A DNA stretch of 64,000 bases from Phaeacidiphilus oryzae TH49 (GTDB lineage: Bacteria; Actinomycetota; Actinomycetes; Streptomycetales; Streptomycetaceae): assembly GCF_000744815.1 (NCBI RefSeq), contig NZ_JQMQ01000005.1, positions 1,868,055-1,932,054 on the forward strand, read 5' to 3'. Positions within the stretch are counted from its first letter, which is position 1. The number at the start of each line of letters is the position of its first letter. Below are positions 1-64,000 of the stretch, piece after piece. The translations under genes and the position numbers were made by a program. The notes beneath the pieces were generated by a model, which did no database searches, had not been told where the DNA came from, and saw nothing but the letters and a program-made list of their open reading frames with translations.

Positions 1-768
1 TCGACCACCACCCCTCCGGCGGCCCCGTGGAGCAGGCGGGACATCGCCGACGCGCTGCGCGAGTCGCTGGCCGAGCTCCGCCGGGACGCCGCCGAGCTCA
101 CCCCGGAGCAGTTGTCGGGCCCCTCCCTGCTGCCCGGCTGGAGCCGCGGCCACGTCCTCGCCCACCTCTGCCGCAACGCCGACGCGGTGGAGCGCGGGCT
201 GGCCGGCGCGGCCCGCGGCGAGCAGGTCGCGATGTACCCGCCGGAGCACCCCCGGGACAAGGAGATCGAGCAGGGCGCCGGCCGCCCGCTCGACGAGCAG
301 CTGGCCGACCTGGACGAGTCGGCCGCCCGGCTCGCCGCCACGGCCGCCGCGATGCCCGAGGAGGGCTGGTCCTTCGAGGTGGTGCACCGCAGCGGGGCCC
401 GCTTCCCGGCCGAGCGACTGCTCTGGATGCGGCTGGCCGAGCAGGAGTACCACCACGTCGACCTGGACGCCGGCTACACCCCGGCGCACTGGCCGGCCTT
501 CTTCACCGGCCGGGAGATCGCCCACCTCGCCGAGCGCTTCCACGCGCGGGCAGGGCTGCCGCCCACCGTGCTGCACGTCCTCACGGAGGGCGCTCCGGAC
601 ACCGAGTACCGGATCGGGGACGGGGACGCCGGGCCCGCCCTGCGGATCGAGGGGCCCGCGCGGGCGCTGGTCGCCTGGCTCTCCGGCCGGGCCGCCGGGG
701 ACGGGCTCACCGCGCACACCCCGGACGGGGCGCGCGCGGAGCTGCCCGCGATCCCGGCGATGTCCTGA
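1..768 (+). CDS. Maleylpyruvate isomerase family mycothiol-dependent enzyme, 5' end missing
   Basis: The reading frame is open from the first base and ends with TGA at 766-768, so the gene begins upstream of the window. The visible part has the DinB/MDMPI-type N-terminal motif LLPGWSRGHVLAHLCRNADA, with the metal-ligand type histidines of this fold, and a later segment EQEYHHVDLDAGY supplying further His/Asp ligands. The C-terminal third looks like the MDMPI C-terminal domain. Known relatives are mycothiol-dependent isomerases or thiol transferases of actinobacteria. The real substrate cannot be read from sequence. An MBL-fold gene follows 45 bp downstream on the same strand; in streptomycetes this pair is often adjacent, so the two are probably co-transcribed. 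Confidence 0.85.
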   Translation, partial: STTTPPAAPWSRRDIADALRESLAELRRDAAELTPEQLSGPSLLPGWSRGHVLAHLCRNADAVERGLAGAARGEQVAMYPPEHPRDKEIEQGAGRPLDEQLADLDESAARLAATAAAMPEEGWSFEVVHRSGARFPAERLLWMRLAEQEYHHVDLDAGYTPAHWPAFFTGREIAHLAERFHARAGLPPTVLHVLTEGAPDTEYRIGDGDAGPALRIEGPARALVAWLSGRAAGDGLTAHTPDGARAELPAIPAMS

Positions 769-813
769 CCGGCGATGCTCTGACACCGGTCGGCGAAGAA
801 GAGGAGTCTGCAC

Positions 814-1467
814 ATGACGTACCACGGAGCGGTGAAGGTCGGCGGGCCCGCCGACGTCCGCGAGCTGGCACACCTGATGATCACCAAGGTCGCGGTGGGT
901 CCGATGGACAACAACGCCTATCTGCTGCGCTGCCGGGCCACCGACCGCCAGCTGCTGATCGACGCCGCCAACGACGCCCCGGTGCTGCTGGAGACCGTCG
1001 GCGAGCGCCTCGACACGGTCGTCACCACCCACCGGCACGGCGACCACTGGGCGGCGCTGGAGGAGGTCGTCTCCGCCACCGACGCCCAGACCGCCGCCGG
1101 GCGGATCGACGCCGAGGGCATCCCGGTGCCGACCGACCTGCTGCTGGACGACGGCGACACCCTCCGGGTCGGCGAGGTCTCCCTGAAGGTCCGTCACCTG
1201 GTGGGCCACACCCCGGGCGCGATCGTCCTGATCTACGACGACCCCCAGGGGCATCCCCACCTCTTCACCGGCGACTGCCTCTTCCCCGGCGGCATCGGCA
1301 ACACCCAGGGCGACCCGGAGCGCTTCCGCACCCTGCTGGACGACGTGGAGACCAAGATCTTCGACGAACTCCCCGACGAGACCTGGGTCTACCCGGGCCA
1401 CGGCAACGACACCACCCTCGGCGCCGAGCGCCCGCACCTGGCCGAGTGGCGCGAGCGCGGCTGGTGA
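814..1467 (+). CDS. MBL-fold metallo-hydrolase (glyoxalase II-like)
   Basis: A 217-residue single-domain protein. The metallo-beta-lactamase signature THRHGDHWAAL (about residues 69-79) is the HxHxDH motif binding two metals. Further ligands are the His in GHTPG (about 129), the Asp in FTGDCLF and the C-terminal His in YPGHGNDT. The start ATG has AGGAG about 8 nt upstream. Family members hydrolyse thioesters such as lactoylglutathione or mycothiol conjugates. The position just after a mycothiol-dependent isomerase suggests a thiol-adduct hydrolase, but that is inference. It converges on the terC-like gene with a 65-bp gap. Confidence 0.9.
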   Translation: MTYHGAVKVGGPADVRELAHLMITKVAVGPMDNNAYLLRCRATDRQLLIDAANDAPVLLETVGERLDTVVTTHRHGDHWAALEEVVSATDAQTAAGRIDAEGIPVPTDLLLDDGDTLRVGEVSLKVRHLVGHTPGAIVLIYDDPQGHPHLFTGDCLFPGGIGNTQGDPERFRTLLDDVETKIFDELPDETWVYPGHGNDTTLGAERPHLAEWRERGW

Positions 1468-1532
1468 GCCCGGCGCCCTGAGCGTCCGGGGGGCCGGCGG
1501 GAGTCCGCGGGAGCCGGTGAGCCGACCCGCCG

Positions 1533-2465
1533 TCAGGAGGCTTTCTCCGCGCGGCGGGAGGCGATCAGGCTGGTGATCGTGGTGACCACCAGGACCACGA
1601 CGATCACGCCCAGGGAGAGCGGGATGCCGATCTCGGGGACGTGGACGCCGGACTCGTGGAGGGCGTGGAGCACCAGCTTGACGCCGATGAAGCCGAGGAT
1701 GAGGGAGAGCCCGTAGGAGAGGTGGACCAGCCGCTTGAGCAGTCCGCCGATCAGGAAGTACAGCTGGCGCAGACCCATCAGGGCGAAGGCGTTGGCGGCG
1801 AAGACCAGGTAGGCCTCCTGGGTCAGGCCGAAGATCGCCGGGATCGAGTCCATCGCGAAGAGGACGTCGGTGGTGCCGATCGCGATCATCACCGCGAGCA
1901 GCGGCTTGGACGGGAAGCGCCGCCGCATCGCGGTGACGAGACGATTCTCCTTGACCTCCTCCTTCTCCCCGGCCCCCGCTCCGGGCCCCTCGCCGCCGCG
2001 CCGCTCGGCCAGCGCCTCGCGGATCAGCTTCCAGGCGGTCCAGATCAGGAAGGCGCCGAAGAGGAAGAAGATCCAGGAGAAGGCGGAGATCACCGCGGCC
2101 CCGGCGGCGATGAAGACCGCCCGCAGCACCAGGGCGATCAGCACCCCGACCATCAGCACCCGCTGCTGGTCCTTGGCGGGCACCGCGAATCTGCCCATGA
2201 TCAGGACGAAGACGAAGAGGTTGTCGACGCTGAGCGCCTTCTCCGTGACATAGCCGGCCAGGAACTCCCCGGCGTAGGTGGAGCCGGAGTGCCACCAGAC
2301 GAAGCCGCCGAAGCCCAGGGCGAGGACGATCCAGACCACCGTCCAGGTGCCGGCCTCCCGCAGGGAGACCTCGTGGGGCTTGCGGCCGCCGATGAGGAAG
2401 TCGACCGCGATCAGCGCGCAGAGCACGACCAGGGTCGAGGCCCAGAGGGCCGGGGTGACGTGCAC
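1533..2465 (-). CDS. TerC family integral membrane protein (probable Mn2+ exporter)
   Basis: A hydrophobic protein of about 310 residues with TerC features: DFLIGGRKPHEVS near the N-terminus, EKALSVDNLFVFVLIMG, and a matching repeat GTTDVLFAMDSIPAIFGLT, each with acidic residues inside membrane helices as in TerC/Alx proteins. An upstream ATG (2489) and a longer frame from 2558 exist. GTG at 2465 was chosen because GGAGGAG lies 9 nt before it and because the longer frame would start inside a riboswitch. TerC/Alx/MeeF-type proteins export manganese or load it onto exoenzymes. The yybP-ykoY-type leader supports Mn2+ control. The C-terminal tail is short and basic (SRRAEKAS). Confidence 0.9.
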   Translation of the reverse strand: MHVTPALWASTLVVLCALIAVDFLIGGRKPHEVSLREAGTWTVVWIVLALGFGGFVWWHSGSTYAGEFLAGYVTEKALSVDNLFVFVLIMGRFAVPAKDQQRVLMVGVLIALVLRAVFIAAGAAVISAFSWIFFLFGAFLIWTAWKLIREALAERRGGEGPGAGAGEKEEVKENRLVTAMRRRFPSKPLLAVMIAIGTTDVLFAMDSIPAIFGLTQEAYLVFAANAFALMGLRQLYFLIGGLLKRLVHLSYGLSLILGFIGVKLVLHALHESGVHVPEIGIPLSLGVIVVVLVVTTITSLIASRRAEKAS

Positions 2466-2543
2466 GGTGGGGATCTCCTCCGGCGGCATCGACCGAGGGC
2501 GTCGGCCGTGTGCTGGCTCGACCCTCGGCGGATGGGGGCTGCC

Positions 2544-2668
2544 GGAGGTCTCCTCCACCCGGACGCGTGGGACGCGCGCTGCGCGGACGCCGGGCCGGTG
2601 CCCCGGGACGCCGATCGGTCCTGACGTCCGTGATGACGGAGCTGCCGCTGGGGAGTACTCCCCTCCTT
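2544..2668 (-). promoter_or_regulatory. yybP-ykoY-type manganese riboswitch in the terC leader
   Basis: Read on the minus strand, the leader starts with AAGGAGGGGAGTAC (2668 to 2655), has a TCATCACGG segment about 25 nt later, and ends with GGAGACCTCC (2553 to 2544). These match the conserved GGGGAGUA and AGACCU halves of the yybP-ykoY class. The outer GGAGG and CCTCC arms can pair as stem P1. The element ends about 60 nt before the terC ribosome site. This class senses Mn2+ and commonly controls TerC/Alx and MntP genes, which fits the gene downstream. A covariance-model scan was not possible. Confidence 0.8.
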
Positions 2669-2732
2669 GTCCGATCAGCCTAACAGCCGCCCGGGGAAGT
2701 CCCCTCGAAAGGACTCACCGCGGCGACGGGGC

Positions 2733-3308
2733 TTACAGGTGGGCGGCGATGGCCGGAAGGAGCTCCTGGAATCCGGCGGCCCGGGCGGGCGCACCGATGG
2801 CCTCCAGCCGCCATCCGCCGTCCTCGCCGCGGAAGACCTTGGCCATCACCTGGGCGGTGTTCGCGCCGCCGCCCGGCAGCCGGTACCGCGCCAGCTCCTG
2901 GCCGGTGCCCTCGTCGAGCAGCCGGCAGTCGGTGTCGGCGATCCGCTGGAAGGTCTGGCCGGTGGAGGAGTTGACCGCGAAGACGATCTGGCTGATCTGC
3001 TCGGGCACCCGGCAAAGGTCCACGACGATCGACTCGTCGGTCTCGCCACCGCCCGGGACGAGCCGGTCGCCGCTGTGCCGGACGGAGCCGTCGTTGCTGG
3101 TGAGGTGCTTGAAGAAGACCACGTCCGCGAGCTGGCGCTGGGCGTAGAGCACCGCGATGGCGTCCAGGTCCACCGCAGGCGCGCGCCGGGCGAAGAGCCC
3201 GCGGCGCGGGACCTGGCGCCAGCCGAGCTCCACCCGGACGACGGCCGGCAGCTGCCCGTCCGTCGCCTGGAGTATGACGCTCTCGCCCTGCCCCAGCTCC
3301 ACGGTCAC
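2733..3308 (-). CDS. TerD family protein (calcium-binding stress protein)
   Basis: A 191-residue soluble protein starting GTG with GAGGAG 6 nt upstream. It shows the TerD fold hallmarks: an acidic segment DLDAIAVLYAQRQLADVVFFKHL, then GGGETDESIVVDL and the closing region around FRGEDGGWRLEAIG. It lacks the usual N-terminal MGVSLSKGG form and opens with MTVELGQGESVILQA, so it is a variant TerD. Family members bind Ca2+ and take part in tellurite and stress resistance and, in Streptomyces, differentiation. TerC lies downstream on the same strand, but a 268-nt gap holding a riboswitch separates the two, so they are probably separate units. Confidence 0.88.
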   Translation of the reverse strand: MTVELGQGESVILQATDGQLPAVVRVELGWRQVPRRGLFARRAPAVDLDAIAVLYAQRQLADVVFFKHLTSNDGSVRHSGDRLVPGGGETDESIVVDLCRVPEQISQIVFAVNSSTGQTFQRIADTDCRLLDEGTGQELARYRLPGGGANTAQVMAKVFRGEDGGWRLEAIGAPARAAGFQELLPAIAAHL

Positions 3309-3318
3309 GATCTGCTCC

Positions 3319-3332
3319 TCGTCTCGAGACGA
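3319..3332. promoter_or_regulatory. 14-bp perfect palindrome overlapping the terD leader
   Basis: TCGTCTCGAGACGA is fully self-complementary and lies 10 nt before the terD start codon. Its right part (on the minus strand) runs directly into the GAGGAG ribosome site. It could be a repressor operator or a small RNA hairpin that hides the ribosome site. Nothing else in the window matches it. Confidence 0.35.
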
Positions 3333-3497
3333 CGACCGGCGGATACCCCGCTGCCTCCCCCTCGAACTCTAAGCAGTGCAACGCGCACAGCGCATGCAGA
3401 AATCCAGGCCCGGAACAGCTGTGACGAAAGCGTCGCAATCGCACTCGGGTGCCGTCGGGGGCGAGAGCCGCCCGCGGCACCCGGCCGCGATCTCCGT

Positions 3498-5624
3498 TCA
3501 GGCGATGCCCGCCTCGCGCATCTGGCGGAGCTCCTTCTTGAGTTCCTTCACCTCGTCCCGGATCCGCGCCGCCACCTCGAACTGGAGCTCGGCGGCGGCT
3601 GTGTGCATCCGGTCCGTCAGTTCGCCGATCAGCTCGGCCAGTTCCGCCGCCGGGAGGCTCTTGGCGTTCTTCCGGTCGGCCGCCTTGGCCGCGCCGAGGG
3701 CCGGCACCGGAGCAGCGCCGCCGTCCTTCCCGCCCTTGCCCCTGCCGCCGGACTGGCGGTACCCGGTGGAGAGGAGGGCCTCGGTGTCCACGTCCTCGCG
3801 GGCGATGGCGTCCAGGATGTCGCCGATCTTCTTGCGGAGCGGCTGCGGGTCGATCCCGTGCTCCTTGTTGTACGCCATCTGCTTGTCGCGGCGGCGGTTG
3901 GTCTCCTCGATGGCGTGCTGCATCGCCGGGGTGATCCGGTCCGCGTACATGTGGACCTGGCCGGAGATGTTCCGGGCCGCGCGGCCGATGGTCTGGATCA
4001 GCGAGGTGGGCGAGCGGAGGAAGCCCTCCTTGTCCGCGTCCAGGATCGCCACCAGGGAGACCTCGGGGAGGTCCAGGCCCTCGCGGAGGAGGTTGATGCC
4101 GATCAGCACGTCGAACTCGCCGGCCCGCAGCTCCCGCAGCAGCTCGACCCGGCGCAGGGTGTCGATGTCGCTGTGGAGGTACCGGACCCGGATGCCGAGC
4201 TCCAGCATGTAGTCGGTGAGGTCCTCGGACATCTTCTTGGTCAGCGTGGTGACCAGCACCCGCTCGTCCCGCTCGGCGCGGGCGCGCACCTCGTGCACCA
4301 GGTCGTCGATCTGGCCCTCGGTCGGCTTGACCACGACCTCCGGGTCGATCAGTCCGGTCGGCCGGATGACCTGCTCGACCGTACCGTCCGAGCGGGAGAG
4401 CTCGTACGGGCCCGGGGTCGCGGAGAGGTAGACGGTCTGGCCGATCCGGCCGAGGAACTCCTCCCACTTCAGCGGGCGGTTGTCCATCGCGGAGGGGAGC
4501 CGGAAGCCGTGCTCGACCAGGGTGCGCTTGCGGGAGGCGTCGCCCTCGTACATCGCGCCGATCTGCGGGACGGTCTGGTGCGACTCGTCGATGACCAGCA
4601 GGAAGTCCTCCGGGAAGTAGTCCAGGAGGGTGTTCGGGGCGCTGCCGCGCTCGCGGCCGTCGATGTGCAGCGAGTAGTTCTCGATCCCGGAGCAGGTGCC
4701 GATCTGCTGCATCATCTCCAGGTCGTAGGTGGTGCGCATGCGCAGCCGCTGGGCCTCCAGCAGCTTGCCCTGCTTCTCCAGCTTCTTCAGCGTCTCGTCG
4801 AGCTCGGCCTCGATGCCGGCGATGGCCTTGGCCATCCGCTCCGGACCGGCCACGTAGTGGGAGGCCGGGAAGACGTAGAGCTGCTGGTCGTCGCTGATCA
4901 CCTCGCCGGTGAGCGGGTGGAGGGTGGTGAGCGCCTCGATCTCGTCGCCGAACATCTCGATCCGGACCGCGAGCTCCTCGTAGACCGGGAAGATCTCGAT
5001 GGTGTCGCCGCGGACCCGGAAGGTGCCGCGGGTGAACGCCATGTCGTTCCGGGTGTACTGGATGTCGACGAAGCGGCGGAGCAGTTCGTCCCGGTCGATC
5101 TCCTGGCCGACCCTGAGCGGGACCATCCGGTCCACGTACTCCTGCGGCGTGCCCAGGCCGTAGATGCAGGAGACGGAGGCGACGACGACCACGTCCCGGC
5201 GGGTGAGGAGGGAGTTGGTCGCGGAGTGCCGGAGCCGCTCCACCTCCTCGTTGATCGAGGAGTCCTTCTCGATGTAGGTGTCCGTCTGCGGGACGTAGGC
5301 CTCGGGCTGGTAGTAGTCGTAGTACGAGACGAAGTACTCGACCGCGTTGTTCGGGAGGAGCTCGCGGAACTCGTTCGCCAGCTGGGCGGCGAGGGTCTTG
5401 TTGGGGGCCATCACCAGCGTGGGCCGCTGGAGCTTCTCGATCATCCAGGCCGTGGTGGCCGACTTGCCGGTGCCGGTGGCGCCGAGCAGCACGACGTCCT
5501 TCTCGCCCGCGCGGATCCGCCGCTCCAGGTCGGCGATGGCGGCCGGCTGGTCGCCGCTAGGCTGGTAAGGACTGACGACCTCGAAGGGCGCCACAGTTCG
5601 CTCAAGATCGCTGATGGCTCTCAC
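3498..5624 (-). CDS. uvrB: UvrABC excinuclease subunit B
   Basis: A 708-residue UvrB of normal length. Visible elements in order are the N-terminal [10 protein letters not shown] motif, Walker A GATGTGKS, the beta-hairpin region [18 protein letters not shown] that clamps damaged DNA, the DESH box, helicase motifs V and VI ([18 protein letters not shown] and [10 protein letters not shown]), and a C-terminal UVR/coiled-coil domain that binds UvrC. GTG at 5624 was chosen over an upstream ATG because homologues begin at [15 protein letters not shown]. No GAACnnnnGTTC-type SOS box was seen in the 150 bp upstream. The role is ATP-dependent damage verification in nucleotide excision repair. Confidence 0.97.
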
Positions 5625-5726
5625 GCATTCCACGGTACGACCCCGCACTGACAACCGGCGTCGGGCCGCCGGATTCGGGCCGGGGCAGACCCGTGGCCGG
5701 TGGGGCGGGCGGTGACCCGCGCCCCT

Positions 5727-5762
5727 GGTCCCCTGCGGCCGCGGGGTCCCCTGCGGCCGCGG
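5727..5762. repeat. 18-bp perfect tandem direct repeat
   Basis: GGTCCCCTGCGGCCGCGG occurs twice head to tail (5727-5744 and 5745-5762), just after the zapE stop and before uvrB. Each unit carries a GCGGCCGC octamer. It looks like a recent slippage duplication and has no known role. Confidence 0.8.
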
Positions 5763-5775
5763 CGCGGGACCCGGG

Positions 5776-6864
5776 CTACGCCGCCGGGACGGTGTCGCGG
5801 GTGAGGGCCACCAGGCGGGACAGGGCGCGGAGGTACTTCTTGCGGTAGCCGCCGGCCAGCATCTCGGCGCCGAAGATCTCGTCGAAGGGCAGGCCCGAGG
5901 CGAAGACGGGGAGCTCGCGGTCGTACATCCGGTCCGCGAGGACCACCAGCCGCAGCGCCGTGGACTGGTCCGGCACCGGCGCCACGCCGCGGAGGCAGAC
6001 CGCGGCCACGCCGTCCAGCAGCGCGCCGTAGCGGCTGGGGTGCACCTGGGAGAGGTGGTCGAGCAGGGTGGGGAAGTCGTCCAGGGACGCGCCGGGTATC
6101 CGCTCCGCCGCGGCCTCGACCTCCGCGTCCGAGTACGGCGCCGGCGCCGGCGGCAGCCCCCGGTGGCGGTAGTCCTGGCCGTCGATCCGCAGCGCGCGGA
6201 AGTGCGCGGAGAGCCCCTGTATCTCCCGGAGGAAGTCGGCGGAGGCGAAGCGGCCCTCGCCCAGCTTGTCCGGCAGGGTGTTGGAGGTGGCGGCCAGCCG
6301 GACGCCGGCGTCCGCGAGCCGGGAGAGGAGGGTGGAGACCAGCACCGTGTCGCCCGGGTCGTCGAGCTCGAACTCGTCGATGCAGAGCAGCCGGTGGCCG
6401 GAGAGCGCGGCCACGGCCTGCTGGAAGCCGAGGGCGCCGACCAGGTTGGTCAGCTCGACGAAGGTGCCGAACGCCTTGGGGCCGGGGACGGCGTGCCAGA
6501 GGGAGGCGAGGAGGTGGGTCTTGCCGACGCCGTAGCCGCCGTCCAGATAGACCCCGACCGGGCCGCCGGCACCGGCGGAGCCCTCCGAACGCCGGAACCA
6601 GCGCTTCCGCCCGCCCGGCCGGCCGCCGTTGCCGCCGCCCGCGGTGATCGAGCCGGCGAACTCCTCCAGCACCCGCACCGCCTGCGCCTGGCTCGGCTGC
6701 CCGGGGTCGGGGAGGTAGGTGTCGAAGCGCGCGGAGCCGAACCGCGGCGGCGGGACCAGCTCGGCGATCAGCCGCTCCGGCGAGACGGTCGGGCGGCGGT
6801 CGCTGAGGGCGGCGCCGGGCGCGGATATCCCGCCGGCCGGCTGCGCGGTGACGTCTTCGGACAC
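5776..6864 (-). CDS. zapE: Cell division protein ZapE / AFG1-like ATPase
   Basis: A 362-residue P-loop ATPase of the AFG1/LACE1/ZapE family. Walker A is [11 protein letters not shown], Walker [12 protein letters not shown], followed by the sensor region [17 protein letters not shown] and an arginine-finger type segment [20 protein letters not shown]. The first 40 residues are low-complexity and Ala/Pro-rich, unlike the core. In proteobacteria ZapE acts at the Z ring; in actinobacteria its role is not established. The gene is divergent from the reductase gene at 6901, with only 36 bp between the start codons. Confidence 0.92.
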
Positions 6865-6888
6865 AGTTCCCCAGCGTAAAGGGCATGT

Positions 6889-6894
6889 CAGACT
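6889..6894 (+). promoter_or_regulatory. -10 box for a probable leaderless transcript
   Basis: CAGACT lies 6 nt before the ATG at 6901. With initiation about 6-7 nt past the box, the mRNA would begin at the start codon. No ribosome site is visible. The same layout recurs at six other genes in the window. Confidence 0.45.
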
Positions 6895-6900
6895 CCCCTC

Positions 6901-7797
6901 ATGCGCAGACTGCTTCCTGTGACCGACGCCTCACCGGCCGCCTCGCTGGACACTCTGGACGGCCTGGCCGAGGAGTACGCCTTTCCCGACCCCGCCCCGC
7001 ACCGCTGGCTGCGCGCCAACATGGTGTCCAGCCTGGACGGCGCGGCCCGGCTGGACGGGTTGTCGGCCGGCCTCTCCTCGGCCGCCGACAAACGGATCTT
7101 CGGGGTGCTCCGGGCGCTGGCCGACGTGGTGCTGGTGGGCGCCGAGACGGTGCGCGCCGAGGGCTACCGGCCGGCCAGGGCACGGGCGCAGTTCGCCGAG
7201 CGGCGGGCGGCCCAGGGGCAGCCGCCGGCCGCCGCGATCGCGGTGGTCAGCTCGCGGCTGGAACTGGACCTCTCGGCTCCGCTCTTCACCGAGCCGACGG
7301 TCCGCACCGTCATCCTGACCGTGGACGACGCGCCGGCCGAGGCCCGGCGGGCGGCCGAACGGGTGGCGGACGTGGTGCCGATCGGCACCGGCCGGGTGGA
7401 CCTGGCCGCCGCGGTGGAGTGGCTGGCCGCCGAGCGCGGCTGGTCGCGGCAGCTGTGCGAGGGCGGCCCGCGGCTGCTGGGCCAGCTGGTCGCCGACGGA
7501 CTGGTGGACGAGCTGTGCCTGACCGTGGCGCCGCTGATGGCCGCGGGCGACGCGCCGAGGATCGCCCACGGTCCGACGATCCTCCCGGGCGGGCCGCCCA
7601 CCGGCCCCCTCGGCCCGGACGCGGAGGGGCTCCGCCCTGAGCTGCTGGAGCCGGTCGCGCTGCTCGAGGAGGCCGGCTTCCTCTTCGCCCGCTATGTCCG
7701 CCGGGCCGCCGCCCGGGACGACGTGGCGCCGGAGGGCTCCGCGCCGGACGGTTCCGCGCCGGACGGATCCTCGGAGGACGCCGCCTGGGGCGGCTGA
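6901..7797 (+). CDS. Pyrimidine reductase family protein (RibD C-terminal domain)
   Basis: A 298-residue stand-alone reductase domain of the RibD_C/DHFR-like fold. Visible motifs are LRANMVSSLDGAARLDG (substrate/NADPH site near residue 40), DVVLVGAETVRAEGY and QLCEGGPRLLGQLV...DELCLTVAPLMAAG, typical of 5-amino-6-ribosylaminouracil reductases. The deaminase half of RibD is absent. The C-terminus carries a short low-complexity tail with repeated APDGS units (about residues 277-290). The gene is not in a riboflavin cluster, so a riboflavin role is not certain. A -10 box sits 6 nt upstream, which suggests a leaderless mRNA. Confidence 0.88.
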   Translation: MRRLLPVTDASPAASLDTLDGLAEEYAFPDPAPHRWLRANMVSSLDGAARLDGLSAGLSSAADKRIFGVLRALADVVLVGAETVRAEGYRPARARAQFAERRAAQGQPPAAAIAVVSSRLELDLSAPLFTEPTVRTVILTVDDAPAEARRAAERVADVVPIGTGRVDLAAAVEWLAAERGWSRQLCEGGPRLLGQLVADGLVDELCLTVAPLMAAGDAPRIAHGPTILPGGPPTGPLGPDAEGLRPELLEPVALLEEAGFLFARYVRRAAARDDVAPEGSAPDGSAPDGSSEDAAWGG

Positions 7798-7962
7798 GCG
7801 GTCCGCCGCAGGCGGGGCCCGGCGCACGCCCGTGCGAACGACGCCGATGGGGGTGAAGTGATCGGGGTGCCGGGTGGGATCTTCCGCCGAGGGGCACCAT
7901 GGAGGCAGGACCGGGGAGCCACCGGGGGACTCACCACGGGACCGCCAGGGGAAGGGACTCGG

Positions 7963-8492
7963 GTGTTCACCACCGTACTGATGATCGAGAAGGCGTTGTC
8001 CGACGCGGACATCGAGCTCGTCACCACCTTGCACGGCGACGAACAGGTCTCCTTCGTCGTACTGATGGAGCCGCGGGGCCGTCAGGACGAGCTGCTCCGC
8101 GCCCTGGACGACGTGGCCCTCGGCCACCTCGACGAGGCCTTCCACGAGCGCCGCGAGGACGGCGCGGGCGGCGCGGGCGGCGGGGCGGCGCGACCGACGT
8201 GGCCGGCCGGGCCGGCGCCGGCGGCCCCTCGGCCGGCGCCACCGCCGAGGCGGCCCTGGAGCAGACCGTCCGCCGCCTCCAGGCGGCCGGCGCCGCCTCG
8301 GCCGGCGGCAGCCTGGTGGAGTCGCATCCGCTGGACGCCCTGCGGGAGGCCGTCGAGCAGCACTCCGCGGACGAGGTGGTGGTGCTCACCGCACCGCACT
8401 TCGTCGAGGAGTTCTTCCACCGGGACTGGGCCTCACGGGCCCGGCACAAGGTCGGCGTCCCGGTGCTGAAGCTCTTCGCCCAGGAGGCCTGA
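7963..8492 (+). pseudogene. Conserved streptomycete protein (often labelled indole-3-glycerol phosphate synthase), frameshifted
   Basis: The gene starts GTG at 7963 and encodes FTTVLMIEKALSDADIELV and then a region ending HLDEAFHERREDGAGG in one frame. From about 8185 the conserved protein continues in the -1 frame with ATDVAGRAG and later HPLDALREAVEQHSADEVVV, then PHFVEEFFHRDW, ending at 8492. The break lies in a G/C-only stretch (about 8161-8195) and equals the loss of one base. Both halves are well conserved in my memory of streptomycete homologues, which are about 170 residues, UspA-like and of unproven function. Either an assembly error in the GC run or a real frameshift is possible. 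Confidence 0.75.
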
Positions 8493-8566
8493 CGGCGCCG
8501 GGGCCGCCGGTGCGGCAGAATCGGTGCCGACCGAACGCCGCCGGACAAGCCCGGGAGACCCCGCAA

Positions 8567-10039
8567 GTGACCGAGCACCACGCCGCGCCCAGCACGACCG
8601 CCGATCCCGCCGCCCCGTTCGCCGCTCCGCACTTCATCGGGATCGGCGGGGCCGGGATGTCCGGGCTCGCCAAGATCCTCGCGACGCGCGGCGCCCGGGT
8701 CTCCGGCAGCGACGCCAAGGAGTCCGCCACCGTCCAGGCGCTGCGCGAGCTGGGCGCCGAGGTGGCGATCGGGCACGCCGCCGGGAACCTCCCGGCCGGC
8801 GCCGACTGCGTGGTGGTCTCCAGCGCGATCCGGGAGGACAACCCGGAGCTGGCCGCGGCCCGCGAGCGGGGGCTGCCCGTCGTCCACCGCTCGGACGCGC
8901 TGGCCGCGCTGATGGCCGGCCGCCGCGCGCTGGCCGTCGCCGGCACCCACGGGAAGACGACCACCACCAGCATGCTCGCGGTCTCGCTGAGCGCCCTCGG
9001 TCTGGACCCCTCGTACGCGATCGGCGGGGACCTGGACGTCCCGGGCAGCAACGCCCGGCACGGCGAGGGCGGGATCTTCGTCGCCGAGGCGGACGAGAGC
9101 GACCGCTCCTTCCACAAGTACGCGCCCGAGGTGGCGATCGTGCTCAACGTGGAGCTGGACCACCACGCCAACTACGCCTCCCTAGAGGAGGTCTTCGAGT
9201 CCTTCGAGACCTTCGTCGGCCGGATCGTGCCCGGCGGCACGCTGGTGGTGAACACCGACCACCCGGGCGGCGCCGAGCTGGCCCGCCGGGTCTCCGGGCG
9301 GCCGGAGCTGAACGTGGTCCGGGTCGGGGCGAACGCCGACGCCGAGGTCCGCGTCCTGCGGGTCGAGCCGCACGGGATGTCCAGCCAGGTCACCGTGGCA
9401 CTGGCGGACGATCAGGAGACCCCGGGCGAGCTGGAGTTCACCGTCAGCGTGCCCGGCCGGCACTACGCCCACAACGCGGTGGCCGCGCTGGCCGCCGGGC
9501 GGGCGCTGGGCGTCCCCGCGGCCGAGCTGGCCAAGGCGCTGGGCGAGTACCACGGCGTGCGGCGGCGGCTGCAGCTGAAGGGGACCGCCCGCGGCGTGCA
9601 GGTGATCGACTCGTACGCCCACCACCCGACCGAGATCGCCGCCGACCTGGAGGCGGTGCGGGAGGGCGCCGGCGGGGGCCGGGTGCTGGTGGTCTTCCAG
9701 CCCCATCTGTTCAGCCGTACGCAGCAGCTCGGGGTGGAGATGGGCGAGGCGCTCGCGCTCGCCGACGAGGTCGTGGTGCTGGCGGTCTACCCGGCGCGCG
9801 AGGACCCGATCCCCGGCGTGACCAGCGCGATCGTCGCCGACTCGGCCCGGGCGAAGGGTACCGCCGTGCATACAGGGCACTCGCTGGCGGAGGCGCCCGC
9901 GGTGCTGGCCGGACTGGCCCGGGAGGGCGACCTGGTGCTGACCATGGGCGCCGGGGACGTCACCTCGGCCGGACCGGAGATCCTGGCCGCCCTCGAAATG
10001 CCGGGCACCCCGGCCGACGTTGCACCCACCGGCGACTGA
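8567..10039 (+). CDS. murC: UDP-N-acetylmuramate--L-alanine ligase
   Basis: A 490-residue MurC. The N-terminal Rossmann motif GIGGAGMSGLA binds the UDP substrate. The central ATPase motif is AVAGTHGKTTTTSML, followed by ADESDRSF and NVELDHHANY (metal and carbamate-type residues). The C-terminal ligase domain has SYAHHPTEIAADLEAV. It adds L-Ala to UDP-MurNAc in cytoplasmic peptidoglycan synthesis. GTG at 8567 was chosen because GGGAGA lies 8 nt upstream; the longer frame from 8510 has no ribosome site. It sits outside the dcw cluster, as in other streptomycetes. msrB follows 15 bp downstream. Confidence 0.96.
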   Translation: MTEHHAAPSTTADPAAPFAAPHFIGIGGAGMSGLAKILATRGARVSGSDAKESATVQALRELGAEVAIGHAAGNLPAGADCVVVSSAIREDNPELAAARERGLPVVHRSDALAALMAGRRALAVAGTHGKTTTTSMLAVSLSALGLDPSYAIGGDLDVPGSNARHGEGGIFVAEADESDRSFHKYAPEVAIVLNVELDHHANYASLEEVFESFETFVGRIVPGGTLVVNTDHPGGAELARRVSGRPELNVVRVGANADAEVRVLRVEPHGMSSQVTVALADDQETPGELEFTVSVPGRHYAHNAVAALAAGRALGVPAAELAKALGEYHGVRRRLQLKGTARGVQVIDSYAHHPTEIAADLEAVREGAGGGRVLVVFQPHLFSRTQQLGVEMGEALALADEVVVLAVYPAREDPIPGVTSAIVADSARAKGTAVHTGHSLAEAPAVLAGLAREGDLVLTMGAGDVTSAGPEILAALEMPGTPADVAPTGD

Positions 10040-10054
10040 GGAGTGAGCTAACGC

Positions 10055-10492
10055 ATGAGCGACCAGACCAGGGCCTATCCCGTCCAGCACACCGACCAGG
10101 AGTGGCGCGAGCGGCTGAACCCGGAGGAGTACCAGGTGCTCCGCCAGGCCGGCACCGAGCGCCCCTTCGTCGGCGAGTACACCGACACCACCACCGAGGG
10201 CGTCTACGCCTGCCGCGCCTGCGGAGCGGAGCTGTTCACCTCGGACACCAAGTTCCCCTCGCACTGCGGCTGGCCCAGCTTCTACGACCCGCGGGACGCG
10301 AAGGCGGTGGAGCTGATCGAGGACCGTTCCATGGGAATGGTCCGGACCGAGGTCCGGTGCGCGAACTGCGGCTCGCACCTCGGCCACGTCTTCGAGGGCG
10401 AGGGCTACCCCACCCCCACCGACCAGCGCTACTGCATCAACTCCATCTCGCTGACGCTGCGGCCGAAGGGGACGTCGGGCTCGGCGGAGTAG
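10055..10492 (+). CDS. msrB: Peptide-methionine (R)-S-oxide reductase
   Basis: A 145-residue MsrB. Two CxxC pairs, CRACGAELF and CANCGSHLGHVF, form the structural zinc site. The catalytic cysteine is in RYCINSISL near the C-terminus. A GAGGAG site lies upstream of the ATG, and the 15-bp distance to murC suggests co-transcription. It reduces methionine-R-sulfoxide in oxidised proteins. It converges on the TPR gene with a 22-bp gap. Confidence 0.95.
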   Translation: MSDQTRAYPVQHTDQEWRERLNPEEYQVLRQAGTERPFVGEYTDTTTEGVYACRACGAELFTSDTKFPSHCGWPSFYDPRDAKAVELIEDRSMGMVRTEVRCANCGSHLGHVFEGEGYPTPTDQRYCINSISLTLRPKGTSGSAE

Positions 10493-10514
10493 CGGAGTAG
10501 CGGCTCGGCCGGGG

Positions 10515-13500
10515 TCAGCCCTCCGGGCTCTGCTCAGGGCGCCGGCTCTCCCGTTCGCCCTCCGCTAGGCGGGCGTCGGTGTCGCCGAGTACCTGGACCG
10601 CCTGGTCCAGGCCGGCCCGCCGGCAGCGCGGAACGGTCTCGGCGATCCGCCGTCTGGCCTCGGTGAAGCGGGAGAGCCGACCCTCGACCAGGGCGGCGAT
10701 CCGGACGGCCTCGGCCCTGGGCGCCTCGGTCTCGGGGTCGTCGGGGCCGGGGCCCGACTCGTAGGCGGCGATGGCGCGCTCCAGCTCGGCCAGGCCCTCC
10801 TGGTAGCGCTCCGCGTCGGCCAGCAGGCGGCCCCGCCGGTAGCCGGACTGGCCGGACTGGAACCAGGCCTGGACCGGCAGTCCGGCCCCGACCGCGTCGG
10901 CCAGCACGGAGTCGGCCCGGTCGAGAAGGGCCAGGGCCTCGGGGAGGGCGTCCTCCGCCTCGGACCGCCCGATCCGGCTCGCCGACTCATGGAGCATCGC
11001 GACCGCGTGGTCGGCGCGCGGGGCGCGGCGGTGGGCGGTGAGGGCGTGTTCGCGCGCGGTGGCGGCCTCCTCCGGGCGCCCGGCCCGGAGGAGGGCGACG
11101 GCGGCCTCGCAGGCGACCATGGTGTGGACGCCCTGCTCGTCCTCCGGCCAGTCCGCGATGGCGGCGGCCAGGGAGACGAACTCCTCGGCCGCGTCCCGGT
11201 GTTCCCCCAGTTCGGTGAGGCCGCGGGCGAGGTCGAGGCGGGCCTGGGCGCGCTGCCGCCCCTCCAGGCCGCCGCGCTGCGCCGGCCCGCTCTCGATGTG
11301 GAGGAGGGATTCGAGGATCGAGACCGCTTCGGCGGTGCGGCCGGTGTCCCGCAGCAGGGTGGCCAGCAGGCAGCGGGAGCGGGCGGCCTCGGCGGGGACG
11401 CCGTCGCGGTCGAAGCCGTCGGCCGCCGCGGTGAGGTGCTGGGCGGCCTCGGCCGGCCGGCCGCTGGAGGCGAGGGCGAAGCCGAGCAGCGAGTGCGCCG
11501 AGGCGTGCGGGAAGTCCCGTTCGCCGGGGTGGACCGCGGCCAGGGCCAGCGCCTCCCGGGCGGTCTCGACGGCCTCCGGCAGGCGGTTCGAGCGCATCCG
11601 GATCTCGGCCCGCAGCAGCAGCACGCGGGGCAGCCGCCAGGGATGGCCGCAGTCGGTCAGGATCCGCTCGGCGTGGGCGAGTTCGGCCTCGGCCCGCTCG
11701 GGGTCGCCGTGCCGGAGGAGCACCAGGGCCGCGTACTCGTACGCGGTGGCCTCGCAGTGCGGACGGCCGGCCCGGCGAGCCTCGGCGAGGAGGGCCGCGT
11801 TCTCCCGCTCGAAGCGGGCGAGCACCTCCGGCTCCTGCTCCCCCGCCGGAGCCGACTCCCCCGCCGGCTCGGCGGCGGGTAGTTCGGTGGCCTCGCGGTA
11901 GGCGGCGAAGGCGCGGCACTGGCGGATCAGCACCTGCTCCAGCGGTTCCGCCTCGCCGGCCGCACGGTCGAGGACCTCGTCCAGCTCCGCCCAGTCGATC
12001 GATTCCCCGTCCTCCCGGCGGCCGGCCCGGCGGGCGCGGGCGAGGAGCGCCCGGCCGGGCACTCCCGCGCGGGCGTACAGGTCGGCCGCGACGGCGAGTT
12101 CGGCGCGGGCCTCGGTGGTCCGGCCGCGGTCGCCGTGCTCGAAGGCACGGCGTTCGGCGAGCTCGGCGGAGAGGAGCTCGGGCGGGCCGAGGTCGGGGTC
12201 GAGGGGGGTGGCGGGGTCCGCCGGGCCACCCGGGCCGATCCGGCGGGCGATCTCGCGCCAGAGGCCGTCGGTGTCCGGAAGACCGTCGAGGCGCAGCGCG
12301 CGGGCCCGGCGGATCAGCTCGGACAGGTCCTGCTTGGACAGGTCCTGCCCGGTCATCCCGGTCCCCGCCGCCTGGGCGCTCTCCGCAGCGTTCGCGACGG
12401 CCGGCTCCGGGGCGGGGACGGTCGCGGGCAGCAGGGCGACGCGGAGGCCGAGGGCGAGCGGCCGGTCGGTGAGCGGGCGGCGGGCCAGCCTGGCGCGGCG
12501 CTGGTCGGAGCAGGCGGTGGTGCCGTTGCGGGCGTCGAAGCGCTCGGCGATGGCCTGCCCCTCGCGCTCGGCCCACTCGTGGAGGCCGCGCACGGTCCAG
12601 CTGCCGCCGGGCGGGTCCGCGGCGGGCGCGTCGCCGTGCCCGAGCTCCAGCAGACGGGCCGTCAACTGCTGTACCCCGGCCAGGAGTCCGTGGTAGGAGC
12701 GCGGGTCGCCGGCCGCCCCGGCGAACCGCTCCCGGTTCTCGGCGAGGATCTCGAGTCCGCGCGGTTCGTTGCCGCTGAGCGCGCAGAACTCCAGGTGGAG
12801 CCCGATCTGCCCGTTGGCGCTCGCCGACCGCCGGGCGGCCCGGTAGCCGGACAGGTGGGCGGTGCGGGCCTCCTCCAGCCGGCCCAGCCGGAGCAGCGGG
12901 AGGAGGGCCGTGCCCTGGCTGGAGTACGGCTCGATACTGCAGGTGCTGCGGCCGTCCAGGGCCGGGCGCAGGGCCTCGACCGCCCGCTCGTCCTCGCCGC
13001 GCAGCACGAAGTACTCGGCCTTGTGGCGGTGTTCGCAGACCTCGCAGTCGCTGTACCGGGCGCGCGGGCGGGCCGCCCACAGCTCGAAGGCCTCCTCGCG
13101 GCCGATGCCGGTGTGGTCGGCCAGGTGGAACCGCCGGGCGTAGTACGGCTGGAGGTCGAGTCCGGCCTCCTGGTAGCGGCGGCGCATCTCGGCCAGCCAG
13201 CCGTGGGAGCTCTCCAGCGGCACCTCGGGCAGCCCGAGGAGGGCACTGGCCACCCACTTGAACCGCCAGAAGACCTGCTGCCGGGCCCAGTCGCCGAAGG
13301 CCCCCGGGGAGGCGTCCCAGAGCTTGAGTATCCGGGCGAAGACCACCGGGACCTTCCGGGTCTCGGTGTCGTACTCGTACGCCTCCATCAGGTCGAGGAG
13401 GGCCAGCACGAGCAGCTCGTCGTCGTCGAACTGCTCGGCCGCGGCGGCGAGTTCCTCGGCGACGACGGTACGGGCGCGGCCGTACGGCTCGGCGTCGTTG

Positions 13501-13541
13501 GCGCGGAGGGCGTCGAGGACGGCGTCCCTGGTGTCCAGCAT
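10515..13541 (-). CDS. Large TPR-repeat protein translationally coupled to an HSP90-family protein
   Basis: A protein of about 1,008 residues made mostly of helical tetratricopeptide-like repeats. The first 350 residues include a cysteine cluster CEVCEHRHKAEYFVLRG that resembles a metal-binding or TPR start, followed by repeated A/L-rich helix pairs such as LRLGRLEEARTAHLSGYRAA. Residues about 460-1000 are classical TPR-like pairs, for example ERAEAELAHAERILTDCGHP and AQARLDLARGLTELGEHRDA. No signal peptide or membrane segment is present. The ATG overlaps the stop of the HSP90 gene (TGATG), so the two are translationally coupled. TPR proteins commonly dock to HSP90, so a dedicated co-chaperone or client scaffold is a reasonable inference. 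Confidence 0.8.
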   Translation of the reverse strand: MLDTRDAVLDALRANDAEPYGRARTVVAEELAAAAEQFDDDELLVLALLDLMEAYEYDTETRKVPVVFARILKLWDASPGAFGDWARQQVFWRFKWVASALLGLPEVPLESSHGWLAEMRRRYQEAGLDLQPYYARRFHLADHTGIGREEAFELWAARPRARYSDCEVCEHRHKAEYFVLRGEDERAVEALRPALDGRSTCSIEPYSSQGTALLPLLRLGRLEEARTAHLSGYRAARRSASANGQIGLHLEFCALSGNEPRGLEILAENRERFAGAAGDPRSYHGLLAGVQQLTARLLELGHGDAPAADPPGGSWTVRGLHEWAEREGQAIAERFDARNGTTACSDQRRARLARRPLTDRPLALGLRVALLPATVPAPEPAVANAAESAQAAGTGMTGQDLSKQDLSELIRRARALRLDGLPDTDGLWREIARRIGPGGPADPATPLDPDLGPPELLSAELAERRAFEHGDRGRTTEARAELAVAADLYARAGVPGRALLARARRAGRREDGESIDWAELDEVLDRAAGEAEPLEQVLIRQCRAFAAYREATELPAAEPAGESAPAGEQEPEVLARFERENAALLAEARRAGRPHCEATAYEYAALVLLRHGDPERAEAELAHAERILTDCGHPWRLPRVLLLRAEIRMRSNRLPEAVETAREALALAAVHPGERDFPHASAHSLLGFALASSGRPAEAAQHLTAAADGFDRDGVPAEAARSRCLLATLLRDTGRTAEAVSILESLLHIESGPAQRGGLEGRQRAQARLDLARGLTELGEHRDAAEEFVSLAAAIADWPEDEQGVHTMVACEAAVALLRAGRPEEAATAREHALTAHRRAPRADHAVAMLHESASRIGRSEAEDALPEALALLDRADSVLADAVGAGLPVQAWFQSGQSGYRRGRLLADAERYQEGLAELERAIAAYESGPGPDDPETEAPRAEAVRIAALVEGRLSRFTEARRRIAETVPRCRRAGLDQAVQVLGDTDARLAEGERESRRPEQSPEG

Positions 13542-15460
13542 CAGCGCTCCCTGCCGTGCGGGCCGTCGGTTCCTTGGCGGCCGCCGGGGCGGCCGGCGTC
13601 CTCGACCGCGCCGAGGGCGAAGTCGAGGAGGTTGAGGGAGGCCCGGTTGAGGAGCGCGGACTCGCTGGGGCGCAGCGGCCGGCGGGTCATCAGCAGGGCC
13701 TGGCCGTAGAGGGTCTCCACGGCGGTGGCCGCCAGCTCCCGGTGGCCGATCCCGACGGCCCGGCGGACCAGCGGGTTGAGGTGGTTGAGGATCAGCTGCG
13801 CACGGGGCTCGGCGGAGCGCAGCGAGCCGAGGATGTCCGCCCACAACCCGTCCGCCTCCTGGGCGAGTTCGGCCCGGGTGCGCTCGTGCCGGGCCTCCCG
13901 GTCGTCCAGCAGCAGGGCGGGTGCGGCGGCGGGGTGGAAGCTGCGCAGGGCGACGTCGCACTCGAAGCGGGCGACGGTCTCCCGGGCGATCGCCAGGAAG
14001 CCGGCCGCGGCCAGCTCCACCACCGGGTCGACGCCGTCCAGATGGGCGGTGACGGTGTCCGGGTCGAGGTCGGCGACGGTGGTGCCGGGACGGACCTCGG
14101 GCAGCCGGTGGACCAGGTCGCGGACGTAGGCGTAGCCGCCGTTCACCACGCCGAGTCCGGCCGCCGAGGCGATCTGCGCGACCTGCCGGAACTCCTCGAC
14201 GGTGCGGGTGACCAGCACCACCGGGTGGCTGCGGGCGAACTCGTCGAGGGTGACGTCCCCGTCCGTGGTCTCGAACGGCAGCCAGGGCAGCAGCACCCGC
14301 AGGAGCTCGTCGTCGTAGCGGGCGAGCGCCTTGATGGCGAGGTGGTGGACGGCGGCGAACCGCTGGAGCAGCACGGGGTCGGAGGCGGAGAGGCCGGCCA
14401 GCCAGTCCCGGATCCGGGCGCCCAGGGCGTCCCGGACCGCGGCCAGCGTCTCGTCCTCGTACAGCGCCTCGCGGGAGGCGGTCGGGCGGAGGCTGTCCGC
14501 GTCCACCGCGCAGCGCACGAAGTACGCCCACTCCGGAAGGAGTTCCTCGCCGCGCTCGGTGAGGAGCATCCCCTTGAGGTGCACCCGGTGGCCGGAGCGG
14601 CGGTCCGCGGGGACGTCCTCGGGGAGGACGAAGGCCGCGCCGGTGAGCCCGACCGCGGGCAGCGCCAGGTCGATCGAGGCGAGCGGGGTGAAGCCGAAGG
14701 TCTCGCGGCAGTACCCGGCCAGGGCCTCGGCCCGTTCGGCGCGGGTGGCGTGGCGGCGGGCCCAGGGCGGCGGGGTGTCGTCGATCCGGACGGCGCCGTC
14801 CCGCGCCCCCTCCTCCTCCACGGTGACCGGGTGCCGCAGCAGCCGGCCGTAGTGGAGGGCGAGCCGGCGGACCTCGGCGGGGGCGGTGTACTCGGCGGCG
14901 TCCGGGCGGGGCCGCAGGCTGACGGTGGTGCCGGGCTCGGGCTGGGCGGAGGCGGGGAGGACGGTGAGGGTGTACCGGCCGTCGGAGCCGCCGACCCAGC
15001 GGACCGCCGGCGCCCCGGGGTCCGCCGCGGAGCGGCTGACCACGGTGATCTGGTCCGCGACGGTGAAGCAGGCGAGCAGGCCGATGCCGAACTGACCGAT
15101 GAACTCGGCCCTGGTGCCGGCGAGTTGCTCGGCCAGCCGCGCCTCGGGGCCGCCGGCGGACGCGACACGCTTGGAGCTGCGGCCGATGGTGGCGAGGAAG
15201 GTGTGGACGTCGGCCTCGGTGAGGCCGATCCCGGTGTCGGTGACGGTCAGCCGCTCCCCGGTGCGGATGGTGATCCGGGCGGGGGCGTCGGGGTCGCGGG
15301 CCTGCCGGGCGGAGACCGCGTCCACCGCGTTCTGCAGCAGCTCGCGCAGGTAGACCTGGGGGCTGGTGTAGAGGTGGTGGGAGAGGAGGTCGACGAGCCC
15401 GCGCAGGTCCACCTGGAAGAGGCGGGCGTCGTCCGACGGCTGGGCTGCTGGTGCTGACAC
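13541..15460 (-). CDS. HSP90/HtpG-family GHKL ATPase
   Basis: A 639-residue HSP90-type protein. The Bergerat ATP site is complete: ELLQNAVDAVSAR (E and N), VTDTGIGLT (DxGxG) and EFIGQFGIGLLACF (lid glycines). The middle domain contains a typical HSP90 segment HRVHLKGMLLTERGEELLPEW and SLRPTASREALYEDETL, the conserved catalytic-arginine region. It is HtpG-like in length but diverges from classical HtpG at the N-terminus and C-terminus. GTG start at 15460; no strong ribosome site. The next gene (TPR) overlaps by 1 nt, and a DUF4034-like gene lies 114 nt upstream on the same strand. Confidence 0.88.
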   Translation of the reverse strand: MSAPAAQPSDDARLFQVDLRGLVDLLSHHLYTSPQVYLRELLQNAVDAVSARQARDPDAPARITIRTGERLTVTDTGIGLTEADVHTFLATIGRSSKRVASAGGPEARLAEQLAGTRAEFIGQFGIGLLACFTVADQITVVSRSAADPGAPAVRWVGGSDGRYTLTVLPASAQPEPGTTVSLRPRPDAAEYTAPAEVRRLALHYGRLLRHPVTVEEEGARDGAVRIDDTPPPWARRHATRAERAEALAGYCRETFGFTPLASIDLALPAVGLTGAAFVLPEDVPADRRSGHRVHLKGMLLTERGEELLPEWAYFVRCAVDADSLRPTASREALYEDETLAAVRDALGARIRDWLAGLSASDPVLLQRFAAVHHLAIKALARYDDELLRVLLPWLPFETTDGDVTLDEFARSHPVVLVTRTVEEFRQVAQIASAAGLGVVNGGYAYVRDLVHRLPEVRPGTTVADLDPDTVTAHLDGVDPVVELAAAGFLAIARETVARFECDVALRSFHPAAAPALLLDDREARHERTRAELAQEADGLWADILGSLRSAEPRAQLILNHLNPLVRRAVGIGHRELAATAVETLYGQALLMTRRPLRPSESALLNRASLNLLDFALGAVEDAGRPGGRQGTDGPHGRER

Positions 15461-15574
15461 GGCTGGTACGGCCCCCTGGAGATGCGGCTTCTCGGTATCG
15501 GCGTGGTGGGCGGGTCGGCGGGCGGGATCGACGGGTGGATCGGCGGGCGGCTTGGTGGGCGACTCGGCGGGCGG

Positions 15575-16642
15575 TCAGCCGAGACAGCGGTCGCGGTGCA
15601 GTCGGAAGGCCGCCTCCGGCCCCGAGTTGAAGTACTGCCAGGGCGCCTCGGTGACCAGGCCGTCCAGTTCGAGGAAGAGCCGGCGGGCCGACTCGTCGTC
15701 CCGGGCCAGCGAGAAGGCCATCGCGAACACGTTGTGGACCAGCTGCCAGCCGGGCCGGCGGGGGAAGTCGGGGTGGAAGACGGAACGGCGGGCCGCCTCG
15801 ACCAGCTCCTCGCGGACGGCCGGCCGCCGGAGGTAGGCGGCCCCCTCGGCCCCGCCGTCCAGCTCGCACCAGTGCTCGACATGGGCGCGGGCGACCAGCT
15901 CGTGCAGCGGGCTGCCGTCCGGGGCCGCGGCGGAGACCTCACGGGCGAAGCCGTGCAGCTCCTCGAAGGAGCCGCTCCACCGGGGGCAGAATCCGAGCAG
16001 CCGGTCGCGGTGGGCGGTCAGGTCGGACGGGGAGCGGCGGACGGCGGCCTCGAAGCGGACGCGGGAGATCTCCGGGCCCAGACTGGCCCCCCTGGCGATC
16101 ACCAGCAGGGAGTTCCAGGGCGCGGACCACGCCGGACGCAGCTCGGCGGCCCGGAAGAGCTGCTCCTCGGCGATGCGCAGCCGGTCGAAGAAGGTGTCCC
16201 ACTGCTCGCGGCTGACGTCCTTCGCGAGGGCCGAGGTGCGGGCCTCCCAGCCCCATCTGACGTGCCGCGCGCCGGAGAGGAGCAGGGGCAGGGCGGCCCC
16301 TTCGCCGTCGCCCCCTTCGCGTCCTCCGCCCCCTTCGGGTCCTTCGCGTCCTTCCCCCTGCCCGTCCCCTGCGGCTGCCTCCTCCTTCTCGGCCTTCTCG
16401 GCCGCGGCGGGCAGCCACTCCTCCAGGCCCTTCAGCCCGGCGAGGCCCGAGACGAGCCGGCCGAGGTCCTCCGGGTCGTCCGGGTCGAGGGCGGAGAGGA
16501 GGGCGTCGCGCAGCGCCGGCCAGTCGCGGGCGGCGGCCACCGAGCGCAGGCCGCTTATCCGGTGGTCGCCGCAGTCGGGATCGAGCCGTACGGCGGCCCG
16601 CCCGCGCATCCGCCGCCCGAGCGTCCCGAACAGACTCTTCAC
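15575..16642 (-). CDS. DUF4034-like hypothetical protein upstream of the HSP90 gene
   Basis: A 355-residue cytoplasmic protein with no signal peptide. Residues 1-75 are helical (RSVAAARDWPALRDALLSAL). Residues about 85-120 form a charged, Gly/Glu-rich linker. The rest resembles DUF4034-type proteins: RIAEEQLFRAAELRPAWSAPW, then LEHW-type and WQLVHNVFAMAFSLARDDES. It is alpha-helical and TPR-like overall. GTG start with GGGGGGAA just upstream. It probably heads the HSP90/TPR group. Its biochemical role is unknown, and the DUF4034 assignment is from memory of the pattern, not a search. Confidence 0.65.
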   Translation of the reverse strand: MKSLFGTLGRRMRGRAAVRLDPDCGDHRISGLRSVAAARDWPALRDALLSALDPDDPEDLGRLVSGLAGLKGLEEWLPAAAEKAEKEEAAAGDGQGEGREGPEGGGGREGGDGEGAALPLLLSGARHVRWGWEARTSALAKDVSREQWDTFFDRLRIAEEQLFRAAELRPAWSAPWNSLLVIARGASLGPEISRVRFEAAVRRSPSDLTAHRDRLLGFCPRWSGSFEELHGFAREVSAAAPDGSPLHELVARAHVEHWCELDGGAEGAAYLRRPAVREELVEAARRSVFHPDFPRRPGWQLVHNVFAMAFSLARDDESARRLFLELDGLVTEAPWQYFNSGPEAAFRLHRDRCLG

Positions 16643-17092
16643 CGATTCCCCCCGGCGCCTTCCGAATTCGAACTCGGGAACTACCTATCACGTGACCCGG
16701 CTCACGGTCCACGAGTACGGCCTGCCACAGGGGTGCGAAGGCCTACGAAACGGGAGAGTCGAGACCGGGGCGCGGCCCCGGGGCCCGGAGCGGGCGGGCG
16801 CGGGCGAACGGACGGCGCCGAGCCCCGTTTCCGCGCACGAACCTCAAATCTTGCTCTGAGAAGGCGGTGCAGAGCTTCCCCGGACCGCCTCGGGGCGCCA
16901 TCCTCAGGCGCTGGGGGATGGCGGGGCCGGCCCCGCGTCGGGCACGGGGGACCCGGCACGCGGCCGGCCCTGCTCAACTCCCGGCGGCCGTGCGGCCTTC
17001 CGCGTCCCGCGCGGTGATCGCATGCCGAGACGGCGCGATCACGGTTTGATATCGCGGCCGGAAATGGCGTGGCCGCAGCCGGGCGCGCCGGT
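16643..17092. other. Intergenic region between divergent genes
   Basis: About 450 bp separate the DUF4034-like gene (minus) and the TIGR04222 gene (plus). Several reading frames cross it but none has a ribosome site or recognisable protein. Apart from the -10 box at its right end I see no clear element. It should hold the promoter of the HSP90 group. Confidence 0.5.
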
Positions 17093-17098
17093 TAGAAC
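17093..17098 (+). promoter_or_regulatory. -10 box for a probable leaderless transcript
   Basis: TAGAAC lies 7 nt before the ATG at 17106. No ribosome site is present between them. Confidence 0.4.
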
Positions 17099-17105
17099 GG
17101 CACCC

Positions 17106-17966
17106 ATGTCGGTGTTGCTCTTCCTCCTCCCCGCGTGCGTGGTCTCCGCGCTCGCCTGCGCCCGGCTGTGCCGCGCCGTGGCGGCGACCAGCGCCCAGGG
17201 CTCCCCGGAGGAGCTCCTGCCGTCGCCGGCCGGGCCCGACGAGGGGATCGGCCTGTTCGACGCGGCCTATCTGGCGGGCGGCCCGGAGCGGGTGGTCGAC
17301 CTGGTCCTGGTGCGGATGGCGCTGCGCGGCAGGCTGCTGCTGGCGCACACCGGCTGGACCACCGTCGCGCGCCCGGAGCCGGCCGACGAGCTGGAGGAGG
17401 CGGCCTTCGCCGCGATCGGCCCCGAGGGCCAGTGCAGGACCGAGGAGCTGCGCCAGGCGCTGGCCGCCGACCCGGCCGTACTGGAGATCGCCATCCGGCT
17501 GGCCGGGGCCGGGCTCGCGGTGCCGAGCTGGGTGCGGGAGCGGACCAGCAGCGCGGTGCGCGCGGTCCGGCACGCCATGTGGCTGACCGTGCTGTGCCTG
17601 CTGATGGCCCTTCTCACCGGGAGTCTCGGGATCGGCGCCGGACATTCCCGGCCGTCCGCGGTGGCCTCCTGGTTCGCGCTGCCGCTGATCCTCACCACCG
17701 GGACGCTGCTGATGGCCCGGGTCGACGTCTACCCCTACACCCGCTGGGCCGCGCCGGCCGGGCAGGAGCTGCTGCGCCGGCTCGGCGGCATGCGCCGGAG
17801 CCGGCGGGGGCGGCGGGACTCCCTGCCGGGGCGCCGGTGGACGGCGGGCGGCCGGAGCGAGTCGCTGGCCGCGGTGGCGGTCGCCGGGGCGGCCGCGATC
17901 CGCGACCCGCTGCTGCGGGCCGCCCTGCGCCCGCCGCGGCGCTGGGCGGCCGCGGCCGACTGGTGA
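17106..17966 (+). CDS. TIGR04222 domain-containing membrane protein
   Basis: A 286-residue protein with an N-terminal hydrophobic segment (MSVLLFLLPACVVSALACAR) and two further hydrophobic helices near residues 155-215. The region AYLAGGPERVVDLVLVRMAL, with a downstream DELEEAAF..., is the hallmark of the TIGR04222 family of actinobacterial membrane proteins. ATG at 17106 was chosen because a -10 box lies 7 nt upstream and the frame upstream of it is not membrane-like. Function is unknown; relatives sit near diverse genes. It converges on hemQ with only 7 bp between the two stops. Confidence 0.75.
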   Translation: MSVLLFLLPACVVSALACARLCRAVAATSAQGSPEELLPSPAGPDEGIGLFDAAYLAGGPERVVDLVLVRMALRGRLLLAHTGWTTVARPEPADELEEAAFAAIGPEGQCRTEELRQALAADPAVLEIAIRLAGAGLAVPSWVRERTSSAVRAVRHAMWLTVLCLLMALLTGSLGIGAGHSRPSAVASWFALPLILTTGTLLMARVDVYPYTRWAAPAGQELLRRLGGMRRSRRGRRDSLPGRRWTAGGRSESLAAVAVAGAAAIRDPLLRAALRPPRRWAAAADW

Positions 17967-17973
17967 GTCCGGG

Positions 17974-18717
17974 TCAGGCCAGTCCGTTGACCAGTTCCGC
18001 GATCGGCTTGCGGCGGCCGGTGTAGAACGGGACCTCCTCGCGGACGTGGAGGCGGGCGCGGGAGGCGCGGAGGTGGCGCATCAGGTCCACGATCCGGTGC
18101 AGCTCGTCGGCCTCGAAGGCGAGGATCCACTCGTAGTCGCCGAGGGCGAAGGAGGCCACGGTGTTGGCCCGGACGTCCGGGTAGCCGCGGGCCATCTTGC
18201 CGTGCTCGGCGAGCATCTCGCGGCGGTCCTTGTCCTCCAGCAGGTACCAGTCGTACGAGCGGATGAACGGGTAGACGCAGATGTAGTCGCGAGCGTGCTC
18301 GTCGGCCAGGAAGGCCGGGATGTGCGACTTGTTGAACTCCGCCGGGCGGTGCAGCGCCATGTTGGACCACACCGGCTCCAGGGCGCGGCCGAACCTGGTG
18401 CGGCGGAAGAGGTTGTACGCCTCCTGCAGGTCGTCGCTGTCCTCCGCGTGCCACCAGATCATCAGGTCGGCGTCGGCGCGCAGGCCGGAGACGTCGTAGC
18501 TGCCGCGGATGGTCACGCCCTTGCCGGCCAGCTGGTCGAAGAGCTGCTCGACCTCGGCGATCTGGGCGGAGCGGTCCTCCGGCAGCGCCTCGCGGAGCCG
18601 GAACACCGACCACAGGGTGTAGCGGATGACCTCGTTGAGTTCGCGCGCCTTCTTCTTCCCGGGCGCCGTCTCGGGCGCCGCGGTCTCGGCCGCCGCGGTC
18701 TCGGGCGTCTCGCTCAT
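17974..18717 (-). CDS. hemQ: Coproheme decarboxylase (hydrogen peroxide-dependent heme synthase)
   Basis: A 247-residue actinobacterial ChdC/HemQ. Typical features are [17 protein letters not shown], the [20 protein letters not shown] motif, SYDWYLLED with the catalytic tyrosine, and the segment [20 protein letters not shown] with the proximal histidine. It oxidatively decarboxylates coproheme to heme b, the last step of the coproporphyrin-dependent route used by Gram-positive bacteria. The N-terminal 20 residues are an Ala/Glu/Thr linker. The ATG overlaps the hemY stop in ATGA, so the two are coupled. Confidence 0.95.
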
Positions 18718-20264
18718 CGTTCGGTTGTCCTTTCGGTACGTGGGTGTCGGCTCAGGCCGGAGAGTACGTCGTCGGCGGCGCGCCGGCCGCTGCCCACGCA
18801 GGCGGGGATGCCCACTCCGTCGTAGGCGGCACCGCAGAGCGCCAAGTCGGGCAGCTTGCGGGCGAGTTCGCGGATCCGGGCGACCCGGTCCAGATGCCCC
18901 GCCGGGTACTGCGGCAGGCCGCCGTACCAGCGGGTGACCGTCGAGGCGTAGGGGAGGGCGTGGATGCCGGCGGCCTCGCGGAGGTCGCCCAGGGCGGCGG
19001 CGACCAGCTCCTCGTCCGGCAGCTCCAGCGCCTCGGCCTCGCCGTGCCGGCCGAAGGAGGTGCGCAGGACGAAGGAGTCCGGGGCGGACTCGGCCAACCA
19101 GCCCCACTTGTTGCTGGAGAAGGTGGCGGCCTTGATCCGGCGGCCGTCCACCGGCGGCACCAGGAATCCGCTGCCGGGCGGAACGCCGTCGGCGCCACCC
19201 GCACCGAGCGCGGAGCGCTGGAAGACGAGGGTCACCAGGGCCATCGAGGCGTACTCGACCGCCCCCAACTCCCCCGCGGCGGCCGGCGCCTCGGCCGCGA
19301 GGAGGCGGGCCGCGGCGGCGGCCGGGACGGCCAGCACCACCGCGTCCGCGGCGAGCTCCTCGCCGCCCGTGGTGACCGCTCGCCAGCCGTCGGGGGTACG
19401 GCGCAGCTCCTTGACGCCGGTGCCGGTGCGCAGCTCGCCGCCGGCCTCCCGGCAGGCCGCGGCGACGGCGCCCGGCAGCCGGCCGAGGCCGCCTCGGACG
19501 CCCTGGAAGACGGGGGCGGGCGGGGTACCGGGGGCGGCGGCCGAGGACTGAGCGGCGCGCGCGAGGATGCCGCGCACCCCCTCCACCAGCGAGCGTTCGC
19601 GCTGGGCGACCGGCAGCAGCTGGGGGACGGCGGCGCGCATCGAGATCCGGTCCGCGTGGCCGGCGTAGACCCCGCCGAGCAGCGGGTCCACCAGGCGGTC
19701 CACCACCTCGCGGCCGACCCGGGCGGCCACGTACTCGCCGATCGCGACGTCCTCGCCGACCTCGGTGGCCGGGGCGGAGAGGTCCGCGCGGATCCGCCGC
19801 ATCCCCTCCGGGGAGATCACCCCGGTGGCGGCGAGGGCGTTCAGGTCGCCCGGAACGCCCATCACATGGCCGGTCGGCATCGGGCGGAGGGCGCCGCGGG
19901 TCCAGATCGCGGCCTTGGCGGTGGTCGGCGGTTCGAGCTCCGGGCCGAGCCCGGCCGAGCGGGCCAGCTCCACCGCCTCCGGGCGGCGGGCCAGCATGGA
20001 CTCGGCGCCGAGGTCGACGGCGATCCCGCCGACCTCTCCCGGCCGCAGTTTGCCGCCGAAGCGGTCCGCCTCGTCGAGGAGGGTGACGTGGGGGCGCACG
20101 ACCGGGCCGTCCGCGCCAGCTCCTGTGCCAACGCCCGCGCCCGCGCCCGCGCCGCCTCCGCCGAGGACGCCGAGCAGGCGGGCGGCCGCGGCGAGGCCGG
20201 CGATCCCCCCGCCGATCACCAGCACCCGGGGCGCCTCGGGCGGAGGAGTGGAACTGCTGCGCAT
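18714..20264 (-). CDS. hemY: Coproporphyrinogen III oxidase / protoporphyrinogen oxidase (HemY/HemG type)
   Basis: A 516-residue FAD enzyme. The dinucleotide motif [19 protein letters not shown] is followed by [18 protein letters not shown] and [16 protein letters not shown], the usual HemY signatures. The C-terminus ends with the FAD-closing motif [18 protein letters not shown]. An insertion of Gly/Ala repeats (about residues 38-55) interrupts the first Rossmann unit and looks like low-complexity expansion. With hemQ downstream, the substrate is most likely coproporphyrinogen III (CgoX activity) rather than protoporphyrinogen. Start ATG at 20264. Confidence 0.93.
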
Positions 20265-20339
20265 GCCTTCAACTCTCTCACCACCCCCGGACGGCCCGGC
20301 AGCCGGGAACCCTTTCCACCGGTTCCGCATCCAAGCGCC

Positions 20340-21686
20340 GTGAAGAGACAGCCATCGAGGGCGAATGCGACCCAGCGGGACCACGAGCCCGCCCCGTCCC
20401 GAAGACGCGGCCGGCCCGGGCCGACCGCGGCCGCGGGTGCCGTACTGCTGGCCGCGGCGCTCTGCGCGCTCACGGCCGGCTGCGGAGGCGGAGGCGGAGG
20501 CGGATCGAGCAGTTCCTCGGCAGAGCGGGCGGGCGGAGCGGCGGCGGCCCCGGCGAACGGCGGGGGCGGTGGGGGCGGTGGAACCGGCGGGAGCGGTGGG
20601 AGCGGTGGGAGCGGTGGCGGCACCGCGAATCAGGGCGGGGCCGCGAGCGGGTCGAGAGCCGGTGGCGTGAGCGGCGGCACGGCCCCGGCGTCCCCCTCCG
20701 CGACCGCGATGCCCGGTCCCGGAGCCGGCCGGCAGATCGTCTACACGGCCGAGACGCAGATCAGCACCCGGCAGCCGGACGCCGCCGTGGCCCGCGCGGA
20801 GCAGCTGACCGCGGCGGCCGGCGGCTACGTCGGCGACGAGACCAGCGGGAACGACGGCGGGATCGTCCAGCCGCAGCAGACCGCGCCGGCGGACGGCCAG
20901 CCGCAGCAGACCGCACCGCTGGCGGAGCCGACCGGGCCGGATCTCAGCCAGGCGGCGCAACTGGTGCTGCGTGTGCCGGCGGGCTCCTTCGACTCGGTCT
21001 ACCACCGGCTGGCCGCGCTGGGCACGGTGCTGGGCCAGGAGCGCTCCGCGCAGGACGTCACCGCGCAGGTCGCGGACGTGGACAGCAGGGTGGCCTCGGC
21101 CCGCGCCAGCGTCCAGCGGATCCGGGACCTGATGGCCAGGGCGCAGACCATCTCCGACCTGACCGCTCTGGAGTCGGTGCTGACCCAGCGCGAGTCGGAC
21201 CTGGAGTCGCTGGAGGCGCAGCAGAAGGGGCTGCGGGACCAGTCGGCGATGTCCACGCTGACGCTGGTGGTCTACCAGCCGGAGCCGGCCGCGCCGACCG
21301 AGCGGCACAAGGGCTCCTCCGGCGTCGGGGCCGCGCTGGCCGGCGGCTGGCACGCGTTCGTGGCGACCGTGCGCTGGATCGTCTCGGCAGTGGCGGCCGC
21401 GCTGCCGTTCCTCGGCGTGGCGGCGGTGGTCGCCGGGCTCTGGGTGTGGCGGGCCCGGCGCAGGCGGGCGGCAGCGCCCGAGCCGCCCGAGCCCCTTGAG
21501 GCCGCCGAGCCCTTCGAACCGGCGGAACCGGCGGAACCGGCGGAACCGATAGAGCCGGCGGAAGCGGCGGCACCGGCGCAAGCGGCGGCACCGGCGCAAG
21601 GGGCGGAAGCGGCGGAAGCAGCGGGGCCCGGGGCGGAGCCGGAGAACCCGGCGCCCGACGGCCCGCCGGCCGGCGAGGCGCGGTGA
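20340..21686 (+). CDS. DUF4349 domain-containing lipoprotein
   Basis: A protein of about 448 residues. The N-terminus has basic residues and a hydrophobic stretch ending in LTAGC (about residue 45), a lipoprotein signal. A long Gly/Ser/Ala-rich spacer follows. The DUF4349 domain runs from about QIVYTAETQISTR to MSTLTLVVYQ, with a coiled-coil SRVASARASVQRIRDLMARA and TALESVLTQRESDLESLEAQ. A membrane helix (VAAALPFLGVAAVVAGLWVW) and a Pro/Glu/Ala repeat tail close the protein. The GTG start at 20340 has no clear ribosome site. Function is unknown; the fold suggests envelope stress sensing or anti-sigma-like use. It lies divergent from hemY. Confidence 0.8.
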   Translation: MKRQPSRANATQRDHEPAPSRRRGRPGPTAAAGAVLLAAALCALTAGCGGGGGGGSSSSSAERAGGAAAAPANGGGGGGGGTGGSGGSGGSGGGTANQGGAASGSRAGGVSGGTAPASPSATAMPGPGAGRQIVYTAETQISTRQPDAAVARAEQLTAAAGGYVGDETSGNDGGIVQPQQTAPADGQPQQTAPLAEPTGPDLSQAAQLVLRVPAGSFDSVYHRLAALGTVLGQERSAQDVTAQVADVDSRVASARASVQRIRDLMARAQTISDLTALESVLTQRESDLESLEAQQKGLRDQSAMSTLTLVVYQPEPAAPTERHKGSSGVGAALAGGWHAFVATVRWIVSAVAAALPFLGVAAVVAGLWVWRARRRRAAAPEPPEPLEAAEPFEPAEPAEPAEPIEPAEAAAPAQAAAPAQGAEAAEAAGPGAEPENPAPDGPPAGEAR

Positions 21687-21696
21687 CCCGGCCCGC

Positions 21697-21731
21697 GCCC
21701 CTGCCGGCCCTCCCCAGCGGGCGGCAGGGGC
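21697..21731. terminator. Bidirectional terminator hairpin between DUF4349 gene and hemE
   Basis: GCCCCTGCCG (21697-21706) pairs perfectly with CGGCAGGGGC (21722-21731), a 10-bp stem with a 15-nt loop. It sits between two converging genes and has no U-tract, as is common in streptomycetes. Confidence 0.65.
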
Positions 21732-21761
21732 CGGCAGCGGCGGCGGCCGGGCGGCAGCCGC

Positions 21762-22865
21762 CTAGCGCTGCGTCGTCTCGTGGACGAACTCGACGAGGTG
21801 GGTCAGGGCGTCCGGGTCCGTGGTGGGCAGGACGCCGTGGCCGAGGTTGAAGATGTGGCCGGCGCCCGCGGACTGCGCGGAGTGGAGCACCTCGCGCGCC
21901 TTGGTGCGGACCACCTCGCGCGGGGCGAAGAGCACCGCCGGGTCCAGGTTGCCCTGGAGCGCCTTGCCGGGGCCGACCCGGACCGCCGCCTCGGTCAGCG
22001 GCACCCGCCAGTCGACGCCGACCACGTCCGCGCCGGCCCGGCCCATCAGCCCGAGCAGCTCGCCGGCGCCCACGCCGAAGTGGATCCGCGGCACCCGGTA
22101 ACCGGCGACCGCCTCGAAGACCTTGGCGCTGGCCGGCATGACGCTGCGCCGGTAGTCCTCCGGGGCCAGCGCGCCCACCCAGGAGTCGAAGAGCTGGACC
22201 GCGCTCGCGCCCGCCTCGATCTGCACCTTGAGGAAGGCGGCGGTGATCCCGGCCAGCCGGTCGAGCAGCTCGTTCCAGAGCTTCGGCTCGCCGTACATCA
22301 ACGCCTTGGTCCGCTCGTGGTTCTTCGAGGGGCCGCCCTCGACCAGGTAGCTGGCCAGGGTGAAGGGCGCGCCGGCGAAGCCGATCAGCGGGGTGGCGCC
22401 GAGCTCGGCCACCAGCAGGCCGATCGCCTCGGCGACGTAGCGGACGTCGTCCGGCTCCAGCGGACGCAGCCGCTCCAGGTCCTTGGCGCTGCGCACCGGG
22501 TCGGCGATCACCGGGCCGACGCCCGGCTTGATCTCCAGGTCGATGCCGATCGCCTTCAGCGGGACGACGATGTCGCTGAAGTAGACGGCGGCGTCCACCT
22601 TGTGCCGGCGGACCGGCTGCAGGGTGATCTCCTTGACCAGCTCAGGACGCATGCAGGACTCGAGCATCGGGATGCCCTCGCGCGCCTTGTGGTATTCCGG
22701 CAGCGAGCGCCCGGCCTGGCGCATGAACCAGACCGGCGTGTGCGGCACCGGCTCGCCGCGGCAGGCGCGCAGGAAGGCGCTGTCCTGGAGGGCGGAGGCC
22801 GGGGCGGCAGGGTCGTTCGGCGTGGCGGATGCTGCGGTGAGCCCAGAGGCGGTCGAATCGGTCAC
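21762..22865 (-). CDS. hemE: Uroporphyrinogen III decarboxylase
   Basis: A 367-residue HemE. The signature [16 protein letters not shown] (about residues 44-59) contains the substrate-binding arginines, [13 protein letters not shown] the catalytic Asp region, and [16 protein letters not shown] another typical segment. The C-terminus has [14 protein letters not shown]. It makes coproporphyrinogen III, the substrate of the hemY product. The first 28 residues are an Ala/Thr-rich extension. GTG start; GAGG lies 9 nt upstream. The DUF3000 gene is divergent. Confidence 0.96.
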
Positions 22866-22938
22866 GGGGAAATCCTCGCACGCGCGACCCGGCGCGCCGC
22901 ACGGGAGCCGGATCCCCCGTTGGGACGTGCCGTCGTCT

Positions 22939-22944
22939 TAGTCT
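22939..22944 (+). promoter_or_regulatory. -10 box for a probable leaderless transcript
   Basis: TAGTCT lies 6 nt before the ATG of the DUF3000 gene. No ribosome site is seen. Confidence 0.5.
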
Positions 22945-22950
22945 TCCGGC

Positions 22951-23661
22951 ATGGCAGCGGTCAGCGGACATCCGGCGGATTCGGGCGGCCCGGAGGACGC
23001 GCGGCGCGCGGGGGATTCTGAGGGCGCCGGCGATCCCGACGGCGGCCACCCCTCCGCCTTCCGGCGTGCCGTGACCGCGCTGCGCTCCGCCCGGCCCCGG
23101 CCGGAGGTGCGCCTGGAGGAGGCGCCCGCACCGCGCCGACTCGCCCCGCACGCCTTCGCGTTGACCGCGGCGGTGGAGTCGGAGGGCGAGGAGCTGGCGG
23201 ACGGCCGCTTCGTCCTGCTCCACGAACCGGACGGGCACAAGGCCTGGAACGGCGCCTTCCGCGTGGTCACCCTGGCCCGGGCCGAGCTGGAACCGGAGAT
23301 GGCCGGTGATCCGCTGCTGCCGGACGTCGCCTGGAGCTGGCTGGTCGACGCGCTGGCGCAGCGCGGCGCCGAGCAGCATGAGGCCGGCGGCTCGGTGACC
23401 CGTGCCGCCACCCACCACTTCGGGACGCTGAGCGAGCGGCCGACCGCCACCGAGATCGAACTCCGGGCGTCCTGGACACCGTTGGACGAGCGGCTGGACC
23501 GGCATCTGGCGGCCTGGTGCGAGCTGCTGTGCTCCTGCGCGGGCCTGCCTCCGGTACCGGCCGGGCCGCCGGTGCCGCCGCACCGGGCGGCGGACGGGCC
23601 GGTCGGCCGGCCGCCGGCGGGCGTGGTGCGGATGCCCACGCGGCGGCGGCCGCGGCACTGA
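22951..23661 (+). CDS. DUF3000 domain-containing protein
   Basis: A 236-residue cytoplasmic protein with no signal peptide or membrane helix. After a 30-residue charged N-terminus, the conserved core starts FRRAVTALRSARPRPEVRLE and includes AFALTAAVESEGEELADGRFVLL, WSWLVDALAQRGAEQ and the region SERPTATEIELRASWTP. The family is restricted to actinobacteria and lies next to hemE and whiI in streptomycetes. Its function is unknown. The C-terminal 40 residues are Pro/Arg-rich and probably disordered. A -10 box 6 nt upstream suggests a leaderless mRNA. Confidence 0.85.
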   Translation: MAAVSGHPADSGGPEDARRAGDSEGAGDPDGGHPSAFRRAVTALRSARPRPEVRLEEAPAPRRLAPHAFALTAAVESEGEELADGRFVLLHEPDGHKAWNGAFRVVTLARAELEPEMAGDPLLPDVAWSWLVDALAQRGAEQHEAGGSVTRAATHHFGTLSERPTATEIELRASWTPLDERLDRHLAAWCELLCSCAGLPPVPAGPPVPPHRAADGPVGRPPAGVVRMPTRRRPRH

Positions 23662-23929
23662 GCCCACGCCCTTCCGACTTCCGTCCGGCCACCTGATCGA
23701 ACGCCGGGTGCGGCGTCGCGACGACTCGGCAGCGCAGGGCCCTGCCGAGCGGTGATCACGGAGCGTCAGCGGCACCGGGAATCGCACACACTGACGGTGA
23801 ATCACCCGATTAAGGATTTCGACACGCGCCCCGACTGGTTTTGACAGCTTATGGGTGATTTATGCTCATGGTGGAAGGTCGAGATGTCGCAAATGTCCGC
23901 TCGCGGCACAGGGCATCGTGATCTTTCGC

Positions 23930-23957
23930 TAAAGCCGGGCACAGAAGGTGCCGAAGC
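23930..23957 (+). promoter_or_regulatory. Sigma-WhiG-like promoter upstream of whiI
   Basis: TAAAG (23930-23934) and GCCGAAGC (23950-23957) are separated by 15 nt. The flagellar/WhiG-class consensus is TAAA with about 15 nt to GCCGATAA. The -35-like half is exact, and the -10-like half matches 5 of the first 5 bases. whiI is known to be a direct WhiG target in Streptomyces, so the match is in the expected place. The predicted start would be near 23966, leaving a leader of about 90 nt. The 393-bp region around it has no other gene. Confidence 0.6.
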
Positions 23958-24054
23958 TCTCTGTGACCCTTTCCATCGGCGGCCCCCCGACTTCCCGGCC
24001 GGTACTTCCGGGACCGGCGGTCCGGTCCGTCAGCCATCCCTTACAGGAGGCCTG

Positions 24055-24729
24055 GTGTCGGTTCTTCTCGAGCACCCCGCAAACCTGGTCGCCTACCGCC
24101 CCACCAAGCCCACAGCCATGGTCGTCGTGGCGGACCCCCGGGTCCGCGGCACGGTCACCCGGCATCTGTGGGCTCTGGGCGTGCGCGACGTGATCGAGGC
24201 GTCCTCCGTTGCCGAGGCCCGGCCGAGGGTCGGTACCCCGCGCGACATCTGTGTCGCCGACGTCCATCTTCCAGACGGATCCGGGCTGACCGTGCTCGCC
24301 GAGACCAGGGCCGCGGGCTGGCCCAACGGTCTGGCGATCTCGGCCGCCGACGACATCGGCGCGGTCCGCAGCGCGCTGGCCGGCGGGGTGAAGGGCTACG
24401 TCGTCACCGGCACCCGCGCCAACACCCAGCCGGGGCAGCGTCCCGGGCTGCACGCGCTGGGCCACCCGCTGGCCGGACGGGTCCGCCGCCCGGGTCCGCC
24501 CGGACAGCCGGGGCAGAACGGCGCCCCGCAGTACCGTGAGCTCTCCGGCCGCGAGGTCGAGGTGCTGCGGCTGGTGGCGGAGGGGCAGTCCAACAAGGCG
24601 ATCGGGGTGTCCATGGGGCTCTCCGCGCTCACCGTGAAGAGCCACCTGGCCCGGATCGCCCGCAAGCTGGGCACCGGGGACCGGGCCGGAATGGTCGCGG
24701 TGGCCCTGCGGACCGGCATCATCCACTGA
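24055..24729 (+). CDS. whiI: Atypical orphan response regulator WhiI (sporulation)
   Basis: A 224-residue regulator with an N-terminal receiver-like domain (about 20-120) and a C-terminal LuxR/NarL helix-turn-helix, ELSGREVEVLRLVAEGQSNK and LSALTVKSHLARIARKLGTG. The receiver is degenerate: only one acidic residue (VVVADPRVR) occupies the acidic pocket where classical receivers have two, while the phospho-Asp-type motif VADVHLPDGSG is present. WhiI in Streptomyces is needed for late sporulation septation and is WhiG-dependent. GTG at 24055 has AGGAGG 4 nt upstream. A Pro/Gly/Gln linker of about 30 residues joins the domains. No cognate kinase gene is nearby. Confidence 0.9.
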   Translation: MSVLLEHPANLVAYRPTKPTAMVVVADPRVRGTVTRHLWALGVRDVIEASSVAEARPRVGTPRDICVADVHLPDGSGLTVLAETRAAGWPNGLAISAADDIGAVRSALAGGVKGYVVTGTRANTQPGQRPGLHALGHPLAGRVRRPGPPGQPGQNGAPQYRELSGREVEVLRLVAEGQSNKAIGVSMGLSALTVKSHLARIARKLGTGDRAGMVAVALRTGIIH

Positions 24730-24875
24730 CCCTCCACCCGCGAACGCGATAGGGAGGAACGTTTTTCCGAAGGCTTAAGCCGAGGCCCCCGCGTGCCCGC
24801 CCCGCCCCTTCCCCTCCCCGAGTGGGGCCGGGGGCGGGGCAGACGCGCACTCGGAGGCGCTCGTACGCACAGGCG

Positions 24876-24881
24876 TAGTCT
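24876..24881 (+). promoter_or_regulatory. -10 box for a probable leaderless transcript
   Basis: TAGTCT lies 6 nt before the GTG of rnd; no ribosome site is visible. Confidence 0.5.
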
Positions 24882-24887
24882 TGGGGC

Positions 24888-26201
24888 GTGACCGACGCCC
24901 GAGAGACCGCCCCCGCCGAGGACCGCCGGAAGAGCCCCCAGAGCCAGGACGCCGAGGACCTCTCAGTCACCAGGGGCACCGAGCCGGTACCACTCCTCGA
25001 ACCGCGGGAGGGGATCCCGCCGGTGATCGCGGACGCCGAGGCCCTCGATCGGGTCGTCCAGGCCTTCCGCGCCGGCAGCGGTCCGGTCGCCATCGACGCC
25101 GAGCGCGCCTCCGGCTACCGGTACGGGCAGCGCGCGTACCTGATCCAGCTGCGCCGGGCCGGTGCGGGCAGCACGCTGATCGATCCGGTCGGCTGCCCCG
25201 ACCTCACCTCGCTGGGCGAGGCGATCGCCGACGCCGAATGGGTTCTGCACGCCGCCACCCAGGACCTGCCCTGCCTCGCCGAGCTCGGGATGCGGCCGAG
25301 CCGGCTCTTCGACACCGAGCTGGCCGGGCGGATCGCCGGGTTCCCCCGGGTCGGCCTGGGCGCGATGGTGGAGAACGTCCTCGGGCTGACCCTGGAGAAG
25401 GGGCACTCGGCGGTCGACTGGTCCACCCGCCCGCTGCCCGAGCCGTGGCTGCGGTACGCGGCGCTGGACGTCGAGGTGCTGGTGGAGCTGCGCGACCGGC
25501 TGGAGCGGGTGCTCGAGGAGCAGGGGAAGCTGGAGTGGGCCCTGGAGGAGTTCGCCGCGATCGCGGCCGCCCCCACCCCCGCCCCGCGGACCGACCCCTG
25601 GCGCCGGACCTCCGGTATGCACAAGGTGCGCCGGCGGCGGCAGTTGGCGACGGTACGGGAGCTGTGGCTGACCCGGGACCGGATCGCCCAGCACCGCGAC
25701 GTCTCCCCCGGCCGGGTCCTGCCGGACGCGGCGATCGTGGCCGCGGCGCTGGCCATGCCGGCCGACGTGCAGGCGCTGCAGGCCGTCCCCGGCTTCGCGC
25801 CGCGCGGGCAGCGGCGGACGCTGGAGCAGTGGCAGGCGGCCGTCGACCGGGCCCGGGCGCTGCCCGAGGCGGAGCTGCCGCCGATCTCGGCCGCCCACGA
25901 CGGCCCGCCGCCGCCCCGGGCGTGGGCGGACAAGGACCCGGTCGCGGCCGGACGGCTGACCGCCGCGCGGGCGGCGGTGGCGGAGCTGTCGGAGCGGCTG
26001 AACGTCCCGGCCGAGAACCTGATGACCCCGGAGCTGGTGCGCCGGGTGGCGTGGGCGCCGCCGACGCCGGCCGGCGAGGCCGAGATCGGCGCCGCGCTGA
26101 GTGCGCTGGGGGCGCGGGACTGGCAGGTGGGGCTGGTCGCCCCGGTGCTGGCGAAGGCGTTCGCCGAGGCGCCGGCGTCTCGCGATACGAGCGGCAGCTA
26201 A
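24888..26201 (+). CDS. rnd: Ribonuclease D (DEDDy 3'-5' exonuclease with HRDC domain)
   Basis: A 437-residue protein. The DEDDy motifs are visible: AIDAERASGYRYGQRAYLIQ (Asp and Glu of motif I), HAATQDLPCL (motif II Asp) and RYAALDVEVLVEL (Tyr and Asp of motif III). An HRDC region starts near RRTSGMHKVRRRRQLATV, followed by a second helical repeat at the C-terminus. The first 45 residues are charged and probably disordered. It matures structured RNAs such as tRNAs. It follows whiI in the same order as in other streptomycetes. A -10 box 6 nt before the GTG suggests leaderless translation. Confidence 0.93.
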   Translation: MTDARETAPAEDRRKSPQSQDAEDLSVTRGTEPVPLLEPREGIPPVIADAEALDRVVQAFRAGSGPVAIDAERASGYRYGQRAYLIQLRRAGAGSTLIDPVGCPDLTSLGEAIADAEWVLHAATQDLPCLAELGMRPSRLFDTELAGRIAGFPRVGLGAMVENVLGLTLEKGHSAVDWSTRPLPEPWLRYAALDVEVLVELRDRLERVLEEQGKLEWALEEFAAIAAAPTPAPRTDPWRRTSGMHKVRRRRQLATVRELWLTRDRIAQHRDVSPGRVLPDAAIVAAALAMPADVQALQAVPGFAPRGQRRTLEQWQAAVDRARALPEAELPPISAAHDGPPPPRAWADKDPVAAGRLTAARAAVAELSERLNVPAENLMTPELVRRVAWAPPTPAGEAEIGAALSALGARDWQVGLVAPVLAKAFAEAPASRDTSGS

Positions 26202-26205
26202 CTCG

Positions 26206-26278
26206 CCATCGGCGGGTGCGGCAACGTAGGTGGTCGGGCGCGCAGTTCCCCGCGCCCCTGATTTCGCGCCTTCGGCGC
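26206..26278. repeat. GC-rich hairpin repeat, 3' half copy (copy F)
   Basis: This copy has the right end CGCAGTTCCCCGCGCCCCTG (26241-26260) and the sequence before it, but no left half. The flanking hairpin GCGCC-TTC-GGCGC (26266-26278) is intact. It sits between rnd and the ABC ATPase gene. It belongs to the family seen at 30.7, 45.6 and 52.9 kb. Confidence 0.75.
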
Positions 26279-26346
26279 TGCAATCCCGGGGCGCCCCGGA
26301 TTCGCGGCCCGCAGGGCCGGAAGAACACCCCCCAGGAGGGAAGACC

Positions 26347-27177
26347 TTGCCCAGCAACGAAACCGTCCTGCGCCTGGAAGGCGTCAGCCTCTGGCGCAGC
26401 ACGGCCGCAGGCCCCAAGCAACTGCTGCGGGACATCGACTGGGTGGTCACCCGCGGCCAGCGCTACGCGCTGCTCGGGCACAACGGGGCCGGCAAGTCGA
26501 CGATCCTCTCCCTCGCGGGCGCCGTGCAGTTCCCCAGCTCCGGGACGGTGGAGATCCTCGGCAACCGCCTCGGCCGGGTCGACATGCGGGAGCTGCGCGC
26601 CGACGTCGGCAACGTCTCGGCGGCCAACCGGATCCCGCCCAGGCTCTCGGTCCGGGACTACGTCTTCACCGGCATCACCGGCACCGTCCAGCCGCTGCCC
26701 CGCAGGTACGGCCAGGCCGAGAAGAAGCGGGCGCTGGAGTCCATGGAGCTGATGGGCCTCGGCGCGATGGCCGACCGGGAGATCCTCTCCTGCTCCCAGG
26801 GCGAGCAGTCCCGGGCCCGGATCGCCCGGGCGCTGGTGCCCCAGCCGCGGCTGCTGCTGCTTGACGAGCCGGCCGCCGCGCTCGACCTGCCCTCCCGGGA
26901 GCAGCTGATCGACTCGCTGGACGTGCTGGCGGCCGAGTTCCCGGCTCTGACGATGATCCTGGTGACCCACCACCTCGAAGAGCTGCCGGCCTCCTTCGGC
27001 CACGCGCTGCTGCTGCGGCAGGGCGCGACCGTCGCACAGGGCGACGTCCATTCGACGCTGACCTCGGAGAACCTCTCGGAGTGCTTCGGGCTGCCGCTGG
27101 CCGTGAACCACGACGACGGGCGCTGGCACGCCCGGCTGCTGCGCCGCCGGCCGGCCGACGCGAGCTGGGGCGTCTGA
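26347..27177 (+). CDS. ABC transporter ATP-binding protein (iron/molybdate ModF-like)
   Basis: A 276-residue single ATPase domain. Walker A is GHNGAGKST, the signature motif SCSQGEQSRARIARAL, Walker B LLLLDEPAAALD, and the switch His is in VTHHLEE. The signature is CSQGEQ rather than LSGGQ, a known variant. The TTG start at 26347 is supported by GGAGGG 6 nt upstream; no ATG lies near it. No permease or binding protein gene is adjacent, so the transporter partner is unknown and it may instead be a soluble ABC-F-like or stand-alone protein. The resemblance to ModF/PhnC-type ATPases is from general features only. Confidence 0.82.
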   Translation: MPSNETVLRLEGVSLWRSTAAGPKQLLRDIDWVVTRGQRYALLGHNGAGKSTILSLAGAVQFPSSGTVEILGNRLGRVDMRELRADVGNVSAANRIPPRLSVRDYVFTGITGTVQPLPRRYGQAEKKRALESMELMGLGAMADREILSCSQGEQSRARIARALVPQPRLLLLDEPAAALDLPSREQLIDSLDVLAAEFPALTMILVTHHLEELPASFGHALLLRQGATVAQGDVHSTLTSENLSECFGLPLAVNHDDGRWHARLLRRRPADASWGV

Positions 27178-27221
27178 CCAGGACTCTGTGTGACAGCTCA
27201 CAACGTGGTGGCAGACAGCAA

Positions 27222-27240
27222 GGTTACCAACGGGTAGCAT
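27222..27240. promoter_or_regulatory. Candidate operator upstream of fadAB
   Basis: GGTTACCAACGGGTAGCAT contains an imperfect palindrome, TTACC and GGGTAG around a 3-nt centre, about 90 bp before the fadA start. It is the only dyad in the 149-bp leader and could bind a TetR-type regulator of fatty-acid oxidation. No regulator gene is adjacent. Confidence 0.35.
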
Positions 27241-27326
27241 CCTCTGTGAGGCGCCGCCCAGCCCTGTCGTGCTCGCCCCGGCTCGGCCGCGCCCGTTGTC
27301 CCCTGGCATCTGGGAGGAGAGCCACC

Positions 27327-28544
27327 GTGCCTCGTACCGCGAGGGACGTCGTCTTCGTCGACGGCGTCCGCACCCCGTTCGGCAAGGCGGGTCCGAAGGG
27401 CATCTACCACGAGACCCGGGCCGACGACCTGGTGATCAAGGCGATTCGGGAGCTGCTGCGCCGCAACCCGAACCTGCCGGCGGAACGGGTGGACGAGGTC
27501 GCCATCGCCGCCACCACGCAGATCGGCGACCAGGGCCTGACCATCGGCCGCACCGCGGCTCTGCTCTCCGGCCTGCCGAAGTCCGTGCCCGGCTACGCCA
27601 TCGACCGGATGTGCGCCGGCGCGATGACCGCCGTCACCACCACCGCCGGCGGCATCGCCTTCGGTGCGTACGACGTGGTGGTCGCCGGCGGCGTCGAGCA
27701 CATGGGCCGGCACCCGATGGGCGAGGGTGTCGACCCCAACCCCCGCTTCCTCTCCGAGAAGCTGGTCGACGAGTCGGCCCTCTTCATGGGGATGACCGCG
27801 GAGAACCTCCACGACCGGTTCCCGCAGATCACCAAGGAGCGCTGCGACGCCTTCGCCGCCCGCTCCCAGGAGAAGGCCGCCAAGGCCTACGCCGACAACA
27901 AGATCCAGCCGGACCTGGTCCCGGTCGCGGTGCGGCGCACCAACGCGGAAGCGGGCGAGACCGGTTGGGGCCTGGCCACGGTGGACGAGCCGATGCGGCC
28001 CGGCACCACGGTCGAGCAGCTGGCCGGGCTGAAGACCCCGTTCCGCGCCCACGGCCGGATCACCGCGGGCAACTCCGCCGGTCTCAACGACGGCGCCACC
28101 GCCTCGCTGCTGGCCGCCGAGGACGTGGCCGAGGAGCTCGGCCTGCCGGTCAAGATGCGCCTGGTCTCCTACGCCTTCGCCGGCGTGGAGCCCGAGGTGA
28201 TGGGCGTCGGCCCGGTGCCGGCCACCGAGAAGGCGCTGGCCAAGGCCGGTCTGACGATCGACGACATCGGCGCCTTCGAGATCAACGAGGCCTTCGCCGT
28301 CCAGGTGCTGGCCCTCCTCGACCACTACGGCATCGCCGACGACGACGAGCGGGTCAACCCGTACGGCGGGGCGATCGCCTTCGGCCACCCGCTGGCCTCC
28401 TCCGGGGTCCGGCTGATGACCCAGCTGGCCCGGCGCTTCGAGGAGCGCCCGGACGTCCGCTACGGCATCACCACCATGTGCATCGGCTTCGGCATGGGCG
28501 GGACCGTCATCTGGGAGAACCCCCACTTCGAGGGAGGCAAGTGA
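27327..28544 (+). CDS. fadA: Thiolase (acetyl-CoA C-acyltransferase), beta-oxidation
   Basis: A 405-residue thiolase. The N-terminal catalytic cysteine is in IDRMCAGAMTAVTT. The C-terminal motifs are NPYGGAIAFGHPLASSG (catalytic His) and GITTMCIGFGMGG (second Cys). It removes acetyl-CoA from 3-ketoacyl-CoA. GTG at 27327 has GGAGGA 8 nt upstream. fadB follows with its start 2 nt past the fadA stop, so the two form the trifunctional beta-oxidation unit. Confidence 0.95.
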   Translation: MPRTARDVVFVDGVRTPFGKAGPKGIYHETRADDLVIKAIRELLRRNPNLPAERVDEVAIAATTQIGDQGLTIGRTAALLSGLPKSVPGYAIDRMCAGAMTAVTTTAGGIAFGAYDVVVAGGVEHMGRHPMGEGVDPNPRFLSEKLVDESALFMGMTAENLHDRFPQITKERCDAFAARSQEKAAKAYADNKIQPDLVPVAVRRTNAEAGETGWGLATVDEPMRPGTTVEQLAGLKTPFRAHGRITAGNSAGLNDGATASLLAAEDVAEELGLPVKMRLVSYAFAGVEPEVMGVGPVPATEKALAKAGLTIDDIGAFEINEAFAVQVLALLDHYGIADDDERVNPYGGAIAFGHPLASSGVRLMTQLARRFEERPDVRYGITTMCIGFGMGGTVIWENPHFEGGK

Positions 28545-28546
28545 GC

Positions 28547-30682
28547 ATGGCTGCTCTGGACATGGCGCAGCTGAAGCGCGCCGCCGAGCTGTTCCCCGAC
28601 GAGGTGGTGACGGACGTTCAGGTCCGCCACCTCGAACTGCCGCTGGGCGCCGGGCGGTTCGCGCTGCTCACGCTCGACAACGGCTTCGACCACACCAAGC
28701 CGAACACCATCGGCCCGGGGACGCTCGCCAAGTTCAACGAGGCCCTGGACCAGGTGGAGCGGGAGGCCGCGGCCGGCGAGATCGTCGCCGTCGGCGTCAC
28801 CGGAAAGCCGTTCATCTTCGCGGTGGGCGCCGACCTCAAGGGCGTCGAGGTGCTGTCCCGGCACGAGGACGGGGTCGCGATCGCCAAGGGCGGACACGAC
28901 ACCTTCAAGCGCCTGGGCGCGCTGCCGGTGCCGACCTTCACCTACTACAACGGCGCCGCCATGGGCGGCGGCGTGGAGATCGGCCTCCACTGCACCTACC
29001 GCACGGTGTCGAGCGGGCTGCCGGCCTTCTCGCTGCCGGAGTGCTTCCTCGGCCTCGTACCGGGCTGGGGCGGCTGCACGCTGCTGCCGAACCTGATCGG
29101 CGCGGGCAAGGCGATCAACGTCATCATCGACAACGCGCTGGCCCAGAACAAGCAGCTCAAGGGCAAGCAGGTCTTCGAGCTGGGGATCGCGGACGCGATC
29201 TTCGAGCCGGCCGACTTCCTGGAGCAGTCGCTGCTGTGGACCGCCAAGGTGCTGACCGGTGAGGTCTCGGTCGAGCGCGAGCCGGTGGACCGCGGCGAGG
29301 CCTGGGACCAGGCCGTCGAGTGGGGCCGGCTGGTCGTCGAGGGCAAGCTGCACGGGGCCGCGCCGGCGCCGCTGCGGGCGCTGGACATCATCGCCCAGGT
29401 CAAGGACGGCGATCTCCAGGCCGGGTTCGACGCCGAGGACCAGGCGCTGGCCGACCTGATCATGAGCGACGAGCTCCGGGCCGGGCTCTACGCCTTCAAC
29501 CTGGTGCAGAAGCGCGGCAAGCGGCCGGCCGGCGCGCCGGACAAGTCGCTGGCGCGTCCGGTCAACAAGGTGGGCGTGGTCGGCGCGGGTCTGATGGCCT
29601 CCCAGCTGGCGCTGCTCTTCGTGCGCCGCCTTGAGGTGCCGGTCGTGCTCACCGACATCGACCAGGCGCGGGTCGACAAGGGCGTGGGCTACGTCCACGC
29701 CGAGATCGACAAGCTCCTCGGCAAGGGCCGGATCAACGGCGACAAGGCCAACCGGCTCAAGGCGCTGGTCAGCGGCGTGCTGGAGAAGGCCGAGGGCTTC
29801 TCGGACGCGGACTTCGTGATCGAGGCGGTCTTTGAGGAGACCGGCGTCAAGCAGCAGGTCTTCGCCGAGGTCGAGGCGGTCGTGCCGGAGACGGCCATCC
29901 TGGCCACCAACACCTCCTCGCTGTCGGTGACGGAGATGGCCGCGAAGCTCAAGCACCCGGAGCGGGTGGTGGGCTTCCACTTCTTCAACCCGGTCGCGGT
30001 GCTTCCGCTGCTGGAGGTGGTCCGGGCGGAGAAGACCGACGACGCCTCGCTGGCCACCGCCTTCGCGGTGGCGAAGAAGCTGAAGAAGACGGCGGTACTG
30101 GTCAAGGACGCCCCGGCGTTCGTGGTCAACCGGATCCTCACCCGGTTCATGGGCGAGGTGCAGAACGTCGTCGACGAGGGCACGCCGGTCGAGGTCGCGG
30201 AGAAGGCGGTCGAGCCGCTGGGCCTGCCGATGTCGCCGCTGGTGCTGCTTGAGCTGGTCGGGCCGGCGATCGGACTGCACGTCAGCGAGACGCTGGCGGG
30301 GGCGTTCCCGGAGCGGTTCAAGGTCTCGCCGAACCTCAAGGCCGTGGTGGACGCCGGCAAGCGCGGCTTCTACGTCTACGACTCGGGGAAGCCGGAGCTG
30401 GACCCGGAGGTCGCGGCGCTGCTGAAGCAGGGCGACAGCGTCCTGACGGAGCAGCAGGTCCGGGACCGGGTGCTGACGGCCGTCGCCGAGGAGATCGGCC
30501 TGATGCTGGCCGAGGGCGTGGTCGCCGAGGCGCAGGACATCGACCTGTGCCTGATCACCGGCGCCGGCTGGCCCTTCCACCTGGGCGGGATCACCCCGTA
30601 CCTGGACCGCGAGGGGTACGCCGAGAAGGCGAACGGCAAGCGGTTCCTGGAGCAGGGCGTGGCGTCGGTGCCGACCGCGTGA
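28547..30682 (+). CDS. fadB: Multifunctional 3-hydroxyacyl-CoA dehydrogenase / enoyl-CoA hydratase
   Basis: A 711-residue fusion. The N-terminal crotonase half has the oxyanion-hole motif GAAMGGGVEIGLHC and the catalytic region PECFLGLVPGWGG. The NAD-binding half starts near VGVVGAGLMASQLALLF (about 340) with the catalytic triad segment VVGFHFFNPVAVLPLLEV. The C-terminal domain has FVVNRILTRFMGEV. It hydrates and oxidises fatty acyl-CoA. ATG at 28547 was preferred to a GTG at 28541 because AGGGAGG lies 9 nt from it. It is cotranscribed with fadA. Confidence 0.95.
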   Translation: MAALDMAQLKRAAELFPDEVVTDVQVRHLELPLGAGRFALLTLDNGFDHTKPNTIGPGTLAKFNEALDQVEREAAAGEIVAVGVTGKPFIFAVGADLKGVEVLSRHEDGVAIAKGGHDTFKRLGALPVPTFTYYNGAAMGGGVEIGLHCTYRTVSSGLPAFSLPECFLGLVPGWGGCTLLPNLIGAGKAINVIIDNALAQNKQLKGKQVFELGIADAIFEPADFLEQSLLWTAKVLTGEVSVEREPVDRGEAWDQAVEWGRLVVEGKLHGAAPAPLRALDIIAQVKDGDLQAGFDAEDQALADLIMSDELRAGLYAFNLVQKRGKRPAGAPDKSLARPVNKVGVVGAGLMASQLALLFVRRLEVPVVLTDIDQARVDKGVGYVHAEIDKLLGKGRINGDKANRLKALVSGVLEKAEGFSDADFVIEAVFEETGVKQQVFAEVEAVVPETAILATNTSSLSVTEMAAKLKHPERVVGFHFFNPVAVLPLLEVVRAEKTDDASLATAFAVAKKLKKTAVLVKDAPAFVVNRILTRFMGEVQNVVDEGTPVEVAEKAVEPLGLPMSPLVLLELVGPAIGLHVSETLAGAFPERFKVSPNLKAVVDAGKRGFYVYDSGKPELDPEVAALLKQGDSVLTEQQVRDRVLTAVAEEIGLMLAEGVVAEAQDIDLCLITGAGWPFHLGGITPYLDREGYAEKANGKRFLEQGVASVPTA

Positions 30683-30710
30683 CGACGGGCGCGCCCCCGC
30701 CCCGAGCGCA

Positions 30711-30857
30711 GCGCCGCAGGCGCGCGTAAGGGGCGCGGGGACGGCGCCGCACGCGGCTGCGGAGTCCGGGTTGCCACCCGGTCCCCGTTGCCGGGTGCGG
30801 CGCCGTTTCGCGTGGGCCGCGCAGTTCCCCGCGCCCCTGGTTGTGCGGCTTCGCCGC
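30711..30857. repeat. GC-rich hairpin repeat (copy A)
   Basis: A left flanking hairpin GCGCC-GCA-GGCGC (30711-30723) is followed by AGGGGCGCGGGGA (30729-30741), a central hairpin CCGGGT-TGCC-ACCCGG (30766-30781), the right end TCCCCGCGCCCCT (30826-30838) and a right hairpin GCGGC-TTC-GCCGC (30845-30857). It lies after the fadB stop. Copy B follows in tandem at a 121-bp offset. Confidence 0.85.
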
Positions 30858-30860
30858 GGA

Positions 30861-30980
30861 GACGGCGCCGCACGCGGCTGCGGAGTCCGGGGTGCCACCC
30901 GGTCCCCGTGGCCGGGTGCGGCGCCGTTCTGCGCGGGCCGCGCAGTTCCCCGCGCCCCTGAGGCGCGCGCCTGCGGCGCG
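30861..30980. repeat. GC-rich hairpin repeat (copy B), tandem to copy A
   Basis: The 100-bp core (30861-30960) matches copy A (30740-30839) almost base for base. It has lost the left end but keeps the central hairpin region and the right end. Its right flanking hairpin CGCGCC-TGC-GGCGCG (30966-30980) differs in sequence from that of copy A but is still fully paired. It fills the gap between fadB and the nucleotidyltransferase gene. Confidence 0.85.
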
Positions 30981-31000
30981 GCCTCCGGGGCGTGCGCTGT

Positions 31001-31006
31001 TAGCGT
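31001..31006 (+). promoter_or_regulatory. -10 box for a probable leaderless transcript
   Basis: TAGCGT lies 6 nt before the GTG at 31013. The same hexamer and spacing occur before the MFS gene at 51334. Confidence 0.5.
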
Positions 31007-31012
31007 CCTCCC

Positions 31013-31780
31013 GTGGATGAGGTGGAGTTCGCGGAACATGTCGCCGGCACGCTCGGCGGGTTGGCCGGGGTGGAGGCCGTCGCGCTTGGGGGGTCTCGGG
31101 CGGCGGGAACGCATCGGGCGGACAGTGACTGGGACTTCGCGGTGTACTACCGCGGCGCGGACGGGGTCTTCGACCCCGCCTCGCTGGAGGGGCTCGGCTG
31201 GGAGGGGCAGGTCTTCGGGATCGGGGACTGGGGCGGCGGGGTGTTCAACGGAGGCGCCTGGCTGAGCATCGAGGGGCGCCGCGTCGACGTCCACTACCGC
31301 GACCTGGACGACGTGGAGTTCCGGATCGCCGAGGCCCGCGAGGGCCGCTTCGACGTCGAGCGGCTGATGTTCCATCTGGCCGGGATCCCGACGTACCTGG
31401 TCGTCGCGGAGTTGGCCGTCAACCGGACCCTGCGCGGCGAACTCCCGTGCCCCGCCTACCCGGAGGCGTTGCGGCTGGCCGCTCCCCCACGCTGGCGCGG
31501 GGACGCTCTCGCGACCCTCGGGTACGCGCGGGACGCGCATGCCGTGCGCGGGCGGCTCACCGACACCGTCGGCGCCGTCGCCACCGCCGCCTGCTACGCC
31601 GCCCACGCGCGGCTCGCCGAGCGCGGTGAGTGGATCACCAATGAGAAGCGCCTGCTGGAGCGGGCCGGACTGCGCGAGCCGGTGGATGCCCTCCTCTCCG
31701 GGCTCACGCCGGAGCCGGCGCGGCTTGAGGGCGCGCTCTCCGCCGCGGAGCGGATCTTCTCGGCGGCGCCCGGTCAGTGA
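31013..31780 (+). CDS. Nucleotidyltransferase-domain protein
   Basis: A 255-residue protein with the minimal nucleotidyltransferase motif LGGSRAAGTHRADSDWDFAVYY (residues about 22-43) and a later DVHYRDLDD supplying the third acidic residue. The rest is helical and resembles kanamycin-type or MNT-like substrate domains. No HEPN-type antitoxin or toxin partner is adjacent, so a MNT/HEPN pair is not supported. It may adenylylate a small molecule. It overlaps the His/Gly-rich gene on the other strand by 7 bp at its 3' end. Confidence 0.75.
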   Translation: MDEVEFAEHVAGTLGGLAGVEAVALGGSRAAGTHRADSDWDFAVYYRGADGVFDPASLEGLGWEGQVFGIGDWGGGVFNGGAWLSIEGRRVDVHYRDLDDVEFRIAEAREGRFDVERLMFHLAGIPTYLVVAELAVNRTLRGELPCPAYPEALRLAAPPRWRGDALATLGYARDAHAVRGRLTDTVGAVATAACYAAHARLAERGEWITNEKRLLERAGLREPVDALLSGLTPEPARLEGALSAAERIFSAAPGQ

Positions 31781-32031
31781 TGGTTCATCAGCGGAATGAG
31801 GATGAACATCAGGATCAGGATCGCGAAGAAGACGAACCGGGTGACCTTCGAGCCGCGCCCGCCGCGCCCGTCCGGGCCGCCGCCGACCGGACCGTAGTAG
31901 CCCGGGTCCACCCCGTTGTGGTGATGGTGGTGGCCGCCCAGCCCGCCACCGCCGTGATGGTGGCCGCCGAAGCCGCCGCCGCCTCCGTGGTGGCCGCCTC
32001 CGCCGCCACCGCCGCCGCCTCCGTGTGTCAT
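31774..32031 (-). CDS. His/Gly-rich tail-anchored mini-protein
   Basis: An 85-residue protein. Residues 1-45 are Gly with runs of His (for example GGHHGGGGGFGGHHHGG), then PGYYGPVGGGPDGRG, and a C-terminal membrane helix VFFAILILMFILIPL. An AAGGGG ribosome site lies 7 nt upstream of the ATG. The His density suggests metal binding (Ni, Zn, Cu), and the C-terminal helix suggests a tail-anchored membrane protein. Its stop lies within the 3' end of the converging nucleotidyltransferase gene. I know no named family for it. Confidence 0.6.
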   Translation of the reverse strand: MTHGGGGGGGGGGHHGGGGGFGGHHHGGGGLGGHHHHHNGVDPGYYGPVGGGPDGRGGRGSKVTRFVFFAILILMFILIPLMNHH

Positions 32032-32126
32032 GACCGTGCCCCTTCCCGTTGTGCCTACGAATACGCACCCGCACCCCTCGGCGGTTGCCGAAGGATGCGG
32101 GAGCCGTGCGAAGAGTCGGTGACCGG

Positions 32127-33638
32127 TCAGTTCCTGGGCAGCAGCAGCCGGGAGAGGACGGTGGTGACCAGGATGACGCCGGCCACGACCACCAGGCCGA
32201 TCCGCATCCCGGGGAGGGAGAACCCGGAGCCGTCCGCCGCGTTCCCGGCCAGCAGCCCGCCGAAGAGGGCGACGGCGAGCGCACCGCCGGTCTGCCGCAG
32301 GGCGTTGAGCATTCCGGAGGCCGTACCCGCCCGCTCCCCCGGGACGGCGTCCATCAGCAGCGCGGTCAGCGCCGGCACGGCCACCGCGCCGCCGATGCTC
32401 AGCGGCAGCAGCAGGACCAGCACCAGCCACAGCGGGGTGCGCGCGGCCAGCGGCAGCAGTGCCAGCATGGCCACGGCCAGGACGAGTTGGCCGGCCACGA
32501 TCACCGGTCGGCGGCCGATCCGCTCGGCCAGCCGGGGCGAGACCAGGTTGGTGCCGGTGATCACCACGGACATCGGTACGAACATCAGCCCGGCGGCGAT
32601 CCCGGACATCCCACGCAGCTGCTGGTAGTAGAGGCCGAGGGCGAAGATCCCGCCGTAGAAGCCGGCGTTGACGGCGAAGCCGATCGCCAGCGGCACGGCC
32701 ACCCGGCGGTCGGTCAGCAGCGCCGGCGGCACCATCGGCTGGCGGTGCCGCGTCTCGACGGCCCAGAACGCCCACCCGGCGGCGACGGCGAGCGCGCCGG
32801 CGCCCAGCACGGCCGGGCTGGTCCAGCCGAGGTGGCCGCCCTCGATCACCGCGAAGGCCAGCCCGGCGAGGGCGAGCACCGCGGTCAGCTGACCGGCCGG
32901 GTCCAGCGAGGCCGGCCGCCTGGGCGAGCGGGCCACCCGGGTGAGGAGGATCAGGATCACTGCGCCGACCGGCAGGTTGAGGAGGAAGACCGCGCGCCAG
33001 CCGGCCGTCTCGGTCAGCACCCCGCCGAGCACCGGGCCGGCCGCCATGGCGACCGAACCGCCCACCGTCCAGAGGGCGATGGCGCGGGCCCGCGCCCGGG
33101 CGTCCTCGTACGCCTGGCGGATCAGCGCCAGCGAGGCCGGCATCACGATCGCCGCCGCCCCGCCCTGCACCACCCGGGCCGCCACCAGGGTGCCGATCCC
33201 GGGGGCCAGCGCGCAGCCCAGCGAGGCGACGGTGAACAGGGCGACGCCCCAGCCGTAGGCGCGGCGGGCGCCGGACCGGTCGGCGAGGGAGCCGGCGGAG
33301 AGCATCAGCGCGGCGAACATCAGGGTGTAGGCGTCGACCACCCACTGGAGCCCGGCCATCCCGCCGCTGAGCGAGGTGCGGATCGCGGGGAGCGCGATGT
33401 TGACCGCGGAGACGTCGATGGTGATCACGGTGAAACCGAGGAGGGAGGCGATCAGCGCAAAGGACGTCCGGCGTGCCGCCGGACCTCGGCGGCCCGGCGG
33501 CGCACCGCGCAGGCCTTGGCGGCGATCGGCGACGGCGGTCGCGGTGGTCGCGGCGCCCCGGGCAGCCCCGTCGGTGACGGGACGGGCGTCGGTGACGGCG
33601 GGGGTCTGGGCGAGCGGAGTGGTGGCGCATCCGGACAT
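32127..33638 (-). CDS. MFS drug exporter, DHA2 family (14 helices)
   Basis: A 503-residue transporter. The first 57 residues are cytoplasmic and Ala/Thr-rich. The membrane part starts SFALIASLLGFTVITIDVSAVNIALPAI and carries the MFS motif A variant GSLADRSGARRAYGWGVALF and motif C-type Gly/Pro segment VGGSVAMAAGPVLGG. About fourteen hydrophobic segments are present. It is divergent from the XRE regulator gene at 33897, which may control it. The substrate is unknown. Confidence 0.88.
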   Translation of the reverse strand: MSGCATTPLAQTPAVTDARPVTDGAARGAATTATAVADRRQGLRGAPPGRRGPAARRTSFALIASLLGFTVITIDVSAVNIALPAIRTSLSGGMAGLQWVVDAYTLMFAALMLSAGSLADRSGARRAYGWGVALFTVASLGCALAPGIGTLVAARVVQGGAAAIVMPASLALIRQAYEDARARARAIALWTVGGSVAMAAGPVLGGVLTETAGWRAVFLLNLPVGAVILILLTRVARSPRRPASLDPAGQLTAVLALAGLAFAVIEGGHLGWTSPAVLGAGALAVAAGWAFWAVETRHRQPMVPPALLTDRRVAVPLAIGFAVNAGFYGGIFALGLYYQQLRGMSGIAAGLMFVPMSVVITGTNLVSPRLAERIGRRPVIVAGQLVLAVAMLALLPLAARTPLWLVLVLLLPLSIGGAVAVPALTALLMDAVPGERAGTASGMLNALRQTGGALAVALFGGLLAGNAADGSGFSLPGMRIGLVVVAGVILVTTVLSRLLLPRN

Positions 33639-33883
33639 GGGTGATCGGCTTCCTTGGCAGGTGGGAACGGGCACCGCGGCACGAGCGCCGGGACCGCGTC
33701 GCGAGCGGCCGGGGGCCTCGCCCGCGGACCGGCGTCGTGCACCCCCTGGGGCGGTGGCGGTTCCGGCCGCTCGCGACGGTCTCCACTCTCCCGTGCCGCG
33801 CGGGCCCGCGGCAGACCGCGCTGCGACCGGGGTGCCGCGTTCCTGGCCCTGACACACCCCCTCAGGCTGTCGGTCCCTCCTGC

Positions 33884-33889
33884 GAGAAT
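33884..33889 (+). promoter_or_regulatory. -10 box for a probable leaderless transcript
   Basis: GAGAAT lies 7 nt before the ATG at 33897 and helps choose that start over the ATG at 33888. Confidence 0.35.
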
Positions 33890-33896
33890 GGTCCGC

Positions 33897-34817
33897 ATGG
33901 CAGCCGACAGCACCCACCCACAGGCGAACGGCACCGAGCTCGGCCGGTTCCTCAAGGCCCGCCGCGCCCAGGTCCGGCCGGAGGAGGTCGGGCTGCCGCC
34001 CGGCGCCGGGCTGCGCCGCACCCCGGGGCTGCGCCGCGAGGAACTGGCCGCGCTGGCTGGCGTCAGCGTCGACTACTACATCCGCCTGGAGCGCGGCCGG
34101 GAGACCAACCCGTCCCCCGGCGTGCTGAACGCCCTCGGCCGGGCGCTGCGGCTGAACGGCGGCGCCTACGAGCGGCTGATGGAACTGGCCGAGCTGGCCT
34201 CCGGCCGGGCCGCCGCCGGCGAGCTCCCGCCCACCCCGGACTGCGCCGTACGCGACTCGGTGCTGCGGATGCTGGAGGCGGTCCGCCCCCTTCCGGCGTA
34301 CGTGGTCAGCCGGTTCAACCGGGTCCTCGCCGCCAACCCGCCCGGCCGCCGGCTGCTGCCGGGCCTCTGGGACTGGCCGGAGGAGCAGCGCAACCTCACC
34401 CGGTACCTCTTCCTCCACCCGGTCGGGCGGCGGCTCTACGAGCCCTGGGAGGAGACCGTCGCCCACTCGGTCGCCCATCTCCGCGCGGTCGGCGGCGCCT
34501 CCCCCGACGATCCCGAGCTGCTCGAACTGGTCGGCGAACTCACCGTCAAGTCCCCGGAGTTCGCCCGCCTCTGGGAGCGCTACGACGTGGACGAGCGAGG
34601 CGGCGGCCAGAAGACCTTCGACCATCCCAAGGTCGGCCGGATGACCCTCACCTACGAGGTGATGCGCCTGGCCCGCACCGGCGAGCAGCGCATGGTCGTC
34701 TACCAGGCCGCCGCCGGCACCCCCGACGAGGAGGCCATGCTCCGCCTGGAGCCGGCGGCGGCCGGGGCCGGAGCCGGGGCCGCGTCCGCGCCCCAGCCCG
34801 AGCCCGCGCCCGCCTAG
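33897..34817 (+). CDS. XRE-type regulator with MmyB-like ligand-binding domain
   Basis: A 306-residue regulator. The helix-turn-helix is LRREELAALAGVSVDYYIRLERGR (residues about 44-67). The C-terminal domain starts around AVRPLPAYVVSRFNRVLAAN and has the MmyB-like segment PEEQRNLTRYLFLHPVGRRLY and the later VKSPEFARLWERYDV. Such proteins usually repress or activate a neighbouring exporter or oxidoreductase; here the divergent MFS gene is the likely target. The C-terminal 25 residues are a low-complexity Ala/Pro/Glu tail. Confidence 0.88.
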   Translation: MAADSTHPQANGTELGRFLKARRAQVRPEEVGLPPGAGLRRTPGLRREELAALAGVSVDYYIRLERGRETNPSPGVLNALGRALRLNGGAYERLMELAELASGRAAAGELPPTPDCAVRDSVLRMLEAVRPLPAYVVSRFNRVLAANPPGRRLLPGLWDWPEEQRNLTRYLFLHPVGRRLYEPWEETVAHSVAHLRAVGGASPDDPELLELVGELTVKSPEFARLWERYDVDERGGGQKTFDHPKVGRMTLTYEVMRLARTGEQRMVVYQAAAGTPDEEAMLRLEPAAAGAGAGAASAPQPEPAPA

Positions 34818-34820
34818 GCG

Positions 34821-34845
34821 GCCCCGCTGGGCGGCCCGGCGGGGC
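34821..34845. terminator. Candidate terminator hairpin between convergent genes
   Basis: GCCCCGC (34821-34827) pairs with GCGGGGC (34839-34845) around an 11-nt loop. It sits between the XRE gene and the cytochrome operon that reads toward it. The stem is short and confidence is low. Confidence 0.4.
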
Positions 34846-34866
34846 GGCCCGGCTGGGCGAAGCCGG

Positions 34867-35808
34867 TCAGCGCCTCCGCGGGTGCTCGCGGTACCAGTCG
34901 CGCCAGATCAGCCGGTAGACGCCGAGGAAGCGGGGGACCGAGCGGAGGCCGGGGATGAACGGCACCAGCACCAGGATCAGGCTGAGCAGCGCCATCAGGC
35001 CCCAGACCAGGGCGTCCGCGTTTCCGGAGCTCTTGAACGGGTCGATCTGGTACCAGAAGGTGTAGAGCCACAGCCAGGCCTGCCCCGGGAAGTTCCCGGT
35101 CTCGTTCATCATCCCCCACTGGTCGCCGCCCAGATGCTGGGCACGGGCCTTGTCCTCCAGGTACGAGCCGTCGGAGAGGAAGAGCAGCGGGCGGGTGTAG
35201 TCGGTCTGGTAGAAGGAGCCGCCCTCGGTGAGGAGCTGCCCGTCCAGACCGCCGCTCTGAGCCAGCGTCAGCAGCCGCGCGGTGAGCACCGGCACGGGCC
35301 CGTACCGGCCCGGCGCCACCTTGGCCGGGTCGCCGCCGGGGGCCTTGCCCAGGGCGTCCGCGTACGCCCCCGTCCAGGCCTGCTGCCGGGTGGGCGAGGC
35401 GGCGGCCCACACCGCCAGGGCGGCGTTCACCACCGGCAGTTCGGGGGAGGTGCGCAGCGGCCGGATGACGAAGTCGTTCGCGGTGTCGATGGGGATCCGC
35501 ACGCCGGCCGCCTGCTGCAACCCGACCGGGCCGAGCTTCTGGGCCGCGCCCGCGGTGTCGTTGTACGGCGGGCCGTACTGCGCGGTGTCGCTGGTCCCGC
35601 CGAGTTCGGCGACGGAGGTCGCGGTGAAGTCCGCCGGATCGGCGCGGGACCAGGACGCCAGGGTGATCGGCTTGTCGTCCGGCGAGGAGAAGACCGCGGC
35701 CAGGCCCGCGGTGAGCGCCACCACCAGCACCAGCGCGATGGTGAACTCGCGCACCAGGTCGTAGCGGCGGGTGGGAAAGGCCGCGGGGTCGGGGGTGGGG
35801 GTCCTCAT
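34867..35808 (-). CDS. Membrane-anchored subunit of the cytochrome b6-like operon
   Basis: A 313-residue protein with two membrane helices, one near the N-terminus (FTIALVLVVALTAGLAAVF, about 22-40) and one near residue 270 (ALVWGLMALLSLILVLV), and a large extracytoplasmic domain between them. The outside part contains ASWSRADPADFTATSV, NDFVIRPLRTSPEL and GMMNETGNFPGQAW. I do not recognise a cofactor motif such as CxxCH. It is the last gene of the three-gene unit, overlapping the cytochrome b gene in ATGA. Its role may be to hold or feed the cytochrome, but that is inference. Confidence 0.7.
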   Translation of the reverse strand: MRTPTPDPAAFPTRRYDLVREFTIALVLVVALTAGLAAVFSSPDDKPITLASWSRADPADFTATSVAELGGTSDTAQYGPPYNDTAGAAQKLGPVGLQQAAGVRIPIDTANDFVIRPLRTSPELPVVNAALAVWAAASPTRQQAWTGAYADALGKAPGGDPAKVAPGRYGPVPVLTARLLTLAQSGGLDGQLLTEGGSFYQTDYTRPLLFLSDGSYLEDKARAQHLGGDQWGMMNETGNFPGQAWLWLYTFWYQIDPFKSSGNADALVWGLMALLSLILVLVPFIPGLRSVPRFLGVYRLIWRDWYREHPRRR

Positions 35809-36524
35809 GGCCGGACCTCCCCGCTCGCGCCGGGGGCCTCCGGCGTGCCGCCCGGGCCTTCCGGCGCCTCGGCGGGGAGTTCGTCGCCTTCCGGCCCCTC
35901 CGGCGCGGTGGCCCCGATCGGCGGGACGATGCCGTGCCTCCGTACCAGCAGGATGTGCCACACCGTCAGCACCCCCAGCACGACCGGCAGCAGCACGATG
36001 TGCCACATCAGCATCTGCCCGAAGTCGGCGACATTGAAGTACGCGCCGATGCCCACGGCGTTGAGGCCGTCCTTCGCCTGCCCGGCGATCCACTGCGAGT
36101 CGAAGTTCTGCTGCACCAGATAGCCGGTGAAGGCGGTGCCGACCGAGGCCAGGAAGGCGATCACGCCGATCACCCAGGTCAGCCCGCGGCGCCCGCGCCA
36201 GGCCGCCATCAGGAACTTGCCCCACAGATGCACCACCATGAAGAACATGAACAGCTCGACGCCCCACAGGTGGAGGCTGTTCACGTAGTGGCCGACATCG
36301 GAGGTGTGCCACCAGGCCGGCCCCTCCAGCGCCAGCCATCCCCCGCTCACCAGCACCGCGATCAGCGCGGCGACGGTGAGGACGCCGAACACGTAGATCC
36401 AGGAGGCCATGTAGGCCGGCTGGGTGTCCGGCAGCAGCTTCTCCGGTGGCAGCCGGCGGACCGCTCGCCGGCGCAGTGCCCCGGTCCAGCCGCCCGTCCA
36501 GCCCTCGTCCGCGGGCGCGCTCAC
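35805..36524 (-). CDS. Cytochrome b6-like protein (cytochrome b N-terminal domain only)
   Basis: A 239-residue protein with four membrane helices. Two pairs of heme-ligand histidines are visible: NSLHLWGVELFMFFMVVH (spacing 14) and LMWHIVLLPVVLGVLTVWH (spacing 15). The 15-residue spacing of the second pair matches b6 rather than bc1 cytochrome b. The C-terminal domain of full cytochrome b, and a Rieske protein, are absent. The C-terminus is a Pro/Glu-rich tail. The GTG start overlaps the upstream gene in GTGA, so translation is coupled. It is probably a quinol-linked electron carrier, but the partner is not visible. Confidence 0.85.
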   Translation of the reverse strand: MSAPADEGWTGGWTGALRRRAVRRLPPEKLLPDTQPAYMASWIYVFGVLTVAALIAVLVSGGWLALEGPAWWHTSDVGHYVNSLHLWGVELFMFFMVVHLWGKFLMAAWRGRRGLTWVIGVIAFLASVGTAFTGYLVQQNFDSQWIAGQAKDGLNAVGIGAYFNVADFGQMLMWHIVLLPVVLGVLTVWHILLVRRHGIVPPIGATAPEGPEGDELPAEAPEGPGGTPEAPGASGEVRP

Positions 36525-36703
36525 CGTCTGCCACGTCCCTTCGGGAACGGCAGCAGCACGGCCGCCACCAGGACCAGCACCATCACGCCGATGACCACGG
36601 CGTTGGCCACCGAGAGCTGGATCACGCCCCAGTGCAGATAGTCGCCCGGTTTGTCGAGGTCGACCGGGGCCGCTTCGAGTACCGATCCCGCGAGGTTCGG
36701 CAT
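36521..36703 (-). CDS. Small membrane protein starting the cytochrome b6-like operon
   Basis: A 60-residue protein with one membrane helix (VIQLSVANAVVIGVMVLVLVA region, about 27-50). The N-terminus has LEAAPVDLDKPGDYLHWG, and the C-terminus is PFPKGRGRR. AGGGAGG lies before the ATG. The stop overlaps the cytochrome b start in GTGA. It is likely a small subunit, comparable in size to PetG/L-type subunits, although no sequence relation is claimed. Confidence 0.65.
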   Translation of the reverse strand: MPNLAGSVLEAAPVDLDKPGDYLHWGVIQLSVANAVVIGVMVLVLVAAVLLPFPKGRGRR

Positions 36704-36887
36704 GCCGGATTCCCCTCCCTGTGGATGCCCTCCCGCGCCGCCCGCGCGGCTGGTGCCGCCACGGGAGGCATTGTCGGAGCACCACGGTGCCGACCGCGGG
36801 CGGCGAGGGACATGGGCCGTTCGGCCTTGCCGGGTGAGGCCGAAGGCCGGAGGGGCCCCGGGGCTCGGCCGGGAGGAGGGGCCCGGT

Positions 36888-38348
36888 TCAGCCGGAGGCG
36901 GCCCCGCCGCCGGTCGGGGCCTCCGTCGCGGGCGCCGACGCGGGGGCGGCCACCGCCGTGGCCACCGCCGCGCGTTCCAGCGGCCGACCCGTCGTCCGCG
37001 GGCCGAGCACCGCCACATCCACGCAGAGCAGCACCATCAGCACCGCCGAGCCGGCGAAGACCCAGCCGGAGCCGAACGCGTCCAGCGCGTTGAGCGCGAC
37101 GAACGGCAGAATCGCCGAGACCAGCCGGGAGAGCGAGTACGCGGTGCCGATCGCGCTGGAGCGGACGCCCGTCGGGAAGATCTCGGTGTGGTAGATGTGG
37201 AACGCGTTCGAGAACACGTTGGACGCCACCGTCAGCAGGAACCCGGCCAGCACGATCAGCGCGGTGTTCCGGCCGAGGCCGAAGACCAGCCCGAAGGCGG
37301 CCATCGCCAGCGCCGCGCCGACGATCAGCCACTTCCGCTCGAACCGCTCCACCAGCGGCGTCGCGACCAGCGCGCCCACCGGGTAGCCGATGAAGCTGAG
37401 CGCCGCGTACCCCAGCGACGAGGTGACGCTGTACCCCTTGGCGGTGAGGACGATCGGCGCGAGGGTGCCGAAGCCGTAGTAGCCGACGGTCTGCAGGATC
37501 TGGAAGACCCAGAGCATCACCGTCCGCCGCCGGTACTCCCCGCGGAACATGTCCGGGAAGGAGACCCGGCGCTCCTCCTCGGCGACCGGCGGCGCCTCCG
37601 CGGCCCGCTCGGCGTCGGGGGCCGCGCCGACCTGCGCCTCGATCTCGGCGACCACCCGGGCCGCCTCGTCCGTCCGCCCCTTGACCGTCAACCAGCGCGG
37701 GGACTCCGGCAGCTGACGCCGGATCAGCCAGACGAAGACCGCGCCGAGCGCGCCGGCCACCAGCAGCCACCGCCAGCCGGCGATCCCGCCCAGGTCCGCC
37801 TTGGCCACCACCCGGGCGCCGAAGAGGGCGGCCAGCGGCACCCCGAGGAAGCCGATCACATACGCCCAGGAGATGTACCGGCCGCGGCGGTGGGCCGGCA
37901 GGAACTCGGCCAGGTAGGTGTCCACCAGCACGAGTTCGGCGCCCATCCCGAGACCGCTGCAGAACCGCAGCGCGGCGAAGACCGGCAGGTTCGGCGCGAA
38001 GGCCGTGGCCAGCGAGAAGATCGCGTACGAGGCCAGGTTGATCATGAAGATCCGGCGCCGGCCCCAGCGGTCGGCCAGCCAGGACAGCAGGTTGGCGCCG
38101 ACGAACATGCCGAGGAAGGCGCTGGCGATCACCCAGGCCTTGCCGGTGGCGTCCAGCTTCCACTGCTCGGCGAGGACGGTGGCGAGGACGCCGCCGAGGA
38201 AGACCTCGTACAGGTCGAAGAAGGAGCCGATGCCGACCAGCACGGTGATCTTCCGGTGCCAGCCGCTGAGCGGAAGCGCCTCCAGCCTGCGGACCGGGTC
38301 TCCGATCGCTCCGGACCTGCCGGGTGTGGATGCCGCCTCGGAAGCCAC
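36888..38348 (-). CDS. MFS transporter, sugar porter-like
   Basis: A 486-residue transporter with about twelve membrane segments. Family motifs include SWLADRWGRRRIFMINLASY (motif A) and the sugar-porter type PESPRWLTVKGRTDEAARVV after helix six. The second half has a similar VERFERKWLIVGAALAM. GTG at 38348 has GGAGGGG 6 nt upstream. Relatives include sugar, aromatic acid and metabolite:H+ symporters. The substrate cannot be fixed. It lies alone, upstream of the cytochrome operon. Confidence 0.88.
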   Translation of the reverse strand: MASEAASTPGRSGAIGDPVRRLEALPLSGWHRKITVLVGIGSFFDLYEVFLGGVLATVLAEQWKLDATGKAWVIASAFLGMFVGANLLSWLADRWGRRRIFMINLASYAIFSLATAFAPNLPVFAALRFCSGLGMGAELVLVDTYLAEFLPAHRRGRYISWAYVIGFLGVPLAALFGARVVAKADLGGIAGWRWLLVAGALGAVFVWLIRRQLPESPRWLTVKGRTDEAARVVAEIEAQVGAAPDAERAAEAPPVAEEERRVSFPDMFRGEYRRRTVMLWVFQILQTVGYYGFGTLAPIVLTAKGYSVTSSLGYAALSFIGYPVGALVATPLVERFERKWLIVGAALAMAAFGLVFGLGRNTALIVLAGFLLTVASNVFSNAFHIYHTEIFPTGVRSSAIGTAYSLSRLVSAILPFVALNALDAFGSGWVFAGSAVLMVLLCVDVAVLGPRTTGRPLERAAVATAVAAPASAPATEAPTGGGAASG

Positions 38349-38466
38349 GACGCTCCCCTCCGCCCTGTGTACCGCGTACTGCATACGACCGCTGGATTCG
38401 CGATCATGTCAGCGCAGACGGCGGGCCTCGGTCAACACCCCTGACGGCCCGTTACCGGAGTGTGAC

Positions 38467-38497
38467 CGGGGCCCGAAGCGGTCCGCTCCGGGCCCCG
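38467..38497. terminator. Terminator hairpin after the thioredoxin-like gene
   Basis: CGGGGCCCG (38467-38475) and CGGGCCCCG (38489-38497) form a perfect 9-bp stem, with a nested AGCG/CGCT pair in the loop. It sits between the thioredoxin-like gene and the MFS gene on the minus strand. Confidence 0.65.
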
Positions 38498-38568
38498 AAG
38501 GGGTCTTGCGCTCGGCCTCCGCCCGCAGGCATCGGCCTCAGGTGTCCGGCCTCAGCCCGCGGCAGGCC

Positions 38569-39438
38569 TCAGCCCGCCGTCGGCGACGCCGAGGCGGTCG
38601 CGGTCGGCGCGGCCTCGGCGGCCTTCAGCACCTCGGACTTGAGCTTGGCCGGCGTCAGCCGCTTCTTCTTGGCGGTGCCGGGGGCCTCCGGGAGCAGCGT
38701 CTTGACGTCCTGCTGACCGGTCAGCGCCTCCTGCGGCACGACCTCCATCGTCATCGCCGGGAGGCTGCCGAACCCGGCGGCCACGAAGGCCTCCTGGTTC
38801 TTCTTCACCCACACCGTGTGGCCGACGCCCTCGACACAGGTCCGGAAGTTGTCCGAGTCCATGCCCTTGATCTTCTTCGCCAGCTTCAGCAGGTAAGAGG
38901 TCTTCGAGAAGGCGTCGTCGCTCTCGTCCGCCGGCTGGTCCTTGTAGAGCAGCGCGCGGTACGCCGGGAAGAGCTTCTGGTCCTGGGCGCAGGCCAGCGC
39001 GTTGCCGGCGTGCAGCGAGCCGTCGCCGCCGATCGCCTTGTCGACCGCGGTGACCTCGCGGTAGTGGATGGTCACCAGGCCGGTGGAGAGGAGGTGGTCC
39101 AGGGTCGGGCCGTACTCGGCGAGGAACTTCTTGGAGTCCGTCGAGCGGAGGTCCTCCCAGACGGTGAGGACGACCGGCGAGCGGCCCGGCACCGAGATGG
39201 ACAGCCCGCTGGGGCTGGCCCCGGCGGACGGGGTGGCCAGCGCCTTGTTCTTGTTGGAGCGGACCACCGAGCCGGCCAGGCCGGCGCAGACGAAGACGGC
39301 CACGACGGCCACCGCCACGATGATCCGACGCTGCCAGACCACGATCCGGCGGCGGCGCTCGGCCTGTGCGTCTTGCCGGTCACCGTCGACCGGCGGCTGC
39401 GCGCCGGCTCGGGTCTGCCTGCCGATTGAACGCTTCAT
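38569..39438 (-). CDS. DsbA-like thioredoxin-fold protein lacking the CXXC motif
   Basis: A 289-residue protein. After a basic N-terminus a membrane helix (IIVAVAVVAVFVCAGLAGSVV, about residues 35-55) anchors it outside the cell. The DsbA-like core follows with VVLTVWEDLRSTDSKKFLAEY; the CPxC motif position reads EDLRSTDSK, so the redox cysteines are missing. The thioredoxin cis-Pro position is visible in GFGSLPAMTMEV. Two other cysteines (LACAQDQ and FRTCVEG) are far apart. The helical insertion between them is normal for DsbA. ATG at 39438 has AGGACA nearby. The absence of the motif suggests a binding or chaperone role. Confidence 0.82.
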   Translation of the reverse strand: MKRSIGRQTRAGAQPPVDGDRQDAQAERRRRIVVWQRRIIVAVAVVAVFVCAGLAGSVVRSNKNKALATPSAGASPSGLSISVPGRSPVVLTVWEDLRSTDSKKFLAEYGPTLDHLLSTGLVTIHYREVTAVDKAIGGDGSLHAGNALACAQDQKLFPAYRALLYKDQPADESDDAFSKTSYLLKLAKKIKGMDSDNFRTCVEGVGHTVWVKKNQEAFVAAGFGSLPAMTMEVVPQEALTGQQDVKTLLPEAPGTAKKKRLTPAKLKSEVLKAAEAAPTATASASPTAG

Positions 39439-39557
39439 CGTCCTGTGTCCTGACCGTCCTGGTACGGGTGAGTGGCAGCCAAGAGGATGCCATGACAACC
39501 TCTGGGAAACGGAATCGGGTGCCGTTCGAAGGCCCTCCCTTGGGAGAGACTTTGCCC

Positions 39558-39962
39558 ATGGACTCCGCCGAGCAAGATCCACTGCCGCTGCTTCTGGTCG
39601 TCGACGCGGCGAACGTCATGGGCTCGGTACCGGACGGCTGGTGGCGCGACCGGGCGGGCGCCGCCCGGCGGCTGCGGGACCGGCTGGTGCGGGTGGCCTC
39701 AGAAGGCTTCGGCGCCGAGCCGGAGCCGGTCGAGGTGCTGCTGGTCGTGGAGGGGGCGGCGCGGGACACCGAGCCGGTGCCGGGCGTACGGGTCGCCGCG
39801 GCGCCGCCGGGGGTCTCGGGCGACGACGAGATCGTCCGCGCCGTCGCCGAACGCGAGCCGGCGGGCCGAGCGGTGACCGTCGTCACCGCCGACCGCGAGC
39901 TACGCGCCCGCGTAGGGGAGCTGGGCGCGTCCGTCCTCGGGCCGCGCGCCGTCCCACGCTGA
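39558..39962 (+). CDS. NYN/PIN-like protein (YacP-type)
   Basis: A 134-residue protein with the NYN/YacP motifs VVDAANVMGS (catalytic Asp and Asn) and VVTADRELRARVGELGASVLG (second Asp), with the conserved GDDEIVRAVAE between them. Such proteins are PIN-like nucleases or RNA-binding subunits; many streptomycete copies are annotated as NTP pyrophosphohydrolases without evidence. A longer start at ATG 39492 is possible. ATG 39558 was chosen because GGGAGAG lies 9 nt upstream and because homologues begin just before LLVVDAAN. It is divergent from the DsbA-like gene. Confidence 0.7.
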   Translation: MDSAEQDPLPLLLVVDAANVMGSVPDGWWRDRAGAARRLRDRLVRVASEGFGAEPEPVEVLLVVEGAARDTEPVPGVRVAAAPPGVSGDDEIVRAVAEREPAGRAVTVVTADRELRARVGELGASVLGPRAVPR

Positions 39963-39980
39963 CCCGGCGCCGCGCTCCGG

Positions 39981-41645
39981 CTACGGCGCCGTGGACGCCC
40001 CCGCCGACGGCGAGGGTGGCGACGACCGTGGCGCGTTGCTGCCGTAGCTCGCGTACTGCTGCCCGTCGCGCAAGCGGTAGATCACCGCCGTCCCGTCCTT
40101 GCCGACCTCCACGTAATGCGCCTTCAGCAGCGCCCGGATCGGCGCGATGTCCGCCGGCCGGTACGGCGCCGAGCCGGAGTCGTCGACCACTATCTCCGGC
40201 AGCCGCCGGGACATCTCCCGGGAGAACACCTGCCAGGAGTTCGGCACCGCCTCCTGCACCCCGACGCCCTTGTCCCCGCGCCCCCCGGCGTAGTTCGTCA
40301 GCAGACCCGCCGTCAGATACCTGGTGGCCGGCCGCCGGTCGGAGAGCCAGTACATCTCCGGGTGCATCCCCCAGACCAGCACCGTCTCGGACGGCGTGGT
40401 CTCCCGGGTGACCGTCGTGGCGACCTGCTGGGCGTGCTTCAGCGGCTGGTTCGGCCAGACGAAGCCGAGCACGCAGAAGACCCCGGCGGCCAGCGCCGAG
40501 TACAGCATCACCGGGCGCCAGCGCGCTCCCCCGCTCATCCGCGCCACCGCGCCGGTGCCCAGCAGCACCAGCGGCGGCACCAGCTGCAGGTAGTAGTGGC
40601 CGAAGAAGTGGAAGCCGGTGATCACGCCGAGCCAGCTCGCCCCCAGCCACACCCACAGGTCGGAGTCCGCCCGGGCCGCCTGGAGCGCCTCCCGCCGGTG
40701 GCCGCGGCGCAGTCCGCCGGCCAGCACCACCAGCAGGGCCAGCGCCGCCGCGGCCAGGATCCCGGTGTTCAGGAAGAGCCGCCCGACGATGTCCAGCCAG
40801 GCGCCGTCCGCCGAGGCGTAGTCCGAGCTCCCGGAGACCACCCAGAAGAAGAAGTCCCGGGGCCCGGTGGCCAGCGCTATTACGGCGACCGGCAGGCCGA
40901 AGCCGAAGGCCAGCCGGGCGGCCCCGTCGGTCCAGTCCGCGCGCCCGCGCCGGACCGCTCGCCAGAGCATCCAGATCACCGGGAAGAGCACCGCTCCCCC
41001 GGTCTGCTTGGTCAGCGCGGCGGCCGCGGTGAGCGCGCCCGCCCAGGCCCAGTCCCGCCGCTCGGCGAACCAGACGGCGGCCGCGGTGGCCGGCAGCATG
41101 AAGACCTCGAAGGTCGCCGCCTGGCTGTCCTCCGGCGAGAGCCCGATCGAGACGAACAGGTAGAAGACCCCGGCCGCGGCCCCGGCCCGGCCGCCCCAGC
41201 GCTTGCGGGCGATCGAGGCCAGGAAGACCGCGGTGGCGACGTGGGCGGCGATCGCCAGCACCCGCAGCGGCCAGAGCGAGAGCGAGCCGAAGAGCCCGAA
41301 CATCGCCTCGTAGAGCCAGGGCAGCAGGGGCGGTTTCCGGTCGACGACGGTGTCGTAGAGGACGCCTCCGCCGGCCAGCATCCGTGCCTGGGTGGCCAGG
41401 TAGCCCTCGTCCGGGCTCCAGACGGAACGGGCGAACGAGGGCAGGTGGGTGGCCGTGGCGACGGCGCAGAGCAGGGGGACGAGGCGGGCCCAGTAGCCGG
41501 TCCTGGCCGCCTCCCGGGCCCTGGCGGCGAGCTCGGCGAGGCCGCCGCCCGAGGTCAGGGTGGCGGCGCCCGCACCCGTCAGCGCAGCGAAGTGACCGCG
41601 GCCGTGGTCACGACCGCGATCGCGCGAGGGCTGCTTCGTCGACAC
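39981..41645 (-). CDS. Glycosyltransferase family 39-type (ArnT/PMT-like) membrane protein
   Basis: A 554-residue membrane protein. The first loop has the acidic catalytic motif SVWSPDEGYLATQARMLAGG, followed by VLYDTVVDRKPPLLPWLYEAM, both typical of GT-C enzymes that use polyprenyl-phosphate sugars. About ten further helices follow, and a C-terminal soluble domain of about 130 residues. It would transfer a sugar to a lipid or protein outside the membrane. GTG start at 41645, 41 nt after the permease stop on the same strand, so the two may be co-transcribed. Confidence 0.82.
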   Translation of the reverse strand: MSTKQPSRDRGRDHGRGHFAALTGAGAATLTSGGGLAELAARAREAARTGYWARLVPLLCAVATATHLPSFARSVWSPDEGYLATQARMLAGGGVLYDTVVDRKPPLLPWLYEAMFGLFGSLSLWPLRVLAIAAHVATAVFLASIARKRWGGRAGAAAGVFYLFVSIGLSPEDSQAATFEVFMLPATAAAVWFAERRDWAWAGALTAAAALTKQTGGAVLFPVIWMLWRAVRRGRADWTDGAARLAFGFGLPVAVIALATGPRDFFFWVVSGSSDYASADGAWLDIVGRLFLNTGILAAAALALLVVLAGGLRRGHRREALQAARADSDLWVWLGASWLGVITGFHFFGHYYLQLVPPLVLLGTGAVARMSGGARWRPVMLYSALAAGVFCVLGFVWPNQPLKHAQQVATTVTRETTPSETVLVWGMHPEMYWLSDRRPATRYLTAGLLTNYAGGRGDKGVGVQEAVPNSWQVFSREMSRRLPEIVVDDSGSAPYRPADIAPIRALLKAHYVEVGKDGTAVIYRLRDGQQYASYGSNAPRSSPPSPSAGASTAP

Positions 41646-41686
41646 CCCGCCACGCTACCGCGCGTGCTCACACCCGGCCCACCGGG

Positions 41687-43294
41687 TTACGGCGTCCCCG
41701 ATGAGTTCCCGCCATCCTCACCGCCGCCGGCCGCGGTCGAGCCCCCCTCCGCGCGTCCGGTCCCGCCGGCCCCGCCGGCCGAGCCGAGGGCGGCGCCGCT
41801 GCCGACCCGGCTGCGCCGGTGGCCGTACCCGAAGTAGACGGCGAAGCCGATGATCAGCCAGATGACGAACCGCTCCCAGGTGGTGACGGTCAGGTTGAGC
41901 ATCAGCCAGAGGCAGGCCAGCACCGAGAGGATCGGGATGACCGGCACCCACGGCGTCCGGAACGCCCGCGGCAGATCGGGCCGCGTCCGCCGCAGCACCA
42001 TCACGCCCACGGACACCAGCACGAACGCGAACAGCGTGCCGATGTTGACCAGCTTGGACAGCTCCTCCAGCGGCACCAGCCCGGCCACGATCGCGCAGAT
42101 GACGCCCATCAGCACGGTGGACTTCCACGGGGTCCGGAACCTGGGGTGGACGTCGGAGAAGGCCTTGGGCAACAGCCCGTCCCGGCTCATCGCGAAGAAC
42201 ACCCGGCTCTGGCCGAGCAGCAGGATCATCGTCACCGAGGTGAGCCCGGCCACCGCGCCGACACTGATCACGTCCGCCCAGGCGCCCTGCCCGACCGCCT
42301 TGAAGGCGTCCGCCAGCGGTGCCGAGTCCGAGAGCTGGGTGTACTTCTGCATGCCGGTGACCACGAAGGACACCGCGACATAGAGGATGGTGCAGACCGT
42401 CAGCGAGCCCAGGATGCCGATCGGCAGGTCGCGCTGCGGCCTCCGGGTCTCCTCGGCCGCGGTGGCGACGATGTCGAAGCCGATGAAGGCGAAGAAGACC
42501 ACCGAGGCCGCGGTGAAGATGCCCATCACGCCGAAGGTGGACGGGCTGAAGCCGGCCATCCAGGAGAGCAGCGACTGCCCGCTGCCGCCGGCGTTCGGGG
42601 TGGGCTGCGAGGGCGGGATGAAGGGGTGGTAGTTGCCGGTGTCGATGAAGAAGAGCCCGGCGATGATGACCATCAGCACGACGGCCACCTTGACCCCGAC
42701 GATCACCGAGGTGACGCGGGCGGACAGCTGCATCCCGAAGACCAGCACCACCGTCAGCAGCAGCACCAGCGCGGCCGCCAGGATGTCGAAACTGAACCCG
42801 TGCCCGGTGCCGTTCCCGCCGGCGATCACGGCCGGCAGCTTCACCCCGGCGCTGGCCAGCAGCGACTGCACGTACCCGGACCAGCCGACGGCGACGACGG
42901 AGGCGCCGAGCGCCAGCTCCAGGATCAGGTCCCAGCCGATGATCCAGGCGGGCAGCTCCCCGATGGAGGCGTAGGAGAAGGTGTACGCCGACCCCGCCAC
43001 CGGCACCGTGGACGCGAACTCGGCGTAGCAGAGGGCCGCCAGCGCGCAGACGATCCCGGCCACGACGAAGGAGAGGACGACCGCCGGACCGGCGTAGTTC
43101 TTGGCGGCGGTCCCGGTCAGGACGAAGATCCCGGTCCCGATCACCACCCCGACGCCGAAGACGATCAGGTCCAGCCAGGACAGCGTCTTCTTCAGCCGGT
43201 GCTTGGGCTCGTCGGTGTCCCGGATGGACTGCTCCACCGACTTCGTGCGGAACAGTCCGCCACTGGGTGGGGCGTCGGACTCTCTGATGGCCAC
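41687..43294 (-). CDS. Cationic amino acid permease (APC superfamily)
   Basis: A 535-residue transporter with about twelve or more membrane helices. The N-terminal motif is SWLDLIVFGVGVVIGTGIFVLTG, with the unwound GVGVVIGTGIF helix typical of APC amino acid transporters. The second conserved part is YAEFASTVPVAGSAYTFSYA and a later KVAVVLMVIIAGLFF. CAT-type similarity suggests uptake of basic amino acids. GTG at 43294 has AAGGAG about 5 nt upstream, better than the ATG at 43312. The C-terminus is Gly/Ser-rich and disordered. Confidence 0.9.
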   Translation of the reverse strand: MAIRESDAPPSGGLFRTKSVEQSIRDTDEPKHRLKKTLSWLDLIVFGVGVVIGTGIFVLTGTAAKNYAGPAVVLSFVVAGIVCALAALCYAEFASTVPVAGSAYTFSYASIGELPAWIIGWDLILELALGASVVAVGWSGYVQSLLASAGVKLPAVIAGGNGTGHGFSFDILAAALVLLLTVVLVFGMQLSARVTSVIVGVKVAVVLMVIIAGLFFIDTGNYHPFIPPSQPTPNAGGSGQSLLSWMAGFSPSTFGVMGIFTAASVVFFAFIGFDIVATAAEETRRPQRDLPIGILGSLTVCTILYVAVSFVVTGMQKYTQLSDSAPLADAFKAVGQGAWADVISVGAVAGLTSVTMILLLGQSRVFFAMSRDGLLPKAFSDVHPRFRTPWKSTVLMGVICAIVAGLVPLEELSKLVNIGTLFAFVLVSVGVMVLRRTRPDLPRAFRTPWVPVIPILSVLACLWLMLNLTVTTWERFVIWLIIGFAVYFGYGHRRSRVGSGAALGSAGGAGGTGRAEGGSTAAGGGEDGGNSSGTP

Positions 43295-43553
43295 CGGCTC
43301 TCCTTCACGCATACGACCAGTCAGCTCATCCGCTACCCGCGGCGACCCCCCGCCCCATCACCCACCCCGCCCCTTTCACCCCCACGAGCGAGCGCACATC
43401 CGCCGACCACCGCCGAGCGGCCTGCTGGGGAGGGCCCCGCGTGGCCGCGGCGGACGGAAGGGCGGACGGAACGGCGGACGGCGAACGCCGGAGGCCGGTA
43501 CCGTCCAGGTCTCTGGGGCGGTACCGGCCTCCGGCGTCGTGGGTGCGGCCGTG

Positions 43554-45476
43554 TCAGATCTGCGGGACCGGCTCCTCGTCCAGTTCGGAGACCAGGGAGG
43601 TGACCTGGCGGGCGATGTCCGGGGCGGTGAGGCCGATCTGGGCGAAGATCTCGGCGGGCTTGGCGTGGTCCAGGAACTCCTGGGGGATGCCGAAGTCGCG
43701 CAGCGGGACGTCCACCGCCGCATCCCGCAGGGCCTGGGAGACGGCGGAGCCGACGCCGCCGGCGCGCCCGTTGTCCTCGACCGTGACGACCACCCGGTGC
43801 CGGGCGGCGAGCCCCGGCAGCTCCGGGTCGACCGGCTTCACCCAGCGCGGGTCCACCACGGTGGAGGTGATGCCCTGGGCGGACAGCAGCTCGGCGACCT
43901 CCAGGCAGGTCGGGGCCATCGCGCCGACGGAGACCACGAGGACGTCGGCGGCGGGCTCCTCGGGGTCCCCCGCGAGGTCCGCGTCCGCCCGCAGGACGTC
44001 CATTCCGCCGATCCGGCCGCCGACCGCGGCGACGGCCGGGCCGACCGCGCCCTTGGAGTAGCGGACCACCGTCGGCGCGTCGTCCACGTCCACCGCCTCG
44101 CGCAGCTGCAGCCGCAGCTGGTCGGCGTCGCGCGGGGCGGCGATCCGCAGGCCGGGGACGACCTGCAGGATCGACATGTCCCACATGCCGTTGTGCGAGG
44201 CGCCGTCGTTGCCGGTGACCCCGGCCCGGTCGAGGACGAAGGTGACCGGCAGCCGGTGCAGGGCGACGTCCATCAGCACCTGGTCGAAGGCCCGGTTGAG
44301 GAAGGTCGCGTAGAGGGCGAAGACCGGGTGCAGACCGCCGGTGGCGAGACCAGCCGCGGAGACCGCGCCGTGCTGCTCGGCGATGCCGACGTCGAAGGTC
44401 CGCTCCGGGAACTCCTTGGCGAACGGGGCCAGGCCGACCGGGTGGAGCATGGCGGCGGTGATCGCCACGATGTCGTCCCGCTCGCGGCCGAGGGCGACCA
44501 TCTCCTCGCCGAAGACCGAGGTCCAGTCCAGACCGGCGGACTTGACGGGCAGTCCGGTGTCCGGGTGGATCACCGAGATGCCGTGGAAGTGGTCCTCCTC
44601 GTGCTGCTCGGCGGGGCGGTAGCCGCGGCCCTTCTCGGTCAGGCAGTGGACGATGACGGGGCCGCCGAAGCCCTTGGCGCGGCGCAGCGCCGACTCGACG
44701 GCCTGCTCGTCGTGGCCGTCGATCGGGCCGACGTACTTCAGGCCGAGGTCCTCGAACATCCCCTGCGGGGCGATGAAGTCCTTGAGGCCCTTCTTGGCGC
44801 CGTGGAGGGTCTCGAAGAGCGGCTGGCCGACGACGGGGGTGCGCTGCAGCGCCTCCTTGCCCCAGGAGAGGAACTGCTCGTAGCCCCTGGTGGTGCGGAG
44901 GGTGGCCAGGTGGTTGGCGAGGCCGCCGATGGTCGGCGAGTACGACCGGCCGTTGTCGTTGACCACGATGATGATCGGGCGGTCCTTGGCGGCGGCGATG
45001 TTGTTCAGCGCCTCCCAGGCCATGCCGCCGGTGAGGGCGCCGTCGCCGGTGACCGCGATCACGTGCCGGTCGTGGTGGCCGAGCAGCTGGTTGGCCTTGG
45101 CCAGGCCGTCGGCGTAGCCGAGGACGGTCGAGGCGTGCGAGTTCTCGATCACGTCGTGCTCGGACTCGGCGCGCGAGGGGTAGCCGGAGAGGCCGTCCTT
45201 GGCGCGCAGCCGGCTGAAGTCCTGACGGCCGGTCAGCAGCTTGTGGACGTACGACTGGTGGCCGGTGTCGAAGAGGATCCGGTCCCTGGGGGACTCGAAG
45301 ACCCGGTGGAGCGCGATGGACAGCTCGACGACGCCCAGGTTGGGGCCGAGGTGGCCGCCGGTCTTGGAGACGGACTCGACGAGGAAGGCCCGGATCTCCT
45401 CGGCGAGGACCGCCAGCTGGCCGGGGGTCAGCCGGTCGAGATCACGCGGCCCCCGAATGCGGGACAGCAGAGCCAC
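43554..45476 (-). CDS. dxs: 1-deoxy-D-xylulose-5-phosphate synthase
   Basis: A 640-residue Dxs. The thiamine site is [18 protein letters not shown] and [13 protein letters not shown]. The transketolase half has [18 protein letters not shown]. The C-terminal domain has [12 protein letters not shown]. It makes DXP for isoprenoids and thiamin. GTG at 45476 was chosen because AAGGAGG lies 5 nt upstream and homologues begin [11 protein letters not shown]; the frame upstream of it is not Dxs-like. A -10 box and a leader hairpin lie in front. It is downstream of the xyl operon, as in other streptomycetes. Confidence 0.96.
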
Positions 45477-45509
45477 CCGTGCCTCCTTCGTTAGCACCGT
45501 TCCTGTACA

Positions 45510-45525
45510 CCGGGCTGCTGCCCGG
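45510..45525 (-). promoter_or_regulatory. Hairpin in the dxs leader
   Basis: CCGGGC (45510-45515) and GCCCGG (45520-45525) form a perfect 6-bp stem with a 4-nt loop, just after the predicted dxs transcription start. It may protect the mRNA end or attenuate transcription. Confidence 0.35.
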
Positions 45526-45532
45526 TTCCCCG

Positions 45533-45538
45533 AGTCTA
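45533..45538 (-). promoter_or_regulatory. dxs promoter -10 box
   Basis: On the minus strand the hexamer TAGACT lies at 45538-45533. Initiation near 45525 would give a leader of about 50 nt. No clear -35 is visible. Confidence 0.45.
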
Positions 45539-45590
45539 ATTGCCGCCCTCCCCGCGGTCGCGACCGCGCTGCGCCGATGGCGGCGGATCC

Positions 45591-45728
45591 CGCGCCGCAG
45601 GCGCGAAGTGAGGGGCGCCGTGCCCGGCGGCGGCGACTGGGTTGCCACCCAGTGCCCATCGCCGAGTGCGGCGCGGTAGACGCCCGGGCGCGCAGTTCCC
45701 CGCGCCCCTGCTTTCGCGGCTACGCCGC
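45591..45728. repeat. GC-rich hairpin repeat (copy C)
   Basis: The left hairpin CGCGCC-GCA-GGCGCG (45591-45605) is followed by AGGGGCGCC (45611 on), the central hairpin ACTGGGT-TGCC-ACCCAGT (45636-45653), the right end TCCCCGCGCCCCTG (45697-45710) and the right hairpin GCGGC-TAC-GCCGC (45716-45728). Its left end is shorter than in copy E. It lies between dxs and xylH and is followed by copy D. Confidence 0.85.
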
Positions 45729-45747
45729 TCCAATCCGAGGGCCGGAA

Positions 45748-45849
45748 CAGCGCCGCGCCCGGCGGCGGCGACTGGGTTGCAACCCATACTCCGTTGCCGG
45801 GCGCGGCATCGTGGACGGTCGGGTGCGCGGTTACGCGCGGCCTGCGGCC
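45748..45849. repeat. GC-rich hairpin repeat (copy D), extending into the xylH 3' end
   Basis: The centre is the 14-nt palindrome TGGGTTGCAACCCA (45773-45786). The right end has diverged to GTGCGCGGTTACGCGCGGCC, which includes the xylH stop codon (TAA on the minus strand at 45833-45831). A last hairpin GGCC-TGC-GGCC (45839-45849) falls within the last codons of xylH. The copy therefore overlaps a coding region. Confidence 0.75.
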
Positions 45850-47141
45850 TTCTGGCTGCGGCGGGAGACCGAGTCGATGACGACCGCGGCCAGCAGCACC
45901 GCACCGGTGATCATGTACTGCACCGAGGAGGCCATGTTCAGCAGGTCCAGGCCGGTGGTGATGGACTGGATGACCAGGCCACCGAGGAAGGCCGACCAGA
46001 CCCGCCCGCGACCGCCGAAGAGGCTGGTGCCGCCGATGACCGGCGCGGCGATGGCGAGCATCAGCAGGTTGCCCTGGCCGGCGTTCTGGCTGGCGGACAG
46101 CACGTTCGCGGCCATGAACAGACCGCCGATCGCGGCGAAGGTGCCGGCGATGGAGAAGACCGTGATCCGGATCATCGCCACGTTGATACCGGCCCGGCGG
46201 GCCGCCTCGATGTTGCCGCCGACCGCGAAGACCTTGCGGCCGTAGGAGGTCCGGCGCAGCACGAAGTCCGCGAGGACCAGCAGCACCAGGAAGACCACCA
46301 GCGCGTTCGGCACGCCCTTGGACTGGTTCAGGACGTACGCCGAGCCGAAGGCCGCGATCGCCAGCAGCACCGTGCGCAGCACGATCTCGCTGGTGGGCCG
46401 GAACGGCACGCCCGCCTTGCGGCGCCGGGCCTGCTCGATGAGCGAGCTGACCAGGAGTCCGGCCGTGCCGAGGATGGCCAGGATGTACGCACCGGAGACG
46501 TCCGAGGCCAGGAAGTAGGAGTTCTGGCCGAGGATGTGCATCAGGCCCTTGTCGGCCAGGTTGATGGATCCGTTGCTGCCCAGGATCCACAGCATCAGGC
46601 CGTTCCAGGCCAGGTTGCCCGCGAGGGTGACGACGAAGGCCGGCACCCCGACCTTGGCGAAGAACCACCCCTGGAGGGCGCCGAAGACCAGGCCGGTGAG
46701 GATCGCCAGCACGATGGCGAGCCAGGCGTTCATGCCATGGGTGACCGACAGCACGCCGAAGACGGCGGCGGAGAGTCCGCTGACCGAGGCGACCGACAGG
46801 TCGATCTCACCCAGCAGCAGGACGAAGACCAGCCCCAGGGAGATCATCCCGGTGCCGACCAGGAAGTAGGAGATGTTGGAGAGGTTGCCGGCGGACAGGA
46901 AGGCGCTGTCCTTGGCCTGGAAGATCGCCCAGATGACGATCAGTCCGATGACCACCGGCAGGGAGCCGAGCTCGCCGCCCTTGATCTTGCGCTTGAACTC
47001 GGTGAGGTAGCCCTTGAAGCCCTGCTCGCGGACGAGAAGGCGGGGGTCGACGGCGCCGGTCGGCGAGACGGCTCCGTCGGCTGCGACGGCACCGTCCGCC
47101 GGCTCCTGCGGAGTGCTGGTCTGGGTCTCGTTGGTGCTCAC
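45831..47141 (-). CDS. xylH: Xylose-type ABC transporter permease
   Basis: A 436-residue permease with a long N-terminal cytoplasmic region (about 50 residues) and some ten membrane helices. The family-defining segments are LLLGEIDLSVASVSGLSAAV and GGNIEAARRAGINVAMIRITVF, the EAA-like loop of the ribose/xylose permease family. It sits last in the operon, coupled to the ATPase gene by a GTGA overlap. In Streptomyces coelicolor the equivalent operon near dxs is known as xylFGH. Copy D of the repeat overlaps its 3' end. Confidence 0.88.
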   Translation of the reverse strand: MSTNETQTSTPQEPADGAVAADGAVSPTGAVDPRLLVREQGFKGYLTEFKRKIKGGELGSLPVVIGLIVIWAIFQAKDSAFLSAGNLSNISYFLVGTGMISLGLVFVLLLGEIDLSVASVSGLSAAVFGVLSVTHGMNAWLAIVLAILTGLVFGALQGWFFAKVGVPAFVVTLAGNLAWNGLMLWILGSNGSINLADKGLMHILGQNSYFLASDVSGAYILAILGTAGLLVSSLIEQARRRKAGVPFRPTSEIVLRTVLLAIAAFGSAYVLNQSKGVPNALVVFLVLLVLADFVLRRTSYGRKVFAVGGNIEAARRAGINVAMIRITVFSIAGTFAAIGGLFMAANVLSASQNAGQGNLLMLAIAAPVIGGTSLFGGRGRVWSAFLGGLVIQSITTGLDLLNMASSVQYMITGAVLLAAVVIDSVSRRSQKAAGRA

Positions 47142-47917
47142 TTGGTTGCCTCCGCGGTGCGCGACGTGCGACGGGTGACAGCGTTGTCGGTGGCACCGGT
47201 GATCGCGGCGATGATCTCTTCGTTGGTGGTGTCCTGCACCTTGAAGACACCGTTGTTCCGGCCGAGCCGCAGCACCGCGACGGTGTCCGCGACGGCCGTC
47301 ACATCGGCCATGTTGTGGCTGATCAGGATGACCGCGAGGTTCTGCTCGCGGAGCCGCTCGACGAGGTCGAGGACCTGGGCGGTCTGCTCGACGCCCAGGG
47401 CGGCGGTGGGCTCGTCCAGGATGACCAGCTTGGGCGCCCCGATCAGCGCGCGGGCGATCGCGACGACCTGCCGCTGGCCACCGGAGAGGCTGGCGACCGG
47501 GATCCGGACGCTGGGAATCCGGATGGACAGGGTGTCCAGCAGCTCACGGGACTTCTGCTCCATCCGCACCTCGTCCAGCACCGAACCGCGGCGGATCTCG
47601 GCGCCGAGGTAGAGGTTGCCGACGACGTCCAGGTTGTCGCAGAGCGCGAGGTCCTGGTAGACGGTGGCGATGCCCAGGTGCTGGGCGTCGTTGGGCTTGT
47701 GGATATGGACCCCGCGGCCCTCCCACTCGATCTGGCCCTCATCGATCGGGTGCACCCCGGCGATGGTCTTGACCAGAGTCGACTTGCCGGCGCCGTTGTC
47801 GCCGACCAGGGCGACCACCTCTCCGGCGTGGACCTCCAACTCGACGTCGGTGAGGGCCTGCACGGCACCGAAGCGCTTGGAGACCCCGCGCAACGCCAGT
47901 ACGGGTGCGCTTGTCAC
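47138..47917 (-). CDS. xylG: Xylose-type ABC transporter ATP-binding protein
   Basis: A 259-residue single ATPase domain. Walker A is GDNGAGKST, the signature SLSGGQRQVVAIARAL, Walker B LVILDEPTAALG, and the switch His is in ISHNMADV. Most sugar ATPases of this class have two domains; here one is present, as in other streptomycete XylG proteins. GTG at 47917 has AAGGAG 9 nt upstream. A 282-nt gap with a small hairpin separates it from the binding-protein gene. Confidence 0.9.
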   Translation of the reverse strand: MTSAPVLALRGVSKRFGAVQALTDVELEVHAGEVVALVGDNGAGKSTLVKTIAGVHPIDEGQIEWEGRGVHIHKPNDAQHLGIATVYQDLALCDNLDVVGNLYLGAEIRRGSVLDEVRMEQKSRELLDTLSIRIPSVRIPVASLSGGQRQVVAIARALIGAPKLVILDEPTAALGVEQTAQVLDLVERLREQNLAVILISHNMADVTAVADTVAVLRLGRNNGVFKVQDTTNEEIIAAITGATDNAVTRRTSRTAEATK

Positions 47918-48024
47918 GTGAACCAACTCCTTTTGCCCCGCCCGGTGCCGCGGACGGGATTGCCGCGCGCGGCCCGAGCCCCACTCGGGACGGCGGCGAA
48001 CGAACAGAAACAGACCGGGCCGGT

Positions 48025-48043
48025 GGTCCGCCGGCGCCGGACC
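48025..48043 (-). terminator. Candidate attenuator hairpin between xylF and xylG
   Basis: GGTCCG (48025-48030) and CGGACC (48038-48043) form a 6-bp stem with a 7-nt loop. It lies in the gap between the binding-protein and ATPase genes. Such hairpins commonly keep binding-protein mRNA more abundant. Confidence is low. Confidence 0.35.
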
Positions 48044-48199
48044 GGCGACGGCTCTACCGGGCCGTCGTGTCTGACGGGCAGTCACCCATGCTGCCGCAGA
48101 CGGGGGTCGACGGGAACACCGGTCCGGACGACTCTCGCCGCCGGTCCGGGTCCCCGTACCGCCCCACGGGATCCGGGGCCTCGAAGGCCCTGGGAGCCC

Positions 48200-49312
48200 C
48201 TACTGGAGGCCGATCTTCTTGCAGTCGGCCGCGTACTGCGGGGTGCAGATCTGGGCGATCGTCCACTGGTTGCCGGCGACCACGGTCTGCTTGATGTTGT
48301 CCTTGGTGATGATCTTGTTGGGGAGCAGCACCGAGGGGACCTTCTGACCGCTGCCGCTGGTCTGGGTCGAGGTCGAGATGCCGTCCAGGCTCTTGCCCTG
48401 GAGGAGCGCGACGGCCATCTTCGCGGCCACCTTGCCCTCGGCCGCGTAGTCCTTGTAGATGTCGGCGTACTGGGTGCCGGCGACGATCCGCTGGATGCCG
48501 TCGATCTGCGCGTCCTGGCCGGTGACCGGGATCCCGGAGATGCCCGCGCCCTGCAGGGCGGTGACGATGCCGGCGGCCATGCCGTCGTTGGCGGAGTAGA
48601 CGCCGGCGATGTTGTTCTTGCCGAGCGCGGTGATCGCCGCGGCCATCTTCTGGTTGGCCACGTTCTGCAGCCACATGCCGGACTGCTCGTACGCGACGTC
48701 GACCTTGGGCTTCAGCACCGACTGGGCGCCGGCCTTGAACATCGCGGCGTTCGGGTCGCCCGGGTCGCCGTCGATCATGACGACCTTGGTGCTCTTGTTG
48801 GCCTTGGGGCCGAGGCCCTGCAGCAGCGCCTGGCCCTGGAGCCGGCCGATCGCGGTGTTGTCGAACGAGGTGTAGGCGTCGATCGGGCCCTCGGCGAACC
48901 GGTCGAAGGCCACCACCTTGACGCCCTTGGCGTGCGCGTTGGTCACGGCGCTCGAGATGGCCTTGTAGTCGACCGGGTCGACGATGAGCACCTTGTCGCC
49001 GTTGGTCACCGCGTTGGCGACCTGCTGCGCCTGGGTGGAGGCGCTGTTGGCGGCGTTCTGGTAGTCCACCGTGCACTTCGGGCAGAGCTGCTGGATCGTC
49101 GACGTGATCGTCGGACGGTCGAACTTCTCGTAGCGAGTGGTCTGGTTCTCCGGCAGCAGCAGGCCGATCTTCCCCCCGGCGCTTGCCGAGGAGGAGGAGC
49201 CGGAGGACGAGGAGGACGAGCTGCTGGAGCCGGCCTTGCCGCAGGCGGCGACACCGGTGGCCATCGCGACCGCGGCGGTGGCGACGATTACGCGACGCGT
49301 CATTGCGTTCAT
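48200..49312 (-). CDS. xylF: Xylose-type ABC transporter sugar-binding lipoprotein
   Basis: A 370-residue periplasmic-binding-type protein. The N-terminus has a basic start, a hydrophobic stretch and the lipobox VAACG (about residue 23), then a Ser-rich linker of about 20 residues. The core has KIGLLLPENQTTRYEKFDR, NGDKVLIVDPVDYKAISSAV and ALQGAGISGIPVTGQDAQID, typical of the LacI/XylF fold. ATG at 49312 has GGGAGG about 9 nt upstream. It starts the operon and is downstream of the ROK regulator. Confidence 0.9.
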   Translation of the reverse strand: MNAMTRRVIVATAAVAMATGVAACGKAGSSSSSSSSSGSSSSASAGGKIGLLLPENQTTRYEKFDRPTITSTIQQLCPKCTVDYQNAANSASTQAQQVANAVTNGDKVLIVDPVDYKAISSAVTNAHAKGVKVVAFDRFAEGPIDAYTSFDNTAIGRLQGQALLQGLGPKANKSTKVVMIDGDPGDPNAAMFKAGAQSVLKPKVDVAYEQSGMWLQNVANQKMAAAITALGKNNIAGVYSANDGMAAGIVTALQGAGISGIPVTGQDAQIDGIQRIVAGTQYADIYKDYAAEGKVAAKMAVALLQGKSLDGISTSTQTSGSGQKVPSVLLPNKIITKDNIKQTVVAGNQWTIAQICTPQYAADCKKIGLQ

Positions 49313-49431
49313 GAGGAGAAGCCTCCCTGACAGGGCCGCCACGTCGCGGCCGAGGTTGGAGGGAGTCAAACCCGTAGCAGCCTCTGGCGTCAATAAGTAA
49401 ATTCGGTGAACGCCATATCCAGACCGCTTCG

Positions 49432-50658
49432 TTATCTTCCTGAAGTCATCGCGGCGACGGAGCGTCCTGTCAGGGCACTGGAAGACGAGTCAAGTGCCCC
49501 TGAATCGCCCATCTCGGACATCACCAGGGCGAGCGCCCCGAGCACCTCGGCCCGACCGCCGAGAGTACCGGGGACGACGCTCAACTGGCGGGCCGCGCTG
49601 GGGATCGCGTACCGGGCGACGGACTCCCGGATCGGGTCGAGCACCAGGTCGCCGGCCTCGGCGAGGTCGCCGCCGAGGATCACCCGGCGCGGGTTCAGCA
49701 GATTGCAGAGATTGGCCACCCCGGTGCCGACCTGCCGGCCGACGTCCGCGATCACCCGCCGGCAGCCCAGGTCGCCCTGCTGCGCCAGCTGGACCACCTT
49801 GGGGATGGTCAGGTCGGGGCCGTGGCTGGCCGCCAGCAGGTTGAGGACGTGCCGGGCGGAGACGAAGGTCTCCAGGCAGCCGCGGTTCCCGCAGCGGCAG
49901 ACCGGCCCCGACTCGTCCAGGGTGATATGCCCGATCTCGCCGGCCGTGCCGCCCGGTCCGCGGTAGATCTGGCCCGCGATCACCAGGCCGGCGCCGACGC
50001 CGCTGGCCATCTTGATGTACGCGAGGTCGGTGAGGCCGCGTCCCGCCCCCCAGACCAGTTCGCCGAGCGCCCCCAGGTTGGCGTCGTTGTCCACGTAGAC
50101 CGGCATCCCGAGGCGGGAGGAGAGCTCGCGGCCGGGGACGATGCCGGACCAGCCGGGGAGGATCGCGGTGGAGCCGACCGCGCCGGTCTCCACGTCGATC
50201 GGGCCCGGCACGCCGAGCCCCACGCCGATCACCTTGTCCCGGCCGAAGCCGGTCTCCTCCAGCAGCCGGGCGACGATCTGCTCGGCCCGGTCGAAGCCCT
50301 GGTCCGCGTTGGCGTCCGTGTCTATCGGGGCGCTCTCCTCGGCGAGCACCCGATGGGCCAGGTTGCCGACGGCGACCCGCAGGTGGGAGTGGCCGAAGTC
50401 GACTCCGACCACGATCCCGGCGTCCGCGCTGAGCGAGACGCTCCGGGCCCGCCGTCCGCCGGAGGAGGTGGGCGTCACCACGACCGTCCCGCTCTCCCGC
50501 AGCTCGCGGACGATATTGGAGACGGTCGCCGCCGAGAGCCCGGTGGTCCGGGCGATCTCGGCCTGGGTCAGCGACCCCGCCATCCGGACCGCCCGCAGCA
50601 CCCGCTCCAGGTTGGCGCGGTGCAGCGAGGACTGCGAACCCGGCGTGTCCACGGACAT
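49432..50658 (-). CDS. rok7B7: ROK-family transcriptional regulator (Rok7B7-like)
   Basis: A 408-residue ROK protein. The winged helix-turn-helix at residues about 15-60 contains LTQAEIARTTGLSAATVSNI. The sugar-kinase-like domain has GVDFGHSHLRVAVGNL (ATP-site-like), the ROK signature, and the zinc motif CRCGNRGCLETFV. Some ROK regulators bind sugars without kinase activity. In Streptomyces coelicolor the ROK gene next to xylFGH (Rok7B7) controls the transporter, carbon catabolite repression and development. The layout here is the same, so the assignment is by position and family. Confidence 0.85.
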   Translation of the reverse strand: MSVDTPGSQSSLHRANLERVLRAVRMAGSLTQAEIARTTGLSAATVSNIVRELRESGTVVVTPTSSGGRRARSVSLSADAGIVVGVDFGHSHLRVAVGNLAHRVLAEESAPIDTDANADQGFDRAEQIVARLLEETGFGRDKVIGVGLGVPGPIDVETGAVGSTAILPGWSGIVPGRELSSRLGMPVYVDNDANLGALGELVWGAGRGLTDLAYIKMASGVGAGLVIAGQIYRGPGGTAGEIGHITLDESGPVCRCGNRGCLETFVSARHVLNLLAASHGPDLTIPKVVQLAQQGDLGCRRVIADVGRQVGTGVANLCNLLNPRRVILGGDLAEAGDLVLDPIRESVARYAIPSAARQLSVVPGTLGGRAEVLGALALVMSEMGDSGALDSSSSALTGRSVAAMTSGR

Positions 50659-50704
50659 CTCTCACCCTCCCGGCCGCGACGCTGCGGCGGAGTCCAGTTA
50701 CAAC

Positions 50705-50774
50705 TTGTGAAACCCAAGCTGAGCCAACCTACTGACGTCCCGTCAAGGCCGAAAGCAGATCGTTGTGAAACCCA
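50705..50774. promoter_or_regulatory. Direct-repeat operator candidate upstream of the ROK gene
   Basis: TTGTGAAACCCA occurs exactly twice, at 50705-50716 and 50763-50774, with starts 58 bp apart. The two sites flank the promoter region of the ROK gene and lie outside coding sequence. Identical 12-mers at this spacing are unlikely by chance and suggest a regulator site, possibly for the ROK protein itself. Confidence 0.5.
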
Positions 50775-50888
50775 GACCACGGCCGGCGGCGGAGCGATCA
50801 GCGTCCGAACCGAGGTTTTCCCAGCTCACGACGCTTCCCTCATCCTCTCGCACGGATGATCGGACCAAACCGGCGGGTCACCCGCCGG

Positions 50889-51263
50889 TCAGAGGGTTGA
50901 CCGCCACCGGACGCCGGCCAGCGCCTCCGCCACCAGTCGAACGCTGTGCGCGCGAGCGACCAGGCGGGGACCCTCGGCCGCGTAGCGGGCGAGCAGCTCG
51001 TCCACGGTCTCCGGCGGCACCCGGCCGGCCAGCTCGGCACGGGCCGTCGCATAGCCGCGGCGGGCGGCCCGGACGGCGGCGTCCGCGTGGTGCCGGGCGA
51101 GCCGGGCGAGCAGCCGGGGATGGCGGGCGAGCACCCGATGGGCACGGTACTCGGGCGGACAGCACCCGTAGAGCCAGCGGACAGCGCTGCGCTCCCAGCC
51201 GGGCACGCCGGGGGCCGCACCTGGCTCGGCCAGCCGGGCGGCAGGAACTGTTCGCTCACACAT
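50889..51263 (-). CDS. Small hypothetical protein next to an MFS exporter
   Basis: A 124-residue Arg/Ala-rich protein. The helical body includes RHPRLLARLARHHADAAVR and RRGYATARAELAGRVPPETV. It begins ATG TGT GAG at 51263 and has no membrane helix. A conserved feature may be the Trp/Cys motif AVRWLYGCCPPEYRAHRVL. It is divergent from the MFS gene at 51334 with a 70-bp gap. I do not recognise the family. It may be a small regulator or an accessory factor. Confidence 0.55.
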   Translation of the reverse strand: MCERTVPAARLAEPGAAPGVPGWERSAVRWLYGCCPPEYRAHRVLARHPRLLARLARHHADAAVRAARRGYATARAELAGRVPPETVDELLARYAAEGPRLVARAHSVRLVAEALAGVRWRSTL

Positions 51264-51321
51264 TCGATTATGAAGGACGGCCGACCGGCGCTGCGTCGGC
51301 CTGCCGGGACGCCGGCCCGGG

Positions 51322-51327
51322 TAGCGT
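51322..51327 (+). promoter_or_regulatory. -10 box for a probable leaderless transcript
   Basis: TAGCGT lies 6 nt before the GTG at 51334, identical in hexamer and spacing to the box at 31001. Confidence 0.45.
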
Positions 51328-51333
51328 CCCCGT

Positions 51334-52890
51334 GTGGGCCGAGAAGCGGGTGGAGAACCGGACCGAGGAGCGGGCGGAGCGGCGGCAGCCGGCGCGGGCG
51401 GCGCGGACGGCGGCGCCGGAACGCTGCGGCTGGGCTCGGCCCGCGGCCGATGGGTGCTGGCCTGCTGCGTCCTCGCCTCCGGGATGGCGATGCTCGACGG
51501 GACCGTGGTGAACATCGCACTGCCGCACATCGGGGCGGAGCTGAGCGCCCCGCTCTCGGTGCTGCAGTGGATCATGAACGCCTACCTCCTCGCCCTGGCC
51601 GGCCTGATCCTGCTGGGCGGTGGACTCGGCGACCGGTACGGGCGGCGCCGGCTGCTGGTCACCGGGACGGTGTGGTTCGCCGCCGCCTCCGCGCTGTGCG
51701 CGCTGGCGCCGAACGCCGGCGTGCTGGTGGCCGCGCGCGCCGGACAGGGGGTGGGCGCGGCCCTCCTCACCCCCGGGTCGCTGGCGCTGATCCAGTCCGC
51801 CTTCCACCCCGACGACCGCGCCAAGGCCGTGGGCGCCTGGTCCGGCCTCGGCGGGATGGCCACCGCGGTCGGCCCCTTCCTCGGCGGCTGGCTGGTGGAC
51901 GGGCCCGGCTGGCGGTGGATCTTCCTGATCAACGTGCCGCTGGCGGCGGTGGTGGTGGCGCTGGCCGTGCTGCGGGTGCCGGAGAGCCGGGACTGGCGGG
52001 CCACCGGCCGGTTCGACGCGCCGGGCGCGGCGCTGGCCGCGCTGGCGCTCGCCGGGATCACCTACGCGCTGATCGCCGCGTCCGGGAGCCCCTCGCCGAT
52101 GCGGGTGGCGCTGCCCGCGGCGGCCGGCGTCCTGCTGGGCGCGCTCTTCGTCCTGGTCGAGCGGCGCGGCCGGCATCCCATGCTGCCGCTGTCGCTCTTC
52201 TCCTCGGCCCTCTTCGTCCGGGTCAACGCGGTGACGCTGTGCCTGTACGCGGCGATCGGCGGGGTGTTCTTCCTGCTGCCGGTCGCCCTGCAGACGGGAC
52301 TCGGCTTCAGCGCGCTGGGCGCCGGGGTGGCGACCATCCCGATCACGGTGCTGATGCTGACCCTCTCCTCCCCCGCGGGCGCGCTGGCCGGGCGGATCGG
52401 GCCGCGGCTGCCGCTGACCGCGGGGCCGCTGCTGAGCGCCGGGGGTCTTGTGCTGCTGGCCCGGGTCGGCGCGGGCAGCGGGTACTGGACGACGGTCTTC
52501 CCGGGTGTGGTGGTGATGGGCCTCGGGATGAGCCTCTTCGTCGCGCCGCTGACGGCGACGGTGCTGGCCTCCGTACCGGTCGAGCGGTCCGGGATCGCCA
52601 GCGGCGTCAACAACGCGGCGGCGCGGGCCGCGCAGCTTCTCGCGGTGGCGGCGCTGCCGCTGGCCACGGGGCTCTCGGGGCGGGCATACGCCTCGCCCGA
52701 CGCGGTGCTGCGCGCGTTCCGCGAGAGCGCGCTGATCTGCGCGGGGCTGATGCTGGCCGCCGCGCTGGCTGCGTGGACGACGGTACGCGCGGACACTCTG
52801 CGCCCCGGCCCTGCGGGCGGCGAGCCGGCAGAACCCCGCTGCACCCGATTCGGCCACCCGACGGCTCCACCGCTGGAGCCAGGCAGCTAG
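51334..52890 (+). CDS. MFS drug exporter, DHA2 family
   Basis: A 518-residue transporter with about fourteen helices. Motif C-type segment GLGGMATAVGPFLGGWLVD and DHA2 motif LDGTVVNIALPHIGAEL are present, with motif A GGGLGDRYGRRRLLVTGTV. The first 35 residues are Gly/Ala-rich. GTG at 51334 has a -10 box 6 nt upstream. It probably exports an antibiotic or toxic compound. No regulator gene of the usual TetR type is adjacent. Confidence 0.9.
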   Translation: MGREAGGEPDRGAGGAAAAGAGGADGGAGTLRLGSARGRWVLACCVLASGMAMLDGTVVNIALPHIGAELSAPLSVLQWIMNAYLLALAGLILLGGGLGDRYGRRRLLVTGTVWFAAASALCALAPNAGVLVAARAGQGVGAALLTPGSLALIQSAFHPDDRAKAVGAWSGLGGMATAVGPFLGGWLVDGPGWRWIFLINVPLAAVVVALAVLRVPESRDWRATGRFDAPGAALAALALAGITYALIAASGSPSPMRVALPAAAGVLLGALFVLVERRGRHPMLPLSLFSSALFVRVNAVTLCLYAAIGGVFFLLPVALQTGLGFSALGAGVATIPITVLMLTLSSPAGALAGRIGPRLPLTAGPLLSAGGLVLLARVGAGSGYWTTVFPGVVVMGLGMSLFVAPLTATVLASVPVERSGIASGVNNAAARAAQLLAVAALPLATGLSGRAYASPDAVLRAFRESALICAGLMLAAALAAWTTVRADTLRPGPAGGEPAEPRCTRFGHPTAPPLEPGS

Positions 52891-52904
52891 GCGCGCCCCG
52901 GTCT

Positions 52905-53070
52905 TGGCCCGCAGGGCCAGATCAGGGGCGCGGGGAGCTGCGCGCCCAGCCCACCACGACGCTGCACGCGGCAACGGCGCTTGGGTTGCAACCCGGACTC
53001 CGTACCCGGCTGCGGCGCCGTGGTCGGCCGGGCGCGCAGTTCCCCGCGCCCCTGAGTTGCTGCGCAACTC
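52905..53070. repeat. GC-rich hairpin repeat (copy E), the most complete copy
   Basis: Terminal arms of 25 nt, 52923-52947 (starts CAGGGGCGCGGGGAGC) and 53030-53054 (ends TCCCCGCGCCCCTG), are inverted repeats with 24 of 25 matches. The centre has GGGTTGCAACCC (52983-52994). Outer hairpins are TGGCCC-GCA-GGGCCA (52905-52919) and GAGTTGC-TGC-GCAACTC (53054-53070). No gene lies inside. It sits between the MFS and beta-glucosidase 3' ends and has a MITE-like layout. Confidence 0.88.
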
Positions 53071-53081
53071 GCGGGGCGCGG

Positions 53082-54440
53082 CTAGCCGTGGTGCTGGGTG
53101 GCGATCGCGTCGCGGTACCAGGCGTAGGACTCGCGCGGGGTGCGGGTCTGGGTCTCGAAGTCCACCTGGACCAGGCCGAAGCGCTGGTGGTAGCCCTCCG
53201 CCCATTCGAAGTTGTCGAGGAGGGACCAGACGTAGTAACCGCGGACGTCCACGCCGGCCTCGATCGCGGCCGCCACCGCGCGGACATGCCCGTCCAGGTA
53301 GTCGATCCTGCGCCGGTCGTCCAGCTCCGGGTAGGAGCAGCCGTTCTCGGTGATGGTGATCGGCGGAAGCGCGTCCCCGTATCGGGACCGGAGCCCGGTC
53401 AGCAGCTCGGTGAGGCCCTCCGGGACGACCGGCCAGCCGAAGGCCGTGCGCTCGTACCCGGGCTCCGCCGGCGGCTCTGCGAGGTCGAAGGGGAGGCCGG
53501 CGTCCGGGCCTGGGGCGGTGATCCAGGTGGGGTTGTAGTAGTTGACGCCGAGGCCGTCCAGCGGCGGGGAGGAGATGAGGTCGAGGTCGCCGTCCCGGAC
53601 CGCGCCGTCGAGGTCCTCGCTCGCGCCGTAGGCCTTGAGGTCGGGGTAGCGGCCGAGCAGCAGCGGATCGTTGAAGAGGCGGTTGTGGAGGGCGTCGTAC
53701 GCCTCCGCGGCCGCCCGGTCGGCCTCCCCCGCGCCGGGGAGGAGGCGGACCGGGGTGCAATTGTTGGTGGTGAGGATCCGCTCGGCCCCGCGCTCGCGGA
53801 GCGCCGCCGCGGCCAGCCCGTGGCCGAGGAGCTGGTGGTGGGCGACCGGGAGGGCGCCGGTCAGCAGCGCCCGCCCGGGCGCGTGGACGCCGAAGGCGTA
53901 GCCGAACGCCATGTGGACGAAGGGCTCGTTGAGGGTGATCCAGCGGCGGACCCGGTCGCCGAGCCGGTCGGCGACGACGCCGGCGTACTCGGCGAGCCGG
54001 TACGCGGTGTCGCGTTCCAGCCAGCCGCCGCCCTCTTCGAGCGCCTGCGGCAGGTCCCAGTGGAAGAGGGTGGGGACGGGGCTGATCCCGGCCGCCAGGA
54101 GGCCGTCGACCAGCCGGTCGTAGAAGTCCAGTCCGCGCGGCTCGATCCGGCCGGTGCCCTCGGGGAGGATCCGGGGCCAGGAGATCGAGAAGCGGTAGGC
54201 GTCCAGGCCGAGGCCGCGCATCAGCGCGATGTCCTCGGCGTAGCGGTGGTAGTGGTCGCAGGCGGTGGCGCCGGTGTGGCCGTCCCGGACGGCGCCCGGC
54301 CGCCGGACGAACGCGTCCCAGATGGAGGGGCCCTTGCCGTCCTCCTCGGCCGCGCCCTCGACCTGGTACGCCGCGGTGGCCGCGCCCCACTCGAACACGG
54401 CGGGGAACTGCGGGAGTTGACGGGGGCTCAGGGGGATCAT
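53082..54440 (-). CDS. Glycoside hydrolase family 1 beta-glucosidase
   Basis: A 452-residue GH1 enzyme of normal length. The acid/base glutamate is in WITLNEPFVHMAFGY and the nucleophile glutamate in ITITENGCSYPE. The N-terminal ATAAYQVEGAAEEDGKGPS and LDAYRFSISWPRILPEGTG are family signatures. No signal peptide, so it acts in the cytoplasm, probably on imported cellobiose-type sugars. A long terminator follows acnA upstream on the same strand, so it is probably transcribed separately. Confidence 0.95.
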   Translation of the reverse strand: MIPLSPRQLPQFPAVFEWGAATAAYQVEGAAEEDGKGPSIWDAFVRRPGAVRDGHTGATACDHYHRYAEDIALMRGLGLDAYRFSISWPRILPEGTGRIEPRGLDFYDRLVDGLLAAGISPVPTLFHWDLPQALEEGGGWLERDTAYRLAEYAGVVADRLGDRVRRWITLNEPFVHMAFGYAFGVHAPGRALLTGALPVAHHQLLGHGLAAAALRERGAERILTTNNCTPVRLLPGAGEADRAAAEAYDALHNRLFNDPLLLGRYPDLKAYGASEDLDGAVRDGDLDLISSPPLDGLGVNYYNPTWITAPGPDAGLPFDLAEPPAEPGYERTAFGWPVVPEGLTELLTGLRSRYGDALPPITITENGCSYPELDDRRRIDYLDGHVRAVAAAIEAGVDVRGYYVWSLLDNFEWAEGYHQRFGLVQVDFETQTRTPRESYAWYRDAIATQHHG

Positions 54441-54457
54441 CGCGCCACGGTAACGCC

Positions 54458-54490
54458 GGAAGGCCGGCCCCGGGAGGGGGCCGGCCTTCC
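54458..54490 (-). terminator. Strong terminator after acnA
   Basis: GGAAGGCCGGCCCC (54458-54471) pairs with GGGGCCGGCCTTCC (54477-54490), a perfect 14-bp stem with a 5-nt loop, between acnA and the GH1 gene. No U-tract follows. Confidence 0.8.
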
Positions 54491-54512
54491 TTCGCGGTGA
54501 TACGCCTGCCGG

Positions 54513-57299
<2,787 letters not shown>

Positions 57300-57365
57300 T
57301 TAGCGCAAGCTCGCTGCGCACGGCACGCCAGGCCACCCCCGGAGAGGCGCGAGGAGACAGGGCGG

Positions 57366-59795
57366 TCACAGGCGCAGGTGACGCCCGTACACCTCGTACA
57401 GGTTCCCCAGGAAGAATCGCGCGAAGTCGGCACCCGCGCGAGCCGACTGCTCGGCGTCGGCGGCGTGCACCCGGATGCTGGCCAGCTCGCGGACGAAGTC
57501 CGGCTTCAGGATGTGCAGGACGCCGGCGCCGCGGATCGGCGCGTCGCCCTCCGGGGCGCCCTCCGGGAGGTGGCCGCCGAGGAGGCGGAAGTAGAGCGTC
57601 GAGGTGTCCGGCCAGATGTCGGTGGCCGGGCGGTGGTGGACCTCCTTGCGGCCGGCGAGGGTGAGCGGCTGCCCGTCCCGGTCGGCGAAGTGGAGGAGAT
57701 AGGAGAGGTGCCGGCTGGTGGGGTCCTCGCCCTGGGTGAAGAGGTTGAAGCGGCCGAAGGAGATCGGGAGCCGGCCGCCCAGGTCCTCCGCCTCCACCCA
57801 GCCCTCGGCCCGGGCCCGGTGCTCCGGCTCGGCCAGGAAGCGGTCCACGTCGTCGGCGGTGATGGTGACGTGGAAGGCGAACCGGCGGTGCTGGGCCCGG
57901 CCCAGGCGCTCGCCGGTGGGCGGGTCGGCCTCGTCGAAGGCGAAGAAGCCCTTCATGTCCTCGGTGAAGGAGAGCTCGGCCGGGCCGGCGGCGGGGGCCG
58001 TGCGCTGCGGCTCCGCTGGTTCTGCGGGCGCCTCCCGGGACGGCGGGGCGGTGGCGGCGGACGGCCGGCCCCTGGTCTCCAGCAGGCGGTCGGCCAGCCG
58101 GTCCGCCCAGGCGGCGATGGTGAGCGAGGGGTTGGCGCCGACCGGGCCCGGCATCGCCGAGCCGTCCGCGATCCACAGCCCGGGGTGGTTCCACACCTCG
58201 CCGTGGGGGTCGCAGACGCCCTCCTCCGGGGTACGGCCCATGGGGGCGCCGCCCAGCGGGTGGACGCTGATCACCCGGCGGAAGAACCAGATCGGGTTGT
58301 CCAGGAAGCCGGTGCCGAGGGTCTCGGCGAAGCGGCGCATGGTGCGGCGGACCGCGGCGAAGTACTCCTGGCTGGTGTCGGTGCGCCAGGCCGCCTGGAG
58401 CCGCTGCTCCCTGTCGACCAGGAAGGTGCCGTCCGGCACGTCCCGGCCCATGCCGAGCATCGGCAGGGCGCCGCCGGAGAGCGAACCGTCGCCGATCAGC
58501 CGGGAGATCTCCCGGCCCACCAGGCTGCCGGACGGGCCGGTCACCCGCTCCGCCGCCCAGCGGGTGAGGAACTCACCGAAGCGGAAGAGCCGGCCGGTGA
58601 CGTCGGTGTCCTCCAGCATCCAGTCGACGAAGCCCGGGTAGCCGCCGTCCTCGACGTAGTAGCCGCGGCCCAGGCCGGCCTTGGAGCCGTCGCCGTCCAG
58701 CCGGTCGGGGACCCGGACGGCCATGGTGATCACCGGTCCGCGGCTGGCGTCCAGCTCCAGCCGGCGGCCGCGGTCCGAGGGCAGCAGGAAGGTGAGGAGG
58801 TCGCCGTTGCCGGAGAACCGGGTGCCCAGCGGGTCGCCGATGCCCGGCAGCCGGTCCCGGTTGCGCAGCAGCAGCCAGCTGGTGCCGTAGGTGCCGGCGC
58901 CCAGCACCAGGTGGTCACAGTGGATCCGGCGGGTGGGCAGGTCCAGGGTGCGGGCCTGGCGGTCCGGGTCGTGCTGGACGTAGTCCACCAGGTAGCCGCG
59001 GCGCTCCCCCGCCTCGTCCGGGCGGATCCAGACCGCCTCGCTGAGCACCCGGACCTCCGCCCCGGCGTGGACGGCGGCCGACAGATAGGTGTGGTCCAGG
59101 CTGTTCTTGGCGCCCTCGTTGCAGCCCAGATCGCATTCGCCGAGCAGCCGGCAGGTGCGCCGGGCGCTGCCGTAGCGGACGCCGTGGATGCTGCCGTACT
59201 CCGGCAGCGGGATGGGCAGGCCGAGGCCGGGCTGCTCGCCGGGGCGGGGCGAGAAGGAGACCGCCAGCGGGGGCAGGTGCCAGTCCAGGCCCAGCTTGTC
59301 GGCGGCGGCGATCAGCTCGGCGGTCTTCCGGGTGTCCGCGTACGCGGGGTCGCCGAAGGGGTACGGGGTGCCGCCGAGCATCCGCTCCACCCGGTCGTAG
59401 TGGGGGTCCAGATCGGCGCGGGTGACCGGCCAGGTCTCGTAGCCGCCGCCGGGCATCGGGTCGTCCTGGACGAACCACTTCTCGTCCTTGCGCAGCAGCA
59501 CGTTGGCGTAGATCAGCGAGCCGCCGCCGAGTCCGGAGGAGGTGAGCGAGTCGAAGCCGGCGAACCGCCACATCTGGAACATCCCGTGCAGCCCCGCGGA
59601 CGGGTCCCACAGCGCCTGGGAGACCTCGTGCGGGGAGCGCGGGAAGGAGCCGGGCGGGTAGGGGCGGCCGCGCTCCAGGACGACGGTGCGCAGTCCGGCC
59701 TCGGCCAGCCGGAGGGCGGTCACCGAGCCGCCGAAGCCGGAGCCGACGACGAGCGCGTCGACGTGCTCGGTCCGGGCCGGGTCGGGCGTGGACAT
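57366..59795 (-). CDS. GMC-family FAD oxidoreductase (cholesterol oxidase-like) with extra C-terminal domain
   Basis: An 809-residue protein. The FAD motif is VVGSGFGGSVTALRLAEAGL, with GLGGGSLIYANVLLR and the C-terminal His/Asn motifs ISVHPLGGAPMG and GPVGANPSLTIAAWADRLAD as in cholesterol oxidases. After residue about 580 an Ala/Pro linker leads to a second domain of about 220 residues (starting near LSFTEDMKGFFAF) with a beta-rich look. No Tat signal. Linked genes are a patatin, an FAD oxidoreductase and an alpha/beta hydrolase, suggesting lipid or sterol chemistry. The extra domain is not a standard GMC part. Confidence 0.88.
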   Translation of the reverse strand: MSTPDPARTEHVDALVVGSGFGGSVTALRLAEAGLRTVVLERGRPYPPGSFPRSPHEVSQALWDPSAGLHGMFQMWRFAGFDSLTSSGLGGGSLIYANVLLRKDEKWFVQDDPMPGGGYETWPVTRADLDPHYDRVERMLGGTPYPFGDPAYADTRKTAELIAAADKLGLDWHLPPLAVSFSPRPGEQPGLGLPIPLPEYGSIHGVRYGSARRTCRLLGECDLGCNEGAKNSLDHTYLSAAVHAGAEVRVLSEAVWIRPDEAGERRGYLVDYVQHDPDRQARTLDLPTRRIHCDHLVLGAGTYGTSWLLLRNRDRLPGIGDPLGTRFSGNGDLLTFLLPSDRGRRLELDASRGPVITMAVRVPDRLDGDGSKAGLGRGYYVEDGGYPGFVDWMLEDTDVTGRLFRFGEFLTRWAAERVTGPSGSLVGREISRLIGDGSLSGGALPMLGMGRDVPDGTFLVDREQRLQAAWRTDTSQEYFAAVRRTMRRFAETLGTGFLDNPIWFFRRVISVHPLGGAPMGRTPEEGVCDPHGEVWNHPGLWIADGSAMPGPVGANPSLTIAAWADRLADRLLETRGRPSAATAPPSREAPAEPAEPQRTAPAAGPAELSFTEDMKGFFAFDEADPPTGERLGRAQHRRFAFHVTITADDVDRFLAEPEHRARAEGWVEAEDLGGRLPISFGRFNLFTQGEDPTSRHLSYLLHFADRDGQPLTLAGRKEVHHRPATDIWPDTSTLYFRLLGGHLPEGAPEGDAPIRGAGVLHILKPDFVRELASIRVHAADAEQSARAGADFARFFLGNLYEVYGRHLRL

Positions 59796-59859
59796 GGGGT
59801 GGCTCCTCTGCGTCGGGGCGTCGGGTCGTCAGGGGTCAGGGCGTCAAGGGGTCAAGGGG

Positions 59860-60900
59860 TCATGGGGTGGCCAGGCGCTGGGCGGTGGGCCACTCGTTCA
59901 GCAGCTCCATGGCCTGGGCGCGGCCGTACTCGATCAGGCGGGCGGCCTGGTCCGGGGCGAAGTCCAGGAAGCCGGTCAGGCTGAAGGGCAGGTCGGCCGG
60001 TTCCAGCAGGCGCAGGTCGACGACCGTCTTGGGGGTGGCGTCCGGTGCCGCGGCGGCGAGCTGGTTGACCGTCAGGGCGTGCCGGTAGTCGGCGATCAGC
60101 GCGTAGTGGGCGACGTTCTGCACGGTCAGCGCGAGGGCCTCGGCGAGCCCGGCCGGGGCCGGTGCGGGACGCGGGCAGCCGGCGCCCGCCACCACCAGGG
60201 CGGCCTCCGGGCGGTAGGCCAGCGCGGGGGCGAGGGGGGTGTTGGCGATCAGCCCGGCGTCGGTGTACGCCCGGCCGGCCATCCCGCCGGACGGGATGCC
60301 GGGCGGGAAGAGCAGCGGGACGGCGGCCGAGGCCAGCAGCAGGTCCACGTCCGGCTCGGCGACCTCGCGGAAGGCGGGCTGCTCGGGACCGGTGTCGGCA
60401 CGCTCCTTGGAGGGGAGCCGGCTGACGAACCGGACCACCTCGCCGGCCTCCTCGTCCACCGCGGTGACGATCAGCGTGCGGTCCGGCGGCACGCTGAACC
60501 CGGCCTGGCCGCCGAGCAGTTCGACCAGGGTCTCGCGGGCGGGGGCGACCGAGAGCACCCAGTCCCAGCCGACCGCCCCGAGGAGGTACTCGACCGGGTT
60601 GGCCGGCCGGCGCAGCAGCGCCCGCGGGTCGACCAGCCGCCAGAGGTCGTAGCGCGGCCGGAACATCCGCGACCAGCCGACGGACTGCCACAGGTCGCGG
60701 AGCCGCTGCGGGCTCACCCCGGAGGCCAGCGCGCCCGCGTTCAGGGCGCCGGCCGAGACCCCCGAGTAGATCCGGGGTCGCAGCCCGAACCGGTCCAGGG
60801 CGAGGGCCACCCCGGCCCCGAAGTACGCCGCGGGGGCCCCGCCGCCGGACAGCACCAGCGCCAACCCGCCCTCCTGTGCGCCGTTCTGACCGTTCGTCAT
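59860..60900 (-). CDS. Patatin-like phospholipase
   Basis: A 346-residue protein. The nucleophile elbow is IYSGVSAGALNAGA (GxSxG), the oxyanion glycines are LVLSGGGAPAAYFGAG, and the catalytic Asp is in AYTDAGLIANTPL. The dyad residues are in place, so the enzyme should be active on lipids. The glycine loop ends in Ala-Pro instead of Arg/Lys-Gly. It overlaps the FAD oxidoreductase gene in ATGA, so it is the third gene of the group. Confidence 0.88.
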   Translation of the reverse strand: MTNGQNGAQEGGLALVLSGGGAPAAYFGAGVALALDRFGLRPRIYSGVSAGALNAGALASGVSPQRLRDLWQSVGWSRMFRPRYDLWRLVDPRALLRRPANPVEYLLGAVGWDWVLSVAPARETLVELLGGQAGFSVPPDRTLIVTAVDEEAGEVVRFVSRLPSKERADTGPEQPAFREVAEPDVDLLLASAAVPLLFPPGIPSGGMAGRAYTDAGLIANTPLAPALAYRPEAALVVAGAGCPRPAPAPAGLAEALALTVQNVAHYALIADYRHALTVNQLAAAAPDATPKTVVDLRLLEPADLPFSLTGFLDFAPDQAARLIEYGRAQAMELLNEWPTAQRLATP

Positions 60901-62375
60901 GTCTGCTCCGCCTTCTCCCTGCGGGCGGCCTCGGCCGCGTACCTGGTGTTGGCGTCCAGCCGGGCCCTGCGCTCCGGGTCGGTGGTGGTGAGGGTGTGGA
61001 GGTAGCGGTAGCCGCCGCAACGCAGGGTCAGCTCGTCGAAGGAGTCGACCAGGCCGGCCAGGATCGGCGCGGTCATCCGGTCCGGGGGGCAGCCGAAGAA
61101 GCAGATCACCTCGGCGTACCGGCGGCTGGCCGCCGGAGGGGTGCCGCCGGGCGGCGGAGCGGTGTCGGCGTCGCCGGCCAGGTAGCGGGAGTCGATGCCC
61201 TTGGCGAACATCGCGATGTCCCCGACCGCCCCGCTGCGCGCCCGCTCGGCCGCCAGCAGGCCCCGGGCCTGCTCGAAGAACTCCTCGAAGCGGTCGGCGG
61301 GGACGAAGGAGACCAGCCAGCGCGGGGGGTCGCCGACGCCGTAGTCCATCACGAGGTCGGTGAACCGCTCGACGTCCTTGACGGTGGCCCACAGCGGGCT
61401 GGTGAAGACCCCGGCGGTGCCGAGCAGCCGCAGCGTCTCGTCGATCGGCGAGGGCCAGCGGCCGGCCAGGAAGCCGATGCCCTTGAGGTAGCCGTAACCC
61501 GCCTTCTCCACCGCCGACTTGACCCCGTTCCGGCTGCTGGCATGGTACGCGCAGATCTCCCCGAGCTGGGCCGCGAACGGGCCGTAGCGCACGTCCAGCC
61601 AGATCACCCGCTCGTACCGCATCGCCGGGTCGGGGGCGCGGAGGAGGGCGCCGACCCGGGGCAGGAACTCGTCCAGCGAGGTGGTGAGGTGGCGGTGGAG
61701 GCGGAGGAGGGTGCGGTACTTGTCGATCGGGATGGTGCGCAGGGTGAGCTCGGTGAGCAGCCCGTGCCGGCCGGTGCCGAGCAGCAGGCGCAGCAGCTCC
61801 CGGCGCTCCTCGGGCGGGCCGTCCAGCGCACAGCGCCGCAACTCGCCCTCCGGGGTGGCGTACTGGGCGGCCACCACGTTGTCGGCGAAGAGGCCGAAGC
61901 GGTGCGAGGCCGGGCCGACGCCGCCGACGGAGGCGAAGCCGCCCGCGGTGATGTCGGTGTGGTCGCCGATCACCGGGAGGCCCACCGGACCGCCGGGGTG
62001 CTCGGACAGGATCCGGTCGATGTCGGCGAGCACCGCCCCGGACTGGACGGTGGCGGTGCCGGCGACCGGGTCCACGTCCAGTACCCGGTTCATCTCGGTG
62101 GTGAGCAGCAGTCCGCCGCGCTGCGGCTGCTGGACGGCGGTGACCAGCTCGTTGCTGGAGTGGGCCTGGCCGCGCAGCACCGGGGGCTCGCCGAGCAGCG
62201 CGCACTCCCGCAGCGCGCGGGCGGCCTCCTCGGCGTCGCGCGGCAGGTAGACCTTGAAGGGCGGGCGCGGCGGCCGGTCCGGCTCCGCGACCACGGACCA
62301 GTCCTGGCCCAGCTCCTCCAGCCACTGGTGGTGGAGGCCCTTGTGACTGGTCGGGACGTACGGCGGTACGGGCAT
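60897..62375 (-). CDS. FAD-binding oxidoreductase (VAO/BBE type)
   Basis: A 492-residue protein with the FAD-binding segments PVLRGQAHSSNELVTAVQ and DHTDITAGGFASVGGVGPAS, the hallmarks of VAO/D-lactone oxidase-type enzymes. The C-terminal half is substrate-binding. No clear covalent flavin site can be seen. ATG at 62375 has GAGGGGA upstream. It lies 17 nt after the hydrolase gene and overlaps the patatin gene, so all are co-transcribed. The substrate is unknown; a sterol or lipid alcohol is suggested by the neighbours. Confidence 0.85.
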   Translation of the reverse strand: MPVPPYVPTSHKGLHHQWLEELGQDWSVVAEPDRPPRPPFKVYLPRDAEEAARALRECALLGEPPVLRGQAHSSNELVTAVQQPQRGGLLLTTEMNRVLDVDPVAGTATVQSGAVLADIDRILSEHPGGPVGLPVIGDHTDITAGGFASVGGVGPASHRFGLFADNVVAAQYATPEGELRRCALDGPPEERRELLRLLLGTGRHGLLTELTLRTIPIDKYRTLLRLHRHLTTSLDEFLPRVGALLRAPDPAMRYERVIWLDVRYGPFAAQLGEICAYHASSRNGVKSAVEKAGYGYLKGIGFLAGRWPSPIDETLRLLGTAGVFTSPLWATVKDVERFTDLVMDYGVGDPPRWLVSFVPADRFEEFFEQARGLLAAERARSGAVGDIAMFAKGIDSRYLAGDADTAPPPGGTPPAASRRYAEVICFFGCPPDRMTAPILAGLVDSFDELTLRCGGYRYLHTLTTTDPERRARLDANTRYAAEAARREKAEQT

Positions 62376-62392
62376 GCGGATCCCCTCCCCGG

Positions 62393-63574
62393 TCAGCCGC
62401 TGTGCCGCTTGAGGAAGTCGAGGACGGTCGGAAAGACGTCCCGGTGGACGTTGCGGCCCATGAAGACGTCCTGATGGCCGTAGCCGGGGATGACGGCGAG
62501 CTCGTGGAGGCCCGGCGAGGCGTGTTCCAGGCGCTCGAAGCAGACCTGATTGCCGCCGTCGAAGACGTGGTTGTGCTCCCCCGTCATCAGCAGCAGTGGG
62601 GTCTCCAGGTCGGCGGCCGCCCGCAGGTAGTCGTCCGGGAGTTCGGCGTACTGGGGGGTGCGGTGGTACTTGACCGCCCGGCCGGCGGTGACCATCCGGA
62701 AGACGTGCCGGTAGTAGCGGAAGCTGGTGGCGCCGTAGAGGTCGCCACCGCGGCGGTGGGTGACGTCCAGCAGGTTGCGGTGCTCGTAGAGGGCCGGCCA
62801 GCCGCTCCCCCACATCAGGCTGAGGAGGTGGCAGGCGGGGACGTCGCACTCGGGGTGGACGATGTCGACCAGCTTGGAGATCAGCCAGCCGCGGGTGAAC
62901 CGCGGGTTCTCCGCCCAGGTCGGGTCGAGGTAGGGCAGGGCGATGCCGTACTCGGCGAGCGCCGGGAAGGTCGCCAGCTTCACCGCCGACCAGGCGGGGA
63001 CGCGCGGGGTGAGGGCGGCGCTGTTGGCGACACAGCTGGTGATGCCGGTGACAGTGCGGGCCGCCAGCGCCATGGTGAAGGAGACCGCTCCCAGGCAGTG
63101 GGTGACGGCGTGCACCCGGGGTTCCTCGCCGACCTCGGCGCGGAGCACCCGCAGCGCCGCCGGGAAGTCGTAGAGGGCCAGGTCGTCCATGGTCCAGCCG
63201 TGCTCGATCCGGTCGTACGGGAAGCGGTTGGACATCCGGGTGTCGAGGGTCCAGACGTCCGGGTAGCCGTTGTCGAGGAGGTGGGTCACCAGGTTGACGT
63301 GCTCCGGCATGATGAACATGTCGCTGGAGGTGGTCAGCCCGTGGACGATGAGGACCACGTCCGGCGGGGGGCCCGAGCCGGTCCGCGGGCCGGGGTTCCG
63401 GCGGCGGAAGCGCAGCATGGACAGGCCGAGGCCGTCCGCCGTGTCGAATGGGTGGACGCTGACCTCGGCGTCCGGGACGCCGGCGGTGGTCCACAGCGGG
63501 ATCTCGCGCCCGCCCGGGATCGGCGCCGAGCGCGGTGCGGGGTGCGGGGCAGGGCTCGGCCCAGGGGTCGGCAT
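62393..63574 (-). CDS. Alpha/beta hydrolase with Cys in the nucleophile elbow
   Basis: A 393-residue alpha/beta hydrolase. The oxyanion-type motif is LIVHGLTTSSDMFIM, the nucleophile elbow reads VHAVTHCLGAVSF, with Cys in place of the usual Ser of GxSxG, and the Asp and His are in LMTGEHNHVFDGG and VIPGYGHQDVFMG. Trp-rich segments suggest a hydrophobic pocket. It starts the four-gene group; ATG at 63574 has AGGAAG 9 nt upstream. A Cys nucleophile is known from dienelactone-type hydrolases and suits thioester or lactone cleavage. Confidence 0.85.
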   Translation of the reverse strand: MPTPGPSPAPHPAPRSAPIPGGREIPLWTTAGVPDAEVSVHPFDTADGLGLSMLRFRRRNPGPRTGSGPPPDVVLIVHGLTTSSDMFIMPEHVNLVTHLLDNGYPDVWTLDTRMSNRFPYDRIEHGWTMDDLALYDFPAALRVLRAEVGEEPRVHAVTHCLGAVSFTMALAARTVTGITSCVANSAALTPRVPAWSAVKLATFPALAEYGIALPYLDPTWAENPRFTRGWLISKLVDIVHPECDVPACHLLSLMWGSGWPALYEHRNLLDVTHRRGGDLYGATSFRYYRHVFRMVTAGRAVKYHRTPQYAELPDDYLRAAADLETPLLLMTGEHNHVFDGGNQVCFERLEHASPGLHELAVIPGYGHQDVFMGRNVHRDVFPTVLDFLKRHSG

Positions 63575-63789
63575 GGCAGGGCTTCCTCTCGCGAGGCTCA
63601 CGGGATCGGGCGCCCGGCCGCGGAGGCGGCCCGGCACGCGGTGTTGCCTGACTGCCTGACGTACTGTCGTCGCGGCCGGGCCCAGATCGCCATCCCTGCG
63701 CGGGAGGAGTTGCAAAACGCCCAATCGGAACCGCGGCGCTCCCTTTCGCCCGGGCTCCGCCGGGCCGCCGATCGCCCGGAGCGGCCCGG

Positions 63790-64000
63790 TCAGTCGCCGA
63801 GGGTGGCGACCAGCACCGCCTTGATGGTGTGCATCCGGTTCTCCGCCTCGTCGAAGACCAGCGAGTACTCGGACTCGAAGACCTCGTCGGTGACCTCCAG
63901 CTCGGTCAGCCCGGTCGTGGCGTGGAGATCGCGGGCGACCTGGGTGCCGAGGTCGTGGAAGGCGGGGAGGCAGTGGAGGAAGCGGACGCCCGGGTTCCCG
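63790..64000 (-). CDS. argF: Ornithine carbamoyltransferase, C-terminal part
   Basis: The minus strand encodes, up to the window edge, [10 protein letters not shown], then [20 protein letters not shown] and a final [13 protein letters not shown] stop. HCLP is the catalytic ornithine-binding motif of OTC. Only 70 codons are in the window. It makes citrulline in arginine synthesis or, if catabolic, in the arginine deiminase route. Adjacent genes lie outside the window, so the two cannot be told apart. Confidence 0.93.

Follow-up and report, generated by a model that had tools for sequence, protein, structure and literature searches.

A divergent bacterial HSP90 and its conserved TPR partner as a putative two-protein chaperone

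The HSP90 locus and its three genes

The window, a stretch of 64,000 nucleotides of the Phaeacidiphilus oryzae TH49 genome, carries three co-oriented genes on the minus strand, encoding a helical protein, an HSP90-family ATPase and a large TPR protein, in that order (Table 1). The codon-position GC of all three genes was typical of coding sequence. The junction between the HSP90 and TPR genes reads, on the reverse strand, GCGCTGATGCTG, in which a TGATG is common to the HSP90 stop codon (13543-13541) and the TPR start codon ATG (13541-13539), while the helical gene is separated from the HSP90 gene by 114 bp, without overlap. The orientation of the three genes, the TGATG overlap and a TPR protein of about 1,000 residues had all been described in an initial annotation of this DNA and were borne out by the coordinates, coding-like GC and sequence. 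The neighbours in the window are uvrB, genes for an AFG1-like ATPase and a Mur ligase, msrB, and heme-pathway genes including uroporphyrinogen decarboxylase. Upstream of the HSP90-TPR locus, at positions 17974-22865, genes of the chlorite-dismutase family (HemQ-like), for an amine oxidoreductase (HemY-like) and for uroporphyrinogen decarboxylase form a coproporphyrin-type heme cluster.

Table 1. Features of the HSP90-TPR locus (positions in the window)
Feature	Position	Strand	Basis or remark
DUF4034-like helical protein, 355 aa, GTG start	15575-16642	-	treated as accessory, clade-specific
HSP90-family ATPase chaperone, 639 aa, GTG start, type I (NF010683/PRK14083)	13541-15460	-	NF010683, 793 bits
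TPR partner protein, 1,008 aa, ATG start	10515-13541	-	TPR_12 x3
N-module of TPR partner, residues 1-352	12486-13541	-	alignment, n=21 N-modules
C-terminal TPR solenoid of partner, ~residues 406-1008	10518-12326	-	conservation drop and model linker
TGATG stop/start overlap, HSP90/TPR gene	13539-13543	-	sequence

The HSP90 aligned to positions 5-598 of the 604-position model NF010683 ('HSP90 family protein') with a score far above the cut-off of 455, and is a member of the NF010683/PRK14083 family, called type I here, by the curated cut-off and over the full profile. Against the canonical HtpG model NF003555 it reached 172 bits, below the cut-off of 371, and falls outside that family. The AlphaFold2 model (mean pLDDT 86) matched full-length Hsp90, TRAP1 and HtpG in Foldseek, including human HSP90B (E 6.7e-32, 671 columns), and the predicted structure comprises the three parts typical of the HSP90 superfamily: a Bergerat ATPase at the N-terminus, a middle domain and a C-terminal domain. 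The ATPase motifs are kept (catalytic Glu/Asn box, DxGxG, GQFGIG and SRE), with E40/N44, D75/G77/G79, G122/G125/G127 and R330 invariant or nearly so among 34 sequences. As to whether the geldanamycin-insensitive 'HtpG' of S. hygroscopicus belongs to this family, its change N92L was compatible with both lineages, and its change E88G with neither here. A HAIR or CIRCE operator, as a sign of heat-shock regulation, was not found upstream of the HSP90 gene.

A protein search and both HSP90 models detected the window HSP90 as the sole HSP90 of the 7.8 Mb host genome. Canonical HtpG was not found by these searches, which otherwise gave just a weak hit on a sacsin-like ATPase. This protein, of 1,105 aa, contains an HSP90-type ATPase region resembling that of sacsin (L175, 5839-9153); weak matches of similar size occur in many streptomycete genomes and represent another uncharacterised HSP90-like ATPase. 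Other genomes of the streptomycete family differ in their complement, some having type I HSP90 together with canonical HtpG, some two copies and some none. The initial annotation had held that this protein is not the housekeeping HtpG. Its identity as canonical HtpG is indeed ruled out by the family scores and by the tree described below, but as the only Hsp90 found in its genome it may do the housekeeping Hsp90 work of the host.

TPR_12 repeats were found in three stretches of the C-terminal half of the TPR partner. Its AlphaFold2 model (mean pLDDT 91) is an all-alpha continuous solenoid, modelled with low confidence at the linker of residues 368-395, and its closest compact Foldseek matches were TPR superhelices; the repeat matches and the predicted structure together give it the TPR solenoid expected of a TPR co-chaperone of HSP90. 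The most conserved part of the protein is its first ~350 residues, which we call the N-module: conservation was 0.47-0.59 up to residue 350 and 0.28-0.48 thereafter, and the C-terminal solenoid varies in sequence and length among partners. Among 21 aligned N-modules, drawn from Actinomycetota and Bacillota, W92, K95, C166-x2-C169, C201, P205, D336 and R338 were invariant. The hallmarks of the module are an invariant CxxC, a third Cys and FDARN. No Pfam or NCBIfam family covers the N-module, and a PDB search with it returned no supported natural homologue.

The product of the upstream gene had been labelled DUF4034-like and proposed as the pair's own helical helper. No Pfam match was obtained for the window protein itself and its best relative matched DUF4034 (PF13226) at E = 0.015, so the label stands for a faint likeness, that of a distant relative at best. 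The gene was present upstream in 80/80 loci of clade A (the streptomycete clade of the window) and absent at the HSP90 loci of clade B and of other families, and it is a member of a large family of paralogues, which occur without HSP90. Because of this limitation to one streptomycete clade and of these paralogues, it was placed outside the core of the system and is treated as a probable later, clade-specific addition; the helper proposal was not upheld. Two more relatives are encoded in the host genome and relatives occur in 133/150 genomes of the family, forming an unnamed streptomycete family.

Conservation of the HSP90-TPR pairing

The gene directly after the type I HSP90 was a homologue of the TPR partner on the same strand in 133/134 loci, about 13 of the 134 being duplicate retrievals of one and the same place. 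Gene calls in these loci came from a simple codon-usage script, and the spacing between the HSP90 and TPR genes was -8 to +12 nt in 125/134. A lack of conserved gene order, which the initial annotation had named as evidence that would speak against its proposal, was thus not what this neighbourhood survey found. Type I pairs were present in several actinobacterial families with HSP90 identities of 40-60% and different flanking genes and, outside Actinomycetota, in Paenibacillus and Listeria. The single exception (L153, 7734-10369) has a very divergent NF010683 HSP90 directly followed by a gene for a short TPR protein, in which similarity to the usual partner was not detected; this short protein is a possible third partner type. 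One type I pair, with a sigma-factor-like gene, was found in a record filed as 'Bacteriophage sp.' (MT837560; L180, 1-6623), which looks like high-GC bacterial chromosome and not phage.

Stand-alone N-module proteins occur in Listeria and Paenibacillus. The Listeria partners, encoded in tandem and 324 and 320 aa long, consist of the N-module only and matched the module of the window with a BLASTP E of ~1e-12. We take lmo0942 to be the HSP90 of the Listeria pair, from its place beside fri; the papers that name this gene say no more of it than that it is a heat-shock gene or adjoins fri. As the whole Listeria protein is the N-module alone, this module represents the minimal partner, and the variable TPR solenoid is best read as an addition.

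Co-occurrence was assessed in 346 genomes of the host's class, 40 of them with NF010683 above its cut-off and 42 with the N-module. The N-module was found in 39/40 genomes with type I HSP90 and in 3/306 without it (Fisher p 8e-47; Fisher p values overstate independence here because the genomes are related). In a few cases an N-module protein occurs without HSP90, and the module is therefore not strictly tied to it. One such orphan (L197, 3802-8441) is a 1,070-aa TPR giant that has a transposase-like gene immediately upstream; it stands in a Streptomyces-family genome without type I HSP90 and possibly reflects loss of the HSP90 half. A further N-module orphan was found at L199. Two other proteins (L198, 5532-7609; L200, 5969-8019) are fusions of the N-module to a C-terminal YbjN domain with no HSP90 nearby, the first preceded by a separate YbjN-domain gene and the second by a gene of similar size. 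These fusions provide a second genetic context for the N-module.

A sister pair and the HSP90 tree

A second kind of pair, type II, has HSP90s of about 610-650 aa with 27-29% identity to the window HSP90. In the Streptomyces family its partner, a CxxC/TPR protein of 776-808 aa, is encoded directly after the HSP90 and has the invariant cysteines C103, C108, C116 and C146-x2-C149. In profile comparisons, the partners of the two types showed weak overall similarity (single-comparison P of ~1e-3 to 6e-5), with the CxxC motifs aligning. The type II partner was present in 37/38 genomes with type II HSP90 and in 1/112 without it (p 8e-33, again among related genomes), as counted from listings of 150 streptomycete-family genomes in which 37 were shared of 38 for each protein; the lone genome that appeared to have the partner only does carry the HSP90 (L201).

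The pair was also found in Salmonella (611 and 769 aa), with fdhD nearby; the HSP90s of Salmonella and streptomycetes are 53% identical and the partners 32% over 371 aa. Among complete E. coli genomes it was present in 248/5,426 (~5%). In E. coli FDAARGOS_144 (L182, 9001-13144) it lies between fdhD and yiiG, annotated as 'ATP-binding protein' and 'hypothetical protein', and in E. coli K-12 (L205) fdhD and yiiG are directly adjacent. This distribution and the adjacency of the two flanking genes in K-12 make the pair amenable to study in a simple laboratory host.

As a control, loci of canonical HtpG were examined, both from genomes already covered and from their relatives. The neighbours there were varied, with TPR matches in 0/10 of those tested. 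In a tree of 46 HSP90s, type I, the divergent L153 protein and type II were separated from canonical HtpG by a branch with 100/100 support. As all partnered HSP90s fall on one side of this branch, TPR partnering looks like one ancestral trait, as judged from a tree whose root is not fixed and which has some long branches. The proposal of the initial annotation, a specialised HSP90-TPR pair set apart from canonical HtpG, is thus supported by conserved order, coupling and co-occurrence across phyla, and by a fully supported tree group of its own.

Proposed function and relation to known systems

In the usual description, bacterial Hsp90 cooperates with DnaK, and it is not known to have TPR co-chaperones like those of eukaryotes. 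According to an eLife review (PMC11687934), the known clients of bacterial Hsp90 are few, and a 2012 review noted no evidence of a specific HtpG function in a streptomycete (PMC3603443). Several HtpG groups were distinguished by Chen et al. 2006 (PMC1525184), with actinobacterial members in groups A and C; S. coelicolor was shown there to have two HtpG genes, of 638 and 615 aa, the second being divergent. Type I probably corresponds to group C, to which the 615-aa S. coelicolor HTPG2 would belong. The initial annotation had regarded the system as undescribed. This does not apply to the HSP90, already known as PRK14083 and from Chen et al. 2006; for its pairing with a TPR partner, no report was found in the open-access literature searched.

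We infer that the two genes encode a dedicated two-protein chaperone, in which the HSP90 would act with an obligate TPR co-chaperone made together with it, and we assign this reading a probability of roughly 60%. The HSP90, of a divergent bacterial lineage, would be the ATP-driven clamp, and translational coupling would lead to joint production of the two proteins. The N-module would most likely dock on the HSP90 or gate it, which is also the presumed direction of control, perhaps via a metal or redox site formed by its cysteines, and the variable C-terminal solenoid would bind or select clients. A broader proposal is made more tentatively, at somewhat short of an even chance: a widespread bacterial HSP90 lineage would have obligate TPR co-chaperones independent of those of eukaryotes, types I and II would descend from one partnered ancestor, the N-module would gate the ATPase, the solenoid would select clients, and in some actinobacteria the lineage would be the sole HSP90.

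The main rival to the co-chaperone reading is that the TPR protein is a dedicated client or effector, which the HSP90 folds, holds or activates and which then acts elsewhere, in signalling, regulation or stress sensing, much as eukaryotic HSP90 folds, holds and activates NLR immune sensors. One-to-one pairing and translational coupling would suit a chaperone and its client equally well, the large variable solenoid resembles a sensor or scaffold, and orphan TPR copies exist without HSP90. However, the N-module and not the solenoid is the most conserved part, the Listeria partner is a 320-aa module in two copies without an effector domain, and an enzymatic or DNA-binding domain was found in none of the HSP90-linked partners. 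We therefore consider this alternative unlikely, while giving it more weight than those that follow.

That the pair is a GHKL ATPase-based system for anti-phage defence or conflict appears highly improbable. GHKL/HSP90-like ATPases do occur in defence, and the E. coli pair is accessory, as its presence in 248/5,426 genomes indicates. The weak PADLOC matches (TmtA, REase_II) were local, however, covering the generic ATPase domain of the HSP90 and falling short of full length, and the partner proteins had no PADLOC match. The pair also has no effector domain, its neighbours in the window are housekeeping genes (uvrB, msrB, uroporphyrinogen decarboxylase), and in the one E. coli strain inspected it occupies the chromosomal fdhD-yiiG site with no evident mobile element, fdhD being near in Salmonella too. 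In the least probable reading, an ordinary HtpG gene would share its operon with a TPR gene unrelated to it, the adjacency being inherited by chance. This reading might appeal to the many TPR genes of Streptomyces and to gene order common to related genomes, but is contradicted by near-perfect co-occurrence and by an adjacency that persists, with changes on the other flanks, from Actinomycetota to Bacillota in type I and from Streptomyces to Enterobacteria in type II, canonical HtpG having no such neighbour.

TmtA and other GHKL-ATPase defence proteins have just the Bergerat ATP-binding domain in common with the window HSP90, with no similarity outside it and none to the partners. Canonical HtpG (NF003555; group A of Chen et al. 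2006) is a closer relative, with the same HSP90 fold and ATPase motifs and homologous N and middle domains. Identity between the two is nevertheless about 25-31%, the score against the HtpG model lies far below its cut-off, and the window HSP90 has a hydrophilic C-terminal tail and a TPR partner gene, whereas canonical HtpG has its own ending and no partner. The NF010683/PRK14083 family includes the window HSP90, but its definition covers just the HSP90, and the partner is unnamed.

The working analogy is with eukaryotic HSP90 and its TPR co-chaperones (Hop, FKBP51/52, PP5 and AIP), in that an HSP90 is associated with a TPR-solenoid protein. The likeness suggested in the initial annotation does not extend to docking: a MEEVD-like C-terminal ending was present in 0/145 partnered HSP90 entries examined, and textbook eukaryotic docking is therefore unlikely. 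The conserved last residues of many of these HSP90s, RKEL or RKDS, were considered as a docking peptide and not read as such, since their position would cover the expected ribosome-binding site of the TPR gene. The bacterial partner differs from its eukaryotic counterparts in its larger size and in an invariant Cys motif. The bacterial and eukaryotic HSP90-TPR pairs are likely of separate evolutionary origin, and the conserved partner gene offers a handle both on the role of this second bacterial Hsp90 lineage and on whether cooperation between HSP90 and TPR proteins arose twice.
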